Shown here piece by piece: positions 1 to 64,000 of a stretch of 64,000 nt of DNA. Source of the DNA: Parvicella tangerina (lineage in GTDB: Bacteria; Bacteroidota; Bacteroidia; Flavobacteriales_D; Parvicellaceae); NCBI RefSeq assembly GCF_907165195.1, contig NZ_OU015584.1, positions 2,552,978 to 2,616,977 of the forward strand, written 5' to 3'. The notes under the pieces were generated by a model. That model saw only the letters and a list, made by a program, of their open reading frames with translations. It was not told where the DNA came from and did not search any database. The translations under genes were made by a program, and so were the position numbers. Numbering within the stretch: position 1 is the first letter of the stretch; every line of letters starts with the position of its first letter.

Positions 1-373
1 TTAGTTCCACTAGAGCTCTGATGCTATAACGCAAGTTCTCGTTTATAACATCTCCTTTATTTCTTAACCTAAGAATCGATTCTGGCAGGCCAATAGTCAT
101 TGGATTGCCTGACCTGTTTAATTTTGGTGTAAACAATTTAGACTTGGTGCCATCCTTCTTTAATTTAGGTTCAAGTTGGTAAATGGATTTCATATTATAG
201 CCTGATTTATTCAGTAACCTTGCCTTGAAAAGTAATTCCCAAGCGTTGATAGCTAATATTGAAAACGTTTCTTCACGATACTTAAAATCGGGCTTATTAT
301 AGATTTCAATAGCAGACAGCATCGAACTTATCGATTTATCAAGTAAACTTTGATATGTCTTGTTAATTTTCAT
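1..373 (-). CDS. DUF3644 family protein, N-terminal part (runs off the window)
   Basis: Reading from the ATG at 373-371 gives 124 codons without a stop up to the window edge, so only the N-terminus is present. The segment YREETFSILAINAWELLFKA (about residues 32-51) is the hallmark start of the DUF3644 family, whose members often sit in restriction and defence loci; their biochemical role is not known to me. The ATG follows directly on the TAG stop of the 29-codon hsdS remnant, and that in turn overlaps the helicase fusion gene, so it is very probably translated as part of the same operon. Recognition is by remembered family pattern. A DUF3644 profile match would settle it. Confidence 0.75.
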   Translation of the reverse strand, partial: MKINKTYQSLLDKSISSMLSAIEIYNKPDFKYREETFSILAINAWELLFKARLLNKSGYNMKSIYQLEPKLKKDGTKSKLFTPKLNRSGNPMTIGLPESILRLRNKGDVINENLRYSIRALVEL

Positions 374-463
374 CTACTCCACCCTAACCTGCCCATTCAT
401 CAACATCGGTAATAACCAATCCCGCAAACTGGAGAGGTGCTGGTTTTGTTTATTGTTATTCAT
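374..463 (-). pseudogene. hsdS C-terminal remnant (29 codons, in-frame scar of a type I specificity subunit)
   Basis: A short open frame starts at the ATG overlapping the stop of the upstream fusion gene (ATGA arrangement) and ends in TAG immediately before the ATG of the DUF3644 gene. Its translation contains HLSSLRDWLLPMLMNGQV, which is the usual C-terminal tail of type I restriction specificity subunits (HsdS), after a seven-residue Asn/Lys/Gln-rich start. Both target-recognition domains and the spacer helices are missing. I infer an in-frame internal deletion that kept the hsdS start and end, or recombination that left only the tail. It may still be translated because of the coupled start, but it cannot work as HsdS. 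Confidence 0.7.
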
Positions 464-2648
464 GTAATACCCTTTCAAACTCACCAATTACTTTAAAATT
501 CTTAAGTTCATCTTCCGTGAGTTCTATTGGTTTGTAATTATCGTCAGTAGACAATGGTTTCAAAACTATTTTAGCATGTTTCCAGCCATCCTCATTCTCA
601 ACCTTAACACTTGTATATTCCTTAACGGTATACCCTGCTCCAAAGTCTGTATCATGTAGGTCGGCACTCTCTACTAGCACAATTTTTCCACTCCTACTTC
701 CTCCGCCTGCTTTCTTGAACAAGCAAATAGAACCATTGGGAATGACTTTATTCATAGATTCTCCAATTACACGACAAGCAAACAACTGTTCCGAAGCTTG
801 TACATGAGAAGGTACTTTAATCCAAGAAGACTCTTCCACTTTCTGCAAGTCACTAAAATCACCAGCTGCAGCCTGCAAATCATATAACGGCACACTATCT
901 ACAAAAGGGTTGACTTGATCGTAATCATACAGCGGTATCACCTTTGTTTCTCTTTTGTAAGAGGCTATAACCTTTCTGAAATATTCTCGAAGGTTGTCAT
1001 CACATACATAAATATATGTTCCTCGAATACCTCTAAGCAAGATGGTTTTATAGATATTGATGATAAAATCTTTTAACTCTGCTGGATCTTTAATCGATTG
1101 CTTACCATTCTTATCGTAGTATTCTTTCTCTGAAATAATGATTTGATCGCTTTCCGGATCGTAACCAATCTCATTACCAAAAATGACACCTGTGTAATTT
1201 AGGTCATAGCCTTGTGTTGTGTGGATACAGCCTACTTCATTAATTGCATTTTCAGAGTTTACCCAATCTACAGCTATGCTATTCCATTGCAATCGAACTC
1301 CTTCAATTTCGATATCAAATTTTGATTTGTCTTTATTGGATACCCAAGGCCAAGAATAACCCGCAACTAGCCTAGATAATCCTACTTCATGATCACGTGC
1401 TTTGACTTCGCTAACCATATCTCGAAGTGAATCGAAAAGCACAAGTTCATAATCATTTGAACTAAACTTAGTGGGTCGTATCTCTTCAGAGCAACTCAAC
1501 AAATCACTAACGAAAGAGACATATCGATTCCCCCCTCTGACTCTGAATTGAGATTTCAATTTCTCTACTCTAGTGGAATTTGATTGCTTGAGAATATCGA
1601 AAGACTCTTTTAGAGCATCAGAGGGTTTGATGGATTGGTTCTCATCGTAAAACAAAACTGCCTTTTTCGATTGAATGTTCACCCAATCCAATTCACTACA
1701 TTTGGATTTATCCAACCCTAATTTCTCACACGCTTTATCAAAAGCTCCATAGTATGCGCCCAGATTAACCCTCCTTCTTAATCGGTGAGATTCATCAACT
1801 ATTACAATGTCGAATTTTTCTTTAGCTACCTCTGCTGGGCCAATAACCATTTTAGTCGTGAGCCCTTTGATATTTTTAAAGACTTTTTTCAAGGTCTTTC
1901 TGAACGATGCCATCGGAACAACAAGCGCCATCCTTGGATTAGGATATTGTTCTTTTAGCTTTCTGATCAATACTACCAACTCAGATTCCTCGATTCCAAA
2001 CTCGCTATAATTGAAATCACTGAGATCAGTATTGAGCAACTTAAATAGGAAAATGGCCAAAATCGTCTTTCCTGTTCCAGCTCCTCCTTCAACAATAATC
2101 GTATTGAATTTCTCATCAAGTAAATCCTGCATAATGATCCTAAGTCCAGTAACCTGATCACGACTTAATGATTTATAAGGAGAATACTTAAAAAGGTCTG
2201 AGTTATCAATATGCTCAAGCGAGTGTTTTGCAATACCTTCGGCACGAAGATTATTCCATATCTCTTTAAAAACGTCCCAATAAACCTCGTTCTTTTGGTA
2301 GTAATTGTGATTCGCCAATCCTACATTGCCATTCATCAACTTGTACTGTCCGTCACCTGAAAAATACTTAATCAGATTTGACTCTATATCCAAAGTAGCT
2401 GATTTATTGAAAATGTTTGAATCAATCAAATGGACTGCTGTTAGCTTCTTTTTTTTGTCATGGGCTAAATGAGAAGACATTCTTTGGTAGACGTCAGTTG
2501 TCTCTCCCACATAAGCCTCTTTAACCTTATCATCACTCAAGATATACACTACTGGCCAAAAATCCTTTGCGTAATGCTCGTTATTAAACTCATCAAAAAG
2601 AGATGAGTCGAAATCATATCGTACTATTTTTGTTCGCTGCGTACTCAC
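456..2648 (-). CDS. GIY-YIG nuclease / DUF2075 helicase / LexA-like S24 peptidase fusion
   Basis: Three domains are visible in 730 residues. Residues about 32-100 are GIY-YIG-like: VVYIL (33-37), AYVGET (45-50), Arg56 and Glu89 match the family's catalytic positions. Residues about 160-580 are a DUF2075-type superfamily 1-like helicase with Walker A GGAGTGKT (188-195) and Walker B IVIVDESH (281-288). Residues about 585-730 match the C-terminal half of LexA/UmuD: an Ala595-Gly596 pair in LQAAAGD, the nucleophile Ser631 in GESM and the general base Lys676 in YTVKEY. Spacing from Gly to Ser is 35, close to LexA's 34. The start is GTG, overlapping the stop of the MazG-like gene as GTGA. I infer a nucleic-acid processing enzyme whose activity can be changed by damage-induced self-cleavage. 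The substrate is unknown. Confidence 0.85.
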   Translation of the reverse strand: MSTQRTKIVRYDFDSSLFDEFNNEHYAKDFWPVVYILSDDKVKEAYVGETTDVYQRMSSHLAHDKKKKLTAVHLIDSNIFNKSATLDIESNLIKYFSGDGQYKLMNGNVGLANHNYYQKNEVYWDVFKEIWNNLRAEGIAKHSLEHIDNSDLFKYSPYKSLSRDQVTGLRIIMQDLLDEKFNTIIVEGGAGTGKTILAIFLFKLLNTDLSDFNYSEFGIEESELVVLIRKLKEQYPNPRMALVVPMASFRKTLKKVFKNIKGLTTKMVIGPAEVAKEKFDIVIVDESHRLRRRVNLGAYYGAFDKACEKLGLDKSKCSELDWVNIQSKKAVLFYDENQSIKPSDALKESFDILKQSNSTRVEKLKSQFRVRGGNRYVSFVSDLLSCSEEIRPTKFSSNDYELVLFDSLRDMVSEVKARDHEVGLSRLVAGYSWPWVSNKDKSKFDIEIEGVRLQWNSIAVDWVNSENAINEVGCIHTTQGYDLNYTGVIFGNEIGYDPESDQIIISEKEYYDKNGKQSIKDPAELKDFIINIYKTILLRGIRGTYIYVCDDNLREYFRKVIASYKRETKVIPLYDYDQVNPFVDSVPLYDLQAAAGDFSDLQKVEESSWIKVPSHVQASEQLFACRVIGESMNKVIPNGSICLFKKAGGGSRSGKIVLVESADLHDTDFGAGYTVKEYTSVKVENEDGWKHAKIVLKPLSTDDNYKPIELTEDELKNFKVIGEFERVLHE

Positions 2649-2983
2649 AGATCTGTATACTTTTTAGCTGTCCCTTTAGCCTTTTCTACGGGGTACTTTT
2701 CATCATTCTTCTTAATTTTATCTAGGATAATTTCTTTCACATCCAAGCCATGCTTCTCCGCCAACAAAAATGCAAACGAGAAAACATCTGCCAACTCCTC
2801 TTTAAGTCTTTCAGGTTTTACATCCTCGCAATTGACTGTATCCTTCCACAAGAATAATTCATTTAACTCTCCTGCTTCTATGGATATAGCTGTCGCCAAA
2901 TTTTTAGAGTCATGGAATTGTTTCCAATCACGGTCATCTCTAAACTTTAATAGGGCTTCTTGTATTTCTTTTATTTCTGACAT
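2645..2983 (-). CDS. MazG-like nucleotide pyrophosphohydrolase
   Basis: 112 residues, all-alpha, typical length for a single-domain MazG-like enzyme of the dCTP pyrophosphatase branch. The metal-binding motif is complete: E36xxE39 and E63xxD66. Such enzymes hydrolyse NTPs or dNTPs to the monophosphate and pyrophosphate. Its last four bases overlap the GTG start of the helicase fusion, so the two are translationally coupled, and I expect the proteins to act together. MazG-like enzymes beside DUF2075 proteins and type I restriction genes are a recurring arrangement as far as I recall. Which nucleotide is used cannot be told from sequence. Confidence 0.85.
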   Translation of the reverse strand: MSEIKEIQEALLKFRDDRDWKQFHDSKNLATAISIEAGELNELFLWKDTVNCEDVKPERLKEELADVFSFAFLLAEKHGLDVKEIILDKIKKNDEKYPVEKAKGTAKKYTDL

Positions 2984-3002
2984 AGAGTATTCTTAATTTC
3001 TA

Positions 3003-3482
3003 TTACTTACATGATGCTTCCACAATGGTCCACTCAAAGTTTTCAATATCTTTCCACTGTTGGTTACTAATGCTAATTTCTGTTTTATACGTATAAGAAC
3101 TGTTCGGTGAGATAAATTCGTATATATCAAACGTCTTCGTTAATACAGTTGCTCCTGTTTTTGATTTGAAGACAACTTGAGCATTTATATCTTTAAGCGT
3201 AGCTAATGTTGCAGTATTCTTGATAACACACTTTAACTTCATACCTTTTACCTTCATACTGAGAAGGTTCTTGTAGATAGGTTCAGTACTTAAAGTTCCT
3301 GTCAAATACGAAGTAGCTTGTTTGCATTCTTTTAAAAACAACTCTTGCTTCAACTCTTCCTCCGTCTTAGGAGAATTGCCAGTCCCTACTTCTGTTGAGG
3401 GATCATTTGTATTGCATGATATCAAAATGATACTCCAAAACAATACTAGGCAATAAGTCAACACATTTTTCATATTATTCAT
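3003..3482 (-). CDS. putative lipoprotein, unknown function
   Basis: 159 residues with a lipoprotein signal: a hydrophobic stretch (about 7-21) ending in the lipobox LISC with Cys23, followed by an acidic, Ser/Thr-rich linker. The rest (about 55-159) is predicted beta-rich, with pattern KVKGMKLKCVIKNTA and KTFDIYEFISPNSSYTYK recalling FxLYD-type or similar immunoglobulin-like secreted domains, but I cannot name the family with confidence. It lies 19 bases upstream of the MazG-like gene on the same strand and may be co-transcribed with the island, although a surface lipoprotein has no obvious part in it. Confidence 0.7.
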   Translation of the reverse strand: MNNMKNVLTYCLVLFWSIILISCNTNDPSTEVGTGNSPKTEEELKQELFLKECKQATSYLTGTLSTEPIYKNLLSMKVKGMKLKCVIKNTATLATLKDINAQVVFKSKTGATVLTKTFDIYEFISPNSSYTYKTEISISNQQWKDIENFEWTIVEASCK

Positions 3483-3511
3483 AGTTAGTTCTTTTCAATC
3501 CTCTAAATTAA

Positions 3512-4315
3512 TCATTCTCTCCTCCTCAATCTATTCGTTTGCTCCATCATCATCCCAAAGCAATCACCATCATCACCATCCACATGAACAAAAACATCCA
3601 GGAGGATTGAACCGATTGCGCCTTCCACTTCGTGTTTGTTCAGGTTAAAATACGTTACCCCGTGGCCTTCATACTTTCCGTAAGAGTCCTTTTTAAAACT
3701 CACACTCTTTTCCAAATCACTATCATGCAACTCAAAGTGCAGCACCGCACAAGGGTCACCGTTGATGGTGGTGTCTTTTTGATACGTGATTGTCTTGGTA
3801 GCCACCACGGCTGTTGTACTTCCATAGGCATTCACGGGGAAGCTGACCTCCTTCTCAATGCTTTCACCTAATTTAATGTCTGCCGGGGGAAGGTTAAAAA
3901 GCATGTCAAACAACATTTCGCTGCTGGGATTATTGCTAAACGTACCATCTGGCTTTAACCCTGTTGCCTCATTCGTGCCGGGTTGGTTCATCTTATCGCC
4001 CAACACTTGCTCTCCGCCTTCTACTTCAAAATCGGTGATGCTCATATCTTTCATGATAAAACTAGCGGTTTCTGGTCCGGTGCCTTCAATAGCTATGGTC
4101 CCCTCACCGATCAATCCACGAGGCTTCTCCATACCACCACAGTCCATCACCAACGTGGTTTCTCCTTTCTGGTAGTAATCATAAGCTACGGAGCTTCCTT
4201 CTTCAAAGTACAAAGAGAAGACTTCCAGGTCACCATAGATGACTTCGCGCGGAGTATCGCTACAGGCAGAGAGTAAAATAGCCAGCAACGAGATGATAAG
4301 CAGATAGGGTTTCAT
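3512..4315 (-). CDS. putative lipoprotein, unknown function
   Basis: 267 residues with the lipobox LLSAC at Cys18, so probably anchored in a membrane facing the periplasm. The mature part alternates short strands and turns, with the segments FNLPPADIKLGESIEKEV and a Thr-rich strand (TKTITYQKDTTI), reminiscent of DUF6263-like lipoproteins in which a measured quantity is tested against a default value. I do not recognise it firmly. The last residues are basic (RLRRRE). It is 29 bases upstream of the next lipoprotein gene on the same strand. Confidence 0.7.
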   Translation of the reverse strand: MKPYLLIISLLAILLSACSDTPREVIYGDLEVFSLYFEEGSSVAYDYYQKGETTLVMDCGGMEKPRGLIGEGTIAIEGTGPETASFIMKDMSITDFEVEGGEQVLGDKMNQPGTNEATGLKPDGTFSNNPSSEMLFDMLFNLPPADIKLGESIEKEVSFPVNAYGSTTAVVATKTITYQKDTTINGDPCAVLHFELHDSDLEKSVSFKKDSYGKYEGHGVTYFNLNKHEVEGAIGSILLDVFVHVDGDDGDCFGMMMEQTNRLRRRE

Positions 4316-4358
4316 GTGTCAATTGTTACAAACCTTAAAGGTAATCATTCCCCTAAAA

Positions 4359-4562
4359 TTACTTCCCCGGATACGGATCCTCAGGCGCATCTCCTCGCCC
4401 CGTAAGATTTTTCCAACATTTCTTAGGATGGGTGTCTTCTTTGTAAAAAGGGCATGGAGGCAACGAACTAGCTGAAGCCATGACCATCTCATGACCACAG
4501 TCTTGGCATTTAAACCTTCCACCCGATACATCTGATCCGTAGGGTATGCAATTTTTGTCCAT
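4359..4562 (-). CDS. small zinc-ribbon protein
   Basis: 67 residues. C19xxC22 in FKCQDCGHE and Cys37 in PPCPFY form three ligands of a probable zinc ribbon, with Cys49 (KKCW) or a histidine as the fourth. The ending WKNLTGRGDAPEDPYPGK resembles the tail of small zinc-ribbon proteins seen across bacteria. No function is known to me. It was chosen over a longer frame on the same strand (4319-4531) because only this frame gives the Cys motif. Two 21-bp tandem repeats sit about 60-100 bases upstream of its ATG. Confidence 0.7.
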   Translation of the reverse strand: MDKNCIPYGSDVSGGRFKCQDCGHEMVMASASSLPPCPFYKEDTHPKKCWKNLTGRGDAPEDPYPGK

Positions 4563-4621
4563 AGTTAGTAGTTTAGGATTTTGAAGGGATAAAGCTACGA
4601 AGCTCGTGGTTAAATGTCAAC

Positions 4622-4663
4622 AGGTATTTATACGTGTTTTTTAGGTATTTATACGCGGTTTTT
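4622..4663. repeat. two 21-bp tandem repeats upstream of the zinc-ribbon gene
   Basis: AGGTATTTATACG followed by a T-rich tail occurs twice in a row (4622-4642 and 4643-4663), with two differences between the copies. The period of 21 bases equals two helical turns, so a protein bound to both copies would sit on one face of the DNA. The position, 60-100 bases before the ATG at 4562, fits an operator or promoter element. The rest of 4563-4820 shows nothing I recognise. Confidence 0.6.
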
Positions 4664-4820
4664 AGCCATTTAACGCTTGATGTTAGACGTTGGGTAGTTA
4701 TTCTCAACACAATTCTGACACTCAATTAGTTCCGTCCAGATCACCCCAACCCACCAGAAAGCTGGTAACGATGAAACGATTTCAGAAGACCCAAACAAAA
4801 CATCCCCCACACAAAACATC

Positions 4821-4951
4821 CCCCCTCCTCCGAGGAGGGGGCTAGGGGGTGGTAAACCCACAACAACCTAATCCCCCCAACTATCAGCACTCCCCCCTCC
4901 TCCTAGGAAAACCCGTCACGCCACTGCGTGAGGGACAGGAGGTGGTAAACC
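4821..4951. repeat. 131-bp direct repeat, copy 1 (palindromic units A1 and A2)
   Basis: It starts with a near-perfect 10-bp inverted repeat around one base (CCCCCTCCTC C GAGGAGGGGG, 4821-4841), then CTAGGGGGTGGTAAACCCA, a unique-looking linker, and a second hairpin (CCCGTCACGC...GCGTGAGGG, 4911-4934) ending in GGTGGTAAAC. The same stretch with a handful of differences recurs at 5552-5683, on the other side of the DUF559 gene. Shorter versions of the unit recur through 5.3-16.7 kb. Confidence 0.85.
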
Positions 4952-4959
4952 AAAACAAC

Positions 4960-5328
4960 CTAACCACTATTAAAACTACTCTCAATCTGTTCCAAAACAA
5001 CATCCAACCTACTAAACACATCTTCATTTTCAAACCTGATCACTTTAATCCCCTGATCATTTAGAAACTGCGTTCTTCTCTTATCTCTTTCCTGTCCTTC
5101 CTTAGTAAAATGTGGCTCACCATCCAGTTCAATGGCTAGTTTTTCTTCGTTGCAGTAAAAGTCCACAACATAATATCCTACACTAAACTGTCTTCTGAAT
5201 TTCCTGCCAGCAAGTTGTTTCCCCTTTAAAAATTTCCATAACGCATCCTCAGCTGGAGTTGCATTATTTCGAAGACGTTGTCTCAACTCTCTAAGTTCTG
5301 ATTTGTTATTTACAAAGTCGTTGCTCAT
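4960..5328 (-). CDS. DUF559 family, Vsr-like endonuclease-fold protein
   Basis: 122 residues, the usual length of DUF559 proteins. An N-terminal helix with RLRNNATPAEDALWKFLK is followed by the Vsr-like nuclease core: Asp56 in VVDFYC, Glu67 and Asp69 in IELDGEPH, His73, then IKVIRFEN. These residues match the active site of very-short-patch repair nucleases, so DNA cleavage or nicking is likely, but no natural substrate is established for the family. The gene is set between two 131-bp copies of a palindromic repeat (4821-4951, 5552-5683), with the stop codon about 10 bases from copy 1. I infer a functional link between nuclease and repeat. Confidence 0.85.
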   Translation of the reverse strand: MSNDFVNNKSELRELRQRLRNNATPAEDALWKFLKGKQLAGRKFRRQFSVGYYVVDFYCNEEKLAIELDGEPHFTKEGQERDKRRTQFLNDQGIKVIRFENEDVFSRLDVVLEQIESSFNSG

Positions 5329-5399
5329 GGGGTGCTAAATAGGGAGTTGTTTAAATATAGGTATTATAATTAACATGATTTGAGCGGGTAGTGTGATTT

Positions 5400-5525
5400 T
5401 ACCCCTCCGCCTACGGCACCTCCCCTCAAAGGGGAGGTGTCACGCAGTGACGGAGGGGTAACCCACCTGTCATCCTGAGTGCAGTGCAACGCAACGAAGG
5501 ATCTCCTCAATGGGAGCACATAACT
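5400..5525. repeat. dispersed repeat units A (variant) and B
   Basis: 5400-5460 is a G/C-rich variant of unit A with nested hairpins: CCTCCCCT-caa-AGGGGAGG and TCACGCAGTGA, ending GGAGGGGTAACCCA. It is followed at about 5467-5520 by unit B, GTCATCCTGAGTGCAGTGCA...GAAGGATCTCCT...GGGAGCACAT. Unit B recurs at about 9003, 14600 and 16535. Neither unit codes for protein. Confidence 0.8.
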
Positions 5526-5551
5526 CAACTTCAGAAACCCCAATCAATCAT

Positions 5552-5683
5552 CCCCCTCCTCCGAGGAGGGGGCTAGGGGGTGGTAAACCCACAACAACCT
5601 AATCCCCCCAACTATCAGCACTCTCCCCTCCTCCGAGGAAAACCCGTCACGCCACTGCGTGAGGGTTAAGGGGTGGTAAACCC
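5552..5683. repeat. 131-bp direct repeat, copy 2
   Basis: Nearly identical to 4821-4951, including the linker ACAACAACCTAATCCCCCCA that is not part of the dispersed palindromes. The differences I count are few and clustered at the second hairpin and its 3' edge. Together the two copies enclose the DUF559 gene in direct orientation, 731 bases apart. Confidence 0.85.
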
Positions 5684-5689
5684 AACCTT

Positions 5690-6553
5690 GAGAGATACCT
5701 CACTAACACTCAATATAACATCTTCTCTAGAAGCTTTATTCTGTTAACAAAAGTTAAATCGAAAAACCCCATTTCCCGCTTATCTATTGGGTTGTACAAC
5801 CCCCCTCAGTAAAAACGACCGTTCACGAAGTTTAACAAAAATTGGGTAACCTTTTTTTTCGAACCTTTTTCACTCATAGCGTGTAAATATTAGTGAGGTT
5901 GGTCAAAGCACAGTTTGCTAACTACCATGAAAGAAGCTTTTGGCAATCCTCCCCCTTAATCCCCCTCCCAAGGGGGAATTAAAAAGTTACTATCAATTAT
6001 CCCAACAACTCCCCCTTCGGAGGGGGCTGGGGGGAGGACTACGAAAAGTGACTACTAAAGCAAAAGACTTAGTAAGACCGGGAAGCACGCAGTGATCACC
6101 CGGCCGCACTTAGACTTTGCGCATAGATCGATTCCGGAGTTCGATCAGCCTTGACTTTTTTGTTTCTTCCGACACTTCGGAATAGTGTCAAGACAAAAAT
6201 GAAAGAACACCCTTAGAACCTGCAACTAACAACAAAGAATTAAAAGCTCAAAGCGAGCAATACACACACCCGTGCTGTAAATCAATAACCCGGCTGAAAA
6301 AAAAACAAAGCCAACATCAAATCTCCCCCTCCTTCGAGGAGGGGGCTCGGGGGGTGGTAAACCACAACAACCCAAGTAAAAACAACCTGTTTAAAAGTTA
6401 AACAGTGTAATTAAAAACCAGATTGAATCAATAATTGTCATACTGAGCGAAGCGAACGTATCTCCTACTTAATAGCACCGCTAACCTTCAGGAGACGCCA
6501 CATTTCACTCAGAGTGACAGCCATAAAAAGATTCAATCCTAAAATTAAAAGTT
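5690..6553. other. non-coding tract with palindromic repeats and hairpins
   Basis: No credible gene. 5950-6045 and 6320-6362 carry C-rich units of family A (for example CTCCCCCTTCGGAGGGGG at 6009-6027). 6437-6525 carries degenerate copies of units B and C around TTCAGGAGACGCC. Between them, 6078-6192 has three hairpins in series: CCGGG/CCCGG (6078-6103), GATCGA/TCGATC (6126-6146) and GACACT/AGTGTC (6171-6189), with a T-rich stretch after the second. CTTGAC (6150) can also pair with GTCAAG (6187). 5690-5940 shows nothing I recognise. Confidence 0.6.
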
Positions 6554-7327
6554 ATGGCAAAGTATAAATCACCATTTCGCATTACCGGGAAGGTAGGCGA
6601 TATGAAATTCAGAGACGGTAAGATCGTCATGGTAGGTGACTCTTTTAATAAGCGTCCACCTTCAAAAAGAACAAAAGAAAATCAGCAAGAATTTGCAGGA
6701 ATGGCCATCAGTGCTTCGGCATTGTTACGTGCTCTTTCCAAAGCAAAAGAAGCGTTTGCTGATAAAACCACCCGCAATAGAGCATTCTCTATTATGCGAG
6801 AGATCCTAAACCTCGGTGCAGGACTGCGTGGTCAGCGTACCATCGATATTGTGACTCATAAATCCAAGCTGCTTGGCTTTGAGTTCAACGATACCGATAA
6901 GCTCGAGAATATCCTCATAGCTCCTATCAACGCTTCGGTGAATGCCGATAGAAATGAGATCGTAGTGAATATTCCGGACTTCAGCACCACGGCAGATCTC
7001 AATGCTCCGGAGTTTGCTACCCATTTTAGATTCAAACTAGCCATTGGCGTTTTGAGCAATCATGGGTTTGATAGCAATCTCAAGAAGTACCAAAGCGTAA
7101 ACGATTCGAAAGAATCACTCAATGCGATGGTTACTTCGGTTGAGATCCCCTTGGGTGGAATGGTCGGTCAAACCACCACGCTCACCGCTCAATTACCTGA
7201 TCTTCCCGTCTTAGACGCGGATGAAGTATTGATCGGAGCAGTAGGCATCGAGTTCCTGGAAATCGTCAATGGCGACTTCTACGACTTCGATACCGATAGA
7301 GGTATGCAAATCATAATAGCCGAGTAA
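6554..7327 (+). CDS. conserved hypothetical protein, unknown function
   Basis: 257 residues with no signal peptide or membrane segment. The start MAKYKSPFRITGKVGDMKFRDGKIVM, a basic KRPPSKRTKENQQEF helix, and a second half of predicted beta strands recall the layout of the DUF6266-like proteins of Bacteroidota (short glycine-rich start, helix, beta sandwich), but I cannot confirm membership. It stands alone between repeat-filled non-coding DNA on both sides and has an excellent uniform codon pattern, so I believe it is real. A hairpin with a T run at 7505-7553 could end its transcript. Confidence 0.7.
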   Translation: MAKYKSPFRITGKVGDMKFRDGKIVMVGDSFNKRPPSKRTKENQQEFAGMAISASALLRALSKAKEAFADKTTRNRAFSIMREILNLGAGLRGQRTIDIVTHKSKLLGFEFNDTDKLENILIAPINASVNADRNEIVVNIPDFSTTADLNAPEFATHFRFKLAIGVLSNHGFDSNLKKYQSVNDSKESLNAMVTSVEIPLGGMVGQTTTLTAQLPDLPVLDADEVLIGAVGIEFLEIVNGDFYDFDTDRGMQIIIAE

Positions 7328-7386
7328 ATTAATAACAAGATGATTAGACCAAGCTAGCGTCAAAGATCAAACATCTGGCGTCCAGA

Positions 7387-7428
7387 GTCTAGCGTCTAGC
7401 ATCTAGCGTCTAGCGTCTAGCGTCTAGC
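7387..7428. repeat. 7-bp tandem repeat (GTCTAGC) x6
   Basis: Six consecutive 7-mers: five are GTCTAGC and the third is ATCTAGC. Degenerate copies (AGCGTCAAAG, GGCGTCCAGA) flank both sides from about 7355 to 7435, and a related GAGTCTAGCGTTC occurs at about 16498. The period does not keep a reading frame, but no gene is overlapped. Slippage would change its length. Confidence 0.85.
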
Positions 7429-7450
7429 GTCAAAGATCTAATATCTATTA

Positions 7451-7553
7451 AAATGAAGGCTTATGAATATGCATAGCACAAGCGAGGAAGATACTTCCTC
7501 ATAGATCCCTTGTTGGAATCCCGATAGGTTTCGGGGCTGGCAAGGGATTTTTT
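7451..7553 (+). ncRNA. candidate structured RNA ending in a terminator
   Basis: Two hairpins stand close together: GAGGAAG-atac-TTCCTC (7484-7500) and ATCCCTTG (7505-7512) with CAAGGGAT (7541-7548), which encloses an inner stem CCCGA/TCGGG (7520-7535). A run of six T follows. This could be only the terminator of the gene ending at 7327, but the extra hairpin and purine-rich lead-in resemble compact Bacteroidota RNAs such as Flavo-1. I cannot confirm that family without a covariance search. Confidence 0.4.
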
Positions 7554-7569
7554 GTTCTACCAGTATTCA

Positions 7570-8901
7570 CTAGTAAGACTGATACATGAGCTTACTCATA
7601 TACTGGAGTTGATGGTCCGTATCAGTTATCCGCACCACATACACTCCCTGAACCAATCCTAAGCGCTCTAAGTCAATTTCAATAAGCCCCTCATTAACCA
7701 ATGCGCTATACACCACCTGACCAGTCAGGTTGATCAACATCAGCCTACCTCCATTAATAGGAGACGCTATCTTAATCCTACCAGCAGTTGGATTAGGATA
7801 TAAACTTAATTGCTCCGCACGTTGAACCGTTGTTTCTCCAAGCGATTCCATATTGCAGATCCCATAGCTACAACAAAGCTCCCAATCACCGTTTCCATCC
7901 AAATAGAGCTTATCCCAGTATATTTGCTCACCGTTGGAGGCGTATTCATAATGCATCAGGTTGAGAAAATCCCAGGTAGAGGTTGTCGTATATTTTAAAT
8001 AAACCGCTACTTCAGATAAATATCCTTGAGCATTATAACTGTTCTCATACTTGTAGATTTCAGTGCCCTGAAGAAAAGTAGTGCTATCTACAACACCCGT
8101 AACCGTATTATAGTAATAATTCTCTTGAGTAACGAGCGTATTACCATTTGCGTGATAAGCATACTCAACCTCTTCTATCAGTCGATTATTTTGATCGTAA
8201 GCATATTCGATGACCCTACTGTTATCTGCTTGATACCAGAGCGATTGAACACCATCCCAATCATAAGTAGTGCGAGCAAGGAGATTCCCCTGAGTATCGT
8301 AAGATAAAACATATTTATTCAACTCCCACGCCCCAAGAAAGTAATCGTATACAGAATCAATCTGATATGCTAATAAGTTGTTGACATCATAGCTACTCGT
8401 TAAGATTTGATAGTTGTAATCACTACTGCTTACGCTGGAGGTCATCGTAATGAACTTTATTTCATGCTGAGAACCATCATAATAATGCTCCTCTCTACCT
8501 ATTTCCTCCATAGTACCGTTGACCCTTTCATACGTAATAATCGAATCAATATCTCCGAAAGTATTGTACGAACTAGTGACCACTTTGAAGGGGTAAGCGT
8601 ACCACGCCTGCGCTAGTGTATCCATCTCGTAAAACTCCTGTTGCACAATATCTCCAGATAAATTGAACAACCTATCTTCTCGTAAAACGGGATCATCAAG
8701 GTAATTGAAACGAACTATCATAGTATCATTTCCAAGGTGATCATAGAATACTTGTTCTTTGGATGAAAAAGACAAAACACCATTGCCATTTCTTTCCTGC
8801 CCACAAAATAACACATTGGTATCCAGCAGGTTGATCGCTTGTACTTGAGCGTTTACATAACCCCCAAAAATGATCAGACTGATTAAGTAGAATGCTTTCA
8901 T
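7570..8901 (-). CDS. secreted protein with T9SS type A sorting domain
   Basis: 443 residues. A Sec signal peptide (about 1-18, ending YVNAQ) is followed by about 330 residues of short Tyr/Asp-rich strands such as YDTQGNLLARTTYDWDG and YNAQGYLSEVAVY, similar in style to YD/RHS-like repeats. The C-terminal about 80 residues, starting with SLYPNPTAGRIKI and ending in VYVVRITD...QLQYMSKL, are a type IX secretion sorting domain. I expect export to the cell surface or medium. The repeats suggest an extended beta structure. The function is unknown. No partner genes lie beside it. Confidence 0.85.
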   Translation of the reverse strand: MKAFYLISLIIFGGYVNAQVQAINLLDTNVLFCGQERNGNGVLSFSSKEQVFYDHLGNDTMIVRFNYLDDPVLREDRLFNLSGDIVQQEFYEMDTLAQAWYAYPFKVVTSSYNTFGDIDSIITYERVNGTMEEIGREEHYYDGSQHEIKFITMTSSVSSSDYNYQILTSSYDVNNLLAYQIDSVYDYFLGAWELNKYVLSYDTQGNLLARTTYDWDGVQSLWYQADNSRVIEYAYDQNNRLIEEVEYAYHANGNTLVTQENYYYNTVTGVVDSTTFLQGTEIYKYENSYNAQGYLSEVAVYLKYTTTSTWDFLNLMHYEYASNGEQIYWDKLYLDGNGDWELCCSYGICNMESLGETTVQRAEQLSLYPNPTAGRIKIASPINGGRLMLINLTGQVVYSALVNEGLIEIDLERLGLVQGVYVVRITDTDHQLQYMSKLMYQSY

Positions 8902-8994
8902 AGCTTAAAAGTTTAGTTCCTGAAAGAAAGTATTTAATTCGCTAACCACCTAACACTATTGAGCCAAAGGCATTGAATAATGATGAAAAGGCAT

Positions 8995-9253
8995 CCTCCG
9001 CCATCCTGAGTCCAGTGCAACGTAGCGAAGCCTTGCCTACCGACAGGTAGGGATCTCCCCAAACAAAACATCCCCAAATCGTTCTATCGTTAATCCAACC
9101 ATGCAGCCAACATCAAAAGTCCTCCCCTTGGAGGGGAGGTGTCACGCAGTGACGGAGGGGTAACCCACCTATCATCCTAAGTGGAACACAAAACATCCCC
9201 CTCCTCCGAGGATAGCCTGTCACACCACTGCGTGAGGGCCAGGGGGTGGTAAA
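8995..9253. repeat. dispersed repeat units B, A and A variant
   Basis: Unit B at 9003-9060 has an extra small hairpin (GCCTTGCCTACCGACAGGTA) inserted before its GGATCTCCCC end. Unit A variants follow at about 9122-9165 (CTCCCCTTGGAGGGGAG, then TCACGCAGTGACGG) and 9197-9253 (with CCACTGCGTGAGGG and GGTGGTAAACC). No gene is present between 8902 and 9255. Confidence 0.8.
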
Positions 9254-9255
9254 CC

Positions 9256-12200
9256 CTACATATTCCTTCTATACTGACCGCCAACCTCAAACAAGGCATC
9301 CGTGATCTGCCCTAGAGAGCAATACTTCGTAGCCTCCATCAACGCCTCAAAAACATTCTGATTCTGAATAGCTGTCATCTGTACTTTATTCAGCTCTTCT
9401 GCAGCTCGGTCTTCATTCTTTTTATGAAGTGCAGCCAACATATTGATCTGATATTGCTTTTCTGTCTCCGTAGCTCTGATCACCTCCTTAGGTAGAATGG
9501 TTGGAGAACCTTTTGAACTCAAGAACGTGTTCACCCCAATAATCGGGAATTCGCCATTATGCTTCAATGTTTCATAGTATAACGACTCCTCCTGGATCTT
9601 ACTGCGCTGATACATCGTTTCCATCGCTCCTAACACTCCTCCTCTTTCGGTAATTCTATCAAACTCCGTTAACACAGCTTCTTCAACCAAGTCGGTTAAC
9701 TCTTCGATGATGAAAGCCCCCTGAATAGGATTCTCATTTTTGGCTAAACCTAACTCCCTGTTGATGATCAACTGGATGGCCATCGCTCTTCTTACCGACT
9801 CCTCAGTAGGCGTAGTGATCGCCTCATCATAAGCATTCGTATGTAACGAGTTACAGTTATCGTAGATCGCGTACAACGCCTGTAGCGTTGTCCTAATGTC
9901 GTTAAAGTCAATTTCCTGTGCGTGGAGTGATCTTCCTGAAGTCTGGATGTGATACTTCAGCATCTGAGCTCTCTTGTTGGCTCCATACTTCTTCGCTAGC
10001 GCTTTCGACCAGATCCTTCTCGCCACTCTACCAATTACTGCGTATTCTGGATCAATTCCATTGGAGAAAAAGAACGATAAGTTTGGTCCGAATTTATCAA
10101 TATCCATTCCTCTGCTCAGGTAATACTCTACATACGTAAACCCATTCGCTAAGGTCAACGCTAACTGCGTAATCGGATTAGCACCGGCTTCTGCAATGTG
10201 ATAACCTGAGATGGATACCGAATAGAAGTTTCTCACTCCGTGATCGATAAAATACTCTTGTACGTCTCCCATCAGTCTCAGCGCAAATTCTGTACTGAAT
10301 ATACAGGTATTTTGTGCCTGATCTTCTTTCAGGATATCTGCCTGAACGGTTCCTCTTACTTTCGTTAACGTCTCCGCCTTGATCTTGTTATACACGTCAG
10401 CTGGTAGCACCTGATCTCCGGTAACCCCCAACAGCATCAAGCCTAAACCATCATTTCCTGCAGGTAACTCTCCCTGATACTGAGGTCGGTCCACACCTTT
10501 CTCTTTGTAGATCGCTTCGATCTTCGCTTCAATCTCTTTTTCCAGTCCGTTCTCCTTGATGTACTTTTCACAGTTCTGATCGATCGCTGCATTCATGAAG
10601 AATCCCAGCAGCATCGGTGCCGGACCATTGATCGTCATGGATACAGAGGTTGCTGGGTGAGACAAGTCAAACCCAGAGTATAATTTCTTCGCATCATCTA
10701 AACAACAAATCGAAACTCCAGAGTTACCAATCTTACCGTAGATATCTGGTCGGATGTTCGGATCATTACCATACAAAGTCACCGAATCAAATGCCGTACT
10801 CAAACGTTTTGCCGGCATATCCAGACTCACATAGTGAAACCTTCTGTTGGTTCTTTCCGGACCACCTTCACCTGCAAACATTCTTGTTGGATCTTCTCCT
10901 TCTCGCTTAAACGGGAACAACCCAGCCGTGTAAGGAAACTCTCCAGGAACATTCTCCTGTAAACTCCATCGCAACACATCACCCCAACCTTTGTATTTCG
11001 GCAAACACACTTTTGGGATTTGTAAATGACTCAAGGATTCGGTATACGTTTTAATCGACAATTCTTTATCTCTTACCTTAAAGGTATAGACAGGTGCCTT
11101 GTACTTTTCAACCTTTCCTTCCCACGCTTCCAGCAGCTGCCAGTTGTGTGGATCAAGGTCCATTTTTACTTTTTCAAACTGTTCAGTCAAAACTTTAATT
11201 AATCGATCTTTATCATCTGGTTCAGAACGTTTTATTGAATCAATAGAACCCTGTAAAGCATATAATTCTTCTGCCACCTTCACTTGTTCATCTACCCACT
11301 TATCGTACGCCCTGTTGTTCTCAGAGATCTCAGATAAATACCTCGTTCTTGCTGGAGGGATGACAAAGATTTTCTCTGACATTTCTTTGGTGATCTCAAA
11401 CTGCGAATTCAAGTCTGCATTGGTTTTCTCTACAATTAAATCCATTAATGATTTATAGAGTGAATTCATCCCAGGATCATTGAACTGAGAAGCGATCGTT
11501 CCAAACACGGGCATATCTTCCGCTTTAGCATCCCACATATTATGGTTACGCATATACTGTTTTCGCACATCTCTTAACGCATCCAACGCTCCTCTTTTAT
11601 CAAACTTATTCAACGCCACCATATCGGCAAAGTCTAACATATCAATCTTCTCTAATTGCGTGGCCGCACCAAACTCAGGCGTCATTACATATAGCGAGAC
11701 ATCACTATGATCCATAATCTCCGTATCCGACTGTCCGATTCCTGAGGTTTCTAAGATGATCAAGTCATACTTAGCTGCCTTTAAGATCTCCAACGCCTCA
11801 GAGACATGTTTACTCAAGGCCAGGTTACTCTGACGCGTAGCCAACGAGCGCATATACACCCGTTCATTTTTGATCGCATTCATTCTGATACGATCCCCTA
11901 GCAATGCACCTCCCGTCTTTCTCTTCGATGGATCAACCGACACAATAGCGATTGTCTTGTCTTTAAAGTCGATCAAAAAGCGCCTTACCAATTCATCGAC
12001 CAAAGAAGACTTACCCGCACCACCAGTTCCGGTAATTCCTAAAATAGGCGTCTCGATCTGGGCAGCCTTTTCATGGATCGTTTCCAACATGGCTTTATTC
12101 GCATCAGGAAAGTTCTCCGCAGCCGAGATCAAGCGGGCAATCGCATAAGGATCTTTCTTTTCCAAATCCTTTGCTTCACCATTGATATTATCACCTGTTG

Positions 12201-12636
12201 GGAAATCACATTTCTCGATCATATCGTTGATCATTCCCTGTAACCCCATCTCTCTTCCGTCATCTGGATGGTAAATACGTGCAATACCGTACGCATGTAA
12301 TTCTTCGATCTCAGAAGGCAGAATAGTACCTCCTCCACCACCAAAGATCTTGATGTGTTCAGCTCCTTTCTCTTTCAATAAATCATACATGTACTTGAAA
12401 TACTCAATATGACCACCTTGATAGGAAGTCATTGCAATCGCCTGAGCATCTTCCTGAATGGCACAATTCACCACTTCCTCTACACTTCTGTCGTGCCCCA
12501 AATGGATCACCTCACAGCCTGTAGCCTGAATGATCCTCCTCATGATATTGATCGCTGCATCATGTCCGTCAAATAACGAAGCGGCAGTAACAATTCTAAT
12601 CTTATTTTTAGGGGTATATGGTGCTATTTTCTCCAT
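9256..12636 (-). CDS. icmF: IcmF, fused isobutyryl-CoA mutase
   Basis: 1126 residues in the typical IcmF order. Residues 10-145 are the coenzyme B12-binding domain with the axial-ligand motif around D23-G-H25. About 185-430 is a MeaB-like GTPase chaperone domain with P-loop GTGGAGKS (203-210). About 540-1126 is the acyl-CoA mutase barrel. The enzyme interconverts isobutyryl-CoA and n-butyryl-CoA, and related fusions use isovaleryl/pivalyl-CoA. It links branched-chain amino acid breakdown to central metabolism. It stands alone with its own promoter: a TATATTTG box on the minus strand lies at 12669-12662. Length and all domains are intact. Confidence 0.95.
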
Positions 12637-12661
12637 CTCAATTGCGCTTTATAATCTCCCA

Positions 12662-12669
12662 CAAATATA
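12662..12669 (-). promoter_or_regulatory. putative -7 box of icmF (TATATTTG)
   Basis: It matches the Bacteroidota -7 consensus TAnnTTTG, 26 bases upstream of the icmF ATG. No clear -33 TTG is seen at the expected distance. Confidence 0.5.
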
Positions 12670-12975
12670 ACATCTTGACGGAAGTAATTCACCTCCTAAC
12701 CCACCTAAACAGCACCTGCGTTATTAACAAAACGACTGTTCATACTAAAAACTTTCGAAAAGTTTAATACAAATTCTATTGTTAACTTTTTGTTAACTAC
12801 AAAACATAACAACAAAATAAATTAAATAAACAATACTATAATTCAATAATAACACATTAAGTAAAACTATATTCCTTTTTATTAAATTTTTGTTTATGAA
12901 CATTTTGTAACAAATACTTGTTTTATTGGTATAATATTAAGTTATTGTTAACTAAATGTTAAGTGATTTTCAAAA
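12670..12975. other. AT-rich intergenic region between divergent genes
   Basis: 306 bases with very high A+T and several GTTAAC words (about 12780, 12793, 12945), no open frame of note. It must carry the promoter of the gene starting at 12976. A TATAAT-like stretch lies at about 12930 but no clean TAnnTTTG box is seen. No repeats of the dispersed families are present here. Confidence 0.5.
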
Positions 12976-14475
12976 ATGATCCGATTTAAAACCATATTAC
13001 TCACCTTGTTTTTAGCTCTTGCTGTGAACGTTAGCGCACAGGAAAAGCAAGTAGCGTGGGCACAAAATCTGGGCGGATCAGATAAAGATGAAGCGATGTG
13101 TATCGAGCCTACGAAAGATGGAGGACTTATCGTTGCTGGATATAGCTACTCTAACGATGGTCTACTATCGGCTAATAATGGCTGGCAAGACGGCTGGTTA
13201 GTAAAGACGAATAACGAAGGTTATATTGAATGGCAAAAGAACATTGGAGGAAACGGTGCTGATGTGATCGAAGAAGTAGTAGAAGTAGCTGACGGATACA
13301 TCATTTGTGGTTGGTCTTCAAGTGCTGACAACCAGTTCATTCAAAGCAAGGGGCTGGAAGACGGCTTTGTTGCCAAGGTAAACACTTCTGGTGAACTGCT
13401 CTGGAAAAAGTCGTTTGGTGGCAAACTCATGGATAAGCTTTTTGACCTGGAAGTGCTGGACAATGGCAACATAGTAGCCGTTGGTTATTTAATGTCGCCA
13501 GAAGTAACCCTGAATAACTCCACACATCAAGGTCTTTTAGATATTTGGGTAGTGAAGCTAACAAGCTCCGGACAGCTACTTTGGCAAAAGTGTTTTGGAG
13601 GTTCTGACGATGACTTTGCATACAACATTCAAAAGACTGACAACAACAACCTCATCATCGCTGGTTCATCCGACTCAATGGACGGGCTGGTAGGTTCAAC
13701 TGCTGGAGAGTGGGACTGCTGGGTCATTAAGATTGACGCAGAAGGACAATTATTATGGTCGCAAAAAATAGGCTATGAGGCGAATGAGATCGTAAATGAT
13801 TTGGTGAAATACAACAACGCTTACTATGTGATCGGAGCGTCTAACTCCTCTAGCAGAATAGATGCACACGGTAACTACGATGCATGGATCGTTCAATTAG
13901 ACCCTTCAGGCAACATTATTAATGACTACAGCTACGGAAGTGCCGAACAAGATCTGGTAAACAGTGCTACAGCTACTCCTGATGGCATTTTTATCTCTGG
14001 TGAATCTGCCTCTAATGATGCGAACGATGGTTGGCTGATCCAAATTGATGGCAACGGAAGCATCCTACAAAGCCAATACATCGGTGGTAGCGACTATGAC
14101 ATTCTCAACGACATCTCGTTCAAGGATGGAGCACTTTACCTTACTGGTTCGTCTCACTCTTCAGACGGTGATATGTCTCAAAATTTCGGATCAGGAGATG
14201 CCCTATTGGCAAAGTTAGGCACTGAAAAAACTGAAAACACGAGTTCTATTCAAGTGTTTCCAAACCCTTCCAGCGACCAAATCACCATTGTGTTGAATAA
14301 AATTGGTATCGAACAAGTAACCATCTACAACGCCATGGGACAAGTAATAACCTCCATTCCCGCAAACAACTTCTTTCAGGAGCAATTAGATATCAGCTCA
14401 TGGGCAAATGGCATATATACAATCGAAACGCTTTCTAACAATGAATTGATCAGAACGCAATTTGTGAAGATTTAA
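12976..14475 (+). CDS. secreted T9SS protein with delta-60-like/propeller repeats
   Basis: 499 residues. The signal peptide (1-21, ending VSAQ) is followed by about seven repeats of roughly 55 residues with the pattern GGSDKDEA...DGGLIVAGYS...DGWLVK...G...WQKNIGG, a layout typical of Bacteroidota beta-propeller surface proteins. The C-terminus from VFPNPSSDQITIVL is a type A T9SS sorting domain. I expect a secreted or cell-surface beta-propeller. Its ligand is unknown. A repeat-rich intergenic region follows it. Confidence 0.88.
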   Translation: MIRFKTILLTLFLALAVNVSAQEKQVAWAQNLGGSDKDEAMCIEPTKDGGLIVAGYSYSNDGLLSANNGWQDGWLVKTNNEGYIEWQKNIGGNGADVIEEVVEVADGYIICGWSSSADNQFIQSKGLEDGFVAKVNTSGELLWKKSFGGKLMDKLFDLEVLDNGNIVAVGYLMSPEVTLNNSTHQGLLDIWVVKLTSSGQLLWQKCFGGSDDDFAYNIQKTDNNNLIIAGSSDSMDGLVGSTAGEWDCWVIKIDAEGQLLWSQKIGYEANEIVNDLVKYNNAYYVIGASNSSSRIDAHGNYDAWIVQLDPSGNIINDYSYGSAEQDLVNSATATPDGIFISGESASNDANDGWLIQIDGNGSILQSQYIGGSDYDILNDISFKDGALYLTGSSHSSDGDMSQNFGSGDALLAKLGTEKTENTSSIQVFPNPSSDQITIVLNKIGIEQVTIYNAMGQVITSIPANNFFQEQLDISSWANGIYTIETLSNNELIRTQFVKI

Positions 14476-14549
14476 AGCCAAACCAGCATAAAGCCCCCCA
14501 TTAACTTATCGACTACAGAATAATTTTCTAACGGAATTCCCTACTCAAC

Positions 14550-14800
14550 TTCAGGAGACTCTTCCTCCGAATTTTCGGAGTCAGAGTGACAAACAACCCG
14601 TCATCCTGAAGGAAGTGCAACGCACTGAAGGATCTCCCCAATGGGAGCACATCAGGAACCCCTCACAAAATATCCCCCCTCCTCCGAGGAGGGGGCTAGG
14701 GGGTGGTAAACCCAATCCCCCCACCTAGAAACACATTACATACCTTCAGGAGACTCTTCCTCCGATTCCGAAACTTCGGAACGGAGTCAGCGTGACATGA
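14550..14800. repeat. composite of dispersed repeat units C-B-A-C
   Basis: Unit C (TTCAGGAGACTCTTCCTCCGA...GAGTCAG.GTGAC) at about 14551-14591, unit B (GTCATCCTGA...GAAGGATCTCC) at 14599-14640, unit A palindrome at 14674-14712, and another unit C at 14752-14796. Unit C is recognisable as unit B read on the other strand: both start or end with GTCA.CCTGA and TCTCCT. So B-A-C is an element with inverted ends around a C-rich palindrome. The same B-A-C block stands at 16533-16722, on the far side of the next gene. Confidence 0.8.
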
Positions 14801-14880
14801 CTGCTTTGTGGTGGAACTGTGCGGGGCTGGAGGTTACCTTTCCAAAAAACAGACATCAACAACTACACAATTGAATTCAC

Positions 14881-14888
14881 TAACTTTG
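14881..14888 (+). promoter_or_regulatory. -7 box TAACTTTG, nearly leaderless
   Basis: A full match to TAnnTTTG that ends only five bases before the ATG at 14894, so the expected transcript would start at or next to the start codon. A -33 TTG is not clear. Confidence 0.5.
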
Positions 14889-14893
14889 CGACT

Positions 14894-16474
14894 ATGAAAT
14901 GGTTTTTCAGTTTATTATTATTGGCTACTTGCTTCACCTTTTCTGCTCAGTATAAATTGCAACGAGCAGGGGTGCTAGACGCACCATTTGTTTCTGAAAA
15001 GTACTTTACCAAAGGAATTATGATCGATCAAGGAGAGGATCTAGGGTATCAAATAGGAAATGAGAAATACCAACAAGACTTTGTGCTTACCCCTAAGCAA
15101 AAAGCATTTCTGGATAGCGTAGGTTACCGACATCATGAGCTCAATATTCCATTTAATTACTTATTACATGAAGATGATTATTGGACACAACGGGTTTATC
15201 GAACGGTAGACCTAAAAGATAGCGCCAACGCCCATTTCACAAGAGGAGGTTTTAGAAACTACACCATCAAAAATTCAGATGGCACCTTAACTCGAAAACC
15301 AGAATACTATACAGAACAAGCGTTTATGGGTTGGGTCAAAGAGGATTTAATTAAAGGTTATATAACTCCCTATGCTGATTTACACTACCACATCACGGAT
15401 AACGACACCGCATTTTTAAATGACGTATTACAACAGTTTGATCAAGTCGATCATCTACTCATTAAAGAAGATTGGTATTACGATAAGGCAACTGGAGAGA
15501 TCAAAAGTACCGTCATCGGTGTCGGCTTCATGCTTCCTGGTAGCACTTTCGAAAACAGAAAACCTTTGTTTTGGACCTACTATCCCCAAATGAGGTATGG
15601 CGCAACATGGAATCATGTACGTTTGCAACTTCCATTTTTTACCAAGCGATGGGCAGCCGTAATTGAAGATCACCATTATGAATCCAGCGATATCTTCATT
15701 GATGAAGTTCGAAACAACACTGCTAACTTCAATGAAGACCCTTTCTTTGAAGATGATAACGAATATTGTAACGACTTCGAAGCATTGATTCATATTGCAT
15801 TGATTGAAGAACATATATACCATCACCGTGCTAAATATATCGGACAAATCAAGGACACTACTTTTTATGGAGCTATCATTACAGGAGAGTTAGCACATGG
15901 ATTGCCTGTAGGAAATTGGCAGTTAGATGACCCTGTTCACAAAGAAATCACTACTGTAAATTTTGTCAATGGCACAGCTCAAGGGCAATACCTTTGTAAA
16001 TACTACGGCAACCAGAAAAAGGAAGAAGGTTCGCTACAAATGGGCAAAAAATCAGGTCCATGGGAGTATTATCACCCCAACGGAAAAAGAATGAGCCTTA
16101 AGAATTACTTAAACGGCTGGATGGATGGCGACCAAGAAGTTTATTACGACAACGGAAACGTACGCCTCGCCTATCACTATGAAAACCACATGATAGATGG
16201 TCCTTTCATTTGGAACAACAAAGACGGCTCATCTTTCCTTTCAGGAGAATTGACCAAAAACTACATAGACGGCACCTGGATTGTAAACCTACCCATACCG
16301 CAAATATACGTAGACATCATCACCGCCAATCCACAAGTAGATTGGGGCTTCGACCCATCAGTCATTTCAGACAACATACTCACCTATACATTAGAAATAG
16401 AACAATACACCGATCCCCTATACTGCAGCTACATGACCTGCGTCCGCATCTTAAATATAGTATTTGAGAAGTAA
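14894..16474 (+). CDS. secreted protein with MORN-like repeats
   Basis: I start at 14894 (not at an in-frame ATG 75 bases upstream) because this gives a signal peptide MKWFFSLLLLATCFTFSAQ and because a TAACTTTG promoter box overlaps the longer version. 526 residues. The middle and C-terminal part (about 350-480) contains toxin-antitoxin-antidote/MORN-like strands: GPWEYYHPNGKRMSLKNY, GDQEVYYDNGNVRLAYHY, DGPFIWNNKDGS. No T9SS sorting domain is visible. The function is unknown. The gene is bracketed by two B-A-C repeat blocks. Confidence 0.8.
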   Translation: MKWFFSLLLLATCFTFSAQYKLQRAGVLDAPFVSEKYFTKGIMIDQGEDLGYQIGNEKYQQDFVLTPKQKAFLDSVGYRHHELNIPFNYLLHEDDYWTQRVYRTVDLKDSANAHFTRGGFRNYTIKNSDGTLTRKPEYYTEQAFMGWVKEDLIKGYITPYADLHYHITDNDTAFLNDVLQQFDQVDHLLIKEDWYYDKATGEIKSTVIGVGFMLPGSTFENRKPLFWTYYPQMRYGATWNHVRLQLPFFTKRWAAVIEDHHYESSDIFIDEVRNNTANFNEDPFFEDDNEYCNDFEALIHIALIEEHIYHHRAKYIGQIKDTTFYGAIITGELAHGLPVGNWQLDDPVHKEITTVNFVNGTAQGQYLCKYYGNQKKEEGSLQMGKKSGPWEYYHPNGKRMSLKNYLNGWMDGDQEVYYDNGNVRLAYHYENHMIDGPFIWNNKDGSSFLSGELTKNYIDGTWIVNLPIPQIYVDIITANPQVDWGFDPSVISDNILTYTLEIEQYTDPLYCSYMTCVRILNIVFEK

Positions 16475-16532
16475 CTCCACAACCATTATCAAGCGTTAAG
16501 AGTCTAGCGTTCAACACACCAAAACCCACTTG

Positions 16533-16722
16533 TCATCCTGAAGCGAGTGCAACGCACTGAAGGATCTCCTCAAACAAAACATCCCCCCTCCTCCGAGGAG
16601 GGGGTTAGGGGGTGGTAAACCCAACGTCCTCACCTACCCTCAAAACGAAAACCACAGAAATACCTTCAGGAGACTCTTCCTCCGATTCCGAAACCTCGGA
16701 ACGGAGTCAGCGTGACAAACAT
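16533..16722. repeat. composite of dispersed repeat units B-A-C
   Basis: B (GTCATCCTGAAGCGAGTGCA...GAAGGATCTCCTC) at 16534-16571, A palindrome and GGTGGTAAACCCA tail at 16583-16622, C at 16666-16719 with the inner hairpin TTCCGAAACCTCGGAA. Same order and spacing as 14599-14796. 16475-16532 has only a degenerate GAGTCTAGCGTTC word, and 16723-16770 nothing. Confidence 0.8.
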
Positions 16723-16770
16723 TCATTTTATGTAAACTGTCAAGAAAAAAGACTCACTACCAAACAAAAA

Positions 16771-17517
16771 TTACCCCTTCTTCAAAAACTGCCCTACTTT
16801 GCGCAACGGCTTCAAGTACAATGTATAGAACTTAGGCTCCAATCCATTTAACTCCCAAGCCAAACGGTCTTCCTGGTTGGCCTTGACACGGTTATTCACC
16901 GTAACATTGCTTTGCCCTCCTACCCTCATTTTTGTGATGACTCTGGGCAAATACGCTAGTGTAATTTCATGTTTATGAATCATTCGCAGCATGCATTCAT
17001 AGTCGGCTGCAGATTTAAGTCTAAGATCATAAGTACCATACTTATCGTAACACGCCTTCCTGACAAAAAAAGTAGGATGAGGCGGCATCCAACCTTTTAC
17101 AAACGCTCCTTTCTTGTACTCCCCAGACTTCCAATAACGCGTAACTTTATCTGTAGCTTCGCGATCCACATACACCAAATCGGCATAGATCGCTTCTTTG
17201 TCTCCGATCGTCTTGACGATGTCAGTTATTACCTTTTCATCCGCATAGATATCGTCTGAGTTCAAGATTCCGATCAAATCCCCAGTAGCACTATCAACTC
17301 CTTTATTCATGGCATCATAAATCCCTTGATCAGGCTCAGAAACGACTGTAGAAATTTTATCCTTGTAGCGATCAATGATCTCCAGCGTTGCATCTGTAGA
17401 TCCACCATCGATAATAATGTATTCAATATCACTGTAATCTTGAGACACCACTGATTTGATCGTGTCTTCGATGGTTTCAGCACTATTATAGGCTATGGTA
17501 ATTATGGAAACTTTCAC
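16771..17517 (-). CDS. family 2 glycosyltransferase
   Basis: 248 residues of a GT-A fold, with VSIITIAYNSAETI at the start, the nucleotide-binding DGGSTD (37-42) and the metal-binding NSDD (86-89). Length fits soluble GT2 enzymes of the WcaA type that add a sugar to a surface polysaccharide or lipid carrier. It ends the minus-strand run ffh-folD-GT2, three bases after folD. The sugar and acceptor cannot be inferred. Confidence 0.88.
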   Translation of the reverse strand: MKVSIITIAYNSAETIEDTIKSVVSQDYSDIEYIIIDGGSTDATLEIIDRYKDKISTVVSEPDQGIYDAMNKGVDSATGDLIGILNSDDIYADEKVITDIVKTIGDKEAIYADLVYVDREATDKVTRYWKSGEYKKGAFVKGWMPPHPTFFVRKACYDKYGTYDLRLKSAADYECMLRMIHKHEITLAYLPRVITKMRVGGQSNVTVNNRVKANQEDRLAWELNGLEPKFYTLYLKPLRKVGQFLKKG

Positions 17518-17520
17518 GTC

Positions 17521-18402
17521 TTAAAGTTGACCTTTCAGCTCAATAGCTTTCAACGTATTCATCATCAATGAAGCAATCGTCATCGGGCCAACCCCTCCCG
17601 GAACTGGCGTAATATGACTTGCTTTTTCAGCTACCTCGTCAAACTTAACATCTCCTAACAATCTAAAGCCTTTTTTCTTAGTGCTATCAGGAATTCGATG
17701 CATCCCTACATCAATCACTACTGCCCCATCTTTTACCATGTCTGCCGTAACAAACTCTGGTTTACCAATGGCAACAATGAGAATATCTGCTTGCTTTGTG
17801 ATAGACTTCAGGTCCTGTGTTCTACTGTGTACCATGGTAACTGTACAATTCCCAGGATTTCTTTTTTGCCCGAGTAATATACTCATGGGAGTTCCAACAA
17901 TATGACTTCTTCCCATCACCACACAGTGCTTACCTTCTGTTGGAATATTGTAACGATCCAGAATTTCGAGAATACCATTTGGAGTGGCTGAAATATAAGT
18001 GGGTAATCCTAGCGTCATTCTTCCCACATTCTCTGGATGAAAGCCATCCACATCTTTCTTTGGATCGATGGCTAGTAATACTTTTTGTTCATCGATATGA
18101 TCAGGCAACGGAACCTGAACAATATATCCATCAATAGATTCATTCTTATTCAGTTCATCCACCTTTGCCAAAAGTTCTGCTTCAGAAATGGTAGCTGGCA
18201 ACTGGATCAAAGTAGATTCAAACCCCACCTTCTCACAGGTCTTCACTTTAGAATTGACATACGTTAGACTCGCCCCATCCTCTCCTACAATCACAGCTGC
18301 TAAATGCGGAACTTTCTTCCCAGCCTTCTTAAGCTCATCAACTTTTGCTTTAAGTTCTTCTTGTATCTTTTTAGATGTTGCTCTTCCGTCTAATAGTGTC
18401 AT
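17521..18402 (-). CDS. folD: bifunctional methylenetetrahydrofolate dehydrogenase / cyclohydrolase
   Basis: 293 residues, normal FolD length. Signature segments are [14 protein letters not shown] with the catalytic Lys, [23 protein letters not shown] and the Rossmann [14 protein letters not shown] near the end. It oxidises methylene-THF to methenyl-THF and hydrolyses it to formyl-THF, supplying purine and formyl-methionine synthesis. It follows ffh by seven bases and precedes a glycosyltransferase, so the transcript is probably shared. That pairing is common in Flavobacteriales. Confidence 0.96.
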
Positions 18403-18409
18403 AGGTCAT

Positions 18410-19759
18410 TTATTGTCCGGGTATTTGTCCACCCATGTTCTTGAACTGCTTCATCATATTCATCATGTTGCGCTTATCACTCATCATGCGCATCATTTTC
18501 TTGGTATCCTTAAATTGCTTCAGCAACTTATTCACCTCCTGAACAGAGGTACCACTACCCTTTGCAATTCGTTGTCTTCTACTATGGTTAATGATATCAG
18601 GATTCTCTTTTTCTTTTTGAGTCATCGAGTTGATCATGGCCTCAATTGGTGTAAAAGCCTCATCATCTACCTCAACTCCCTTCATTGCTTTTCGCATACC
18701 AGGCACCATTCCCAATAGGTCTTTCATATTCCCCATCTTCTTGATCTGCTGAATTTGCTCAAAGAAATCGTTTAAATCAAACTGGTTCTTCTTGATCTTC
18801 TTGTGGAGTTTCTTCGCCTCTTCCTCATCAAACTGTTCCTGAGCTCGTTCTACCAAGGAAACAACATCCCCCATTCCAAGAATACGATCTGCCATCCTTT
18901 TTGGGTAGAACACATCGATCGCTTCCATCTTCTCACCAGTACCAATGAATTTGATTGGTTTTTCAACTACAGATCGAATAGAGAGTGCTGCACCACCTCG
19001 GGTATCTCCATCTAACTTGGTTAACACTACCCCATCGAAGTCGATTCTTTCATTAAAGGCTTTTGCCGTATTTACAGCATCCTGCCCCGTCATTGCATCC
19101 ACTACAAATAAAGTCTCAGAAGGATTGATCGCTTTTTTCACTCGTTCAATCTCCTCCATCATTTGCTCATCAACAGCCAAACGACCTGCTGTATCGACAA
19201 TCACAACATTGTATCCGTTACTTCTTGCATGAGAGATCCCTTGCTGCGCTATTTGTACAGGGTCTTTTAGCTCCCTATTCGAAAAAACCTCAGCACCAAT
19301 CTGCTCTCCAACTACATGCAACTGATCAATCGCAGCTGGACGATAAACATCACAAGCGACCAACAACACTTTCTTTCCTTTCTTCTTCTGTAAAAAGTTA
19401 CCCAGCTTACCCGTAAAAGTGGTTTTACCAGACCCTTGAAGACCTGACATCAGAACAACTCCGGGGTTCCCTTGAAAGTTAATCTGCTCTTCTTCACCCC
19501 CCATCAATTCGGTTAACTCATCGTGAGTGATCTTCGTAAGCAACTGTCCTGGAGAAACTGCAGTCAATACATTTTGACCCAGTGCTTTCTCTTTAACCGT
19601 ATTCGTAAAATCTTTGGCTGTTTTGAAGTTAACATCCGCCTCTAAAAGCGCTCTTCTCACTTCTTTTAACGTCTCTGCAACGTTGATCTCTGTAATTGAG
19701 CCCTGTCCCTTCAGTACCTTAAAGGCTCTTTCAAACTTATCCGATAAATTCTCAAACAT
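18410..19759 (-). CDS. ffh: signal recognition particle protein Ffh
   Basis: 449 residues with the N domain, the G domain P-loop GLQGSGKTTFTGKL (about 109-122), DTAGR and TKLDGDTRGG, and a methionine-rich M domain ending MMRMMSDKRNMMNMMKQF. It binds signal peptides at the ribosome and hands them to FtsY at the membrane, together with 4.5S RNA. It is the first gene of ffh-folD-GT2, with a TATATTTG box upstream. Confidence 0.97.
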   Translation of the reverse strand: MFENLSDKFERAFKVLKGQGSITEINVAETLKEVRRALLEADVNFKTAKDFTNTVKEKALGQNVLTAVSPGQLLTKITHDELTELMGGEEEQINFQGNPGVVLMSGLQGSGKTTFTGKLGNFLQKKKGKKVLLVACDVYRPAAIDQLHVVGEQIGAEVFSNRELKDPVQIAQQGISHARSNGYNVVIVDTAGRLAVDEQMMEEIERVKKAINPSETLFVVDAMTGQDAVNTAKAFNERIDFDGVVLTKLDGDTRGGAALSIRSVVEKPIKFIGTGEKMEAIDVFYPKRMADRILGMGDVVSLVERAQEQFDEEEAKKLHKKIKKNQFDLNDFFEQIQQIKKMGNMKDLLGMVPGMRKAMKGVEVDDEAFTPIEAMINSMTQKEKENPDIINHSRRQRIAKGSGTSVQEVNKLLKQFKDTKKMMRMMSDKRNMMNMMKQFKNMGGQIPGQ

Positions 19760-19784
19760 GTTTTTTCGCTGTTTATTGAATGTG

Positions 19785-19792
19785 CAAATATA
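19785..19792 (-). promoter_or_regulatory. putative -7 box of ffh (TATATTTG)
   Basis: Full match to TAnnTTTG on the minus strand, 25 bases before the ffh ATG. Confidence 0.55.
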
Positions 19793-19818
19793 GTGAAAGT
19801 TAACGGCTTAAAATAGGT

Positions 19819-20661
19819 TTAAAACACCATTTTCACATTCAGTAGGTTAACGCTCAATTTCATCCCGTGAGTCTTTTGTCCGCCAACCTGAGAAGTTGAC
19901 TTAACAGATAGTTGCACCTCATGCAGTTTAGGAATGAGAATACCACAAGCAGCGCCCACAATATATCCTACAGCAACATCTGTGGGAAAATGCTTGCCTG
20001 CTCTTACTCTTTGAAATGCCACCAACAACGGAGGTAGTGATGCGGCTCCCCAGATCACGGGATTCCATTTGTTGCCCTTTTGATAAGAGGTAATAATGTT
20101 GGCTACATAAAACGAGTTGGCCGCTGTAAATGATGCATGCCCCGAAAAGAACGACTTCCGGGCATCGGTTCCAAAGCGAAGTTCATCTGGTGCTTGATCT
20201 CCAAAGAGAAAAGGTCGACTTCTTTTAACACTCGTTTTAACAATCTCGGTCAATGCATAGTTCACCAAATTAGTCTCGAACCAAATCATACCAAGTGTCC
20301 CCAATTGCCTACCATAAGGATCTGATGATGAAAAAATAGCGGGGACAATAAAGTTACTCGCCAACCCTAACCCTAGCATGGTGTTTAAGGTGATATCACT
20401 CCGCTTGATCACTTTTTCACTAAAATTATTCACCGTGAAACGATCTAACCTATTGATATCATTGGCATCCAACAAACTAATTTCTGCTGCAGTAAGGGGC
20501 TGAAGTTTTTTGCCCAACACAAAGCTTGTCGCAACTACGGGAAGTGCTGATCCAGTTACCCAGGCTTCTTTCTTAGCTGTTAATTGAAAGGGCATCGGAC
20601 TTTGAGCAATGCCGCTCCAAATGAGCATAATTCCGATAATGGTTAGAGCTGCACTTTTCAT
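19819..20661 (-). CDS. PAP2-family membrane phosphatase
   Basis: 280 residues with a signal-like start. The three PAP2 motifs are complete: KTSVKRSRP (142-150), SGH (173-175) and R218-x5-H224-xxx-D228. Family members dephosphorylate lipid phosphates such as undecaprenyl pyrophosphate or lipid A. The gene starts on the base after the stop of the MsbA-like ABC transporter, and the transporter itself directly follows a GT25 gene, so I infer a role in lipid A or lipid-carrier handling. The exact substrate is open. Confidence 0.88.
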   Translation of the reverse strand: MKSAALTIIGIMLIWSGIAQSPMPFQLTAKKEAWVTGSALPVVATSFVLGKKLQPLTAAEISLLDANDINRLDRFTVNNFSEKVIKRSDITLNTMLGLGLASNFIVPAIFSSSDPYGRQLGTLGMIWFETNLVNYALTEIVKTSVKRSRPFLFGDQAPDELRFGTDARKSFFSGHASFTAANSFYVANIITSYQKGNKWNPVIWGAASLPPLLVAFQRVRAGKHFPTDVAVGYIVGAACGILIPKLHEVQLSVKSTSQVGGQKTHGMKLSVNLLNVKMVF

Positions 20662-22491
20662 TTAGTCAAAGCTTTGCATTTCTACCAGTTTTCGGTAGGT
20701 TCCGTTCTTATCCATCAATTCCTGATGGCTTCCTCTTTCTACAATATTTCCTTTTTGCAGTACGATAATTTCATCTGCATGTTGAATCGTTGACAATCGA
20801 TGCGCAATCACGATGGATGTTCTATTTGCCATTAATTTGTTCAAAGCATCCTGAACTAATTTCTCTGATTCAGTATCTAGTGCTGATGTAGCTTCATCCA
20901 AGATCAAAATTGGTGGATTCTTATACACTGCTCTGGCAATACTCAAGCGCTGGCGTTGACCACCAGACAGCTTATTCCCTCCGTCACCGATATTGGTTTC
21001 GTATCCCTCCTCTAGTTCGGAGATGAAGTCGTGTGCGTTGGCGATTTTTGCCGCTTCGATCAGTTTTTCTTGATCTACCTCATCACCAAAGACAATGTTG
21101 TTGGTTACAGTGTCATTAAACAAGATGGACTCTTGCGTAACCATTCCGATCAGATCCCTAAGCGCCTGCAACTTAAAGTCTTTGATATTCACTCCATCCA
21201 CTTCTATACTTCCTTCCTGCACGTCATAGAATCGAGGAACCAAATTGGCAATTGTACTCTTCCCTGAACCAGACTGCCCCACTAACGCTACCGTCTTTCC
21301 TTTTTGAACGGTGAAGGAAACGTTGTTGAGCACCTTCTCTGTTTTGTAGCTGAATGAAATATTTTTGACAGTGACCTCGCGCTCTAATTCGGCTTTCACT
21401 AACGCTCCATCAACGATGGTATCCTGATCTTTTGCTTGATAGATCTCTTCAATCCGATCTAACGCTGAGTTTCCCTTCTGTGCATCATAGATCGACTTTG
21501 ACAAGGTTTTTAACGGGTTGATCAACTGAGAGAACAATATGATATAGGTAATAAAGAAGGAGGCTTGCATTTCTCCTTCAAAAACTAAACTCCCACCATA
21601 CCACAATACACTGATCACTGCAATCACTCCTAAAAACTCACTGGTCGGTGAAGCCAGGTCTGCTTTTGCATAGGCTCTTACCTTGTTGCGAACGAATTCA
21701 CTGTTCGTACCTTCAAATTTTCTTACAAATCGATCTTCATTCGAGAACGCCTTGATCAACTTAAACCCATTTAAGGACTCCTCCAAATGAGCCATTAATC
21801 GCCCGAAATGCTCTTGCGCAGACTTTGTATTCTTTTTCAAACTCTTACTGATCAAACTGATCAACGCCCCAGTTACAGGCAAGAAAATCACAATGAACAG
21901 GGATAGTTCCAGACTCATTGCAAATAACGTGATTAAGAAAACCAAAATATTGATCGGTTCTTTAAACACCCCCTTAATCGCTGACTGCATGGACCATTCG
22001 ATTTCCTGCACATCGTTACTCGTTTTAGAAATCACCTCCCCCTTTCGTTCATCCGACAAATAAGATACCGGCATGTACATCAGGGTATTGAATATGTTGT
22101 TTCTGATATCCCCTACACTTTTATTCACCACCACAGAAACCAACAGTGTTGAGAGATAAATAAACAGGTTCTTCAAAAGAACCGCTATTCCGATTACAAT
22201 ACATACAGAAACCAGGGCATACACCTTACTTTCTTCTACGATCATACTCGCTAACTGGTGATTGATGAAGTCAACAAAGTAATCGGATGAGAAAGAGAAT
22301 TCAGGAGCTCCTTTTGCAACCGTCTCCGCATAATAATCATCCGTCTTGTTAAAGATAACATCCAGCAAAGGGGCAAGCAGTACGAATGAAAACAACCCAA
22401 AAAAGGTACTCAACAGATTGAAGAAAACACTTCCTGCGATGTACTTCTTGTAGCCTAAAGTCAGCTTGATTATCCGGATTAAACTCTTCAT
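20662..22491 (-). CDS. MsbA-like ABC exporter (half-transporter)
   Basis: 609 residues, a half-transporter with about six membrane segments (1-330) and an ATPase domain: Walker A GQSGSGKS (405-412), signature LSGGQRQRLS, Walker B ILILDEATSALD. This is the architecture of lipid A flippases and of other lipid or drug exporters. Neighbours GT25 and PAP2 on the same strand, end to end, favour a lipopolysaccharide-related job. The family is broad, so I give no symbol. Confidence 0.9.
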   Translation of the reverse strand: MKSLIRIIKLTLGYKKYIAGSVFFNLLSTFFGLFSFVLLAPLLDVIFNKTDDYYAETVAKGAPEFSFSSDYFVDFINHQLASMIVEESKVYALVSVCIVIGIAVLLKNLFIYLSTLLVSVVVNKSVGDIRNNIFNTLMYMPVSYLSDERKGEVISKTSNDVQEIEWSMQSAIKGVFKEPINILVFLITLFAMSLELSLFIVIFLPVTGALISLISKSLKKNTKSAQEHFGRLMAHLEESLNGFKLIKAFSNEDRFVRKFEGTNSEFVRNKVRAYAKADLASPTSEFLGVIAVISVLWYGGSLVFEGEMQASFFITYIILFSQLINPLKTLSKSIYDAQKGNSALDRIEEIYQAKDQDTIVDGALVKAELEREVTVKNISFSYKTEKVLNNVSFTVQKGKTVALVGQSGSGKSTIANLVPRFYDVQEGSIEVDGVNIKDFKLQALRDLIGMVTQESILFNDTVTNNIVFGDEVDQEKLIEAAKIANAHDFISELEEGYETNIGDGGNKLSGGQRQRLSIARAVYKNPPILILDEATSALDTESEKLVQDALNKLMANRTSIVIAHRLSTIQHADEIIVLQKGNIVERGSHQELMDKNGTYRKLVEMQSFD

Positions 22492-23247
22492 CTATTTCTT
22501 TCCTCCCAACAAAGGTCTGATTTTATGCTTATACCAACGACTGATCTTCCAGGTTATTTGACGGATCGGCCCAAATTTCTTGTCATCGATCAAGGATTGA
22601 ATTTTTCCGTTATGACTTCCTTGTTCAACCACAGGAGGATGACACCAATAATGCTGAAGATCGATCTCTTTCACCAATTCATTATGATACCAATCAATGA
22701 TCTTATTGCACTTATGCTGAATTCGATGCTCTGTGATGGCCTTCGCTAACGCCTTATTCATGTAGTAAGCCCCTGCGCATCTGCTTTTAGGTGACTCGTA
22801 GAGATGCTTTCCTTCTACCCGTTTACCTGGGTGAACGACCTGCAACGTACTGTTCTCAAAATTAATCAGCGCTTTGTCTTGCTTTTCCTGAGGAAGCGAC
22901 TTCAACTCATCAATCGTATCGTTAAAAACCTGAATAAAATTATCCGATAAATAAATATCATCTTCAAAGATCAATGCATCTTCTACCTCATCTTCCAATA
23001 TTTTCTCATAGATCGACAAGTGCTTATAACTGCAAGATTGCTGAGCCGTCCCTACTCCATTGGCCATTTCCTCTCCAACAAAATATTCACGCACCAATTC
23101 TTCTGTAATGTCCGACTTATCCCCTTTCATCATGAATTCAAAAGGGATATTAAACCTACCCAGCTCCTTCGTCATGTGCTCCTCACGCTGTTGGTCTGTA
23201 CTTACGTGAACCACGTACACTTTATCTACATTAATCGGCATCTTCAT
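22492..23247 (-). CDS. family 25 glycosyltransferase (LPS type)
   Basis: 251 residues. VDKVYVVHVSTDQQREEHMT, CSYKHLSIYEKILED and LIFEDDIYLSDNF (with the metal-binding EDD) are GT25 features of enzymes that add galactose or a similar sugar to lipopolysaccharide. It is the first gene of a run GT25-ABC-PAP2 with no spacing between genes. The sugar and linkage are unknown. Confidence 0.88.
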   Translation of the reverse strand: MKMPINVDKVYVVHVSTDQQREEHMTKELGRFNIPFEFMMKGDKSDITEELVREYFVGEEMANGVGTAQQSCSYKHLSIYEKILEDEVEDALIFEDDIYLSDNFIQVFNDTIDELKSLPQEKQDKALINFENSTLQVVHPGKRVEGKHLYESPKSRCAGAYYMNKALAKAITEHRIQHKCNKIIDWYHNELVKEIDLQHYWCHPPVVEQGSHNGKIQSLIDDKKFGPIRQITWKISRWYKHKIRPLLGGKK

Positions 23248-23308
23248 TGCGAATGCAATGATACGAATTTCTTGTCTTTATCGGATTATTCTTAACTTCA
23301 AGCGATAA

Positions 23309-23878
23309 ATGAGACCACTGTTCTTCATATTACTTTTAGCACCACTATTCTTACTCGGACAAACAAAAAACATTGAAATTGAAGGAGGATACGGAGTTAC
23401 TTCCATCGATTTTGATGGAATTCAGCTCATTGTGATTGGCGGAAATTATACAATTTCACCTGACAAAGCTCCATTTTATTTCTACACTGGAATGAATTTT
23501 AGCTTGAACTCAGCCAACAAGGCATACTACAGCAAAGTGAGGATACCCATCGGCCTCAACTTTAACGTGGGCGACAAGGTGCAGTTTATTCTTGGGGGAG
23601 GCCTATTTCAGAGCTACCTATTTGCCCAAAACTTTCTCACAAACAGTTATCTGGATGATGTTTACAGAATTCAACTCGGTGTCACAGGGCAAATTGGAGT
23701 TGCATACGAACTGCCTTCTAAAGTAAATCTTGTATTGTCTTTACAAACAAACAGGGACCTTACTCCTATTTTTGTAGAAAGAAAATGGTCTCCCGGTGGT
23801 GCGGAATACGATCAAAAAAAATACAGCACAGACCTTTTTGTCAAAGCTGGTGTGCGATTCCCTATAGCTAAGAAATAA
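23309..23878 (+). CDS. outer membrane beta-barrel protein (porin-like)
   Basis: 189 residues with a signal peptide (about 1-17, LLAPLFLLGQ) and alternating strands (GEGYGVTSI-like, VIGGNYTISP, YFYTGMNFSLNS, FILGGGLFQS, VKAGVRFPIA) of an eight-strand barrel. It ends directly before the converging cytochrome gene. The function is unknown. Confidence 0.7.
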   Translation: MRPLFFILLLAPLFLLGQTKNIEIEGGYGVTSIDFDGIQLIVIGGNYTISPDKAPFYFYTGMNFSLNSANKAYYSKVRIPIGLNFNVGDKVQFILGGGLFQSYLFAQNFLTNSYLDDVYRIQLGVTGQIGVAYELPSKVNLVLSLQTNRDLTPIFVERKWSPGGAEYDQKKYSTDLFVKAGVRFPIAKK

Positions 23879-24784
23879 TTACTTATCCCATGCTATCACC
23901 CAAATCCCTCTTAATTCATTTTCTGAATATCCGGTAGCCTGATCATTCGGATACTTCTGAGCTAGCAACTCAAGAGTAGAAGGTTTTACTTGTGTCTCTT
24001 TCTGTCCATGACACTGCAGACACATCTGATTGGTCATGATGGGATAATAACCAACATACCCCTCCTCGGATTCGGTCAAACTGGGTTTAATCTCTCCTCC
24101 ATTCTTCAATGTAGATTTAGCTTTAGTTATATACGCTAGTTCTTCCGCATTGGCTGCATTATCAGGATTTCGATTTTGATCACTCACCCGCTTGATCTTA
24201 ACGCCTAGTTCATTGGCCATACTATCTGTAAAATGGATCGCTTTTTCATTACAGAAAGTTAGCGCTGCATCCGTACCATTAGCGTTGATCTGTCCCATTA
24301 GGTTCTTTCCTAAAACGGCCTTAGTTGCTAAAGCGTATTCTTTTCCTTGCTCCATCGGAGACAGCGCTTCACTTTCTGTAGAAGGATGTGTAAACGATCC
24401 TCCATAAATATATGCGGCAATAGCATGCAACTCTGCCTGATCAAATTCCATTTTGGGCATCACTCCAAACTTCTTGACCGCACCTTTCATTAACACTTTA
24501 TCCTCAGAAGGATTGAGAACAAAAGCCTCTACTGCCGCAATAAAATCTTCTTTGGATCCATATCCCTTTTTATAGTGTTTCTGAATCGCAAAGAAAGGTG
24601 GTGCTAATCTGGAACCAGGAGGAGTATCTGGATTATGGCACGAATTACACTTTTGCTGCACCAGTTTTGCTCCATCTAATTCACTAACAGCAGTAGTTGT
24701 TGTCTCACCAGACTCTATTTCTGGGGTGGTACAACCAGTCAACAATAATACTGATGATACTACCATGCCTAATACCTTTTTCAT
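23879..24784 (-). CDS. dihaem lipoprotein: cytochrome c plus DUF3365-like domain
   Basis: 301 residues, lipoprotein signal with lipobox LTGC (Cys18). Two haem-binding sites are visible: C46NSCH50 in an N-terminal cytochrome c domain (about 35-140, with the distal Met likely in VMPKME), and C255LQCH259 in a C-terminal domain (about 150-301) like DUF3365/Tll0287, a sensor-type haem domain. It is probably an outer- or inner-membrane periplasmic electron carrier or redox sensor. No oxidase is adjacent. The joining of the two domains in one lipoprotein is worth noting. Confidence 0.85.
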   Translation of the reverse strand: MKKVLGMVVSSVLLLTGCTTPEIESGETTTTAVSELDGAKLVQQKCNSCHNPDTPPGSRLAPPFFAIQKHYKKGYGSKEDFIAAVEAFVLNPSEDKVLMKGAVKKFGVMPKMEFDQAELHAIAAYIYGGSFTHPSTESEALSPMEQGKEYALATKAVLGKNLMGQINANGTDAALTFCNEKAIHFTDSMANELGVKIKRVSDQNRNPDNAANAEELAYITKAKSTLKNGGEIKPSLTESEEGYVGYYPIMTNQMCLQCHGQKETQVKPSTLELLAQKYPNDQATGYSENELRGIWVIAWDK

Positions 24785-24875
24785 TCCGCTAATTTTTCCG
24801 AAAGATAATGGATTCCACCTACCCTATTTGTAACACAAGTTGCTAATCTTTACCTTTACAGCAAATTGTTTTTTT

Positions 24876-25964
24876 ATGAAGATATTGGTCATTAGTGATT
24901 ACGAAAAATTCCACACGGTTCGTCCGGAAGCAGAGATATTTATTAGTCTGGCGCAACGTGGATATGACATCACGATCATGACCAAAGGACATTATGATTA
25001 TGTGCAACGCTTCAAAGAAAACGGCATTCGCGTCATCGACTTTCACCCTGAAAAGAAACTAGACAGTTCAGAAGTCGCCTTTATTCGAAAAGAACTGCTG
25101 GAGGGCAATTACGATGTGATGCACATGTACAACAACGTAGCCATGATGAATGGACTGAAAGCCGCCAAAGGAATTGACATCACCTGTGTACTCTATCGAG
25201 GTTATTCAGCCAATGTACATTGGTATGATCCTACCCTTTATTTCAAGTTATTGCACCCACGAGCGGATTATATCATCTGTAATTCAGAAGGCGTAGCGAC
25301 CATTATGCGAGAAAAAGGTAAAGTCAGCCCAGAAAAGCTGGTCACCATTAATAAAGGGCATAAATTGGAGTGGTATGCTGATGTGGCCGAACATGATATC
25401 CGACAAGAACTGGGATTGACGCCAGATGCCATGGTTGTGGTCTTGGTAGCGAACAACAGAACCATGAAAGGAACGAAATACCTGATGGAAGCTACAAAGT
25501 CTCTTGACCCGAACAACAACTTGCATATTGTGATGGTTGGAAAGGACCTGGACAATGAAGAAAGTCAGGCGATTTTAAAGGACAGTGCTTTTCGAGATCA
25601 CGTTCACTTCTTAGGCTTCAGAAAAGATGCTTTAAACATCGTAAAGAGCTGTGATGTATTTCTACTTACCTCTATCAAAGGAGAGAGTATCACCAAAAGT
25701 GTGATTGAAGCGATGTCTTTAGGAGTGGCTCCCGTAATCAGTGACATTATTGGCAATAAGGAGTTAGTGATTCACGAAGAAAGCGGCTTGATCGTCCCGA
25801 GCAAGGACAGCAAAGGATTTGCCAATGCGTTAACCCGTTTGTATAAAGACCGGGACTTGCTCAACCAAATAAAACAAAACGCACCCCAACGCATCGCAAC
25901 TCGACTGAGTCATGACCAAACCGTAGAGAAGTACGAGGCGTTTTACCAAAGCTTGGGAAAGTAG
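24876..25964 (+). CDS. family 4 glycosyltransferase
   Basis: I prefer the ATG at 24876 (MKILVISDYEKFHTVRPE) to one 36 bases upstream because the longer version lacks a GT-like first strand, and because TACCTTTA, a near -7 box, lies at 24851, 20 bases after a TTG. About 362 residues of GT-B fold: the donor-site loop ESITKSVIEAMSLGVAPV around residues 265-285 and CDVFLLTS. Acceptor unknown, most likely a surface glycan. No glycan cluster surrounds it. Confidence 0.85.
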   Translation: MKILVISDYEKFHTVRPEAEIFISLAQRGYDITIMTKGHYDYVQRFKENGIRVIDFHPEKKLDSSEVAFIRKELLEGNYDVMHMYNNVAMMNGLKAAKGIDITCVLYRGYSANVHWYDPTLYFKLLHPRADYIICNSEGVATIMREKGKVSPEKLVTINKGHKLEWYADVAEHDIRQELGLTPDAMVVVLVANNRTMKGTKYLMEATKSLDPNNNLHIVMVGKDLDNEESQAILKDSAFRDHVHFLGFRKDALNIVKSCDVFLLTSIKGESITKSVIEAMSLGVAPVISDIIGNKELVIHEESGLIVPSKDSKGFANALTRLYKDRDLLNQIKQNAPQRIATRLSHDQTVEKYEAFYQSLGK

Positions 25965-26104
25965 TTTCGTTTATTCCTTATATTCGGTTGGAGAACAAGC
26001 ACTAGCTAAGACGGAATTTTACACACCTGTTATTGTAAATGCATTTAGCTCTATTAGAAGTCCATTAGATTCACTAAATTCGTTGCTATAACTATAGTAG
26101 ATAG

Positions 26105-26138
26105 AAACCATATAGGGTTTATACTTACGTTGGGTGTA
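26105..26138 (+). repeat. truncated attC-like element, 5' boundary of cassette 1
   Basis: ATATAGGGTTTATACTTAC leads into GTTGGGTGTA (26129-26138). The last word is the exact reverse complement of TACACCCAAC (27012-27021) after the next gene. TTATAC is the left-arm core seen again at 27191. Most of the full-length spacer element is missing, so this is an internally deleted copy. Confidence 0.6.
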
Positions 26139-26153
26139 ATCTAAAAAACTGAA

Positions 26154-27002
26154 TTGAAAAATATACACATTGGCATACTATTGTTAGGTTTCGCTATCAT
26201 TAGCTGTAATTCAGAAGAAAGTCATCCAAAACCGGACTTTGACTACGAATTATCTGAACTAGAAAAAGAGATAATGGATCAAATGCTTGACTCAATCTCG
26301 GATGATTTAGGTCAGCACAGAGGGTATCAGGAAAAAGATGGAAAAATCTATCATCTGTGGGTTCATGGAGGTAATTGGAGCAAAGAGTATTCTCTAGTAG
26401 AGGAAGCAGATCCTTCAACATTCACGACAATTAAGCATGACTTAAAAATTGACCTTGGGAAAGACTCAAAAAATGTATACGTTGATGCTACTGTTTTAGC
26501 AAATGCTGATCCAACTTCATTCGAACAGGTCAAGGGTTACTTTTGGAAAGATAAAAACATTGCATACCTATTACAATATGGTAAGCAAAGACAACTGATA
26601 GAAGGAGCTGACCCGTCAACATTTGAAGTCATTGGCGACTTCGACTGGTCTAAAGACAAAAAAAATGTATACAGTAAATTCTATAAACTTCCCGAATCAA
26701 CACCTTCTGAATTCATTGTTTTGTCAGAAAATTGGGGAAAGGACAATCACTTTTTTTACCACAATAGTAATCGTTTAGACTCGCTTGATTATGGCACTGC
26801 AGAAATTATAAGTGAGTATTACATCAAGGATAAGAGCAATGTGTACTTTGAAAATGTGATTGTCCCTGGAGCTAATCCCCTGACTTTTGTCGCAGATGGA
26901 GTTGGTTCATTTGGACATGATGATAAAAACATGTACAGTTGGACTAAAAATAAAGGACCAATAACTGATGATTATAAGAAAACCTATATCGATAAAGAAT
27001 AA
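26154..27002 (+). CDS. DKNYY-repeat lipoprotein (cassette 1 gene)
   Basis: 282 residues from a TTG start (no in-frame ATG gives the signal). The lipobox IISC sits at about Cys19. The body has repeated DK.NVY-type units: KDSKNVYVDAT, KDKKNVYSKFYKL, KDKSNVYFENV, HDDKNMYSW, characteristic of DKNYY family surface lipoproteins, often in several copies in Bacteroidota. Function unknown. It is the only gene of an attC-like unit: its first bases and its 3' element match as reverse complements. Confidence 0.8.
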   Translation: MKNIHIGILLLGFAIISCNSEESHPKPDFDYELSELEKEIMDQMLDSISDDLGQHRGYQEKDGKIYHLWVHGGNWSKEYSLVEEADPSTFTTIKHDLKIDLGKDSKNVYVDATVLANADPTSFEQVKGYFWKDKNIAYLLQYGKQRQLIEGADPSTFEVIGDFDWSKDKKNVYSKFYKLPESTPSEFIVLSENWGKDNHFFYHNSNRLDSLDYGTAEIISEYYIKDKSNVYFENVIVPGANPLTFVADGVGSFGHDDKNMYSWTKNKGPITDDYKKTYIDKE

Positions 27003-27011
27003 TAAAATGAC

Positions 27012-27212
27012 TACACCCAACAAAGTATAAAATCACATAGGGTTTAATAACTAAAAAGGTTATTTGGAACCAGCCAAGTGTGAACGCCAAACCGCTGGTT
27101 TGGCTATTAAACTGATTAAATTAATATCAAAACTCAGCGCTTCGGCTCAGTACTAAAAACAAAAATCGTAACTTTCCACTACCCTACGTGTTTTATACGA
27201 AGCGTTATTTGC
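27012..27212 (+). repeat. attC-like element E1 (about 200 nt)
   Basis: Left end TACACCCAAC (R''-like RYYYAAC), then GTATAAAA (27025). Right end TTTTATAC (27191), then GTTATTTGC (27204; R'-like GTT). GTATAAAA and TTTTATAC pair exactly. A perfect inner hairpin GCCAAACC-gct-GGTTTGGC lies at 27086-27104. The layout R''-L''-loop-L'-R' is that of integron attC sites, but longer than most. The word AATCACATAGGGTT is shared with element E3. Confidence 0.7.
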
Positions 27213-27221
27213 AATTGACAA

Positions 27222-27863
27222 ATGAGAACAATAAATGACGAAATATTACCGAAGGAACTTCTACAAATCATTGAAAATGATGAACTAGAATGGGATGGTG
27301 GTGCATTAATTACTTCGATAGACTATTTCGCAGATGACGCAAAAATTGAACTTTCAATTTTATTGGATAGGTCAGAAGAAAAAAGACAATTATGGGAAGT
27401 TCAATTAGAGGGAATTCGAAATGAGAACATAAAAAGAGAATGGGCTGAAGATATTGGTGTTTATAACCAGCACTACCTAATAAAGGAGCAAATGGATTTG
27501 AATTCCGAATTGTACCTGAAAAATCCAACAACGGACTCGAATAAGTTACTCCACGACTTGTACGTTCACTTCCTTTCGAAATTTGAATACAACATTCCTT
27601 TTGACAAATATTTGAACAAGACCTCTAATATTGACTTTCTACTAAAAATGGACAACGGACTATTTGCAAAAGGCCCAAAATTTATTTTGGAAGAAATAGA
27701 TACTGTTTTAAAGAATCATAAATGTGAGACTTATTTCTTCGGAGAAACACCTGCAAAGAGATGGTTAGACAATCAATGGATTAATGAAACATCTGATTTG
27801 ATTGTCTTAACAATTGGAGAAAGTTATTTTGTCGCGGAAAACATCACATTTAAAAGAGCATAA
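27222..27863 (+). CDS. hypothetical protein (cassette 2 gene)
   Basis: 213 residues, soluble, rich in acidic and aromatic residues, with no signal peptide or membrane segment. I do not recognise a family. Segments such as WDGGALITSIDYFADDAKIE and FAKGPKFILEEIDTVLKN suggest an alpha/beta fold. Its 5' word GTTATTTGC (27204) and the 3' word GCAGATAAC (27867) are reverse complements in eight of nine positions, marking it as the single gene of a second unit. Small unknown cytosolic proteins are typical of integron cassettes. Confidence 0.6.
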   Translation: MRTINDEILPKELLQIIENDELEWDGGALITSIDYFADDAKIELSILLDRSEEKRQLWEVQLEGIRNENIKREWAEDIGVYNQHYLIKEQMDLNSELYLKNPTTDSNKLLHDLYVHFLSKFEYNIPFDKYLNKTSNIDFLLKMDNGLFAKGPKFILEEIDTVLKNHKCETYFFGETPAKRWLDNQWINETSDLIVLTIGESYFVAENITFKRA

Positions 27864-27866
27864 AAA

Positions 27867-28061
27867 GCAGATAACAATATATAGCAAACAGGGGTTCGGT
27901 GGTTTACGAAAGTTCAGTACTATTTACCAACACCGCCAAATCGTTGATTTGGCTTTTAGAATGAATAAGATAAAACAAAATACAACGATTTGGCTCAGAG
28001 CGAACTTGGAAGTTTATCGCTTTCTACCGCCCTACTTGACATATACTAGAACGTTATCTCC
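27867..28061 (+). repeat. attC-like element E2
   Basis: It begins GCAGATAAC, pairs with the 5' word of cassette 2, and ends ATATACTAGAACGTTATCTCC (R' GTTATCTCC at 28053). Inside, GCCAAATCGTTGATTTGGC forms a hairpin like that of E1 (about 27943). Its length of about 195 matches E1. Confidence 0.65.
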
Positions 28062-28095
28062 AACTAAAATTATTCACATGATAATTACATAGCCT

Positions 28096-28491
28096 ATGAT
28101 ACCCTTCTCTATTCTCGAGAAACTCTCTTTCAAATTCAAACTATTCAGTTTTTTACTTCTTTTTGGATACACATTTATGAATTTTATCACAATTCAGAAG
28201 CCAGAAGCTCAAATAACTGGTAAAATTCTTAACAGTAACGGAGAACCTGTAATTTTCGCAATTGTTAGGATTTATCAAAACGAAAATTTGATCTCGGAAG
28301 TAACCACTGACTTCAATGGTGATTTTATCATTGAGAAAGTTAACCCAAATATTTATGAATTAGTGGTTATTACTGTTTCTTGTGATCCCTATTTCCAAAA
28401 AGATCTTAAAGTTAACGGTAATGAAAAAAAAGAAATTGGAGTAATTACTATGAATTGTATTTCTGAAAAAGAAGCAAAAAAAAACTCATAA
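28096..28491 (+). CDS. membrane protein with carboxypeptidase-regulatory-like domain (cassette 3 gene)
   Basis: 131 residues: one membrane or signal segment (about 16-32, FKLFSFLLLFGYTFMNF) and a beta-sandwich (45-120) of the CarboxypepD_reg type: QITGKILNSNGEPVIFAIV, ISEVTTDFNGDFIIEKV. Such domains decorate surface proteins of Bacteroidota; this one stands alone. The TGGAGATAAC word (28514-28523) just after it is the exact reverse complement of GTTATCTCCA (28053-28062) before it. Confidence 0.7.
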   Translation: MIPFSILEKLSFKFKLFSFLLLFGYTFMNFITIQKPEAQITGKILNSNGEPVIFAIVRIYQNENLISEVTTDFNGDFIIEKVNPNIYELVVITVSCDPYFQKDLKVNGNEKKEIGVITMNCISEKEAKKNS

Positions 28492-28513
28492 GAAGCTCAA
28501 GAAAAAGAAAAAA

Positions 28514-28690
28514 TGGAGATAACAATGCATACAATCACATAGGGTTGAGTAACTAAAAAGGTTATTGAGAACTGACCAAGTGTGAACCCAAATGTTGTAT
28601 TTTTCCCTCATGAAATGGAACATTTCCCTCCGGGCAAGAAGATATTTCCCTTCGGGCAATCTCTGATTTGGCTTTTGAAGAACCAAAAGA
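28514..28690 (+). repeat. attC-like element E3, interrupted
   Basis: The left half (28514-28595) follows E1 closely (AATCACATAGGGTT, then TAACTAAAAAGGTTATT, then CCAAGTGTGAAC). It is then broken by about 66 bases holding three degenerate units of ATTTCCCTYCGGGCAA (28600, 28622, 28644), after which CTGATTTGGCTTTTGAA (28662) resumes. The right end (TATAC...GTT) is missing; the ATPase gene region follows instead. Confidence 0.6.
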
Positions 28691-28854
28691 TAAAAGCAAA
28701 GATCAATCCGTAAGATTAGAAATCAATTTAGCGCAAACTCTAATCTTTAACTTTTGTAAACGATGAATCTTAACGAAGATTTAAAGAGACTGATCGGTTT
28801 CCGTTTAACACCTTACATGTCAAATAACTTTCTTAATTTAACAAATTCGTTTAA

Positions 28855-28878
28855 ATAAGAAGATTTAAATCTTCTTAT
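28855..28878. promoter_or_regulatory. 24-bp perfect palindrome, putative operator
   Basis: Half-site ATAAGAAGATTT is followed at once by its exact reverse complement, with no mismatch. It overlaps two TATATTTG -7 boxes (28876-28883 and 28885-28892) of the ATPase gene that starts at 28916. A dimeric repressor binding here would block the promoter. Confidence 0.75.
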
Positions 28879-28915
28879 ATTTGCTATATTTGTATAATTA
28901 AACGAAATACGCATA

Positions 28916-30358
28916 ATGCAAAACATTATTCCAACAGAAAAAATTATTGAACGGCTTCGATATGAAAACCCTTGGTGGGTAACCAAAGAGATCCCGAAGA
29001 CTTATAGTTTAATGTCAAAGAGACTCTACTTTGATTTGTTCTATCCCTTTGTAATTGAAAGGAGTATAAAAAGGGCATTGGTTTTAATGGGTCCTAGAAG
29101 GGTTGGTAAAACTGTGATGCTATTCCACTGTATTGACAATTTATTAAAAGAAGGTGTAAACCCACACAAAGTCTTTTTTATAGGAATTGATAATCCGATA
29201 TACGTGAACTTAGGATTAGAAGATATTTTATCTCTTTGTAAAGAATCCTTGGCTATTAAAAATCTTGATGGGGCTTTTGTCTTTTTTGATGAGATACAAT
29301 ATCTAAAAGATTGGGAAAGGCATTTAAAAGTATTAGTCGATTCTCATCCTGAAACTAAGTTTATCGTTTCAGGTTCAGCTGCTGCGGCTTTAAAATGGCA
29401 TAGCACAGAAAGTGGAGCAGGAAGGTTTACAGATTTTCTATTACCACCACTTACATTTCAAGAGTATATCCATTTGAAGAAATTAGATCATTTAATCTAT
29501 GATGGAGAAATTCAATATGGCAATAAAAACAGGCAATATTGCTTAACGCATGACATCAAGGAACTTAACAAAGAGTTTGTCAATTACCTGAATTTTGGAG
29601 GTTACCCAGAAGTCGTGCTTTCTGACAAGATACAAAGCGACATGGGAAGATATGTCAAAAATGACATTGTAGACAAAGTGCTTTTAAGGGACTTACCTAG
29701 CTTATACGGAATTAAAGATGTTCAAGAGTTAAACCGTTTCTTCACGTATATTGCGTATAATACAGGAAATGAATTTTCCTACGAGACTATGTCGAAGGAA
29801 AGTGGAATTCAAAAAGATACCTTAAAAAAATATCTTGAATATTTAGAAGCGGCCTTTTTAATTAAGGTATTGAATAAGGTCGGAATCAATGCAAAAAGAT
29901 TAAAACGTATAACAAGTTTCAAGGTTTATCTAACCAATCCTTCTCTCCGAACCGCATTATTCTCACCAATTACTGACACCGACCAAGAAATGGGGAACAT
30001 GGTTGAAACAGCTGTCCTTTCTCAATGGATGCATAGGGAACAACTTGACTTAACGTATGCAAGATGGAAAGAAGGTCGAAAAGAAGGTGAAGTAGATCTT
30101 GTATTAGTAGATGACAAGAGCTATAAGCCAGTTTGGGGCGTAGAAATTAAATGGAGTAATCGGTATTACGATAAACCTCAAGAATTAAAAAGCCTATTGA
30201 GTTTTTGTAAGGAAAATAAATTTGAATCAGCTCTCACTACTTCGATAGACCAATTAGGGTTGAAAGAAATTGAGGGTATAAAATTAACATTCCTTCCAGC
30301 TTCTATTTACGCTTATAACATTGGAGAAATCACTTTAAGATTGAAAACAACTAATTAA
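28916..30358 (+). CDS. AAA ATPase with DUF4143 and PD-ExK-like C-terminus
   Basis: 480 residues. The ATPase has Walker A GPRRVGKT (59-66) and Walker B FVFFDEIQ (121-128). A winged-helix-like linker region is followed by DUF4143, in which Asp394, Glu410 and Lys412 (EVD... VEIKWSN) form a PD-ExK-like nuclease triad, as in many members of this family. The function of these proteins is not settled; they are frequent in accessory DNA and expand in some Bacteroidota. A 24-bp palindrome covers its promoter. The gene sits where element E3 is broken, consistent with later insertion. Confidence 0.88.
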   Translation: MQNIIPTEKIIERLRYENPWWVTKEIPKTYSLMSKRLYFDLFYPFVIERSIKRALVLMGPRRVGKTVMLFHCIDNLLKEGVNPHKVFFIGIDNPIYVNLGLEDILSLCKESLAIKNLDGAFVFFDEIQYLKDWERHLKVLVDSHPETKFIVSGSAAAALKWHSTESGAGRFTDFLLPPLTFQEYIHLKKLDHLIYDGEIQYGNKNRQYCLTHDIKELNKEFVNYLNFGGYPEVVLSDKIQSDMGRYVKNDIVDKVLLRDLPSLYGIKDVQELNRFFTYIAYNTGNEFSYETMSKESGIQKDTLKKYLEYLEAAFLIKVLNKVGINAKRLKRITSFKVYLTNPSLRTALFSPITDTDQEMGNMVETAVLSQWMHREQLDLTYARWKEGRKEGEVDLVLVDDKSYKPVWGVEIKWSNRYYDKPQELKSLLSFCKENKFESALTTSIDQLGLKEIEGIKLTFLPASIYAYNIGEITLRLKTTN

Positions 30359-30414
30359 AACCGTAAGCACAACAAGATGTATAGAGCATACATAGAACGA
30401 TGGGGGTAACTAAG

Positions 30415-30876
30415 ATGAGAACAGTTTTTCAAATAATAATCCTCATATTGATAAGTTCAACACTATATGGACAGGGTATTTTACCAACAAAAAAAGACGT
30501 TAAGAGAGCCAAAAAGGACACAACAATCAATCTAAAAACTCTTATTGATGAAAATGACAGTTGGAATTATGTTGCCCACTATGATTATAAGTCTAACGAT
30601 TTTTTAGTTCGTGATAGTATGCTTCAGATTACTTTTATCGATACTGAAACAGTAAACTACATAACCCCTTCGGATAAACTAATCATAATTGATAACGATG
30701 AATTTGAAATTATTTATGGAGGAGAAGGACCAGAAAGACAGACCTTTGAACTGATTCATATTCAAGGGAACTATCTAATTTTAGAATCTAAAATTAGAAA
30801 CAAAGGATATGTGAATGGAAAGTTGGTCTGGAAACAAAAGAAAAAAATCAGATATTTATGGGAAATGAAAGAATAG
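30415..30876 (+). CDS. small secreted protein, unknown function
   Basis: 153 residues from the ATG at 30415, preferred over 30400 because it directly begins a signal peptide (MRTVFQIIILILISSTLYGQ). The mature part is basic, then acidic and beta-rich (NYITPSDKLIIIDNDEFEI). No family recognised. A weak attC-like stretch precedes it (30364-30405, ACAACAAGATGTATAG...CATACATAGAACG). Confidence 0.6.
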   Translation: MRTVFQIIILILISSTLYGQGILPTKKDVKRAKKDTTINLKTLIDENDSWNYVAHYDYKSNDFLVRDSMLQITFIDTETVNYITPSDKLIIIDNDEFEIIYGGEGPERQTFELIHIQGNYLILESKIRNKGYVNGKLVWKQKKKIRYLWEMKE

Positions 30877-30955
30877 CAGCACCTAACAACAACTAAAATA
30901 AACAACCTTGCCTACCAAACCGACACTGCGCTTTTTAACCAAACCGTTGGTAACC
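30877..30955 (+). repeat. short attC-like spacer (degenerate)
   Basis: CAGCACCTAACAACA (RYYYAAC) and, 60 bases later, AACCGTTGGTAACC (GTTGG) bound a spacer with CTACCAAACCG. It has the ends of an attC-like site but not the long shared core of E1-E3, and the 5' word of the preceding unit does not match. GTTGGTAAC (30946) matches the reverse complement of GTAACCAAC (32123) in eight of nine positions. Confidence 0.4.
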
Positions 30956-30962
30956 ATTAAAG

Positions 30963-32093
30963 ATGAAGATTAAACTCATAACAATTATATGCTTATGTAT
31001 CGTTGGGAAGGCAAATGCGCAACGAAACATTCCGCATGAAGTTGATTCCTTGGCTAAACACATTGCCAAATCAAACGATATTAAGGGACTATCGATAGGG
31101 GTGGTTTTTGATAATCAAACCGTATTTTCTAAAGGATACGGACTCCTTAAAAAAGATAGTAATCAGGGAGAAATTAATTCCACAACCCCAATGTTATCAG
31201 CGTCAATATCAAAAACATTTGTTGCCACTGCCATTCTTCAGCTTCAAGAAAAAGGACGGCTAAACATTTCGGATTCAATCATTAAGTATCTTCCTCAGTT
31301 CAGGATGAGGGGAGATAATTACAAAGTAATAACCATCAGGCAATTATTAAATCATACATCTGGTCTTTCAGAAGGAAGTAACTACTCATGGGATAAAAAA
31401 AAGAATAAAGGAAAAGACATTGAGAATTTTGTCCTCAATCTTGAGAAGAAGACCTTACTATTTACTCCAGGTGAACGCTTTGGCTATAGCAATACGGGAT
31501 ATGTGCTACTGGGTTATTTAATTGAGGAGATTACTGGACAACCTTTTTCAGAATACATCAAGACTGAAATACTGGAAAAGTGCAAAATGCATAATAGCAG
31601 TTTTGACTATTTCAACTTCTCTGTGGATTCAATGCCCTTCTACTATAATAACAAAGGTAAGATGAATCATTGCTGCATAGGTAATACGAGTCCAAGCGGA
31701 AATTTGATTTCAACCAGTACGGATTTATCCAATTGGATTATACATAATCTGGAAATATATAATGGCTCAAACCCAAGTGAAAAATTGCTATTAACTAAAG
31801 AATCATTAGATTCTCTTTGGACACCCACAGTCACTTTCCAAGAATCTAAAACTACTCTTGGCCTTGGGTGGTGGCAATACCATTCTGAGACTTATGGAAC
31901 TTCCATTTTTCATTCGGGACATTACGATGACTATTCGGTGTCTAATCTGGTTATGTTTCCAGAAAAGGACTTTGGGTTTGTCATCTTATGTAATGATGAA
32001 TCAGCTATTGATATCGTTTATAATGAACTGAGTGATGGAATTACAGAAATATTGAATAGAAACTGGCTACAAAAAGATGCCGAAATGCATTAA
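30963..32093 (+). CDS. serine hydrolase of the beta-lactamase (class C/PBP4*) superfamily
   Basis: 376 residues with a signal peptide (1-19, KANAQ). The SISK motif (81-84) holds the nucleophile Ser81 and Lys84; YSN at 175-177 is the second motif; HSGH (about 317-320) replaces the KTG triad as in esterase-like members. Family members include peptidases, esterases and resistance beta-lactamases, and sequence alone does not decide. It belongs to the loose cassette-like run 26-33 kb. Confidence 0.82.
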   Translation: MKIKLITIICLCIVGKANAQRNIPHEVDSLAKHIAKSNDIKGLSIGVVFDNQTVFSKGYGLLKKDSNQGEINSTTPMLSASISKTFVATAILQLQEKGRLNISDSIIKYLPQFRMRGDNYKVITIRQLLNHTSGLSEGSNYSWDKKKNKGKDIENFVLNLEKKTLLFTPGERFGYSNTGYVLLGYLIEEITGQPFSEYIKTEILEKCKMHNSSFDYFNFSVDSMPFYYNNKGKMNHCCIGNTSPSGNLISTSTDLSNWIIHNLEIYNGSNPSEKLLLTKESLDSLWTPTVTFQESKTTLGLGWWQYHSETYGTSIFHSGHYDDYSVSNLVMFPEKDFGFVILCNDESAIDIVYNELSDGITEILNRNWLQKDAEMH

Positions 32094-32137
32094 ACCACAT
32101 TTAACATCAACCGTTGCTACACGTAACCAACTATACA

Positions 32138-32779
32138 TTGAACACTAAACTACTACTTATCATCCTAGTCCTGAACGTGAGTTTAAGCTCATGTTCTGAA
32201 AGAGAATTGTCTGATAGCGATACTTCTTCTAGTGTGAACTGTGATGACCTTTCTCAGGAACAAGACTACACCACTTTGACAGGGACGTTAGTGATAAGTC
32301 CTAACGGTGATTTCGTGTTTAGAGCAATTACCGATGATTCATTAGGTATTGCATGCCCAACATTTCTAACCCCTTGTGGCAACGGAAACAATGACTACGT
32401 AAAAGGTCAATACCATGGCTATTCCAGTGTTCGTGATCTTGACGATGATTTTTGGATTTCTATATCAGGGAAATATGTTAACCTCGATGAATATCTAGAT
32501 CAGGATGAAAACTTTGACAGATTAACGTTTATCTACGATTGGGTGGCCATCGTTGATACTCCAAAAAAAATACACGCCTTCAAAATCTTGGACTCGATAA
32601 ACGCCATAGACCAAAATGACCTCATCAAAATCAACTCAGGAAGGTGCGTCAACAACTGTTTACCTAAAGAGAGTTTTTTCCGACTGACGAATTTAAGACA
32701 AGCACTGAATAAAATCGAATTCGATATAGTTTGGCAAATCGACTCATTAAACTATAAACTCGTTCAATTTGTTGAATGA
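32138..32779 (+). CDS. putative lipoprotein, unknown function
   Basis: I start at the TTG 32138 (LNTKLLLIILVLNVSLSSC), which gives a clean lipobox LSSC, although TTG 32114 is possible and would add eight residues. The mature part holds paired Cys (SVNCDD, IACPTFLTPC, RCVNNC) that may form disulphides. No family is recognised. Between this and the previous gene lies only 44 bases containing the GTAACCAAC word. Confidence 0.55.
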   Translation: MNTKLLLIILVLNVSLSSCSERELSDSDTSSSVNCDDLSQEQDYTTLTGTLVISPNGDFVFRAITDDSLGIACPTFLTPCGNGNNDYVKGQYHGYSSVRDLDDDFWISISGKYVNLDEYLDQDENFDRLTFIYDWVAIVDTPKKIHAFKILDSINAIDQNDLIKINSGRCVNNCLPKESFFRLTNLRQALNKIEFDIVWQIDSLNYKLVQFVE

Positions 32780-32824
32780 AATGACACTAGGCAACCCCAA
32801 CGAGATAATCAAAGAAAATTACGT

Positions 32825-33268
32825 ATGAAAACCTTCTTCAAAGAAATCATTAGCTATCACCATCAGATTAATCAAAAGTTAATCATACAACTCGCAGCGC
32901 ATGAACACGAATTAACGGACAGAACTATTCCGCTTCTCTCCCACACCATAAATGCACAACAGATCTGGAATGCACGAATAACAGGAAAAGAACAACTAGG
33001 TGTTCATGAAGTACATGCGTTGAAGAACTGTATAACCCTTGATCAAGAGAATTATCAAGAAGCATTGCGTATACTTAATGCAAGGGACCTAAAAGAAAAA
33101 ATCAGCTACCAAAACTCAAAAGGGATTGAATTTACCAATACAATTCAGGAAATCTTTTATCATGTTGCCAATCATTTCAGTCACCACAAAGGTCAAATTA
33201 TTTCAGACCTGAGACAACTTGGAGTTACGCCCATTTTAACAGATTACATCTATTATAAACGACAATGA
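32825..33268 (+). CDS. DinB-like four-helix metalloprotein
   Basis: 147 residues, all helical, with HTINAQQIWNAR (about 40-51) and HVANHFSHHKGQI (about 118-130), the histidine pattern of the DinB/YfiT-like hydrolase fold. Family members include thiol transferases and unknown damage-induced proteins. It is the last gene before the trp promoter; no link to tryptophan synthesis is expected. Confidence 0.8.
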   Translation: MKTFFKEIISYHHQINQKLIIQLAAHEHELTDRTIPLLSHTINAQQIWNARITGKEQLGVHEVHALKNCITLDQENYQEALRILNARDLKEKISYQNSKGIEFTNTIQEIFYHVANHFSHHKGQIISDLRQLGVTPILTDYIYYKRQ

Positions 33269-33349
33269 CTTAGCCAGCCAGAGCACTAACCTTCTTGCAC
33301 CATTTCCATTCTGTTCACAGCATTAAAAAAGGGCTAGACAAAAAATAAT

Positions 33350-33382
33350 TTTGGATATTAAAATCTTTTTAGCATAACTTTG
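33350..33382 (+). promoter_or_regulatory. trp operon promoter
   Basis: TTTG at 33350 (-33 box), then 21 bases, then TAACTTTG (33375-33382), a full -7 box. The next ATG (33390), of the leader peptide, is eight bases after the box, so the transcript should begin at or very near that codon. Confidence 0.7.
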
Positions 33383-33389
33383 TACTCGC

Positions 33390-33458
33390 ATGAACGCAAG
33401 AACTCAAAATACAAATTGGTGGTGGCTAACTAAATCCTCAGACGGATTCAGTTGGTAG
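33390..33458 (+). CDS. trpL: trp leader peptide (22 aa)
   Basis: ATG at 33390 to TAG at 33456-33458: MNARTQNTNWWWLTKSSDGF and SW. Three Trp codons in a row (33417-33425) and a fourth just before the stop are the diagnostic signature of ribosome-mediated trp attenuation. Stalling of a ribosome there when tryptophan is short would leave 33441 onward free, and that is exactly where the antiterminator strand begins. Too short for usual gene finders. Confidence 0.92.
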   Translation: MNARTQNTNWWWLTKSSDGFSW

Positions 33459-33519
33459 TACCTGTTTGTATCATCGTATAACATTGGAAAGCCCTGACTG
33501 AAACGTCAGGGCTTTTTTT
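33441..33519 (+). terminator. trp attenuator: antiterminator and rho-independent terminator
   Basis: Terminator: GCCCTGAC (33491-33498), loop TGAAAC, GTCAGGGC (33505-33512), then seven T. Competing antiterminator: GACG (33441) and TTCAGT (33447) pair with ACTGAA (33497) and CGTC (33504), with a small bulge, and would break the terminator stem. Both helices are read directly from the sequence; the choice between them follows the known logic of trp leaders. Confidence 0.88.
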
Positions 33520-33552
33520 ATTCCCCAACTTTTTTCAAAAAACACCTTAATC

Positions 33553-34944
33553 ATGACTATTAAATTACAAACATCCATACATCAATCGCTAAGCGATCTG
33601 CATACTCCAGTTGAACTCTACCTTAAGATCAGGGATCGCTACCCAGGCGCAATCCTGTTAGAAAGCTCAGACTATAAAAGCAAAGAGAACAGCTTCTCGT
33701 ATATTGCGTTTAATCCAATTGCGCGGTTCACTGCAAGTTTGTATCAGGCAGAGATTGAGCTTCCTCAGGGGAAGTCTGAAAAAATCAACCTTTCTGAAGA
33801 ATCGGTATCATCTGCGCTAGCTAAGTTCAGAAAGTATTTTGAAGTAGAAGAAAATGGGTGTGATTTTAAAACAGCCGGATTGTTCGGTTACATTCAATAT
33901 GATGCAATCCCCCTGTTTCAACCGATAACCTTTAAACAAAAAGACCAAAATATTCCTTTGGTTCATTATCAGTTCTTTCAGAATATCATCGTTTTTAATC
34001 ACTTCAATAACGAACTTTTTGTTATCGAACACCTCCATGAATCAGCTACCTCTATCACAACGGATGTATTCAGTTTGTTGCAACAAAGAACCCTATCCAC
34101 CTTTCCATTTGAGCAGGTGGATACAGAAAAAAGTAATCATGATGATCAAGAGTTTCTGGATAAAATTCAACAAGCGCAAGAACATTGTCATCGTGGAGAT
34201 GTTTTTCAATTGGTACTTTCCAGAAAGTTCTCACAAGCCTACAAAGGTGATGACTTTAATGTATACCGAGCATTGAGATCCATCAACCCTAGTCCGTATC
34301 TCTTTTATTTTGACTACGGCTCCTATCACATCTTTGGTTCTAGTCCGGAAGCGCAGGTAATCGTTCAAAATGAACAAGCTGAGATTCATCCTATTGCTGG
34401 AACGTTTAAGAGAACTGGCGAGGCAGATAAAGATCTCCTCCTGGCAAAGGAGTTAGCGGCTGACCCTAAAGAGAATGCCGAGCACAACATGTTGGTAGAT
34501 CTTGCGAGAAATGATTTAAGCAGATTCAGTAATAAGGTAGAAGTCACCCAACTTAAAGGTATAGAATTTTACTCTCACGTTATTCACTTAGTCTCCAAAG
34601 TGACCGCAAAGTTGGATCAAGAACACAATAGCATTGAAATTCTTGGAACAACCTACCCTGCTGGAACATTATCTGGCGCACCCAAGCATAAAGCCATGGA
34701 GTTAATTGACAAGTATGAACCTGATTCCAGAGGTTTCTATGGAGGTGCTGTTGGATTTATTGGAATGGATGGAACAGTAAACCACGCAATCTTTATCCGA
34801 TCCTTCCTAAGCCAAAATAATCGACTGCACTATCAGGCGGGGTGTGGTGTGGTAACTCAATCTAATCCTGAAAGCGAATTACAAGAAGTCAACGACAAAC
34901 TGAATGCATTACGCAATGCCATTTTATTAGCGCAAACATTATGA
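33553..34944 (+). CDS. trpE: anthranilate synthase component I
   Basis: 463 residues, the typical length, with the chorismate-binding signatures HPIAGTFKRTGEADKD, DLARNDLSR and YGGAVGFIGMDG in the second half. LLES (35-38) near the start is the motif for tryptophan feedback inhibition. It aminates chorismate using ammonia from TrpG. The operon overlaps are tight (trpE/trpG share ATGA). Control is by the attenuator 34 bases upstream. Confidence 0.96.
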   Translation: MTIKLQTSIHQSLSDLHTPVELYLKIRDRYPGAILLESSDYKSKENSFSYIAFNPIARFTASLYQAEIELPQGKSEKINLSEESVSSALAKFRKYFEVEENGCDFKTAGLFGYIQYDAIPLFQPITFKQKDQNIPLVHYQFFQNIIVFNHFNNELFVIEHLHESATSITTDVFSLLQQRTLSTFPFEQVDTEKSNHDDQEFLDKIQQAQEHCHRGDVFQLVLSRKFSQAYKGDDFNVYRALRSINPSPYLFYFDYGSYHIFGSSPEAQVIVQNEQAEIHPIAGTFKRTGEADKDLLLAKELAADPKENAEHNMLVDLARNDLSRFSNKVEVTQLKGIEFYSHVIHLVSKVTAKLDQEHNSIEILGTTYPAGTLSGAPKHKAMELIDKYEPDSRGFYGGAVGFIGMDGTVNHAIFIRSFLSQNNRLHYQAGCGVVTQSNPESELQEVNDKLNALRNAILLAQTL

Positions 34945-35504
34945 AAATTTTAGTGATCGATAATTATGACTCTTTTGTGTACAATATCGTACACATTTTA
35001 AGAAACGAAGCTAGCGTAGAGGTTGATGTGATTTACAATGATCAGATTAACATTCCTGCAATTAACCATTATGACAAGATCCTACTTTCTCCTGGTCCGG
35101 GAATACCTAAAGAAGCTGGACAACTCATGGAAGTAATCGAACGGTTTGCTTCTGAGAAACCGATACTGGGCGTCTGTTTAGGGCATCAGGCAATTGCAGA
35201 ATACTTCGGTGGAAACCTGACGAATCTCAAACAACCGCTGCATGGAGTTCAATCAACATTGAGTATAACAAAAGAGGATTATCTGTTTAAGGATATACCT
35301 CCTTCTTTTCAAATTGGTCATTATCACTCATGGGTAGTCAACCCAAATGATTTAAACGAACTAGAAGTTACCGCTACGGATTCCGACAACAACATCATGG
35401 CGATCCGACATCCTCATTTCGACATAAGAGGAGTTCAATTTCACCCTGAGTCGATACTAACTGAATATGGTAAGAAACTGCTTCAAAACTGGGTAAACAA
35501 TTAA
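34941..35504 (+). CDS. trpG: anthranilate synthase component II (glutamine amidotransferase)
   Basis: 187 residues with a class I amidotransferase triad: Cys79 in GVCLGHQ, His168 and Glu170 in FHPES, plus LSPGPGIPKEAG. It releases ammonia from glutamine for TrpE. TrpG-type proteins can also serve PabB, but the position right after trpE makes the trp role clear. It overlaps trpE by four bases. Confidence 0.95.
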   Translation: MKILVIDNYDSFVYNIVHILRNEASVEVDVIYNDQINIPAINHYDKILLSPGPGIPKEAGQLMEVIERFASEKPILGVCLGHQAIAEYFGGNLTNLKQPLHGVQSTLSITKEDYLFKDIPPSFQIGHYHSWVVNPNDLNELEVTATDSDNNIMAIRHPHFDIRGVQFHPESILTEYGKKLLQNWVNN

Positions 35505-35506
35505 TT

Positions 35507-36499
35507 ATGAAACAAATACTAGAAAAATTATACCGACACGAGACTTTCACTAGTGATGAGTCCAGAAAAATTCTGATCGATATAGCGTCAGGAGTTTATA
35601 ACAATTATCAGGTGGCTTCCTTTCTCACTACCTTCATCATGCGCAACATTACGTTGGATGAGCTGAAAGGGTTTAGAACTGCATTGCTAGAATTGGCCAT
35701 TCCTATCAACCTAGGTGAATACGACCCAATTGATCTGTGCGGAACCGGAGGGGATGGAAAGAACACGTTCAACATATCCACCTTATCTTCTTTTGTAGTG
35801 GCAGGAGCAGGAATTTCTGTGGCCAAACACGGTAACTACGGAGTTTCTTCTATTTCTGGTTCTTCAAATGTGTTAGAAGCACTGGGAGTTCAGTTTGAAA
35901 CAACTCAAGATGGTCTTAAAAGACAAATGGACACAGCAAACATTAGCTTTCTGCATGCTCCTTTGTTTCATCCCGCACTTAAACATGTCGCTCAGGTTCG
36001 AAAAGAATTAGGAGTAAAAACATTCTTTAACATGCTTGGACCTCTGGTGAATCCTGCTCGACCTAAAAAACAACTAACGGGTGTCTTCAACCTTGAATTA
36101 GCGAGGCTGTATCAATATTTACTCGAAGAAGAAGGTGTTCAATTTTCTATAGTCCATGCTTTAGATGGTTATGATGAGATTTCATTAACGGGTGATGCAA
36201 AAGTATTAACCAATAGACAACAGTTAGTTCTTTCTCCTAAAGACTTCGGGTTTGCGGTGCAATCACCTGAATCTATATATGGTGGTGATACTATAAAAGA
36301 GGCAGCGCAATTGTTTCTGAACATTCTTGAAGGAAAAGGAACGAAGGAACAGAACAATGTCGTTCTAGCGAATTCAGCATTGGCCATACAGATCGCGAAA
36401 CCAGAAAAAGATCTACTGACTGCCGTTGAGATCGCTAAAGATTCTCTTTTTAATCAAAAAGCACTGGACAAACTAAATCTACTAAAACAAACAAAATGA
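35507..36499 (+). CDS. trpD: anthranilate phosphoribosyltransferase
   Basis: 330 residues. The PRPP and metal site DLCGTGGDGKNTFNIST (76-92), KHGNYGVSS and LGPLVNPARPKKQ are standard TrpD motifs. It joins anthranilate to phosphoribosyl pyrophosphate. It starts two bases after trpG and overlaps trpC by four. Confidence 0.96.
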   Translation: MKQILEKLYRHETFTSDESRKILIDIASGVYNNYQVASFLTTFIMRNITLDELKGFRTALLELAIPINLGEYDPIDLCGTGGDGKNTFNISTLSSFVVAGAGISVAKHGNYGVSSISGSSNVLEALGVQFETTQDGLKRQMDTANISFLHAPLFHPALKHVAQVRKELGVKTFFNMLGPLVNPARPKKQLTGVFNLELARLYQYLLEEEGVQFSIVHALDGYDEISLTGDAKVLTNRQQLVLSPKDFGFAVQSPESIYGGDTIKEAAQLFLNILEGKGTKEQNNVVLANSALAIQIAKPEKDLLTAVEIAKDSLFNQKALDKLNLLKQTK

Positions 36500-37290
36500 A
36501 CATACTCGACAAAATAGCTCAACACAAAAGGAAAGAGGTAGCAGAACGTAAATCCCTCTACCCTATTCAATTACTGGAAAAGTCAATCTATTTTGATAGT
36601 CCAACCGTTAAAATGACGGATTACCTAACCCGTAAGAATGCGAGTGGAATCATTGCAGAGTTTAAACGACAATCTCCTTCAAAAGGAGCAATCAATCCTT
36701 ATGCAAACCCAGAAGAGGTGCCACTACAATACATGCAGGCTGGAGCATCTGCTTTATCGGTGTTGACCGATAATCATTTTTTTGGAGCGAAGAATCATGA
36801 CCTAGAAACAGCCAGAAAATTCAATTACTGCCCAATTCTTAGAAAAGACTTTATGCTCGATGAATATCAAATCGTAGAGGCTAAAGCCATGGGTGCAGAT
36901 TGTATTCTGCTGATTGCAAAAATGATCTCACCAGCAGAAGTGAAGCACCTTGCTGATTTTGCTAAAAGTCTAGATCTGCAGGTTTTGTTAGAGATTCACA
37001 ACGAAAATGAGATCAAGGCAAACGAAGATGCCTCCGTTGACCTCATCGGTATCAACAACCGAAACTTAGACACATTTGAAGTCAGTATTGAGCATAGTAT
37101 CCGACTTGCTGAACTACTACCAAAAGAATTGATCAAGATTGCTGAAAGTGGCATCAATGACCCTAACACCGTCAATTTACTGAAGAAAGAAGGGTTTGAT
37201 GGTTTCCTGATTGGAGAATATTTCATGAAAAATAGTAACCCAGGGGAGAAATGTCAGCAATTCATTAAAGCGCTAAATCATGTTAATTAA
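36496..37290 (+). CDS. trpC: indole-3-glycerol phosphate synthase
   Basis: 264 residues, single-domain TrpC. FKRQSPSKGAI (with the catalytic Lys), LRKDFMLDEYQI, LIGINNRNLDTF and IAESGINDP are the family's active-site loops. It closes the indole ring. Unlike in enterobacteria it is not fused to TrpF, and its 3' end overlaps trpF by 11 bases. Confidence 0.95.
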   Translation: MNILDKIAQHKRKEVAERKSLYPIQLLEKSIYFDSPTVKMTDYLTRKNASGIIAEFKRQSPSKGAINPYANPEEVPLQYMQAGASALSVLTDNHFFGAKNHDLETARKFNYCPILRKDFMLDEYQIVEAKAMGADCILLIAKMISPAEVKHLADFAKSLDLQVLLEIHNENEIKANEDASVDLIGINNRNLDTFEVSIEHSIRLAELLPKELIKIAESGINDPNTVNLLKKEGFDGFLIGEYFMKNSNPGEKCQQFIKALNHVN

Positions 37291-37900
37291 AATCTGTGGA
37301 AATACTACCCGTGAGAACCTTTCTCAAATCGAAAGCCTAAACCCTGATCTTATTGGTTTGATTTTTTATCCCAAATCTAAGCGGTTTGTGAAGGATCAAC
37401 TTGTGAATCATGACTTTCGAGTTCCTGCGGTGGGCGTATTTGTCAATGAGTCACTCACTAACATGCAAAAAACTGCAGCGAACTATAAGCTCAAGCACCT
37501 TCAATTACATGGAGATGAAACTCCAGAAACTTGTAGAGTTCTTCTGTCAGCAGGGTACACGGTTTACAAGGCATTTGGAATTGAAAACCTACTCGATGTG
37601 GAAAAGACAGCTGCTTTTAATGGAACATGCAGTTTTTACCTCTTCGATACTAAAACACCAGATCGCGGTGGGTCTGGAAGAACTTTCGATTGGCAGATCT
37701 TACACGCCTATAAAGGAGAAACACCATTTTTTCTCAGTGGAGGAATTGGCCTTGAAAATATCAGGGAAGCATTGAAGCTGGATCATCCCCAATTCAAAGG
37801 CATAGATCTGAACAGTAAGTTAGAAATAAAACCTGGAATTAAAGACATTAAGCAAACAGAACGAATTATTCAAATTATTAAAAACCATGAGCGGAATTAA
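37280..37900 (+). CDS. trpF: phosphoribosylanthranilate isomerase
   Basis: 206 residues. Start [13 protein letters not shown] (with the catalytic Cys), [27 protein letters not shown] (Asp, general acid) and [10 protein letters not shown] match TrpF. The 3' end overlaps trpB by 14 bases, the longest overlap in the operon. Confidence 0.94.
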
Positions 37901-39071
37901 ACCTAATAAAGCGGGATATTACGGAGAATTTGGTGGAGCATTTGTACCAGAGATGCTTTACCCGAACATCAAAGAACTGCAAGATAATTACCAGTCCATC
38001 ATTGATTCATCTGAATTTAAAAACGAATTTACCAGACTACTGAGAGATTATGTGGGAAGACCTACACCTCTCTACTATTCGACCTATTTAAGCAAGAAAC
38101 ATAGAGCAAAAATCTATTTAAAAAGAGAAGATCTCAATCATACTGGAGCGCACAAGATCAACAATGCGCTTGGTCAAATTTTACTCGCTAAAAGACTTAA
38201 CAAAAAGCGAATTATAGCCGAAACAGGTGCTGGTCAGCATGGTGTAGCCACTGCAACAGCTTGTGCATTGATGGGATTAGAATGCCATATTTTTATGGGT
38301 GCTATTGATATAGAAAGACAACGACCTAATGTGGAACGAATGGAATTTCTGGGAGCAAAAGTCATTCCTGCAACTAGCGGAAGTCAAACCTTAAAAGATG
38401 CCACAAATGAAGCTATTAGAGCGTGGATCAATAATCCAACAGAGACCCACTACATTATTGGGTCTGTAGTTGGTCCACACCCCTACCCTGATATGGTCAC
38501 GCAATTTCAATCTGTAATTAGCGAAGAGATCCAAAAGCAATTGCAGAATCTCGAAGGGCGTAACGAACCCGATTATGTGATTGCGTGCATTGGAGGAGGT
38601 AGCAATGCCATCGGTGCGTTTTATCATTTTATCGACAATCCTGCTACGAATCTGATTGCTGTAGAAGCGGGAGGTCTGGGTGTTGATTCTGGGAAAACAG
38701 CTGCGACCATCGCTCTGGGTAAAAAAGGCATCCTACATGGCAGCAAATCTTATCTGATGCAAACGGAAGACGGGCAAATTGTAGAACCCCACTCCATCTC
38801 AGCAGGATTGGATTATCCAGGTATTGGCCCCGTGCACGCCTATTTAAGTGATACGGGTAAAGCAAAAGTTGTTGCTGCAACAGATCAGGAAGCTTTAGAC
38901 GCAGCAAAAGAACTGACCCAAAAAGAAGGCATCTTACCCGCCTTAGAGTCTGCTCATGCTCTGGCTCAACTCAATAAAATGAACTTTCAACCTAATGATG
39001 TCGTTATAGTTAACCTTTCTGGAAGAGGTGATAAGGACATGATTACTTATAAAAAAGCATTTAACCTATGA
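37887..39071 (+). CDS. trpB: tryptophan synthase beta chain
   Basis: 394 residues. The PLP lysine is Lys90 in [13 protein letters not shown]; the phosphate-binding GGGSNAIG and the glycine-rich sites are normal. It condenses indole with serine. It overlaps trpA by four bases, as subunits of the same complex often do. Confidence 0.97.
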
Positions 39072-39832
39072 ACCGAATAGATCAACTCATCCAAAACAAA
39101 AAAGACATCCTGTCCATCTATTTTACAGCGGGATATCCCAAACTGAATGACACCTTAGAAATTCTGCAAAACCTTGAACTAGCAGGCGTTGACCTTGTGG
39201 AGATCGGCATTCCCTTTTCAGACCCCCTAGCTGATGGTCCCACGATACAAGCGAGTAATCAACAAGCCTTAAAAAACGGCATGACATTATCGCTACTATT
39301 TGAGCAGTTGTCTGAGCTGCGTAAAACTGTTCGTATCCCCGTGATTTTAATGGGCTATTTAAACTCCATTCTACAATTCGGAGAGCAGCATTTCGTGAAG
39401 CAGTGTTCGAAGATTGGCGTGGACGGTTTGATTCTCCCAGACCTTACCATGGATTATTATGCTGAATATTTACAACCCGCTTTTGAAGCGAACAACTTAA
39501 AGCATATCATGTTAGTTACCCCAAGCAGCTCTGATGAACGGATAAGGTCCATTGATCAGTATTCGAGCGGGTTTATTTATGCGGTATCTACCCATTCCAT
39601 TACCGGAACAAAACTACAGGAAATGAACGCTGCTTATTTTCGAAGACTAAAGGATCTTAAGCTAAAGAATAAGCACCTCATCGGCTTTGGCATTCACGAC
39701 CAACAAAGCTTTGAAAGAGCCTGTAAAAATGGTAATGGAGGCATAATCGGTTCTGCCTTTATCAAACACCTAAAGGCTCATGGACCTTCACAACAGCGTA
39801 TTCACCAATTTGTAAAAACCATTCAACCATGA
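39068..39832 (+). CDS. trpA: tryptophan synthase alpha chain
   Basis: 254 residues, TIM barrel. Catalytic Glu45 ([11 protein letters not shown]) and Asp56 (LADGPTIQ) equal Salmonella Glu49 and Asp60. The expected loop with [12 protein letters not shown] is present, slightly changed from the usual S.GVTG. It cleaves indole-glycerol phosphate. It overlaps the next gene, a DAHP synthase, by four bases. Confidence 0.95.
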
Positions 39833-40836
39833 TTATTCAATTAAATCAACACCTACAAGCCAATCAACTCGAGAAAATTCAAGAGACCCTAACACACTTA
39901 AAAATCAAATCGGTTGATGTTCAAACTCAATCTGGCTATTATCTGGTTGGGATTCCAAAAGAAGACTTTGACCTAAGACGGATTGGGCAACTTGATGGGG
40001 TTAAAGATGTGCACCGTATTACTGACGCCTATAAATTGGTCAGTCGACAATGGAAAACTGCAGGAACGGTTATTGATCTTGGTGATGGCGTTACTATTTC
40101 TGAAAGGGATTTTACGGTCATGGCGGGGCCGTGTTCTATTGAAAGTGAGGAGCAGATTGAACGAATTGTAGCAGAACTGGTGAAACAAAACGTCAAGATT
40201 ATGCGCGGTGGGGTGTACAAACCGAGAAGTAGTCCTTATTCCTTTAGGGGATTAGGTATTGATGGACTCAAACTGTTCTATCAGCATTGTAAGGCAAACG
40301 GAATAAAAATCATTACGGAGGTTATGCAAGTCTCTCAAATTGAAGAGATGCTGCCCTATGTAGACATCTTTCAAGTGGGAGCAAGAAACACGCAAAACTT
40401 TAACCTACTCGATGCTCTAGGAGAAGTGGATAAACCTGTGATGATCAAGCGTGGTATATCAGGGAGCATTGATGAATTACTCCAAAGTGCAGAATATGTC
40501 TTCTCCGCAGGAAATGAAAAGCTGCTCCTCTGCGAAAGGGGCATTCGGACTTTTGAAAACGCTTATCGCAATACCTTTGATATCAACGCAATTCCCATTT
40601 TAAAAGAAAAGAGTCATTTACCTGTCATTGCAGATCCTTCACATGGCATCGGTATCCGAAAACACGTGGATAAGATCACGTTGGCAGCATTAGCTGCAGG
40701 AGCTGATGGTGCGATCATTGAAATGCACTACTCACCTGAAAAAGCTTTCAGCGATGGACAGCAGAATTTAAATTTTGCTGAGTTCGAGAAATTGATGAAC
40801 CGGCTAAGTGTCCTAAAACAAGCCATTAGGGAGTAG
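39829..40836 (+). CDS. aroF: DAHP synthase, type I-beta, at the end of the trp operon
   Basis: 335 residues: an N-terminal ferredoxin-like regulatory domain (about 1-65, as in the Thermotoga enzyme) and the barrel with MAGPCSIES, RGGVYKPRSSPYSF, EVMQV and IADPSHGIG. It makes 3-deoxy-arabino-heptulosonate 7-phosphate from phosphoenolpyruvate and erythrose-4-phosphate, the first shikimate step. Being last in the trp operon, it falls under the tryptophan attenuator, so flux into chorismate would rise when tryptophan is short. Other DAHP synthase copies must be sought elsewhere in the genome. Confidence 0.93.
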   Translation: MIIQLNQHLQANQLEKIQETLTHLKIKSVDVQTQSGYYLVGIPKEDFDLRRIGQLDGVKDVHRITDAYKLVSRQWKTAGTVIDLGDGVTISERDFTVMAGPCSIESEEQIERIVAELVKQNVKIMRGGVYKPRSSPYSFRGLGIDGLKLFYQHCKANGIKIITEVMQVSQIEEMLPYVDIFQVGARNTQNFNLLDALGEVDKPVMIKRGISGSIDELLQSAEYVFSAGNEKLLLCERGIRTFENAYRNTFDINAIPILKEKSHLPVIADPSHGIGIRKHVDKITLAALAAGADGAIIEMHYSPEKAFSDGQQNLNFAEFEKLMNRLSVLKQAIRE

Positions 40837-40932
40837 GTCTAAGTGTTTTAGCTTATTTTCAGTACATTAGCTTCTCAGCACGTAACTGAAATATATCCAT
40901 GTTGTTATTTGGTTACTGGCAAGTATGGAAAA

Positions 40933-41583
40933 ATGAAAACACTACTAACAATATTACTGTTACTGTTCTTCTTAACAACTATCCAATCTCAAAGAAAGGT
41001 AAACATAGGTATTGAAGGAGGATCAAGTTTATTCAATGGTATGGGGTTAAATATGGATCCCACACTTATGAAAAACCTCAATTTAGTTGTGGTCTATGGA
41101 GAATACGAATTATATGGCGGGTTGATTGAAATAAACTTCAGTAATTTTACAGTTCAAAATAAGGGTTTTACCACAATAGGACCATTTTTGGGACTCAGGT
41201 ATCATAAACTCACTAAAAAACGACAGAGTCATTTTTTTGCTGATTTGAACTTGAGTTGGCGAGACTACTACCCTAACTATGTAGCTCCGCCATACGGAGG
41301 GAACTCTGATCTTGATTATATCTTCATGAAAAGCATAGGAGTTGAGTATTATTCGCAAACATTCAACTCTCACCTATCAATTGGTTATGAGTCAATATTT
41401 TTTGATAGAATTTCATTACCAATTATGCTTGGAGCAGGGCTTGCTGTTCATAGTGGTCAAACGACCCAAGTGGGAATTGAAGAAGGTTTATCAGATTACG
41501 AAGTATTAGAGTTTTCTCCAATTATCAGAATAGGACTTAGGGTATATGTGTATAAAATAAACACGGCAGTCAACAAATATTAA
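40933..41583 (+). CDS. outer membrane beta-barrel protein, unknown function
   Basis: I start at 40933 (MKTLLTILLLLFFLTTIQSQ), which gives a signal peptide, rather than at an upstream in-frame ATG. 216 residues of alternating strands such as VVYGEYELYGGLIEINFSN and HLSIGYESIFF. No family is recognised. Degenerate attC-like words (GTTACTGG before, AGTAACC after) suggest that it belongs with the cassette-like genes. Confidence 0.6.
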   Translation: MKTLLTILLLLFFLTTIQSQRKVNIGIEGGSSLFNGMGLNMDPTLMKNLNLVVVYGEYELYGGLIEINFSNFTVQNKGFTTIGPFLGLRYHKLTKKRQSHFFADLNLSWRDYYPNYVAPPYGGNSDLDYIFMKSIGVEYYSQTFNSHLSIGYESIFFDRISLPIMLGAGLAVHSGQTTQVGIEEGLSDYEVLEFSPIIRIGLRVYVYKINTAVNKY

Positions 41584-41671
41584 CATAGTAACCTTCCCTA
41601 CCCCAACCCGATTTACTATTTTAGTAGAGGCGTTGGTATCAACTCAATTTAAACCAGCAAACAATAATAAG

Positions 41672-42100
41672 ATGAGTATAGTAACATTCCTAACATTTGT
41701 GGGTGATCAATGTGGAAAAGCGGAAGAAGCCATAAACTTTTATACCTCCACATTTCCAAATTCTGAAATTATAAGTATAACAAAATACGCTAAAGGAGAG
41801 GCTGGTGGCACACCAGAGCTTATTAAGCATGGCGTATTCTCTCTCAATGGAACCAATTACATGGTTTCTGAAAGCAATTATAACCATGCCTGGTCATTTA
41901 CTCCTGCTGTATCACTTTTGATAATGGATAATTCAAATGAGTTTATACAAACAGTTTTCGAAAAGCTTTCGGAAAACGGTGGTCAGATAATGGTCCCTCT
42001 TGACAATTACGAAGGTGAAGGAGACTATGGATTTGGCAAGAAATTCGGTTGGTGTGAAGACAAGTATGGAATTTCTTGGCAGTTTATCCTTTCTGAATAA
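41672..42100 (+). CDS. VOC superfamily protein of the PhnB type
   Basis: 142 residues from the ATG at 41672; 13 residues upstream in frame have no family match. TFLTFVGDQCGKAEEAINFYTSTFP and WQFILSE at the end match the PhnB-like (3-dmu-9_3-mt) branch of the glyoxalase/VOC fold. The usual metal ligands are partly replaced, as is normal for this branch; no activity is known to me. A short spacer with TTTACTATTTTAGTAGA lies upstream. Confidence 0.8.
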   Translation: MSIVTFLTFVGDQCGKAEEAINFYTSTFPNSEIISITKYAKGEAGGTPELIKHGVFSLNGTNYMVSESNYNHAWSFTPAVSLLIMDNSNEFIQTVFEKLSENGGQIMVPLDNYEGEGDYGFGKKFGWCEDKYGISWQFILSE

Positions 42101-42335
42101 ATAAGATGGAATCGAATTAACAACGAACCTGTATTTGCATTGATCAGGTTAGTAATTGAAAACTTAAGAGCAATTAATCGTTCTAAAGGCATAAACCTGT
42201 TTTTGACGTTTTACTTGAGGTTATCAAAGTTCATTTCCTGAACTCTTCTACTGCATAACTGCTTTTTTCAGAATTTCATCTCACAAAACTTGGTAAAGTC
42301 CAGAATTATTTAATCTTTCTTGCAAATAATGAAGG

Positions 42336-43778
42336 ATGAGTTTACACTGGATTGACCTGACCATATTTATTGTCTATTTGGCAGCGATGTTAGGCGTTGG
42401 TTTCTATTTTATGAAACGAAACCAATCTGATGATGACTACTATGTAGGTGGACGAGGTATGTCTGCTGGTCATATTGGTTTTTCAGTTGTCGCCACAGAT
42501 GTGGGAGGCGGTTTTTCCATCGGTTTGGGAGGGCTCGGATTTCTCATGGGACTATCTGGAACCTGGATGCTTTTTACGGGCTTGATCGGAGCATGGCTCT
42601 CTGCCGTCATCTTAATCCCCAAGGTCTATCCGATAGCCAGAAAGCATAATTTCCTAAGTTTCCCAGATGCATTAAAACACCATTATAACCTGAAAGTTGC
42701 AAAAATTGCAGGACTCATATCCCTGATCGGTTACATCGGATTTACCAGTTCACAAATCCTTGCTGGTGCAAAACTGGCTTCAGCTACTTTTCCAGCAGTG
42801 AGCATCACGGATGCTGTGATCATTATGGGCGTGATTGCTGTGATCTACACGGTTCTTGGAGGAATAAAAGCAGTGATTTACACAGATACTGTACAATGGA
42901 TACTGTTGCTCAGTGGACTAATCTTTATCGGTATTCCACTCGGTTATTCGGCCATAGGAGGCTGGGAAAATATTCAGACAAACCTTCCTTCGAGCTATAC
43001 CTCCCTGACTAATCTATCCGCGAGTGACATCATCAACTGGTTCATCACTATTGTTCCTATTTGGTTTGTGGGAATGACGCTCTACCAACGGATCTATGCT
43101 TGTAAGGATGAGAAAACGGCAAAGAAAGCCTGGAAGGTTGCAGGATTCTTTGAGTGGCCATTCATGGCTTTTATGGGGGTTTTACTCGGATTATTCGCTA
43201 AAGTGGCTTTTGAACAAGGTATGTTTACTCAACTAGGATACGCTCCAGGTTCTGAAATGGATCCAGAACTTGGTCTTCCGTTGTTCCTGAGGGAAATACT
43301 CCCCATTGGTTTGATGGGGTTGATGCTATCGGCTTACTTCAGTGCGATCATGTCTACAGCAGATAGCTGTTTAATGGCGGCATCTGGAAATCTTACGAAC
43401 GACATTCTGGAAAACAAAAAAGAAAGAGATAGTAAAAAGCAAATCCGATTCTCTCAATGGATCACTTTGGCCATTGGCGTACTAGCGATATTACTAGCAA
43501 CGATGATGAATGAAGTGCTGGAACTCATGCTCTATTCCTATGCATTCATGGTCTCCGGACTACTCGTGCCAGTATTGGGAATGCTATTTTTGAAAAAACC
43601 GTCTGCAAAAGCTGCTCTTGTGGCGATGATCGGTGGTGGGTTGACTACGCTCTCCTTACTCATCATGGAAATCAAACTCCCCTGGGATCTTGATGCCAAT
43701 ATTGTCGGCATCTCAGTTTCTTTAATTAGTTTCCTGATGGTACAAAGAATAGATAATAGCCATTCATTAAAACGATAA
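42336..43778 (+). CDS. sodium:solute symporter (SSS family)
   Basis: 480 residues with about 12-13 membrane segments. DDYYVGGRGMSAGHIGFS near the start and the inner SAYFSAIMSTADSCLMAASG segment, with its Na-site residues, are typical of the SSS family. It moves a solute into the cell with sodium. The substrate cannot be told: family members carry sugars, proline, acetate or vitamins. No catabolic genes lie beside it. Confidence 0.9.
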   Translation: MSLHWIDLTIFIVYLAAMLGVGFYFMKRNQSDDDYYVGGRGMSAGHIGFSVVATDVGGGFSIGLGGLGFLMGLSGTWMLFTGLIGAWLSAVILIPKVYPIARKHNFLSFPDALKHHYNLKVAKIAGLISLIGYIGFTSSQILAGAKLASATFPAVSITDAVIIMGVIAVIYTVLGGIKAVIYTDTVQWILLLSGLIFIGIPLGYSAIGGWENIQTNLPSSYTSLTNLSASDIINWFITIVPIWFVGMTLYQRIYACKDEKTAKKAWKVAGFFEWPFMAFMGVLLGLFAKVAFEQGMFTQLGYAPGSEMDPELGLPLFLREILPIGLMGLMLSAYFSAIMSTADSCLMAASGNLTNDILENKKERDSKKQIRFSQWITLAIGVLAILLATMMNEVLELMLYSYAFMVSGLLVPVLGMLFLKKPSAKAALVAMIGGGLTTLSLLIMEIKLPWDLDANIVGISVSLISFLMVQRIDNSHSLKR

Positions 43779-43828
43779 ACGTAATTCACTGCCATGGGCT
43801 AATTATTTCCTATATTTAAAGGCCGTTA

Positions 43829-44365
43829 ATGCCTATGGAAGAACTTTTAGACGCAGACATACGACAAAAAAAGCTCAAATGGATTGAACTGATTCCTGCA
43901 TTTTTGGTTTTACTCTTACTCATCTGGAAGATACAAAAATCCCTTGCGGAACATTACTTATTCGAATCACTTAGTGCCGTGGGATTTGCACTAGTGGGCA
44001 TTGCTGGTGCAATCTATTTTTTTAATAAAAGTATTTACTATTATACCTTATTAGTTGTCTTCATTGCTGGACTAATTGGCCTCCTTAATTTCACTCCGGT
44101 CAAATACTCGTTTAGTGTAATCTTCATTCGTTTCGACCCTGTTTTCCTTGTTCTACTTGGTGTACATTTGATTGTTTTTTATAAGTCTATCGAATCCAGG
44201 GCTCAACGAAATAAAGAGGCATCCAGACACCAGCAGATAGACTCGTTTAAAAGTAAGTTTCGCGACAAAACAGTAGATGAACTGAAAGCACTCACGCAGA
44301 CAAAAGGATTTCGAGAAGAAGCAAAACAAGCAGCTACCGAACTACTAAAAGAAAAGGGGCATTAA
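43829..44365 (+). CDS. four-helix membrane protein with charged C-terminal tail
   Basis: 178 residues: four hydrophobic segments (about 20-35, 45-65, 73-88, 105-118) followed by a soluble, charged tail FKSKFRDKTVDELKALTQTKGFREEAKQAA, of a kind found after membrane domains in several Bacteroidota proteins. No function is known. Confidence 0.65.
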   Translation: MPMEELLDADIRQKKLKWIELIPAFLVLLLLIWKIQKSLAEHYLFESLSAVGFALVGIAGAIYFFNKSIYYYTLLVVFIAGLIGLLNFTPVKYSFSVIFIRFDPVFLVLLGVHLIVFYKSIESRAQRNKEASRHQQIDSFKSKFRDKTVDELKALTQTKGFREEAKQAATELLKEKGH

Positions 44366-44387
44366 CCTTTAAATCACATCATATCCC

Positions 44388-44870
44388 ATGCAACTACAAC
44401 CTAATATTAAAACCCTGGCTCCCAAAAAACTTATTGGTAAAAAAGTCAAAATGAGCTTGGTAGACTTCAAAGTCACTGAACTCTGGAAAAGCTTCCTTCC
44501 CAAAAAGACGGAAATTAAAAACAACCTATCAACCGACCTGATCTCGTTGTCTGTTTATGCTCCTGAGCATTTTAAGAACTTTAGTCCTACTAATCAATTT
44601 GACAAATGGGCAGCTGTTGAAGTTGAGGACTTCTCTAGTGTTCCAGATGGTTTAGAAACCCTGGATTTACCTGGTGGATTGTATGCAGTTTTTCATTACA
44701 AAGGATTGAATACCGACAATCGAATTTTTAGATATATCTATAGCGAATGGATTCCACAATCGTCTTTTGAATTGGATGATCGTCCACATTTTGAAATTCT
44801 CGGTGAAAAGTATAAAAATAACGATCCTAACTCCGAAGAAGAAATCTGGATTCCTATTAAAGAGAAATAA
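44388..44870 (+). CDS. GyrI-like effector-binding domain protein
   Basis: 160 residues, a stand-alone GyrI/AraC-type small-molecule-binding fold: LIGKKVKMSLVDFKVTELWKSF at the start, WAAVEVEDF in the middle, FELDDRPHFEILGEKY near the end. The family sequesters or hydrolyses small ligands or toxins. It stands alone, converging on lpxB with a single base between the stops. Confidence 0.85.
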   Translation: MQLQPNIKTLAPKKLIGKKVKMSLVDFKVTELWKSFLPKKTEIKNNLSTDLISLSVYAPEHFKNFSPTNQFDKWAAVEVEDFSSVPDGLETLDLPGGLYAVFHYKGLNTDNRIFRYIYSEWIPQSSFELDDRPHFEILGEKYKNNDPNSEEEIWIPIKEK

Positions 44871-44871
44871 C

Positions 44872-45987
44872 CTAACTGATTTCGTTTATGATTAGCTGAG
44901 CGGTGTGTGCTGAAGCTCCTACTCCCCCACAATTTTTGATCAACTCATCGTAATTGGTCAACATTTTCTCTCTCTTCTTTCCTGAGGTAATCTTGATCAA
45001 TTCTGTTTTGATATTCGGTGTTGTTAATTCGCCTTGTATGAGTTCAGTCACGACTTCCTCATCCTGAATCAAGTTGACCAATGAGATGTACTTTACTTTA
45101 ATCACACGCTTTGCAATGTGATACGAAATACTACTTCCTTTATAGCACACCACCTGAGGCACCTTAAAAAGAGCTGTTTCTAAGGTAGCCGTTCCCGAAG
45201 TAACCAATGCAGCAAACGAGTTGTTCAACAGGTTGTAGGTATCGTTTTCGACTAGTGCTACATTTCCTTCTCCTAAAAACTCCTGATAAAACGCTTTATC
45301 TTTTGAAGGTGCGCCTGCAATCACAAATTGATAATCTTTAAATTCCTTCACTACGGACAACATCAGGGGTAACTTTACTTTAATCTCCTGATTTCTACTT
45401 CCTGGCAACAAAGCAATGACTGGCCGATCATCCAATCCGTTGGTCGCTCTAAACACATCAGCAGGTTTTGCTCGATTCTTAAAGTCTTCAATAGCATCGA
45501 TCAACGGATGTCCCACAAAATCCACTTCATAATTGAACTGATCATAAAATTCCTTTTCAAAAGGCAAGATGACATACATCTTATCGACAAAAGCTTTGAT
45601 CTTCTTTACACGATTCTGCTTCCATGCCCAAACTTGGGGCGAAATATAATAGAGTGTTTTGATTCCATGTTCCTTGCAAAACTTAGCCATTCTAAGATTG
45701 AATCCAGGGTAATCAATAAACACCACAGCATCTGGCTTAAAGTCAAGGATCTGTTCCTTACACAACTTAAAATTCTTGCTGATCGTTCTGATATTCGAGA
45801 TCACCTCCCAGAACCCCATAAAAGCGAGTTCTTTATAGTGTTTGAGTACTTTGGCTCCAGCTGCTTCCATAAGGTCTCCACCCCAAGCCTGAATCTCAAT
45901 TTCAGCGTTTTGTTTCAACGCTTTGATCAAGTTGCTTCCATGCAGATCTCCTGAGGCCTCTCCAGATATGATGAACAATTTTTTCAA
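44872..45987 (-). CDS. lpxB: lipid-A-disaccharide synthase
   Basis: I start at the TTG 45987-45985, giving LKKLFIISGEASGDLHGSN as the N-terminus. The upstream in-frame stretch to 46062 reads through the end of the previous gene in another frame and lacks LpxB similarity; TTGA overlap with that gene's stop supports the TTG. About 371 residues, with LPGSRNQEIK and VTSGTATLE, typical of the family. It forms the lipid A disaccharide from UDP-diacylglucosamine and lipid X. Confidence 0.93.
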   Translation of the reverse strand: MKKLFIISGEASGDLHGSNLIKALKQNAEIEIQAWGGDLMEAAGAKVLKHYKELAFMGFWEVISNIRTISKNFKLCKEQILDFKPDAVVFIDYPGFNLRMAKFCKEHGIKTLYYISPQVWAWKQNRVKKIKAFVDKMYVILPFEKEFYDQFNYEVDFVGHPLIDAIEDFKNRAKPADVFRATNGLDDRPVIALLPGSRNQEIKVKLPLMLSVVKEFKDYQFVIAGAPSKDKAFYQEFLGEGNVALVENDTYNLLNNSFAALVTSGTATLETALFKVPQVVCYKGSSISYHIAKRVIKVKYISLVNLIQDEEVVTELIQGELTTPNIKTELIKITSGKKREKMLTNYDELIKNCGGVGASAHTAQLIINEIS

Positions 45988-46295
45988 TGGATGATCAGGA
46001 ATATCCCAAGGTAGATCAGTGTCATAAAGATCAATCCTTTTACCGCCTGATCCATCTTCCACATGAAGAAAAATAAGTAAAAGGCGAGCAAGTTCGGAAT
46101 CAAACTAAAAATCAGGATATCTAAATAGTAGTCATTCTGACCAACCAAAAGATTCCAGTAGCCTTTCAAACTGTAGGATCCTTCCTTGTCTTTGAACAAT
46201 TTAGACACAAAAAAACCGATGACAGGTAATACTCCTCCAATCACCAATCCAAACCAGATTTTATCTAACCGTTCTTTTGTTTCTTCCCAACCCAT
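45984..46295 (-). CDS. small membrane protein between surE and lpxB
   Basis: 103 residues with three hydrophobic segments (about 14-32, 56-74, 85-103), no signal peptide. One base separates its ATG from the stop of surE, and it overlaps lpxB by four bases. The same order is, to my recollection, usual in Flavobacteriales. I infer a part in the lipid A step or in its coupling with surE, but no function is known. Confidence 0.75.
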   Translation of the reverse strand: MGWEETKERLDKIWFGLVIGGVLPVIGFFVSKLFKDKEGSYSLKGYWNLLVGQNDYYLDILIFSLIPNLLAFYLFFFMWKMDQAVKGLIFMTLIYLGIFLIIH

Positions 46296-46296
46296 C

Positions 46297-47064
46297 TTAT
46301 AAATCCCATTCGTTTAAGTCTCCAATTGCATGATGAGCCGTCATATCATATTGAGTAGGAACGATCGTAATGAACCCCTCATCGAGTGCTACCATATCTG
46401 CCTCTCTTCCTTTGTCGTGATTATGAAAAGAGCCTGTTAACCAATAATACTTCTTTTTTAGCGGATCAATTCGCTCGTCAAAGGTATCATCCCAATAGGC
46501 TCTGGCCTGTCTGCATACCCGAACTCCTTTGATTGCATCCAAAGGCAGTTTCGGGATATTCACATTCAAACAAACACCTTTTTCCAAACCGTTCTTTAGG
46601 GTGTTCTCCACGATTTTTTTGATGTACACCTTAGCTGGCTCAAAATCAGCTGCCCAATCATGATCACATAATGAAAAACCAATACTGGGTAAACCTTCTA
46701 GGGCCCCTTCTACAGCAGCAGACATGGTTCCTGAGTACAACACGTTGGTAGAGACATTACTACCATGGTTTACACCTGAAACGATCAGGTCAGGTCTTCT
46801 ATCTCCAAGTACATACATCCCCAACTTCACGCAATCCACAGGAGTTCCTGAGCTATAATAAGCTCGGTGCTTTCCAAAATAATCCGTTTCATACATTCTC
46901 AACGGGGCATTCACTGTTATCGCATGTCCCATACCACTCTGTGGCTTATCTGGAGCAATGATCAACAACTCTGCAAACTCACCAACCACCTCAATCAATG
47001 CCTTGATTCCTGGTGCTGTGAAACCATCGTCATTCGTAACTAAAATAAGTGGTTTTTTCTCCAT
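46297..47064 (-). CDS. surE: 5'/3'-nucleotidase SurE
   Basis: 255 residues. LVTNDDGFTAPGI (metal-binding Asp-Asp), IAPDKPQSGMGHAITV and SGVNHGSNVSTNVLYSGTMSAA are the SurE signatures. It dephosphorylates nucleoside monophosphates. It is the first gene of surE-(membrane protein)-lpxB. A TAGTTTTG box lies on the minus strand at 47094-47087. Confidence 0.95.
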   Translation of the reverse strand: MEKKPLILVTNDDGFTAPGIKALIEVVGEFAELLIIAPDKPQSGMGHAITVNAPLRMYETDYFGKHRAYYSSGTPVDCVKLGMYVLGDRRPDLIVSGVNHGSNVSTNVLYSGTMSAAVEGALEGLPSIGFSLCDHDWAADFEPAKVYIKKIVENTLKNGLEKGVCLNVNIPKLPLDAIKGVRVCRQARAYWDDTFDERIDPLKKKYYWLTGSFHNHDKGREADMVALDEGFITIVPTQYDMTAHHAIGDLNEWDL

Positions 47065-47086
47065 TGCATAAATGTATTAGATTGTG

Positions 47087-47094
47087 CAAAACTA
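47087..47094 (-). promoter_or_regulatory. putative -7 box of surE (TAGTTTTG)
   Basis: Matches TAnnTTTG, 23 bases before the surE ATG. The divergent gene at 47163 has TACTTTTG at 47132-47139 on the plus strand. Confidence 0.45.
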
Positions 47095-47162
47095 ATAAAT
47101 AAACCTGTTTAAGGATACGGAATATTCGTTATACTTTTGTGTGAATCGGATAAAAGAAAACT

Positions 47163-48809
47163 ATGAATAAACTTAAGATCATCATAACATGTATTACCCT
47201 CCTACCCTGGTTAGGTTTTTCTCAGAATGAAGTTACCAGCGAGTCTGATATTAAAGAGGTTACCGTATTCCTGTCTGGTGCTGAAATTCACAGAACTGCT
47301 AAGGTCAACCTGAAAAGCGGATCAAACGTCATCACTTTTGAGCAGCTTTCTCCCTATATTAATCCGAATAGTATACAAGTTAAAGCAAAGAATAGTGGTG
47401 TAACAATCGTCTCTGTGAATCATCAAGCGAATTATTTAAAAGATAATTCCAGTGATGCCAAACTCAAAGCAATTAATGATAGTATAGAAGACCTAACGTT
47501 AAAAAGAGATATCCGACTGGGTCATGAAAAAGTGTATCAAGAAGAGAAGTCCTTGTTGATTACCAATAAGTCTATGAAAGGTGACAACATGAATGTAGAT
47601 CCTGAGGACTTAATGGATATGGCCGATTTCTTTAGAAGCCGTTTACTGGAACTGGAAACGAAACTGCTAGACATTAAACTGCAGCTCAATGAAATCAACG
47701 ATGACCTTTATCGGCTACAAAATCAAAAGTCCACATTAACTCAAGGCAAGGTGAAAAATACCAAAGAAATTATTGTAAATGTTTCTTCAAAGACCTCTGC
47801 ATCGGCTACGTTCGAGATTTCTTATGTGATGACTCAGGCGAGTTGGGTTCCAAAGTATGACATCAGAAGTGAAGATATTGCTGAGCCTGTAAATCTAACC
47901 TATAAAGCAGATGTGTACAATTACTCTGGATATGATTGGAAAAATGTCAACATTACCCTTTCTACAGGTAATCCATCTATTGACAATACGCAACCAACGT
48001 TAACCAACTGGTACCTGAAGTATTATCAAAACTATCAGGAGAAAAAAGGAAAATATAAAAGTAGTTATGGTGGCGGTGCAAAGCCGATGGCTAGAACAGC
48101 AGCTCCTCCACCTCCGGCAATGGAATCGGATGACGCTGTTTTCAGCACAGTCAACGAGGAACCTAACACCATTGCAGACTTTACCGAAATGGTAGAAAGT
48201 ACAGTTAACACCGAGTTTCAAATCAGTGTCCCTTACACCATAAACTCGGATGGAAAACCTTACTTGGTAGAAATCCAAGAAACGGAACTTCCTGTTGAGT
48301 ACGCTTACATGGCAATTCCCAAACAAGATCAAGATGCTTTCTTACTAGGAAGAGTAACTGGCTGGGGAAAATATAACTTATTGCCTGGTGATGCCAACGT
48401 CTATTTTGAGGGTACATTTGTGGGAACATCCTACCTCTACACGAACAGTACCAATGATACGTTAGACATTTCATTAGGTAGAGACAAGGGTATTGTGATT
48501 AAGCGAAACAAGGTGGATGAATTATGCAAGAACCAAAAGATAGGAGGTAATCACAAGACATCTAGAGGTTATGAAATTGAGGTCAGAAACAATAAATCCA
48601 AAGAGATCGATATCAAGATTCAAGATCAAATTCCGTTGAGCTCTTACAAGGAGATTGAGGTGAGTCTTGAGGAACAGGGAGGAGCAGAATACAATGAACA
48701 AACTGGTGAACTAACCTGGTTGTTGAAAGTCGCTCCAGGTGAAACAAAAACGTTGAAGTTTGCCTTTGAAGTAAAATATCCAAAAGATTACAATATCAGT
48801 AATTTATAA
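47163..48809 (+). CDS. MuiA-like (DUF4139/DUF4140) protein
   Basis: 548 residues with a signal peptide (1-20). The N-terminal DUF4140 domain (EVTVFLSGAEIHRTAKV, about 31-47) is followed by a coiled coil (100-200) and a C-terminal DUF4139 beta domain. A Pro/Ala/Gly-rich segment (GGGAKPMARTAAPPPPAMES, about 300) is a flexible inset. The family is named for a mucoidy inhibitor of Azotobacter-type bacteria, of unknown mechanism. Its TAATG overlap couples it to the hydrolase gene. Confidence 0.85.
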   Translation: MNKLKIIITCITLLPWLGFSQNEVTSESDIKEVTVFLSGAEIHRTAKVNLKSGSNVITFEQLSPYINPNSIQVKAKNSGVTIVSVNHQANYLKDNSSDAKLKAINDSIEDLTLKRDIRLGHEKVYQEEKSLLITNKSMKGDNMNVDPEDLMDMADFFRSRLLELETKLLDIKLQLNEINDDLYRLQNQKSTLTQGKVKNTKEIIVNVSSKTSASATFEISYVMTQASWVPKYDIRSEDIAEPVNLTYKADVYNYSGYDWKNVNITLSTGNPSIDNTQPTLTNWYLKYYQNYQEKKGKYKSSYGGGAKPMARTAAPPPPAMESDDAVFSTVNEEPNTIADFTEMVESTVNTEFQISVPYTINSDGKPYLVEIQETELPVEYAYMAIPKQDQDAFLLGRVTGWGKYNLLPGDANVYFEGTFVGTSYLYTNSTNDTLDISLGRDKGIVIKRNKVDELCKNQKIGGNHKTSRGYEIEVRNNKSKEIDIKIQDQIPLSSYKEIEVSLEEQGGAEYNEQTGELTWLLKVAPGETKTLKFAFEVKYPKDYNISNL

Positions 48810-49765
48810 TGACCAACGAGTTAATTGATAGTTACAATAACTACAAGTATTGGCGACTATTTCAGGACTATTTTCCTGAGGAGTTTCGTATTCGTGAAGG
48901 AGAAGAGCCCATTGAGGAATATTGGGACTGGACGGACTATCATGTTCATCTTGACAGGTACGTTCCGCATGAGAACAACCGAAACATCAAGTTGATTCTG
49001 GTGCACGGAGGAGGAGGTAATGGTCGCCTATTGTCTCCTATTGGTGTTGCTATGCGTGATCAAGGGTTTGAATGTGTTGCCGCAGATATGCCCGGTTTTG
49101 GATTAACCCAGATTGGTAAACCTAATTCATACGATACGTGGGTTGATCTTGTAGATGCACTTATCCAAAAAGAAACTTCCAGAGACGGAAAAAAAGTACT
49201 GTTGATTGGAATAAGTTTGGGCGGTATGCTTAGTTATCATGCAGCATGTAGGAGCGATCAAGTCGTTGGACTAATGGTCTCCAGTCTGGCAGATACGACT
49301 AAAAAAGAAGTGCAGATACAACTCTCTAAGAATAAGCTCTTGGGTACGATGGCATATAGCGCACTAAAGAACTTAAAATCTATTACAGACAATATAAAAG
49401 TTCCGATCAAAGCAACCACTAAAATGTGGGCTATGGCGAATGACCAGAGCTTTGTCAAACTTTTAAAGAAAGACAAAGTAGGCTCTGGAAGTTGGGTATA
49501 CCTGAAATTCCTTAGAACCCTATTTGAAGCAACACCAGATATCGAACCAGAAAACTTCGATAAATGTCCGCTACTTTTCTTTCAGCCACTAGAAGACCAT
49601 ATTATTCCCTGGGAGATCAGCAAACCATTCTATGATCGGTTAGCTTGTGAGAAAGACGTGGTGTTTTTAGACAACTGCGGCCATATTCCTATGGAAAAAC
49701 CCGGTATTGATCAACTAAGAGATGCTGCAGTGAAGTTTATTAATGAGGTTGATGGGAGTGTATAA
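48809..49765 (+). CDS. alpha/beta hydrolase
   Basis: 318 residues. LVHGGGGNGR (oxyanion loop), GISLGG with the nucleophile Ser, and HIPMEKPG near the end with the His are clear. The lid is broad. The start ATG shares its A with the stop TAA of the MuiA-like gene (TAATG), so they are one transcript. Substrate unknown. Confidence 0.85.
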   Translation: MTNELIDSYNNYKYWRLFQDYFPEEFRIREGEEPIEEYWDWTDYHVHLDRYVPHENNRNIKLILVHGGGGNGRLLSPIGVAMRDQGFECVAADMPGFGLTQIGKPNSYDTWVDLVDALIQKETSRDGKKVLLIGISLGGMLSYHAACRSDQVVGLMVSSLADTTKKEVQIQLSKNKLLGTMAYSALKNLKSITDNIKVPIKATTKMWAMANDQSFVKLLKKDKVGSGSWVYLKFLRTLFEATPDIEPENFDKCPLLFFQPLEDHIIPWEISKPFYDRLACEKDVVFLDNCGHIPMEKPGIDQLRDAAVKFINEVDGSV

Positions 49766-49856
49766 TACTTGGCTCCAACAAAAAAGGTTATAGTCGAAAG
49801 TTTTCCGATTACTATTTCTTAGTCTGAATTAAAAGGGGGCATTTGATACTTGGTCA

Positions 49857-49894
49857 AACAAAAAATCCCGAACCTTTCTAGAAGATTCGGGATT
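49857..49894 (-). terminator. terminator after rplS
   Basis: On the minus strand, AATCCCGAA and TTCGGGATT enclose a 13-base loop, followed by six T. It lies 23 bases after the rplS stop. The converging hydrolase transcript may use it in the other direction, with fewer T. Confidence 0.85.
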
Positions 49895-49916
49895 GTCTAA
49901 TCTCAAAAGTAAATGC

Positions 49917-50273
49917 TTACTTCGTAAATCTCTTTCTTTCTTTAATACGAGCCGCCTTACCTCTTCTATCTCTCATGTAGTAGATTCTTGCTCTTCTTAC
50001 AGCTCCCTGCTTCATTACTTCAATCGTATCAATGAATGGTGAGTTGATAGGAAATACTCTCTCCACACCAATACCACTACTCATTTTTCTAATCGTAAAC
50101 GTCTCAGTAGCTCCTTCACCTCTTCTTTGAATGATCGTTCCTTGAAAAGCCTGAAGTCTCTCTTTGTCACCTTCTTTAATCTTGTAGGTAACCTTAATTG
50201 TATCACCAGCTCCAAACGCAGGCCACTCCTTTGTTTCTACTAGTTCTGACTGTAATTCTCTTATAATGTCCAT
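49917..50273 (-). CDS. rplS: 50S ribosomal protein L19
   Basis: 118 residues. FGAGDTIKVTYKIKEGDKERLQ, FTIRKMSSGIGVERVFP and ARIYYMRDRRGKAARIKER are the conserved L19 blocks at normal length. It sits at the 30S/50S interface. It is single here, without the usual trmD beside it; trmD is at 56.9 kb. Confidence 0.97.
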   Translation of the reverse strand: MDIIRELQSELVETKEWPAFGAGDTIKVTYKIKEGDKERLQAFQGTIIQRRGEGATETFTIRKMSSGIGVERVFPINSPFIDTIEVMKQGAVRRARIYYMRDRRGKAARIKERKRFTK

Positions 50274-50451
50274 TGCTGTAATATTATCTTGTTCTCAAAA
50301 TCGGGCTGCAATATTACGAATAATTATTCGAAGAACCGTTAATTATTGTGGATTTTTTGAATTATTTCAAAACCCCAGTAAAGATAAGTGTTTCGTGTGG
50401 TTTCACCTTACTTCGATTCCCTCAACTGATCGACACACTAAATTAATCGGT

Positions 50452-50459
50452 TATCTTTG
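50452..50459 (+). promoter_or_regulatory. -7 box TATCTTTG of the 49-residue gene
   Basis: Full match to TAnnTTTG, ending five bases before the ATG at 50465: the same nearly leaderless spacing as at 14881 and 33375. Confidence 0.5.
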
Positions 50460-50464
50460 CGGCC

Positions 50465-50614
50465 ATGGATCAGGAACCGGAAAACAAAAGCAGTTTCATG
50501 CTATGGCTCAAACGTCTGGGCGTAGCTGGATTTCTCTTTTTCCTCATAAAAGGTCTTGCATGGCTAGCGTTCATCTACTTTGGAGCATCTTGGTTTAAGG
50601 GCTGCGGATTCTAA
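50465..50614 (+). CDS. 49-residue membrane protein
   Basis: MDQEPENKSSFMLWLKRLG begins a peptide with one long hydrophobic region (about 18-44, GVAGFLFFLIKGLAWLAFIY) and the end FKGCGF. The stop is directly followed by the end of tsaD. The peptide resembles a short family seen repeatedly in Bacteroidota genomes (KR-rich start, FLFFLIKGL.WLA...YFG), as far as I recall. It is below usual gene-length cut-offs. A TATCTTTG box just upstream supports it. Confidence 0.7.
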   Translation: MDQEPENKSSFMLWLKRLGVAGFLFFLIKGLAWLAFIYFGASWFKGCGF

Positions 50615-51649
50615 TCAGATCTTAAACCTAGCTTTAGGAGCAATATCCATTGTCGCAAAATCTCCATTCAAATACTTGTAATAACCAGTGATTGCGATCA
50701 TAGCTGCATTATCGGTACAATACTGAAAAGCTGGTATAAATGTATTCCATCCTTTCTTCTCACCAACCTGCTGCAAACGACTTCTCAACTCACTATTGGC
50801 TGAAACACCTCCACTTATAGCTACATCCTGAATACCCATTTCAGCTGCCAACGTCTCTAGTTTCATGAAAAGGTAGTCAATAATGTGTTTTTGGTAAGAC
50901 GCACAGATGTCAGCCAAATTCTCTTCTACAAATGATGGGTTTTGCTGCTTTTCTTTGTTGATAAAGTTCATGAACTGAGTTTTCAATCCGCTAAAGCTAT
51001 ACGTGTAACCTTCTGTTTTAGGAAAAGTAAACTCAAAACGTCCAGCGTCACCGTTCTTTGCATGCTTATCAATCAATGGTCCACCAGGATAAGGTAAACC
51101 AAGTACCTTAGCTGCTTTATCAAATGCTTCTCCAGCCGCATCATCCATCGTTTCTCCGATCACCTCCATTTCTAGAAAACCTTTCACAAGAACCAGTTGT
51201 GTATGTCCTCCAGAAACCGTCATGCATAAAAAAGGAAAAGTAGGCACTTCTTTTTCTTTACCCTCTTCCTGAATAAAGTGTGCGAGAATATGGCCAATCA
51301 TGTGATTAACTTCAATAATCGGAACGCCTAACCCCATCGCAAAAGACTTCGCAAAACTAGTTCCCACCAACAACGACCCCAACAAACCAGGCCCACGGGT
51401 GAAAGCCACTGCGTCAATCTCATTTTTTCCAATTCCTGCAGCCTGAATAGCTGCCTCAACTACAGGTATGATGTGCTGTTGATGTGCTCTTGACGCTAAC
51501 TCTGGTACCACCCCTCCATACTGTCGGTGAATTTCTTGTCCGGCTGTAATATTCGAGAGCATTACATCGTTTCTTAAAATAGCTGCGGATGTATCGTCAC
51601 AACTCGACTCTATCCCGAGAATGTACTTATATTTGCGTTGGCTTGACAT
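50615..51649 (-). CDS. tsaD: tRNA N6-threonylcarbamoyladenosine transferase subunit
   Basis: 344 residues. The iron-binding H116xxxH120 (VNHMIGH), GIESSCDDTSA at the start, and TVSGGHTQLVL match TsaD. With TsaB, TsaC and TsaE it forms t6A37 on tRNAs reading ANN codons. It starts 12 bases from tamB, in the opposite direction. Candidate -7 boxes of tsaD (TAATTTTG and TATTTTTG on the minus strand, 51667-51683) lie inside the start of tamB. Confidence 0.96.
   Translation of the reverse strand: MSSQRKYKYILGIESSCDDTSAAILRNDVMLSNITAGQEIHRQYGGVVPELASRAHQQHIIPVVEAAIQAAGIGKNEIDAVAFTRGPGLLGSLLVGTSFAKSFAMGLGVPIIEVNHMIGHILAHFIQEEGKEKEVPTFPFLCMTVSGGHTQLVLVKGFLEMEVIGETMDDAAGEAFDKAAKVLGLPYPGGPLIDKHAKNGDAGRFEFTFPKTEGYTYSFSGLKTQFMNFINKEKQQNPSFVEENLADICASYQKHIIDYLFMKLETLAAEMGIQDVAISGGVSANSELRSRLQQVGEKKGWNTFIPAFQYCTDNAAMIAITGYYKYLNGDFATMDIAPKARFKI
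51628..51635 (+). promoter_or_regulatory. putative -7 box of tamB (TATATTTG), inside tsaD
   Basis: Full match to TAnnTTTG, 27 bases before the TTG start of tamB and within the first codons of the divergent tsaD. The two promoters thus overlap the two genes' 5' ends. Confidence 0.5.
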
Positions 51650-51661
51650 AGCTTTAAAAGA

Positions 51662-54600
51662 TTGGGCAAAATTATCAAAAATATAGCAACAGGAATTTTA
51701 AAATTTTTTGGATACACCTTAGAATTTTTCTTGTTCATTGCCATTATTTCCATTTTTTTGATCCGATCACCCTGGATACAAACCTACGTAGCTCATTTGG
51801 TAGCCTCTTACTACAGTGCTGAACTTGGCACGGACGTGGATGTTGAAAGCGTTAAAATCTATGGTCTAGACTACGTTGAAATTACAGGTCTTCAAATTAA
51901 GGACCTAAAAGGTGACACGTTGATCTATAGTCCGAAATTCTCTGGCTCCGTAGAAATGTTAAGTATGCGAAGTAAATTTGCTATTCTAAAAGCGATCAAC
52001 TCTAATGATGCAAGGGTAAAGCTTCAAAAATACAAAGGTGATGCTGCTACGAACATGCAATTTTTGATTGACTATTTTGCCAGTGAAGACACTACAGAAA
52101 GTCAATTTAAGATTAAGATCAACGAGATCAACTTATCCAACCTGCACTTCTCCTTTGATAATTGGAATATTGAGCCAATTCCTTATGGAATGGACTACAA
52201 CCACCTTGACTTAAAGCATATTAATGGGAAGGTAGCCTCTTTAAGAAACAGAAATGGCGTTACCACTTTCAGTCTTGACAGTGTATCACTTCAAGATAAG
52301 TCAGGGTTTGTACTGGATCATCTGCATTGTTATTTTTTGGCCAGCGACAAAAAGATCAAATTTGAAGACCTGAGTATTTTGACTCCTCATTCTAGTATGG
52401 ATGTCAAGGGACTCTCTTTTAACTATCATGATTACGGAGATTTGAGTGACTTTGTAAACGCTGTTGTGATGAAGGGTAATATCAACCCTTCAAGGCTTAA
52501 TCTTCAGGATTTATCCTATTTTGCTCCAGTTTTTGAAAAATTTAAAAACAATATAAAAATTGAAGGAATCCTGGATGGTACGGTGAGCAACTTTAATATC
52601 AAGGATCTTTATTTAGGGTTGAGTCCTGTTACCTATTACTCGGGTGAGGTAGACATCAAAGGACTTCCCTATGTAGATCAGGCATTGTTCTACATGAATA
52701 TCAACAGTCTTCAAACCAGCGCAGAGGATCTTAGAAAATTTGACTATCAGGCAATGGGGCTAGAAGAAGGTTTGGAAATACCCAACCAGCTTGATCGACT
52801 AGGAGTAGTCAAACTTGCTGGTACCATTGATGGTTTTTTAGATGAATTCTACACCAACCTCATGGTAGAATCTAATGCTGGAAATGTGAGCGCCTATCTA
52901 CAAGCAGGAATTGACTCCGTTTATACCCTAAACTACACAGGTGACATCAGTACGCAGAATGTTGCACTAGGTGATCTGATCGGACAGGCTGATGTGGGTA
53001 ACCTCACCTCTGAGTTTAGTCTAAAAGGACGAGGGGTTTCTACTGATAATCTGGAAAGCATCGTAATCGGAAAAATCCATAACTTCGATTTATTCGGCTA
53101 TAATTACGAACAAATAGATATTCAAGGGGATATCTTTCACAAGAAGTTTAAAGGAGCCCTCGACATATTCGATAACAATCTGGACTTTAGTTTCAACGGT
53201 ACTGTGGATATGAACTCCAGAACTCCCAGGTATAATTTCATTGCAGACATTGGCAAGGCAAATTTTCATGAACTTCACCTGATCGACCGTCCGACTTCCT
53301 CTTTTAAAGGACGTATTGAAGTAGTGAATAGCACAGGAAGCACACTGGATAATTTTAAAGGAAAAGTGATCGTTGACGGAGCCGAGTATTATGAAAATGG
53401 TATCAATTATGAGTTTGAGAAACTACAACTCGTCTCATCTCAAGATTCAGCCTATCGAGAGATTCATATTCGTTCTCAATTTGCCGATGTGGACATGACG
53501 GGTGATTACCACCTAGCCTCGCTAGATGAGAGCTTTTACGGGTTGGCCAATAAAGTCTTTCCAAGTTTATTCAAGTATGAGGTGGGAGAAGAAATCCCCA
53601 ACGAGGTGTTTAACCTTCAGATCATGATCAAGGACCTCTCGGCTTTAACCGCTATTTTCTATCCAGAATTAGACGTTGCTCCTTACTCCAAAATTGGCAT
53701 GAGATACGATAGTGACTTCGAAATGCTTGAGCTATCTGCCCAATCAGATTTTATCAACTATGGAGATATGCGTTTTGTAAACTTTAGAATGGACACTACT
53801 CAAAAATTCGTCATCTTTGATCCTTTCTACACCGTAGATATCCATGCAGACTCAGCCATCTTCGGAGGAGGAGTTCACTTCGAAAACTTATCTATTCTTT
53901 CCGATCTGTACAACGATGATCTTCATACAGAGATCATGTGGTATAAAGAAGACTCTACCTATTGGGGAGCGCTAGAATCAGACATTGATATCAGAAGCTC
54001 GTCCAAAATGATGTTCGCTCTTCACCCATCAGACATTTATCATGAAAAACTAGGGCTTTGGTCCATCGAACGGGATGCTTTCGTTAAAATTGACAGTACT
54101 TCGTTAAAATTCGATAATTTCCGTGCAACGAATGCTGCACAATCGGTGAAATTATTGGGAACTGTCTCTGAAGATCCTGATGATCGCCTAAAGGTATTGA
54201 TTGGTCAGTTCAACATGAATAATCTTGATGCATTCATGACAGACTCCACTCAGGTACGAGGTACGATGACGGCAACCGCTTATATTACCGATGTTTATCA
54301 TGACATGTATTACGATGCGTATTGCTGGGTTGATGATTTTCAATTGGATGAATACGAAATAGGCGACCTTGAATTGGTTGCGGGTTGGAATCCGCTGGAT
54401 GAACGGATTGAGATCACAGGAGATATTTTTGACGCGACTTCCAACTCGGTTTTAAAAATTGAAAAAGGATATTACTACATCAAGCAAAAAGAAAACAACT
54501 TGGACTTTGACATAAACTTCAATGAAACGGACCTTGCCTTTGCTAATGTATTTATGCCAGATGGCTTTTCAAATTTGCAAGGCATACTTAAAGGCAATGT

Positions 54601-56236
54601 TTACGTTAAAGGAAGCACATCGGTACCTGAGTTGAATGGTTTAGTGAATCTTCATGATGCCGGATTGAAGATAGACATGCTAAACACTTCCTATTATGCC
54701 GATGGTGATGTGATTATTGAACCCGACATGATCTTGCTAAACGGCATCCCGATTCGAGATAAATTAGGGGCGAAGGGATTCTTGAACGGATCCTTCTTTC
54801 ATCAGAACTTTGAAAAATACAGCTACGATTTTTACGCAGCTTTTGACGAGCCATTCCTGGTGATGAACACTACTTATGATATGAACCCGCTCTACTATGG
54901 AAATGCGTTTGCCACAGGTGATTTCTCTATTGCTTATGATGATTATAATGAGTTAGAGATCATGGTTATTGCCAAATCAGAAAAAGGTACAGACATTACC
55001 CTACCGCTCTACGGAAGTGAAGATGTTGAATTGCAAGATTTCATCTCTTTCGTAAGTAATGATAGTACGCAACAGGAAGAAGAGTATGATGTAGATCTGG
55101 AAGGTATTGAAATGACGTTGAGCATGGATATCACAGAAGATGCAAAGATTCAACTTGTATTTGATGATATTGTAGGTGATGCAATGCAAGGAACGGGAGA
55201 AGGACATATTGATATGTACATCGACCAATTCTACGATTTTTACATGTTTGGATCCTATGAAGTTTATCAAGGAAGTTATCTTTTTACTTTAAAAGACCTG
55301 CTGAACAAAAAATTTGAAGTAGAAAAAGGAGGAACAATCAATTGGTATGGCGATCCCTATGAAGCGGACATTGACCTTACGGCCATCTATAAACTCAAGA
55401 CCAGTCTTTATGACATCATGCCTGAAAATCAGCGGGAAGCTTATCGACAAAAAACAGATGTAGAAACACACATGCATCTTACAGACAACCTCTTTAATCC
55501 GATATTAAACTTTGATATTGAATTACCACGAAGTGATGAGAATGCCAAGACGATTCTATCTAATATGGTTAGTACAGAAGCTGAGATGAACAAGCAAGTC
55601 TTCTCTTTGTTGTTATTGAATAAATTCCTTCCTAGCGAATACAATACTACCGGCTCTTCGTCAGGAGGGACAGCTGCTCTCGGGAACACAACTTCAGAGA
55701 TGCTAAGTAATCAGTTGAGTAACATGCTCTCGAAGTTTAGTGATGACTTTGACATTGGATTTAATTATCAGCCAGGAGATGAAGTTACCTCCCAAGAAGT
55801 AGCCCTGGCATTAAGTACTCAACTGTTTGACGATCGCTTAACCATTACAACCAACTTAGGGGTTAGCCATCAAAATGCAGGAGATAATAGCAACAGTTTG
55901 ATTGGTGATGTGGATGTAGAATATAAGATCAATGAAGAAGGTAATACGCGTATCCATGGCTTTAACAGAAGTAATGAGTATGATATTACGCAACAAGAAG
56001 CTACCTATACGCAAGGTGTAGGTGTATTTTATCAGGAATCGTTCTCAACTTTTCCAGAATTGATTTGTAAATTGAAGAACATTTTTATTCGAGAAGAGAA
56101 CGAATGCGGTGACTGTAATGCCAATTGCAATCAGTACCTGACCGAAGAAGAAAAGCAAAAGTGCAAAGAACAACGTAAAGCTGACAAAAAAGCGTGTCGA
56201 GAAAAGCGAAAAGAAAGAAAAAACGAAAACCAATAG
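51662..56236 (+). CDS. tamB: TamB-like translocation and assembly protein
   Basis: 1524 residues from a TTG start. One N-terminal membrane segment (about 14-34, FFGYTLEFFLFIAIISIF) anchors it in the inner membrane; the rest is a long beta-taco/DUF490-type repeat that spans the periplasm, as in the AsmA-TamB group that moves phospholipid or assists barrel assembly. The conserved C-terminal TamB domain lies at about 1180-1450. Beyond it is an unusual Lys/Cys-rich tail (about 1465-1524: six Cys, then KEQRKADKKACREKRKERK). No tamA is adjacent. Confidence 0.88.
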   Translation: MGKIIKNIATGILKFFGYTLEFFLFIAIISIFLIRSPWIQTYVAHLVASYYSAELGTDVDVESVKIYGLDYVEITGLQIKDLKGDTLIYSPKFSGSVEMLSMRSKFAILKAINSNDARVKLQKYKGDAATNMQFLIDYFASEDTTESQFKIKINEINLSNLHFSFDNWNIEPIPYGMDYNHLDLKHINGKVASLRNRNGVTTFSLDSVSLQDKSGFVLDHLHCYFLASDKKIKFEDLSILTPHSSMDVKGLSFNYHDYGDLSDFVNAVVMKGNINPSRLNLQDLSYFAPVFEKFKNNIKIEGILDGTVSNFNIKDLYLGLSPVTYYSGEVDIKGLPYVDQALFYMNINSLQTSAEDLRKFDYQAMGLEEGLEIPNQLDRLGVVKLAGTIDGFLDEFYTNLMVESNAGNVSAYLQAGIDSVYTLNYTGDISTQNVALGDLIGQADVGNLTSEFSLKGRGVSTDNLESIVIGKIHNFDLFGYNYEQIDIQGDIFHKKFKGALDIFDNNLDFSFNGTVDMNSRTPRYNFIADIGKANFHELHLIDRPTSSFKGRIEVVNSTGSTLDNFKGKVIVDGAEYYENGINYEFEKLQLVSSQDSAYREIHIRSQFADVDMTGDYHLASLDESFYGLANKVFPSLFKYEVGEEIPNEVFNLQIMIKDLSALTAIFYPELDVAPYSKIGMRYDSDFEMLELSAQSDFINYGDMRFVNFRMDTTQKFVIFDPFYTVDIHADSAIFGGGVHFENLSILSDLYNDDLHTEIMWYKEDSTYWGALESDIDIRSSSKMMFALHPSDIYHEKLGLWSIERDAFVKIDSTSLKFDNFRATNAAQSVKLLGTVSEDPDDRLKVLIGQFNMNNLDAFMTDSTQVRGTMTATAYITDVYHDMYYDAYCWVDDFQLDEYEIGDLELVAGWNPLDERIEITGDIFDATSNSVLKIEKGYYYIKQKENNLDFDINFNETDLAFANVFMPDGFSNLQGILKGNVYVKGSTSVPELNGLVNLHDAGLKIDMLNTSYYADGDVIIEPDMILLNGIPIRDKLGAKGFLNGSFFHQNFEKYSYDFYAAFDEPFLVMNTTYDMNPLYYGNAFATGDFSIAYDDYNELEIMVIAKSEKGTDITLPLYGSEDVELQDFISFVSNDSTQQEEEYDVDLEGIEMTLSMDITEDAKIQLVFDDIVGDAMQGTGEGHIDMYIDQFYDFYMFGSYEVYQGSYLFTLKDLLNKKFEVEKGGTINWYGDPYEADIDLTAIYKLKTSLYDIMPENQREAYRQKTDVETHMHLTDNLFNPILNFDIELPRSDENAKTILSNMVSTEAEMNKQVFSLLLLNKFLPSEYNTTGSSSGGTAALGNTTSEMLSNQLSNMLSKFSDDFDIGFNYQPGDEVTSQEVALALSTQLFDDRLTITTNLGVSHQNAGDNSNSLIGDVDVEYKINEEGNTRIHGFNRSNEYDITQQEATYTQGVGVFYQESFSTFPELICKLKNIFIREENECGDCNANCNQYLTEEEKQKCKEQRKADKKACREKRKERKNENQ

Positions 56237-56238
56237 TG

Positions 56239-56886
56239 ATGAAAACCAATGAATTTTTAAAACAACTGCGACATGATTTTGCTCGTCAACAACTTAGCAA
56301 GAACGATGTACTCAACAACCCTTTTGAGCAGTTCAAATCCTGGTTAGATGAAGCGGTTGAAGCCCAAGTGAATGAACCCATTGCTACTACCATAGCTACC
56401 GTTAGCAAATATGGACAGCCTTCTGCAAGGATAGTTTACATCAGAGAAATCACAGAAAATGGTTTTGTTTTTTTTACCAATTATCTCAGTAAAAAAGGTG
56501 TTGACATCAGTGCAAATCCTAAAGGTTGTATGAACTTATTTTGGCCTGAACTGGAGCGACAAATTCGGATAGAGGGAATCATTGAAAAAGTGCCGCACGA
56601 TGTTTCTGATGCTTATTTTGCTGACCGTCCCAAGGCTTCGCAAATAGGGGCTCACGCTTCCCGTCAAAGTCAACCGATTGCTTCAAGGAAAGAGCTGGAA
56701 GAAAGAATTCATGAATTAACAAATAAGTATAACGATGAACCTGTTCCAAGACCTTCAAATTGGGGAGGATATATTTTAGTTCCTCATCACTTTGAGTTTT
56801 GGCAAGGCCGACCAAATCGTCTGCATGATCGTGTGGCTTATAATAAAGATGACGATAGTTGGAAAATTGTCCGTTTGAATCCTTAA
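56239..56886 (+). CDS. pdxH: pyridoxamine 5'-phosphate oxidase
   Basis: I start at ATG 56239 ([14 protein letters not shown]), two bases after the tamB stop; a further upstream start would run inside tamB. 215 residues. [41 protein letters not shown] and [11 protein letters not shown] are PdxH motifs. It oxidises PNP/PMP to pyridoxal phosphate with FMN. It converges on trmD with a four-base overlap of stops. Confidence 0.95.
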
Positions 56887-57560
56887 TCGAGTAAATCTGG
56901 TCGCCTTTCCTTAGTTCGTTTGATGGCTTGTTCTTCTCGCCATTCATCTATTTTTTTTTGATTTCCTGAGAGTAAGATCTCTGGCACTTTCCATCCTTTA
57001 TAATCTGCAGGACGTGTATAAACGGGGGGGGCGAGTAAGTCATCCTGAAAAGAATCTGTAAGTGCAGATGTTTCATCATTCAACACACTTGGGATGAGTC
57101 TTATGAGCGCATCCGCTACAATTGCTGCGGCCAGCTCACCACCAGTCAACACATAATCTCCAACCGAGATTTCTCTTGTCACAATGTGCTCTCTTATCCT
57201 TTCGTCAATTCCTTTGTAGTGTCCACAGAGAATAATAATATTCTTGTAATTGACACTCATTTGGTTCGCCATTTTTTGATTGAACAACTCCCCATCAGGA
57301 GTCATATAGATCACCTCATCATATTCTCGCTCTGCTTTAAGTTTGTCTATACATCGCTCAATAGGTTCTATCAGCATCACCATACCAGCACCACCACCAA
57401 AAGCATAATCATCCAGTTTTTTATGTTTATCATAAGCATAATCTCTCAGGTTGTGAATCACAACTTCGGCAACACCATTTTCTATGGCTCTCTTCAAAAT
57501 AGAATGAGAAAAAGGACCTTCAAGTAGCTTTGGAACTGCTGACAAGATATCAATGCGCAT
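56883..57560 (-). CDS. trmD: tRNA (guanine37-N1)-methyltransferase
   Basis: 225 residues. [47 protein letters not shown] and [11 protein letters not shown] form the trefoil-knot active site. It methylates G37 of tRNAs with a CNN anticodon-adjacent G. It is the last of cmk-truA-trmD, all on the minus strand. Confidence 0.97.
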
Positions 57561-57565
57561 AACTT

Positions 57566-58294
57566 CTAATATTTAATTTTCGCCAAAAACAACCCATGGC
57601 CAGGAACAGACTTCCCCGCTTTTCCTCTATCTTTTGCCTCAATAACTTTGTTAAAACCATCCAAGCTCAACTTATGCTCTCCAACTTCGAGCATGGTTCC
57701 CACGATAGCTCTTACCATGTTTCTTAAGAAACGATTTGCTGTTATTGTGAAAATAATTTTTGTCCCTTCAATTTGCCAATGCGCCTCTGTGATGATGCAA
57801 TCGTTTGTTTTCGTATCCGTTTTAACCTTACTGAAGGAGGTAAAATCTTTATGGTTGAACAATTGTTTACACGCCTGATTCATGGCTTCTACATCTAACT
57901 CTTTGGTATAGTAGTAAGTATGAAAGCGATCAAATGGATCCTTTTGGAAGTTCAGGTAGTAATGATACGTTCGGGATTTTGCAGAAAACCGGGCATGCAA
58001 TTCATCAGCTACCAGAACAACACCTTTTACTGCGATATCATCAGGTAACATGTGGTTTAATTTAAAACTAATCTGTTCGGCATCAATCTCCTCAGCCACA
58101 TCAAAATGAAAAAAGAACTGGGAAGCATGAACGCCAGTATCTGTTCTACCACATCCCACAATATTGAGACCTTGTTGCGGGATGATCTTGCTTAAGCGCT
58201 CTAGAATTGTTTCCTGAACAGTGATTGCATTAGGTTGGATTTGCCAACCGTGATAATGAGTACCATCATATTGTATTTCTACCAGGTATCTCAT
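57566..58294 (-). CDS. truA: tRNA pseudouridine(38-40) synthase
   Basis: 242 residues. Catalytic Asp52 lies in [11 protein letters not shown]. The other conserved segments are [17 protein letters not shown] at the start and [15 protein letters not shown]. It makes pseudouridine in the anticodon arm. It lies between cmk (seven bases) and trmD (five bases). Confidence 0.97.
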
Positions 58295-58301
58295 ACCATC
58301 A

Positions 58302-59003
58302 TTAACTTATGGATAACAACTTTTCATTGACTAATCTCACAGCTTCATGAAGGGTTTCTTCTTTTGATAGGTATGAATTATCTATATCTATAGCATCGTC
58401 TGCCCTTTTTAACGGACTCTCAGCTCGATGACTATCCTCGTAATCCCGGGCTTCAATATTTTGTTTTACCTCATCCACACTAATATGACTCCCCATCTCA
58501 ATGAGTTCTTTGTATCTTCTGGCTGTTCTCACTTCCATGTTTGCAGTGATCCACAACTTGAGTTCGGCATCTGGAAAAACAACGGTTCCAATATCCCTTC
58601 CATCCATCACGATCCCCTTATTCTTGCCAAGTTTTTGCTGAAACTCCACCAACTTTTCTCGCACTTCCTTTATTTTGCTTACCGCACTTACCGCTCGGGC
58701 AACTGGCATTTCACGAATTTCAGTTTCTATATTAATACCGTTTAAATAAGTATCAGATTTCCCAGAAGTACTATTGTAGTTGAATGAGATGTTAATGTTA
58801 TCCAGGTTTTCGATCAAAGGTTCTCTATCAACCTCCTTACCTTCATCTAGTATCCAATCATTTTCAATAGCGTAAAGTGTTACTGCCCTATACATAGCAC
58901 CCGAATCAATGTAAACGTACTTTAACTCCTTAGCTAATGCTTTAGCCAACGTACTCTTTCCGCAAGCCGAATGACCATCTATGGCAATAATAATCTTTTG
59001 CAT
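58302..59003 (-). CDS. cmk: cytidylate kinase
   Basis: 233 residues. P-loop GHSACGKST near the N-terminus, DGRDIGTVVFPDA and ARDYEDSHRAESPLKRADDAI are family motifs. It phosphorylates CMP and dCMP. A terminator directly upstream (59010-59041) separates it from siaC, so it needs its own promoter. Confidence 0.97.
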   Translation of the reverse strand: MQKIIIAIDGHSACGKSTLAKALAKELKYVYIDSGAMYRAVTLYAIENDWILDEGKEVDREPLIENLDNINISFNYNSTSGKSDTYLNGINIETEIREMPVARAVSAVSKIKEVREKLVEFQQKLGKNKGIVMDGRDIGTVVFPDAELKLWITANMEVRTARRYKELIEMGSHISVDEVKQNIEARDYEDSHRAESPLKRADDAIDIDNSYLSKEETLHEAVRLVNEKLLSIS

Positions 59004-59009
59004 TTGGAT

Positions 59010-59041
59010 AAAAAAAAGGCTGTTCTTAACTAAGAACAGCC
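59010..59041 (-). terminator. terminator after siaC
   Basis: On the minus strand, GGCTGTTCTTA and TAAGAACAGCC form an 11-bp stem with a two-base loop (a shorter stem with a larger loop is likely in practice), followed by eight T. It ends the siaB-siaC transcript seven bases before the cmk ATG. Confidence 0.88.
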
Positions 59042-59062
59042 GAAATTCTGTTGAATTGACGA

Positions 59063-59437
59063 TTAAAGTTCTTCAACCTCAATCATCTTGAATGGAATAT
59101 CAATAATTGCCTGATAATCTTCTCCAGCTTCTAGCATATCCTCGTCATCTTCTTCATAGTACCAGTTAATCTTAACTTCAGTACCACTAAGCGTCTCCAA
59201 TTTCTTGAAAACATCAAGGATACATTTAGAAGAACTCGTATTGAAATATTCCAACTGAATATTCACTTCTGTAGTTCCCTGTGGAGAACCTCCATAGTTG
59301 CCAATCCAATCAATTAATGGCTTGTAAAACTCGATCGAGTTCTCTGGAATTGATCTTCCTTTCAATAGCAACTCTCCGCTTGCTTTAAATTCCACCGTAG
59401 GTGTCTTAGCTGACCCTTCAATTGTTAAGTTATCCAT
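59063..59437 (-). CDS. siaC: SiaC-type phosphoprotein (DUF1987)
   Basis: 124 residues. TPTVEFKASGELLLKGRSIPE, a NTSSSK segment (66-71, likely to carry the phosphorylated residue) and FKKLETL match the DUF1987/SiaC family. In Pseudomonas aeruginosa, SiaC is phosphorylated by the SiaB kinase and, unphosphorylated, activates the diguanylate cyclase SiaD. It is three bases after siaB. No SiaA phosphatase or SiaD is in the window. Confidence 0.9.
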   Translation of the reverse strand: MDNLTIEGSAKTPTVEFKASGELLLKGRSIPENSIEFYKPLIDWIGNYGGSPQGTTEVNIQLEYFNTSSSKCILDVFKKLETLSGTEVKINWYYEEDDEDMLEAGEDYQAIIDIPFKMIEVEEL

Positions 59438-59440
59438 AAT

Positions 59441-59998
59441 TTATTTTTGTTCTATTTTGACTATTAATGTAAAAAACGAGTATGTATCATCCACTTCCGT
59501 AAAGTCAAACTCTAATTTCTCTCCTGATTTTTTCGCAATATCAATAAAGCCTAAACCTCCACCTCCTTTAGCACTCATTTCACCGTTATTCAAAACGGAT
59601 TTATAATATTCTTTCAATTCCGCTCTGTCAAAACCATTGATAGTTGTAATTCTCTCTGTTAGCTTAGGCACGTTCTCTGTCAACAAGAAGTTACCTGTCA
59701 CCACGTTGTAATACCCCTCATTTCTGGCAATCATAAACACTGCAGATTTCATTCTAGCCACGTCTTCAGGAGAACCTTCTATTTCGAAATCATCAATATG
59801 ATGGTAAAGATTCTGGAGACACTCAACAAGTACGTTAAATACTTTTCTCCTGGTTTTAAGAGACTCCTCTAAATCCTCCATTTTAGATTCCATGATTTGG
59901 AGAACCGAACTCAGTAACTCAGATGTGATTGCACCTTTGAACGAGAGGATAATATTATTCCTCTCCATGTTTTTATACAGTTCAAAAATGTCTATCAT
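59441..59998 (-). CDS. siaB: SiaB-type protein kinase (DUF6272)
   Basis: 185 residues. The GHKL-like kinase signature is seen as an N-box ECLQNLYHH (Glu59, Asn63) and a glycine-rich GGGGLGF (145-151). It should phosphorylate SiaC. It has a TATCTTTG box on the minus strand at 60034-60027, 29 bases upstream. Confidence 0.88.
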   Translation of the reverse strand: MIDIFELYKNMERNNIILSFKGAITSELLSSVLQIMESKMEDLEESLKTRRKVFNVLVECLQNLYHHIDDFEIEGSPEDVARMKSAVFMIARNEGYYNVVTGNFLLTENVPKLTERITTINGFDRAELKEYYKSVLNNGEMSAKGGGGLGFIDIAKKSGEKLEFDFTEVDDTYSFFTLIVKIEQK

Positions 59999-60026
59999 CT
60001 ATACCTTTTTGTTCGTAGAGCTATTG

Positions 60027-60034
60027 CAAAGATA
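60027..60034 (-). promoter_or_regulatory. putative -7 box of siaB (TATCTTTG)
   Basis: Full match to TAnnTTTG, 29 bases before the siaB ATG. Confidence 0.5.
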
Positions 60035-60136
60035 AAAGATTTGACCAAATATTAAATATTTGCCATTTTTTTTTTCGAATTTGAAACTAGATAATGAAAA
60101 TCTGCTACTTGTATCAATAGAAAACACCTTTAATAA

Positions 60137-60691
60137 TCAAGCTTTTATCATAGATAGATACTTGATCAACTCGTTGCAATAATTCTCAAAGTCCATGCTA
60201 TTATCCCCAATCATGATGTCAAAATAGGGTTCATTCTCCTTGCTAAACTGACCAACCTTAAGCTTTGCATTACTTTTTGCAACTAGGTAACGCAAGGGTA
60301 CATTTAGGTAGTTGTTCATATCGATAAGAATATCGAAAGACTCGTTCAAAAAATTGTCAATATTACCGCCTTTGGGGATTCCTGCCCAATTGAGTTCTTT
60401 TTTAGTAAAAAACTCAAAATCAACTTTCACCTGAAGAAAATCTGGGCTTTCTTTTGCATCATCCCAATACCCCATCATGAAGACATTCTTTGTTCCAAAT
60501 TCACTTTTGATGTACTTGGCAAATTTCCTAAGGTGCTCAACACTTTCCTTAGACTCAATTTTATACAAAAGTCCAATGGCGGTTGCATCAGCAATGTTGC
60601 AAACCTTTACGTGTCGTTTTTGGTCAGAGATCAACTCCTTCTTGAGTGCTCTTTTCCCTGCTTGAATTCTTATGGAATCAATGACCTTCAT
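60137..60691 (-). CDS. DUF6913-like conserved protein
   Basis: 184 residues, soluble, alpha/beta. VKVCNIADATAIGLLYKIESKE, GYWDDAKESPDF and FDILIDMNNYLNVPLRYLVAKS recall the DUF6913 proteins of Bacteroidota, of unknown function. It starts 19 bases after the end of the TIGR02757 gene on the same strand. Confidence 0.75.
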   Translation of the reverse strand: MKVIDSIRIQAGKRALKKELISDQKRHVKVCNIADATAIGLLYKIESKESVEHLRKFAKYIKSEFGTKNVFMMGYWDDAKESPDFLQVKVDFEFFTKKELNWAGIPKGGNIDNFLNESFDILIDMNNYLNVPLRYLVAKSNAKLKVGQFSKENEPYFDIMIGDNSMDFENYCNELIKYLSMIKA

Positions 60692-60710
60692 TCAGGACAA
60701 ATGTAGTTTT

Positions 60711-61490
60711 TTATTTCCAGCCTTCATCAACCCCCAGACCAAATAGTGCGAAATCATATTTGACTGGATCCACTGGATCTAGCAATCTTAAATATTGATC
60801 CAGCTCCTCCACAGACTTCCAATCATTGGCCTTCCTGGTTATCATACCAAGAGTCCGAGCCACATTACCCGTGTGGACGTCTAGTGGACACGAAAGTTTT
60901 GATAACGGTATTTGCTTCCATAAACCAAAGTCTACCCCAGCATCAGCAGGTCTTGCCATCCACCTAAGATACATACACAAACGTTTGGCTGAACTACCTT
61001 TTTCCGGATTAGCCACATGTTTTCTTGTTCTGAAATTTGACCCCTCGTTTTCAAAGAAAAGTACATGAAACCTTGAAAAGGCATTTCTCAAGTTCGTTTC
61101 TGATTCCTTAGGAATAAAATGTTGTTCTAATCCTCCAGAACTATATAATCTCCTTAATTGCTTTAGAAAAAACTTGAGGTCTTGAGACTGAAATGTTCTG
61201 TGCACAAAAGCATCAAACACTTTGAGATCAGCTGGAGTATGATTCACCACAAAGTCATGAGGTGAATCATCCATTAATTGCATCATAGTAGACGCATTTT
61301 TGATGATCATATCTCTTCTACCCCATGCAATTGTAGCTGTTAAAAAACCTGCAATTTCTATATCCTCTTTTCGTTCAAATTGATGGGGAATCTGAATGGG
61401 ATCCTGATCAATGAATCCTGGTCTATTGAACTTCTCCACTTTTTCGTCAAGAAATTCTCTTAGCTCTTCAGTTTTTAGTTGATTTTTCAA
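60711..61490 (-). CDS. TIGR02757 (DUF2400) protein
   Basis: 259 residues. ATIAWGRRDMIIKNA, CMYLRWMARPADAGVDFGLWKQI and CPLDVHTGNVARTLGM are the family's conserved blocks. The helical fold with the LDVHTG segment is similar to HhH-GPD DNA glycosylases, so a role with DNA is possible, but no activity is established. Confidence 0.9.
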   Translation of the reverse strand: MKNQLKTEELREFLDEKVEKFNRPGFIDQDPIQIPHQFERKEDIEIAGFLTATIAWGRRDMIIKNASTMMQLMDDSPHDFVVNHTPADLKVFDAFVHRTFQSQDLKFFLKQLRRLYSSGGLEQHFIPKESETNLRNAFSRFHVLFFENEGSNFRTRKHVANPEKGSSAKRLCMYLRWMARPADAGVDFGLWKQIPLSKLSCPLDVHTGNVARTLGMITRKANDWKSVEELDQYLRLLDPVDPVKYDFALFGLGVDEGWK

Positions 61491-61530
61491 AAAAATTCAT
61501 TCTCTTTGTGAACAACAAACTTAAGAAATA

Positions 61531-62286
61531 ATGAGAGGATTTATTGTTTTTGGACTTTTGCTTGCTACCATCGTGAATGGCATTTCTCAGGAGGGCAATA
61601 CTGTCTTGAACCGCCCCTTGAAGAACATCAACTATATGTCGGTCAACACTCGTCTCGGTTATGGCATCGGCAAACCTTCGATGAATTCAGATAATAATTG
61701 GACAGTTAGAGCAAGCGTAATCTCTTACTTTGGCTTAGGATACAATTTTGTTATAAAAAACAACTGGGGATTTGATGCGCAAATCAATCAGGAAATTGGA
61801 AAGTTTACTTATGGAAATGAAGGTCCAGAATTTCAGTCGGGATACTCAACCACTGGGGTAGAGATCGGTGTAAAAAAGTCCTTGTATAAGAAAAGTGACG
61901 ACACCTTCTTTATCAGAGCGGCTTTCGGTTATAACTTTTTGGTTATTGCAAACGACAACAATACTTCACTTAATGCAGACGGAGAAATAATCTATACGTA
62001 CAGTACGAGTTCTAATGCTTCAAACATGTACGTTCTTCCTGAACTCTGCTATCAATTTCGTTTTCCATCAGGAAATCATATCTTAGACTTTTCGGTCGGT
62101 TACAAGTACGCTCTCTCTGATGTAGCCACTGTGGATATGACTTTTTTGGATAGCGGAAACCTTAACGAACAGAATTCTAGTAACCTCACCGGGAGATTTA
62201 TTGGGGCCAGCGTTAGGTATTCGTTTTTATTTAAAGGATTTGAAAAGAACGATCCTACCAAAAGGAAAGTTGACAATCATTTTTAA
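61531..62286 (+). CDS. outer membrane beta-barrel protein
   Basis: 251 residues, signal peptide (1-19, TIVNGISQ), alternating strands (YFGLGYNFVIKNNWGFDAQ, FFIRAAFGYNFLV, HILDFSVGYKYAL, GASVRYSFLF). It ends in a four-base overlap of stops with the large gene on the other strand. Function unknown. Confidence 0.75.
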   Translation: MRGFIVFGLLLATIVNGISQEGNTVLNRPLKNINYMSVNTRLGYGIGKPSMNSDNNWTVRASVISYFGLGYNFVIKNNWGFDAQINQEIGKFTYGNEGPEFQSGYSTTGVEIGVKKSLYKKSDDTFFIRAAFGYNFLVIANDNNTSLNADGEIIYTYSTSSNASNMYVLPELCYQFRFPSGNHILDFSVGYKYALSDVATVDMTFLDSGNLNEQNSSNLTGRFIGASVRYSFLFKGFEKNDPTKRKVDNHF

Positions 62287-64000
62287 TTCGCGTTCAGGAG
62301 TATCTTAACCAACGCTTTGTCATCAATTTGATCCAAATTGAAAAGGTTTATGTTTTTAAACTTTTTAAACTGGTTGCCAAAACTAACAAAGTGATCAGGT
62401 TCTCCTATAAAGAAAATAGTCAGATGCCCTCCGTTATTTGTGAATTGATCTAGTTTTGACGAAGCTAGTGATACGTCTAAATTTTCGTCAGCGATGAGCA
62501 CCAAGTGATTAAGGTTGACCTCATCAGTACCATCCCCAAATAAAATTATCTCTGTATTTAGTTCGGGGTGCTTGATTTTTCTTGCCGTTTTGGGTTTACC
62601 TATTTTTCGAAGGATTTTTTTCTTATTGATAATCGCATTGGGTTCAAGAATGACAGGTTCCTTTTTTCTTTGATCAACAATACAGATGGCATCTTCAACA
62701 CGAAGAACCTGTTGCGCGCTGATCAGCACTTTTTTGACTTTTTCTAATCGCTTCTCAACAAGATCACCTTTCTTCACCTCAGAAAAAATAATTTCTAATT
62801 GCACTCTCTTCCCAGGAGGATAGCCAATTGCGTAATGCTGGTCTGAACTTGCCTCGGTGAGCACCACATTATCCAGTTGAAACCGTGCAAATAAAGAGTC
62901 TTTGTAGTAGACATATCTACTCATCAAACAATTGCTTTCATGAGGGCCACAAGCACTTTGAAACTGTCGCTTAAAGTGCTGGTTACGAACAATTCCCTGA
63001 ACAGCAGGAAGATGTCCTAAAACCACAAACTTTTCTCCACCTCGGGCAGTATAATCCAGGTTAAACTCACTCCACGCCTCACTCGTTGCGAGATGTTCCA
63101 CTCCCAGGATATCTTCTGGCAATCTCTGCCAAATGGAATCGTACACATTTTCAGGAAAACTTTCCAAGAAGTGTATTCCCAAATGGGATATTCCAAAACT
63201 AGCACCTTCACTCATTTTAAGCATGGCGGACCAATGATAAACCCCTCCTTTTTTCAAAGGTTCAGCCAATGAAAAAACCAGATACTCCCCTATCGCATAG
63301 GGAGATACTGGACTACCAGATGCTTTCTCATAAATGTGATAGGTATCATACTCCTCTCCTTCTTGCTTCCAAGTTGCATCTCCATACTCATGGAAAAGGT
63401 TAGTTTTTAAGGCATCAAGTATAAACTGACCGTCTCCCATGTAGCAAAGTTCGCTTACATCATAAACAGATCGATAATCGTTGCTATCTAGTTGATTAAC
63501 TTCAGGAGAAAATGAGGTAAGTGAATAGACATAAGGAGCGATTAAGGATCCTGAAGTTCCATGCGTAACCTCATTCGTGAAGTATCTTTTCTTCAGTTCA
63601 GTCTCTGCACCTCCATTCACCACCAAGTTAGATAGGTCTTCCTGAGAATTGTAGAAATTCTCGTCCAAACTTTCCTCCACCTTTTTGCCAGAATCCTTTT
63701 TACTGACTACCTTGACTTTACTGATGTAGTAAGTCGAATTATAGGGCATTTCACGGTAAGTTCTGTCCGCCATCAACAACCCTAGTTTGGTTGACTCTAC
63801 CAGATTAAATCTTTGCAATATGGACCCCAGAAAAATGTACTCCTCCCCTCCCTGAGCTTCATAGGTCATTTTAAGATCTGTGAAATGATCACTGTTTACA
63901 TGTTCAAGGTCAAACGAAAGCAGTTGTCGCTCAGCTGCTCCATGCAAAAAAGAGGTATTCTGGCTGAATGAACTCCCTAAATAAACTTGAAGTGCGTTAA
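62283..64000 (-). CDS. large surface protein, C-terminal part (5' end beyond the window)
   Basis: The frame stays open from the stop at 62283 to the right edge (572 codons). Codons before the TTG at 63947 (which would give a shorter protein) still read as sequence of the same type (LQVYLGSSFSQNTSF), so the true start lies outside. Two related domains are visible, each ending in a strand with W..F...Y.A.GGE.(F/Y)..LG, a pattern of carbohydrate-binding-like modules in Bacteroidota. The end (about the last 150 residues) is von Willebrand A-like: IILFGDGTDEVNLNHLVLIADENLDVSLA. No T9SS domain is visible. Confidence 0.75.
   Translation of the reverse strand, partial: NALQVYLGSSFSQNTSFLHGAAERQLLSFDLEHVNSDHFTDLKMTYEAQGGEEYIFLGSILQRFNLVESTKLGLLMADRTYREMPYNSTYYISKVKVVSKKDSGKKVEESLDENFYNSQEDLSNLVVNGGAETELKKRYFTNEVTHGTSGSLIAPYVYSLTSFSPEVNQLDSNDYRSVYDVSELCYMGDGQFILDALKTNLFHEYGDATWKQEGEEYDTYHIYEKASGSPVSPYAIGEYLVFSLAEPLKKGGVYHWSAMLKMSEGASFGISHLGIHFLESFPENVYDSIWQRLPEDILGVEHLATSEAWSEFNLDYTARGGEKFVVLGHLPAVQGIVRNQHFKRQFQSACGPHESNCLMSRYVYYKDSLFARFQLDNVVLTEASSDQHYAIGYPPGKRVQLEIIFSEVKKGDLVEKRLEKVKKVLISAQQVLRVEDAICIVDQRKKEPVILEPNAIINKKKILRKIGKPKTARKIKHPELNTEIILFGDGTDEVNLNHLVLIADENLDVSLASSKLDQFTNNGGHLTIFFIGEPDHFVSFGNQFKKFKNINLFNLDQIDDKALVKILLNAN

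Follow-up and report, generated by a model that had tools for sequence, protein, structure and literature searches.

At the locus under study, a gene for a small DUF559 nuclease is enclosed by two direct copies of a composite repeat, and related palindromic units recur elsewhere in the 64,000-nucleotide stretch of the Parvicella tangerina genome that was analysed (hereafter, the window). The features are as follows, by window position.

4821 to 4951, plus strand: left composite repeat, consisting of palindrome A (CCCCCTCCTCCGAGGAGGGGG and CTAGGGGGTGGTAAACC), a linker, and hairpin B (GTCACGCCACTGCGTGA with the tail GGTGGTAAACC)
4960 to 5328, minus strand: DUF559 (PF04480) gene of 122 amino acids, a Vsr/EDxHD-fold nuclease (Pfam E-value 6.5e-33, alignment, AF2 and Foldseek)
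5400 to 5461, no strand assigned: clover-like palindrome just upstream of the DUF559 start (self-complementary match and hairpin scan)
5469 to 5503, plus strand: GTCATCCTGA...GAAGGATC repeat of the CGTC/TGTC-tagged type, belonging to the composite unit
5552 to 5682 (or 5683), plus strand: right composite repeat, 94-95% identical to the left copy
6325 to 6363, plus strand: palindrome A unit, variant copy
9121 to 9183, plus strand: second clover-type palindrome, 92% identical to 5419-5481
9198 to 9255, plus strand: hairpin B unit, abutting the 3' end of the icmF-like gene
9256 to 12636, minus strand: icmF-like gene (fused acyl-CoA mutase/GTPase) carrying no insert (protein alignment, IcmF family)
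14600 to 14634, plus strand: GTCATCCTGA-type repeat
14675 to 14712, plus strand: palindrome A unit
16532 to 16566, plus strand: GTCATCCTGA-type repeat
16584 to 16621, plus strand: palindrome A unit

The left and right composite repeats are direct copies, one on each side of the DUF559 gene, and the near-identity that the original prediction ascribed to them (4821-4951 and 5552-5682/5683) is borne out at 94-95%. Between the DUF559 start and the right composite repeat lie the clover-like palindrome, with the outer stem TTACCCCTCCG/CGGAGGGGTAA and the inner hairpin CACCTCCCCTCAAAGGGGAGGTG, and then the GTCATCCTGA...GAAGGATC repeat. Besides the two flanks, the window contains four tails ending in GGTGGTAAACC (at 6351, 9243, 14700 and 16609), and a variant of the GTCATCCTGA-type repeat is present near 9002. 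An earlier count of at least eight further copies therefore holds only if different palindromes are pooled, and falls to the four further tails if a single unit is meant. The linker had also been regarded as unique to the two DUF559 flanks and as a sign of joint duplication of flank and gene. However, the linker-bearing composite occurs outside the window at genome positions 2527738-2527867 and 2528564-2528693, where there is no DUF559 gene, so the claim of uniqueness is refuted and the linker provides no evidence for a joint duplication. Duplication of gene plus linker was therefore rejected as the source of the two flanks. Orthologues of the icmF-like gene in other Bacteroidia carry a DUF559 module in frame, and thus the uninterrupted window gene serves as an empty-site reference.

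Other features were observed beside the element. A run of CTAGCGT-type heptamers with 14/21-bp spacing occupies positions 7354-7458, and related short TATCAACTGTCAA-type repeats lie upstream at genome positions 2527.3-2527.6 kb. Positions 456-2983 encode a 730-amino-acid ORF that appears by eye to begin with a GIY-YIG-like region, followed by an ATPase and a LexA-like end; it adjoins a MazG-like ORF, with which it may form a defence or stress module.

The P. tangerina genome (3.98 Mb, one contig) carries two DUF559 genes in all. The second, at genome positions 2539759-2540121, lies outside the window and 18 kb upstream of the window copy, to which it is 91% identical at the nucleotide level over 374 bp, and it is flanked by the same units. 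The tail pattern GGGGGNNNGGGGGTGGTAAACC, with up to two mismatches allowed, yields 17 matches in the genome versus none for the reversed control pattern, and the repeat unit is therefore not a product of chance. All 17 tail copies are on the plus strand within 42 kb (genome positions 2527754-2569598). A 242-bp composite-unit query gives 15 genome matches, 14 of them inside this stretch and the last a 35-bp fragment at 1865463. GC-rich hairpins with arms of at least 8, for which the genome was covered by searches and sampled stretches, are dense in the same 42 kb, and nine 20-kb control stretches together contain two, both unrelated. None were found at the icmF loci of ten same-genus or same-family genomes. 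The units occupy intergenic gaps beside ordinary genes. Three units also surround a 166-amino-acid ORF unrelated to DUF559 (genome positions 2527738-2528693, outside the window), which represents either a gene that became enclosed by units or the remains of an element whose DUF559 was lost.

We examined how palindrome number relates to DUF559 in 296 Bacteroidia genomes that are at least 90% complete, with kinship controlled by family. Palindromes were counted as matches to CCCCTYN{0,8}RAGGGG minus those to a reversed control, a pattern that catches one family of shapes. The mean excess per genome is 0.44 where DUF559 is absent (n=173), 4.6 with one gene (n=51), 8.0 with two or three (n=49) and 30.4 with at least four (n=23). 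The association is significant (Mann-Whitney p=5e-13), whereas the reversed control pattern shows no difference with DUF559 in these genomes (p=0.60). Within-family comparisons are positive in 27 of 34 cases (p=2e-4). Counter-examples exist on both sides: 30 of the 123 genomes with DUF559 have no palindrome excess, and five of the 173 without it have an excess of at least ten. A correlation between repeat copy number and DUF559 genes, as originally proposed, is thus seen both across the class and inside families, and the palindromes are statistically dependent on the nuclease gene. This correlation alone cannot give the direction of cause. For GTCATCCTGA-/GTCAT-type repeats the relation to DUF559 across the class is weak (rho 0.30), and eight genomes have at least ten such repeats and no DUF559; the idea that DUF559 is the missing enzyme for all CGTC-type repeats was rejected on these grounds.

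The association is also evident at individual loci. Around 47 free-standing DUF559 genes, hairpin density is 2.77 per kb within 250 bp and about 23-fold lower (0.09-0.13 per kb) at distances of 1-10 kb, as scored with a generic detector that skips imperfect stems. At 43 of 63 free loci the upstream and downstream flanks share a repeat, mostly in direct orientation, compared with 0.5% of 660 control positions from the same stretches, and the match vanishes when flanks are swapped between loci. Flanking units, which had been predicted for each DUF559 gene, accordingly accompany both genes of this genome and 43 of the 63 free loci.

Similar flanks are present beyond the class. Among 21 DUF559 loci from other groups, drawn from a plasmid-record collection that includes misfiled chromosomes, hairpins stand on either side of the gene in 12, and the two flanks match each other (score of at least 44) in 12, compared with 3% of controls. 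The flanked loci include Neisseria, Sinorhizobium, Sphingomonas, Azospirillum, Deinococcus and cyanobacteria, such that plasmid-borne relatives with these flanks span the alpha- and betaproteobacteria, Deinococcus and cyanobacteria. In the same set, no flanking repeats were found at the E. coli and Geobacillus loci. In Sphingomonas, one DUF559 gene is located between sufB and sufC and another between transhydrogenase subunit genes. A single Sphingomonas strain (loci L310-L312) has DUF559 genes at three places, all flanked by palindromes: in sufBC, in the NAD(P) transhydrogenase operon and next to dnaG. In two Deinococcus species (L314 and L322) the DUF559 gene lies in the same hpa gene cluster but at different junctions, a difference that provides a natural test of mobility. 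Among these records, NZ_CP119142.1 and NZ_OL790696.1 are complete N. gonorrhoeae and E. coli chromosomes filed as plasmids.

DUF559 also resides within other genes. Twenty matches in long reading frames proved to be modules inserted in frame in LeuS (at two sites), IleS, MetH, IcmF and RecG; here the coding sequence itself contains hairpins next to the DUF559 domain. Further hosts are HsdR, acetate-CoA ligase (acs), RecJ, ValS, a ligase-associated DEXH helicase, TruB, guanylate kinase, an alpha-xylosidase-like enzyme and an IGHMBP2-like helicase; a restriction-modification methylase and PurQ (C-terminal) were identified by eye. A search with the in-gene DUF559 alignment returned Bacteroidota alone among its best 80 matches. 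Palindromes lie in frame in protein genes of relatives (for example L147, L155 and L203); the window element is intergenic. In one of these genes (leuS of L155, amino acids 512-659), five identical in-frame palindromes, one per 35 amino acids, adjoin the DUF559 insert.

Empty sites in relatives define the boundaries of the module. With an 800-nt leuS query from which the element had been removed, 29 of 30 genus mates match across the junction, and the carrier has an insert of about 447 bp relative to them. In the icmF genus, eight genomes carry full inserts and 12 are uninterrupted at the same codon junction, the empty alleles being scored by continuous matches over that junction. Where both flanks of an icmF insert could be anchored, its length minus the 11-bp empty linker is a multiple of three. 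The same genus contains a gene-less form of 74 bp that retains both hairpins (L203), as well as short remnants at the junction (L188 and L190). A fixed insertion site with empty alleles in relatives was observed for the leuS and icmF elements, not for the window copy. In these cases DUF559 belongs to a mobile, precisely bounded module that is inserted in frame and has empty, gene-less and remnant counterparts.

The ends of in-gene elements are inverted, with a hairpin in each, as in L206 (AGCCTCACCCCGGCCCTCTCCAAAGGAGAGGG ... CCCTCTCCTTTGGAGAGGGCCGGGGTGAGGCT), where the terminal inverted repeats read AGCCTCACCCCGGCCCTCTCC...GGAGAGGGCCGGGGTGAGGCT, whereas the repeats of free forms are more often direct. 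These terminal hairpins are missing from the empty leuS and icmF alleles. Tails in the icmF elements read GGTGAGGC, compared with GGTGGTAAACC in P. tangerina. No target-site duplication was resolved at the in-gene junctions, where sister alleles are too diverged for reading at the base level. Conserved T:G mismatches in the terminal repeats were considered as a Vsr signal and rejected, since L149 and L150 have them but the ends of L206 and L209 match perfectly. Group I and II introns were rejected because Rfam gave no intron match within the inserts; the sole match lies outside the insert, in L069. The inserts of 450-680 bp comprise hairpin ends and a DUF559 domain of about 105 amino acids, which would leave no space for a splicing domain, and none was seen; judged by this length, an intein is also rejected. 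No known transposase was found in the inserts of about 450 bp, which hold DUF559 alone.

The window DUF559 protein carries the conserved pattern E..D..ExDG..H..D, and residues E15, D44, E55, D57, H61 and D70 are invariant in an alignment of 22 diverse copies. A DUF559 profile matches Neisseria 3HRL (E-value 2e-32) and 3R3P, the catalytic domain of the homing endonuclease I-Bth0305I (E-value 5.4e-8). Foldseek with the AF2 model (pLDDT 87) likewise recovers 3HRL, 3R3P/I-Bth0305I (2.7e-5) and, more weakly, Vsr (1CW0). By profile and predicted fold, DUF559 therefore resembles I-Bth0305I.

A tree of 98 DUF559 rows places the in-gene copies in one clade of 33 rows (support 99/92), where those from leuS, metH, ileS, icmF, recG, acs and recJ are interleaved (acs plus recJ, 100/94). 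This interleaving indicates that one DUF559 lineage, which occupies many host genes, has moved among them. The window pair belongs to a separate, mainly intergenic clade of 17 (100/92). For the copies in icmF, pN/pS is 0.08-0.32 and synonymous change is saturated. These copies are thus old residents whose protein has stayed functional. They are largely inherited, so that present-day jumping is not demonstrable from them, and dating of DUF559 transfer by dN/dS was rejected because of the saturation. The architecture, the association at both genome and locus level and purifying selection are established by the data, and the gene behaves together with its hairpin-forming repeats as a single mobile element.

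We considered whether cause might run in the opposite direction, with DUF559 serving as a repair or surveillance nuclease (VSP-like) for hairpins or mismatches that is retained where palindromes abound, the palindromes being moved by something else. DUF559 does have the fold of Vsr, and in Caulobacter the DUF559 protein VsrA, predicted to be a mismatch endonuclease, elicits an SOS response in cells without a cytosine methylase (PMC12907096), an effect that fits a nuclease active in vivo. However, a repair gene needs no palindromic bounds, yet DUF559 is bounded in several phyla, and it sits in frame in leuS, icmF, recG and other genes whose relatives have empty sites. Moreover, neither a methyltransferase nor any other Pfam match was found in the three near neighbours of the window gene that were scanned (3003-3482, 3512-4315 and 6554-7327). 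We regard this explanation as unlikely.

A second alternative is that a DUF559 element inserts into or next to REP-like palindromes already in place, whose mover is a different enzyme, such as a RAYT. Insertion of this kind has a precedent in ISPpu9, which inserts into REP sequences (PMC8450116), and insertion into a repeat would also yield flanking direct repeats. However, genomes with Y1_Tnp (PF01797) but no DUF559 have a mean palindrome excess of 0.60, which is background level (n=96), whereas those with DUF559 but no Y1_Tnp have 7.56 (n=18). Partial rank correlations with palindrome excess are 0.41 for DUF559 (p=2e-13) and 0.03 for Y1_Tnp (p=0.65), and RAYT/Y1 was rejected as the true palindrome partner on this two-by-two comparison together with the partial correlation. 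In addition, the empty alleles of the in-gene form lack the terminal hairpins. Target preference is accordingly improbable as the source of the pattern.

Ordinary local duplication, in which recombination between repeats copied a 42-kb region including DUF559 with no dedicated enzyme, would account for every copy being in one region and one orientation and for units around an unrelated 166-amino-acid ORF, but we consider it very improbable, because the copies are units of 50-230 bp in separate intergenic gaps rather than copied gene blocks, and the pattern recurs independently across the class and in other phyla.

Our preferred explanation, which we consider probable although well short of certain, is a homing-like selfish element bounded by palindromes, in which the DUF559 gene is the coding portion and of which the shorter gene-less units are non-autonomous copies. 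We infer that DUF559 itself moves the palindromes, and the DNA reaction is proposed on the same basis. The element has hairpin-forming units at its ends, direct around many free genes and inverted in the in-gene form, with a single Vsr/EDxHD-fold nuclease as its inner cargo. Most likely, DUF559 would nick or cut at a palindrome or at an unoccupied target site, after which repair templated by an element-bearing copy would install the palindrome, the gene or both there, as in homing or gene conversion. The direct repeats, being recombinogenic, could then shed the gene to leave solo palindromes and remnants. In P. tangerina, the element is intergenic, with two gene copies 18 kb apart and units that have spread only within 42 kb, in one orientation. 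More speculatively, the direct repeats at the window gene might permit excision of a circle and its reinsertion at another unit, which could account for this spread.

Bacterial genomes commonly carry REP-like palindromes, and outside the RAYT-linked group we know of no mover for them. With a small nuclease that follows the palindromes in dose, in flanks and in phylogeny, the identity of the mover becomes directly testable. We see an even chance that DUF559 nucleases mobilise REP-like palindromes of a widespread class, in what would be a new class of mobile element whose sole protein is a Vsr-fold nuclease and which has hairpin-bearing ends, non-autonomous copies and a form translated unspliced in essential genes. 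The in-gene form is a translated, apparently unspliced selfish insert in aminoacyl-tRNA synthetases and other core enzymes, and bears on how proteins acquire insertions as well as on the annotation of DUF559 as a LeuS, IleS, MetH or RecG domain. In the open-access literature, no title or abstract naming DUF559 was found to connect it with palindromes, although an earlier description in a subscription-only source is possible.

The working principle, selfish palindromes with a dedicated nuclease and homing-like residence, has known precedents. As in REP/RAYT REPtrons (PMC3733652, PMC8266576), short palindromes, single or paired, flank a small enzyme gene and also stand elsewhere without it, the repeats occupy intergenic and at times intragenic positions, and their copy number tracks the enzyme. 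Unlike in REPtrons, the enzyme is a PF04480 Vsr/EDxHD-fold protein and not an HUH Y1 transposase (PF01797), there is no GTAG tag (tails being GGTGGTAAACC, or GGTGAGGC in icmF elements), the spread is local (17 of 17 copies in 42 kb, one orientation) and not dispersed genome-wide, and housekeeping genes harbour the module in frame, its inverted ends bearing hairpins. A REP/RAYT-like partnership with a Vsr-like nuclease, as first suggested, therefore stands with respect to copy-number tracking, flanks and independence from Y1, but not with respect to the local copies and the inverted in-gene ends.

I-Bth0305I (PDB 3R3P), an EDxHD homing endonuclease, shares the DUF559 fold and is related to it in sequence (profile E-value 5.4e-8), and elements of this type, like those in leuS and icmF, are inserted at a constant position in a conserved gene that relatives have as an empty allele. 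I-Bth0305I is listed with group I intron homing endonucleases (PMC3943268) and is named a mobile intron protein in entry 3R3P, whereas no intron was found in the DUF559 inserts, which consist of hairpin ends plus DUF559 in 450-680 bp. No description of hairpin ends or gene-less copies was found in the homing-endonuclease literature consulted. ShiLan-type insertions (PMC11855218) are similarly readable in the host frame, free of intein and intron, and homing-like in their evolution; however, they carry an out-of-frame HNH nuclease in phage genes, whereas DUF559 is in the host frame of bacterial core genes and is bounded by palindromes.

Rickettsia palindromic elements (PMC3733652, PMC10969869) also lie in frame in protein genes, and the GTCAT-type (GTCATCCTGA...GAAGGATC) repeats within the P. 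tangerina unit are like the CGTC-tagged REPs, a group described from Bacteroidetes and said to 'apparently lack a dedicated transposase' (PMC3733652). Both groups differ from the present element in having no known enzyme. IS elements and MITEs share the terminal inverted repeats of the in-gene forms, but the DUF559 inserts contain no known transposase. Confinement to 42 kb and in-gene modules with inverted ends make the element more like a homing element than like a RAYT system. Since it departs from the defining features of REPtrons, introns, inteins and IS elements with known transposases, it would represent a class of its own if DUF559 were proven to be the mover.
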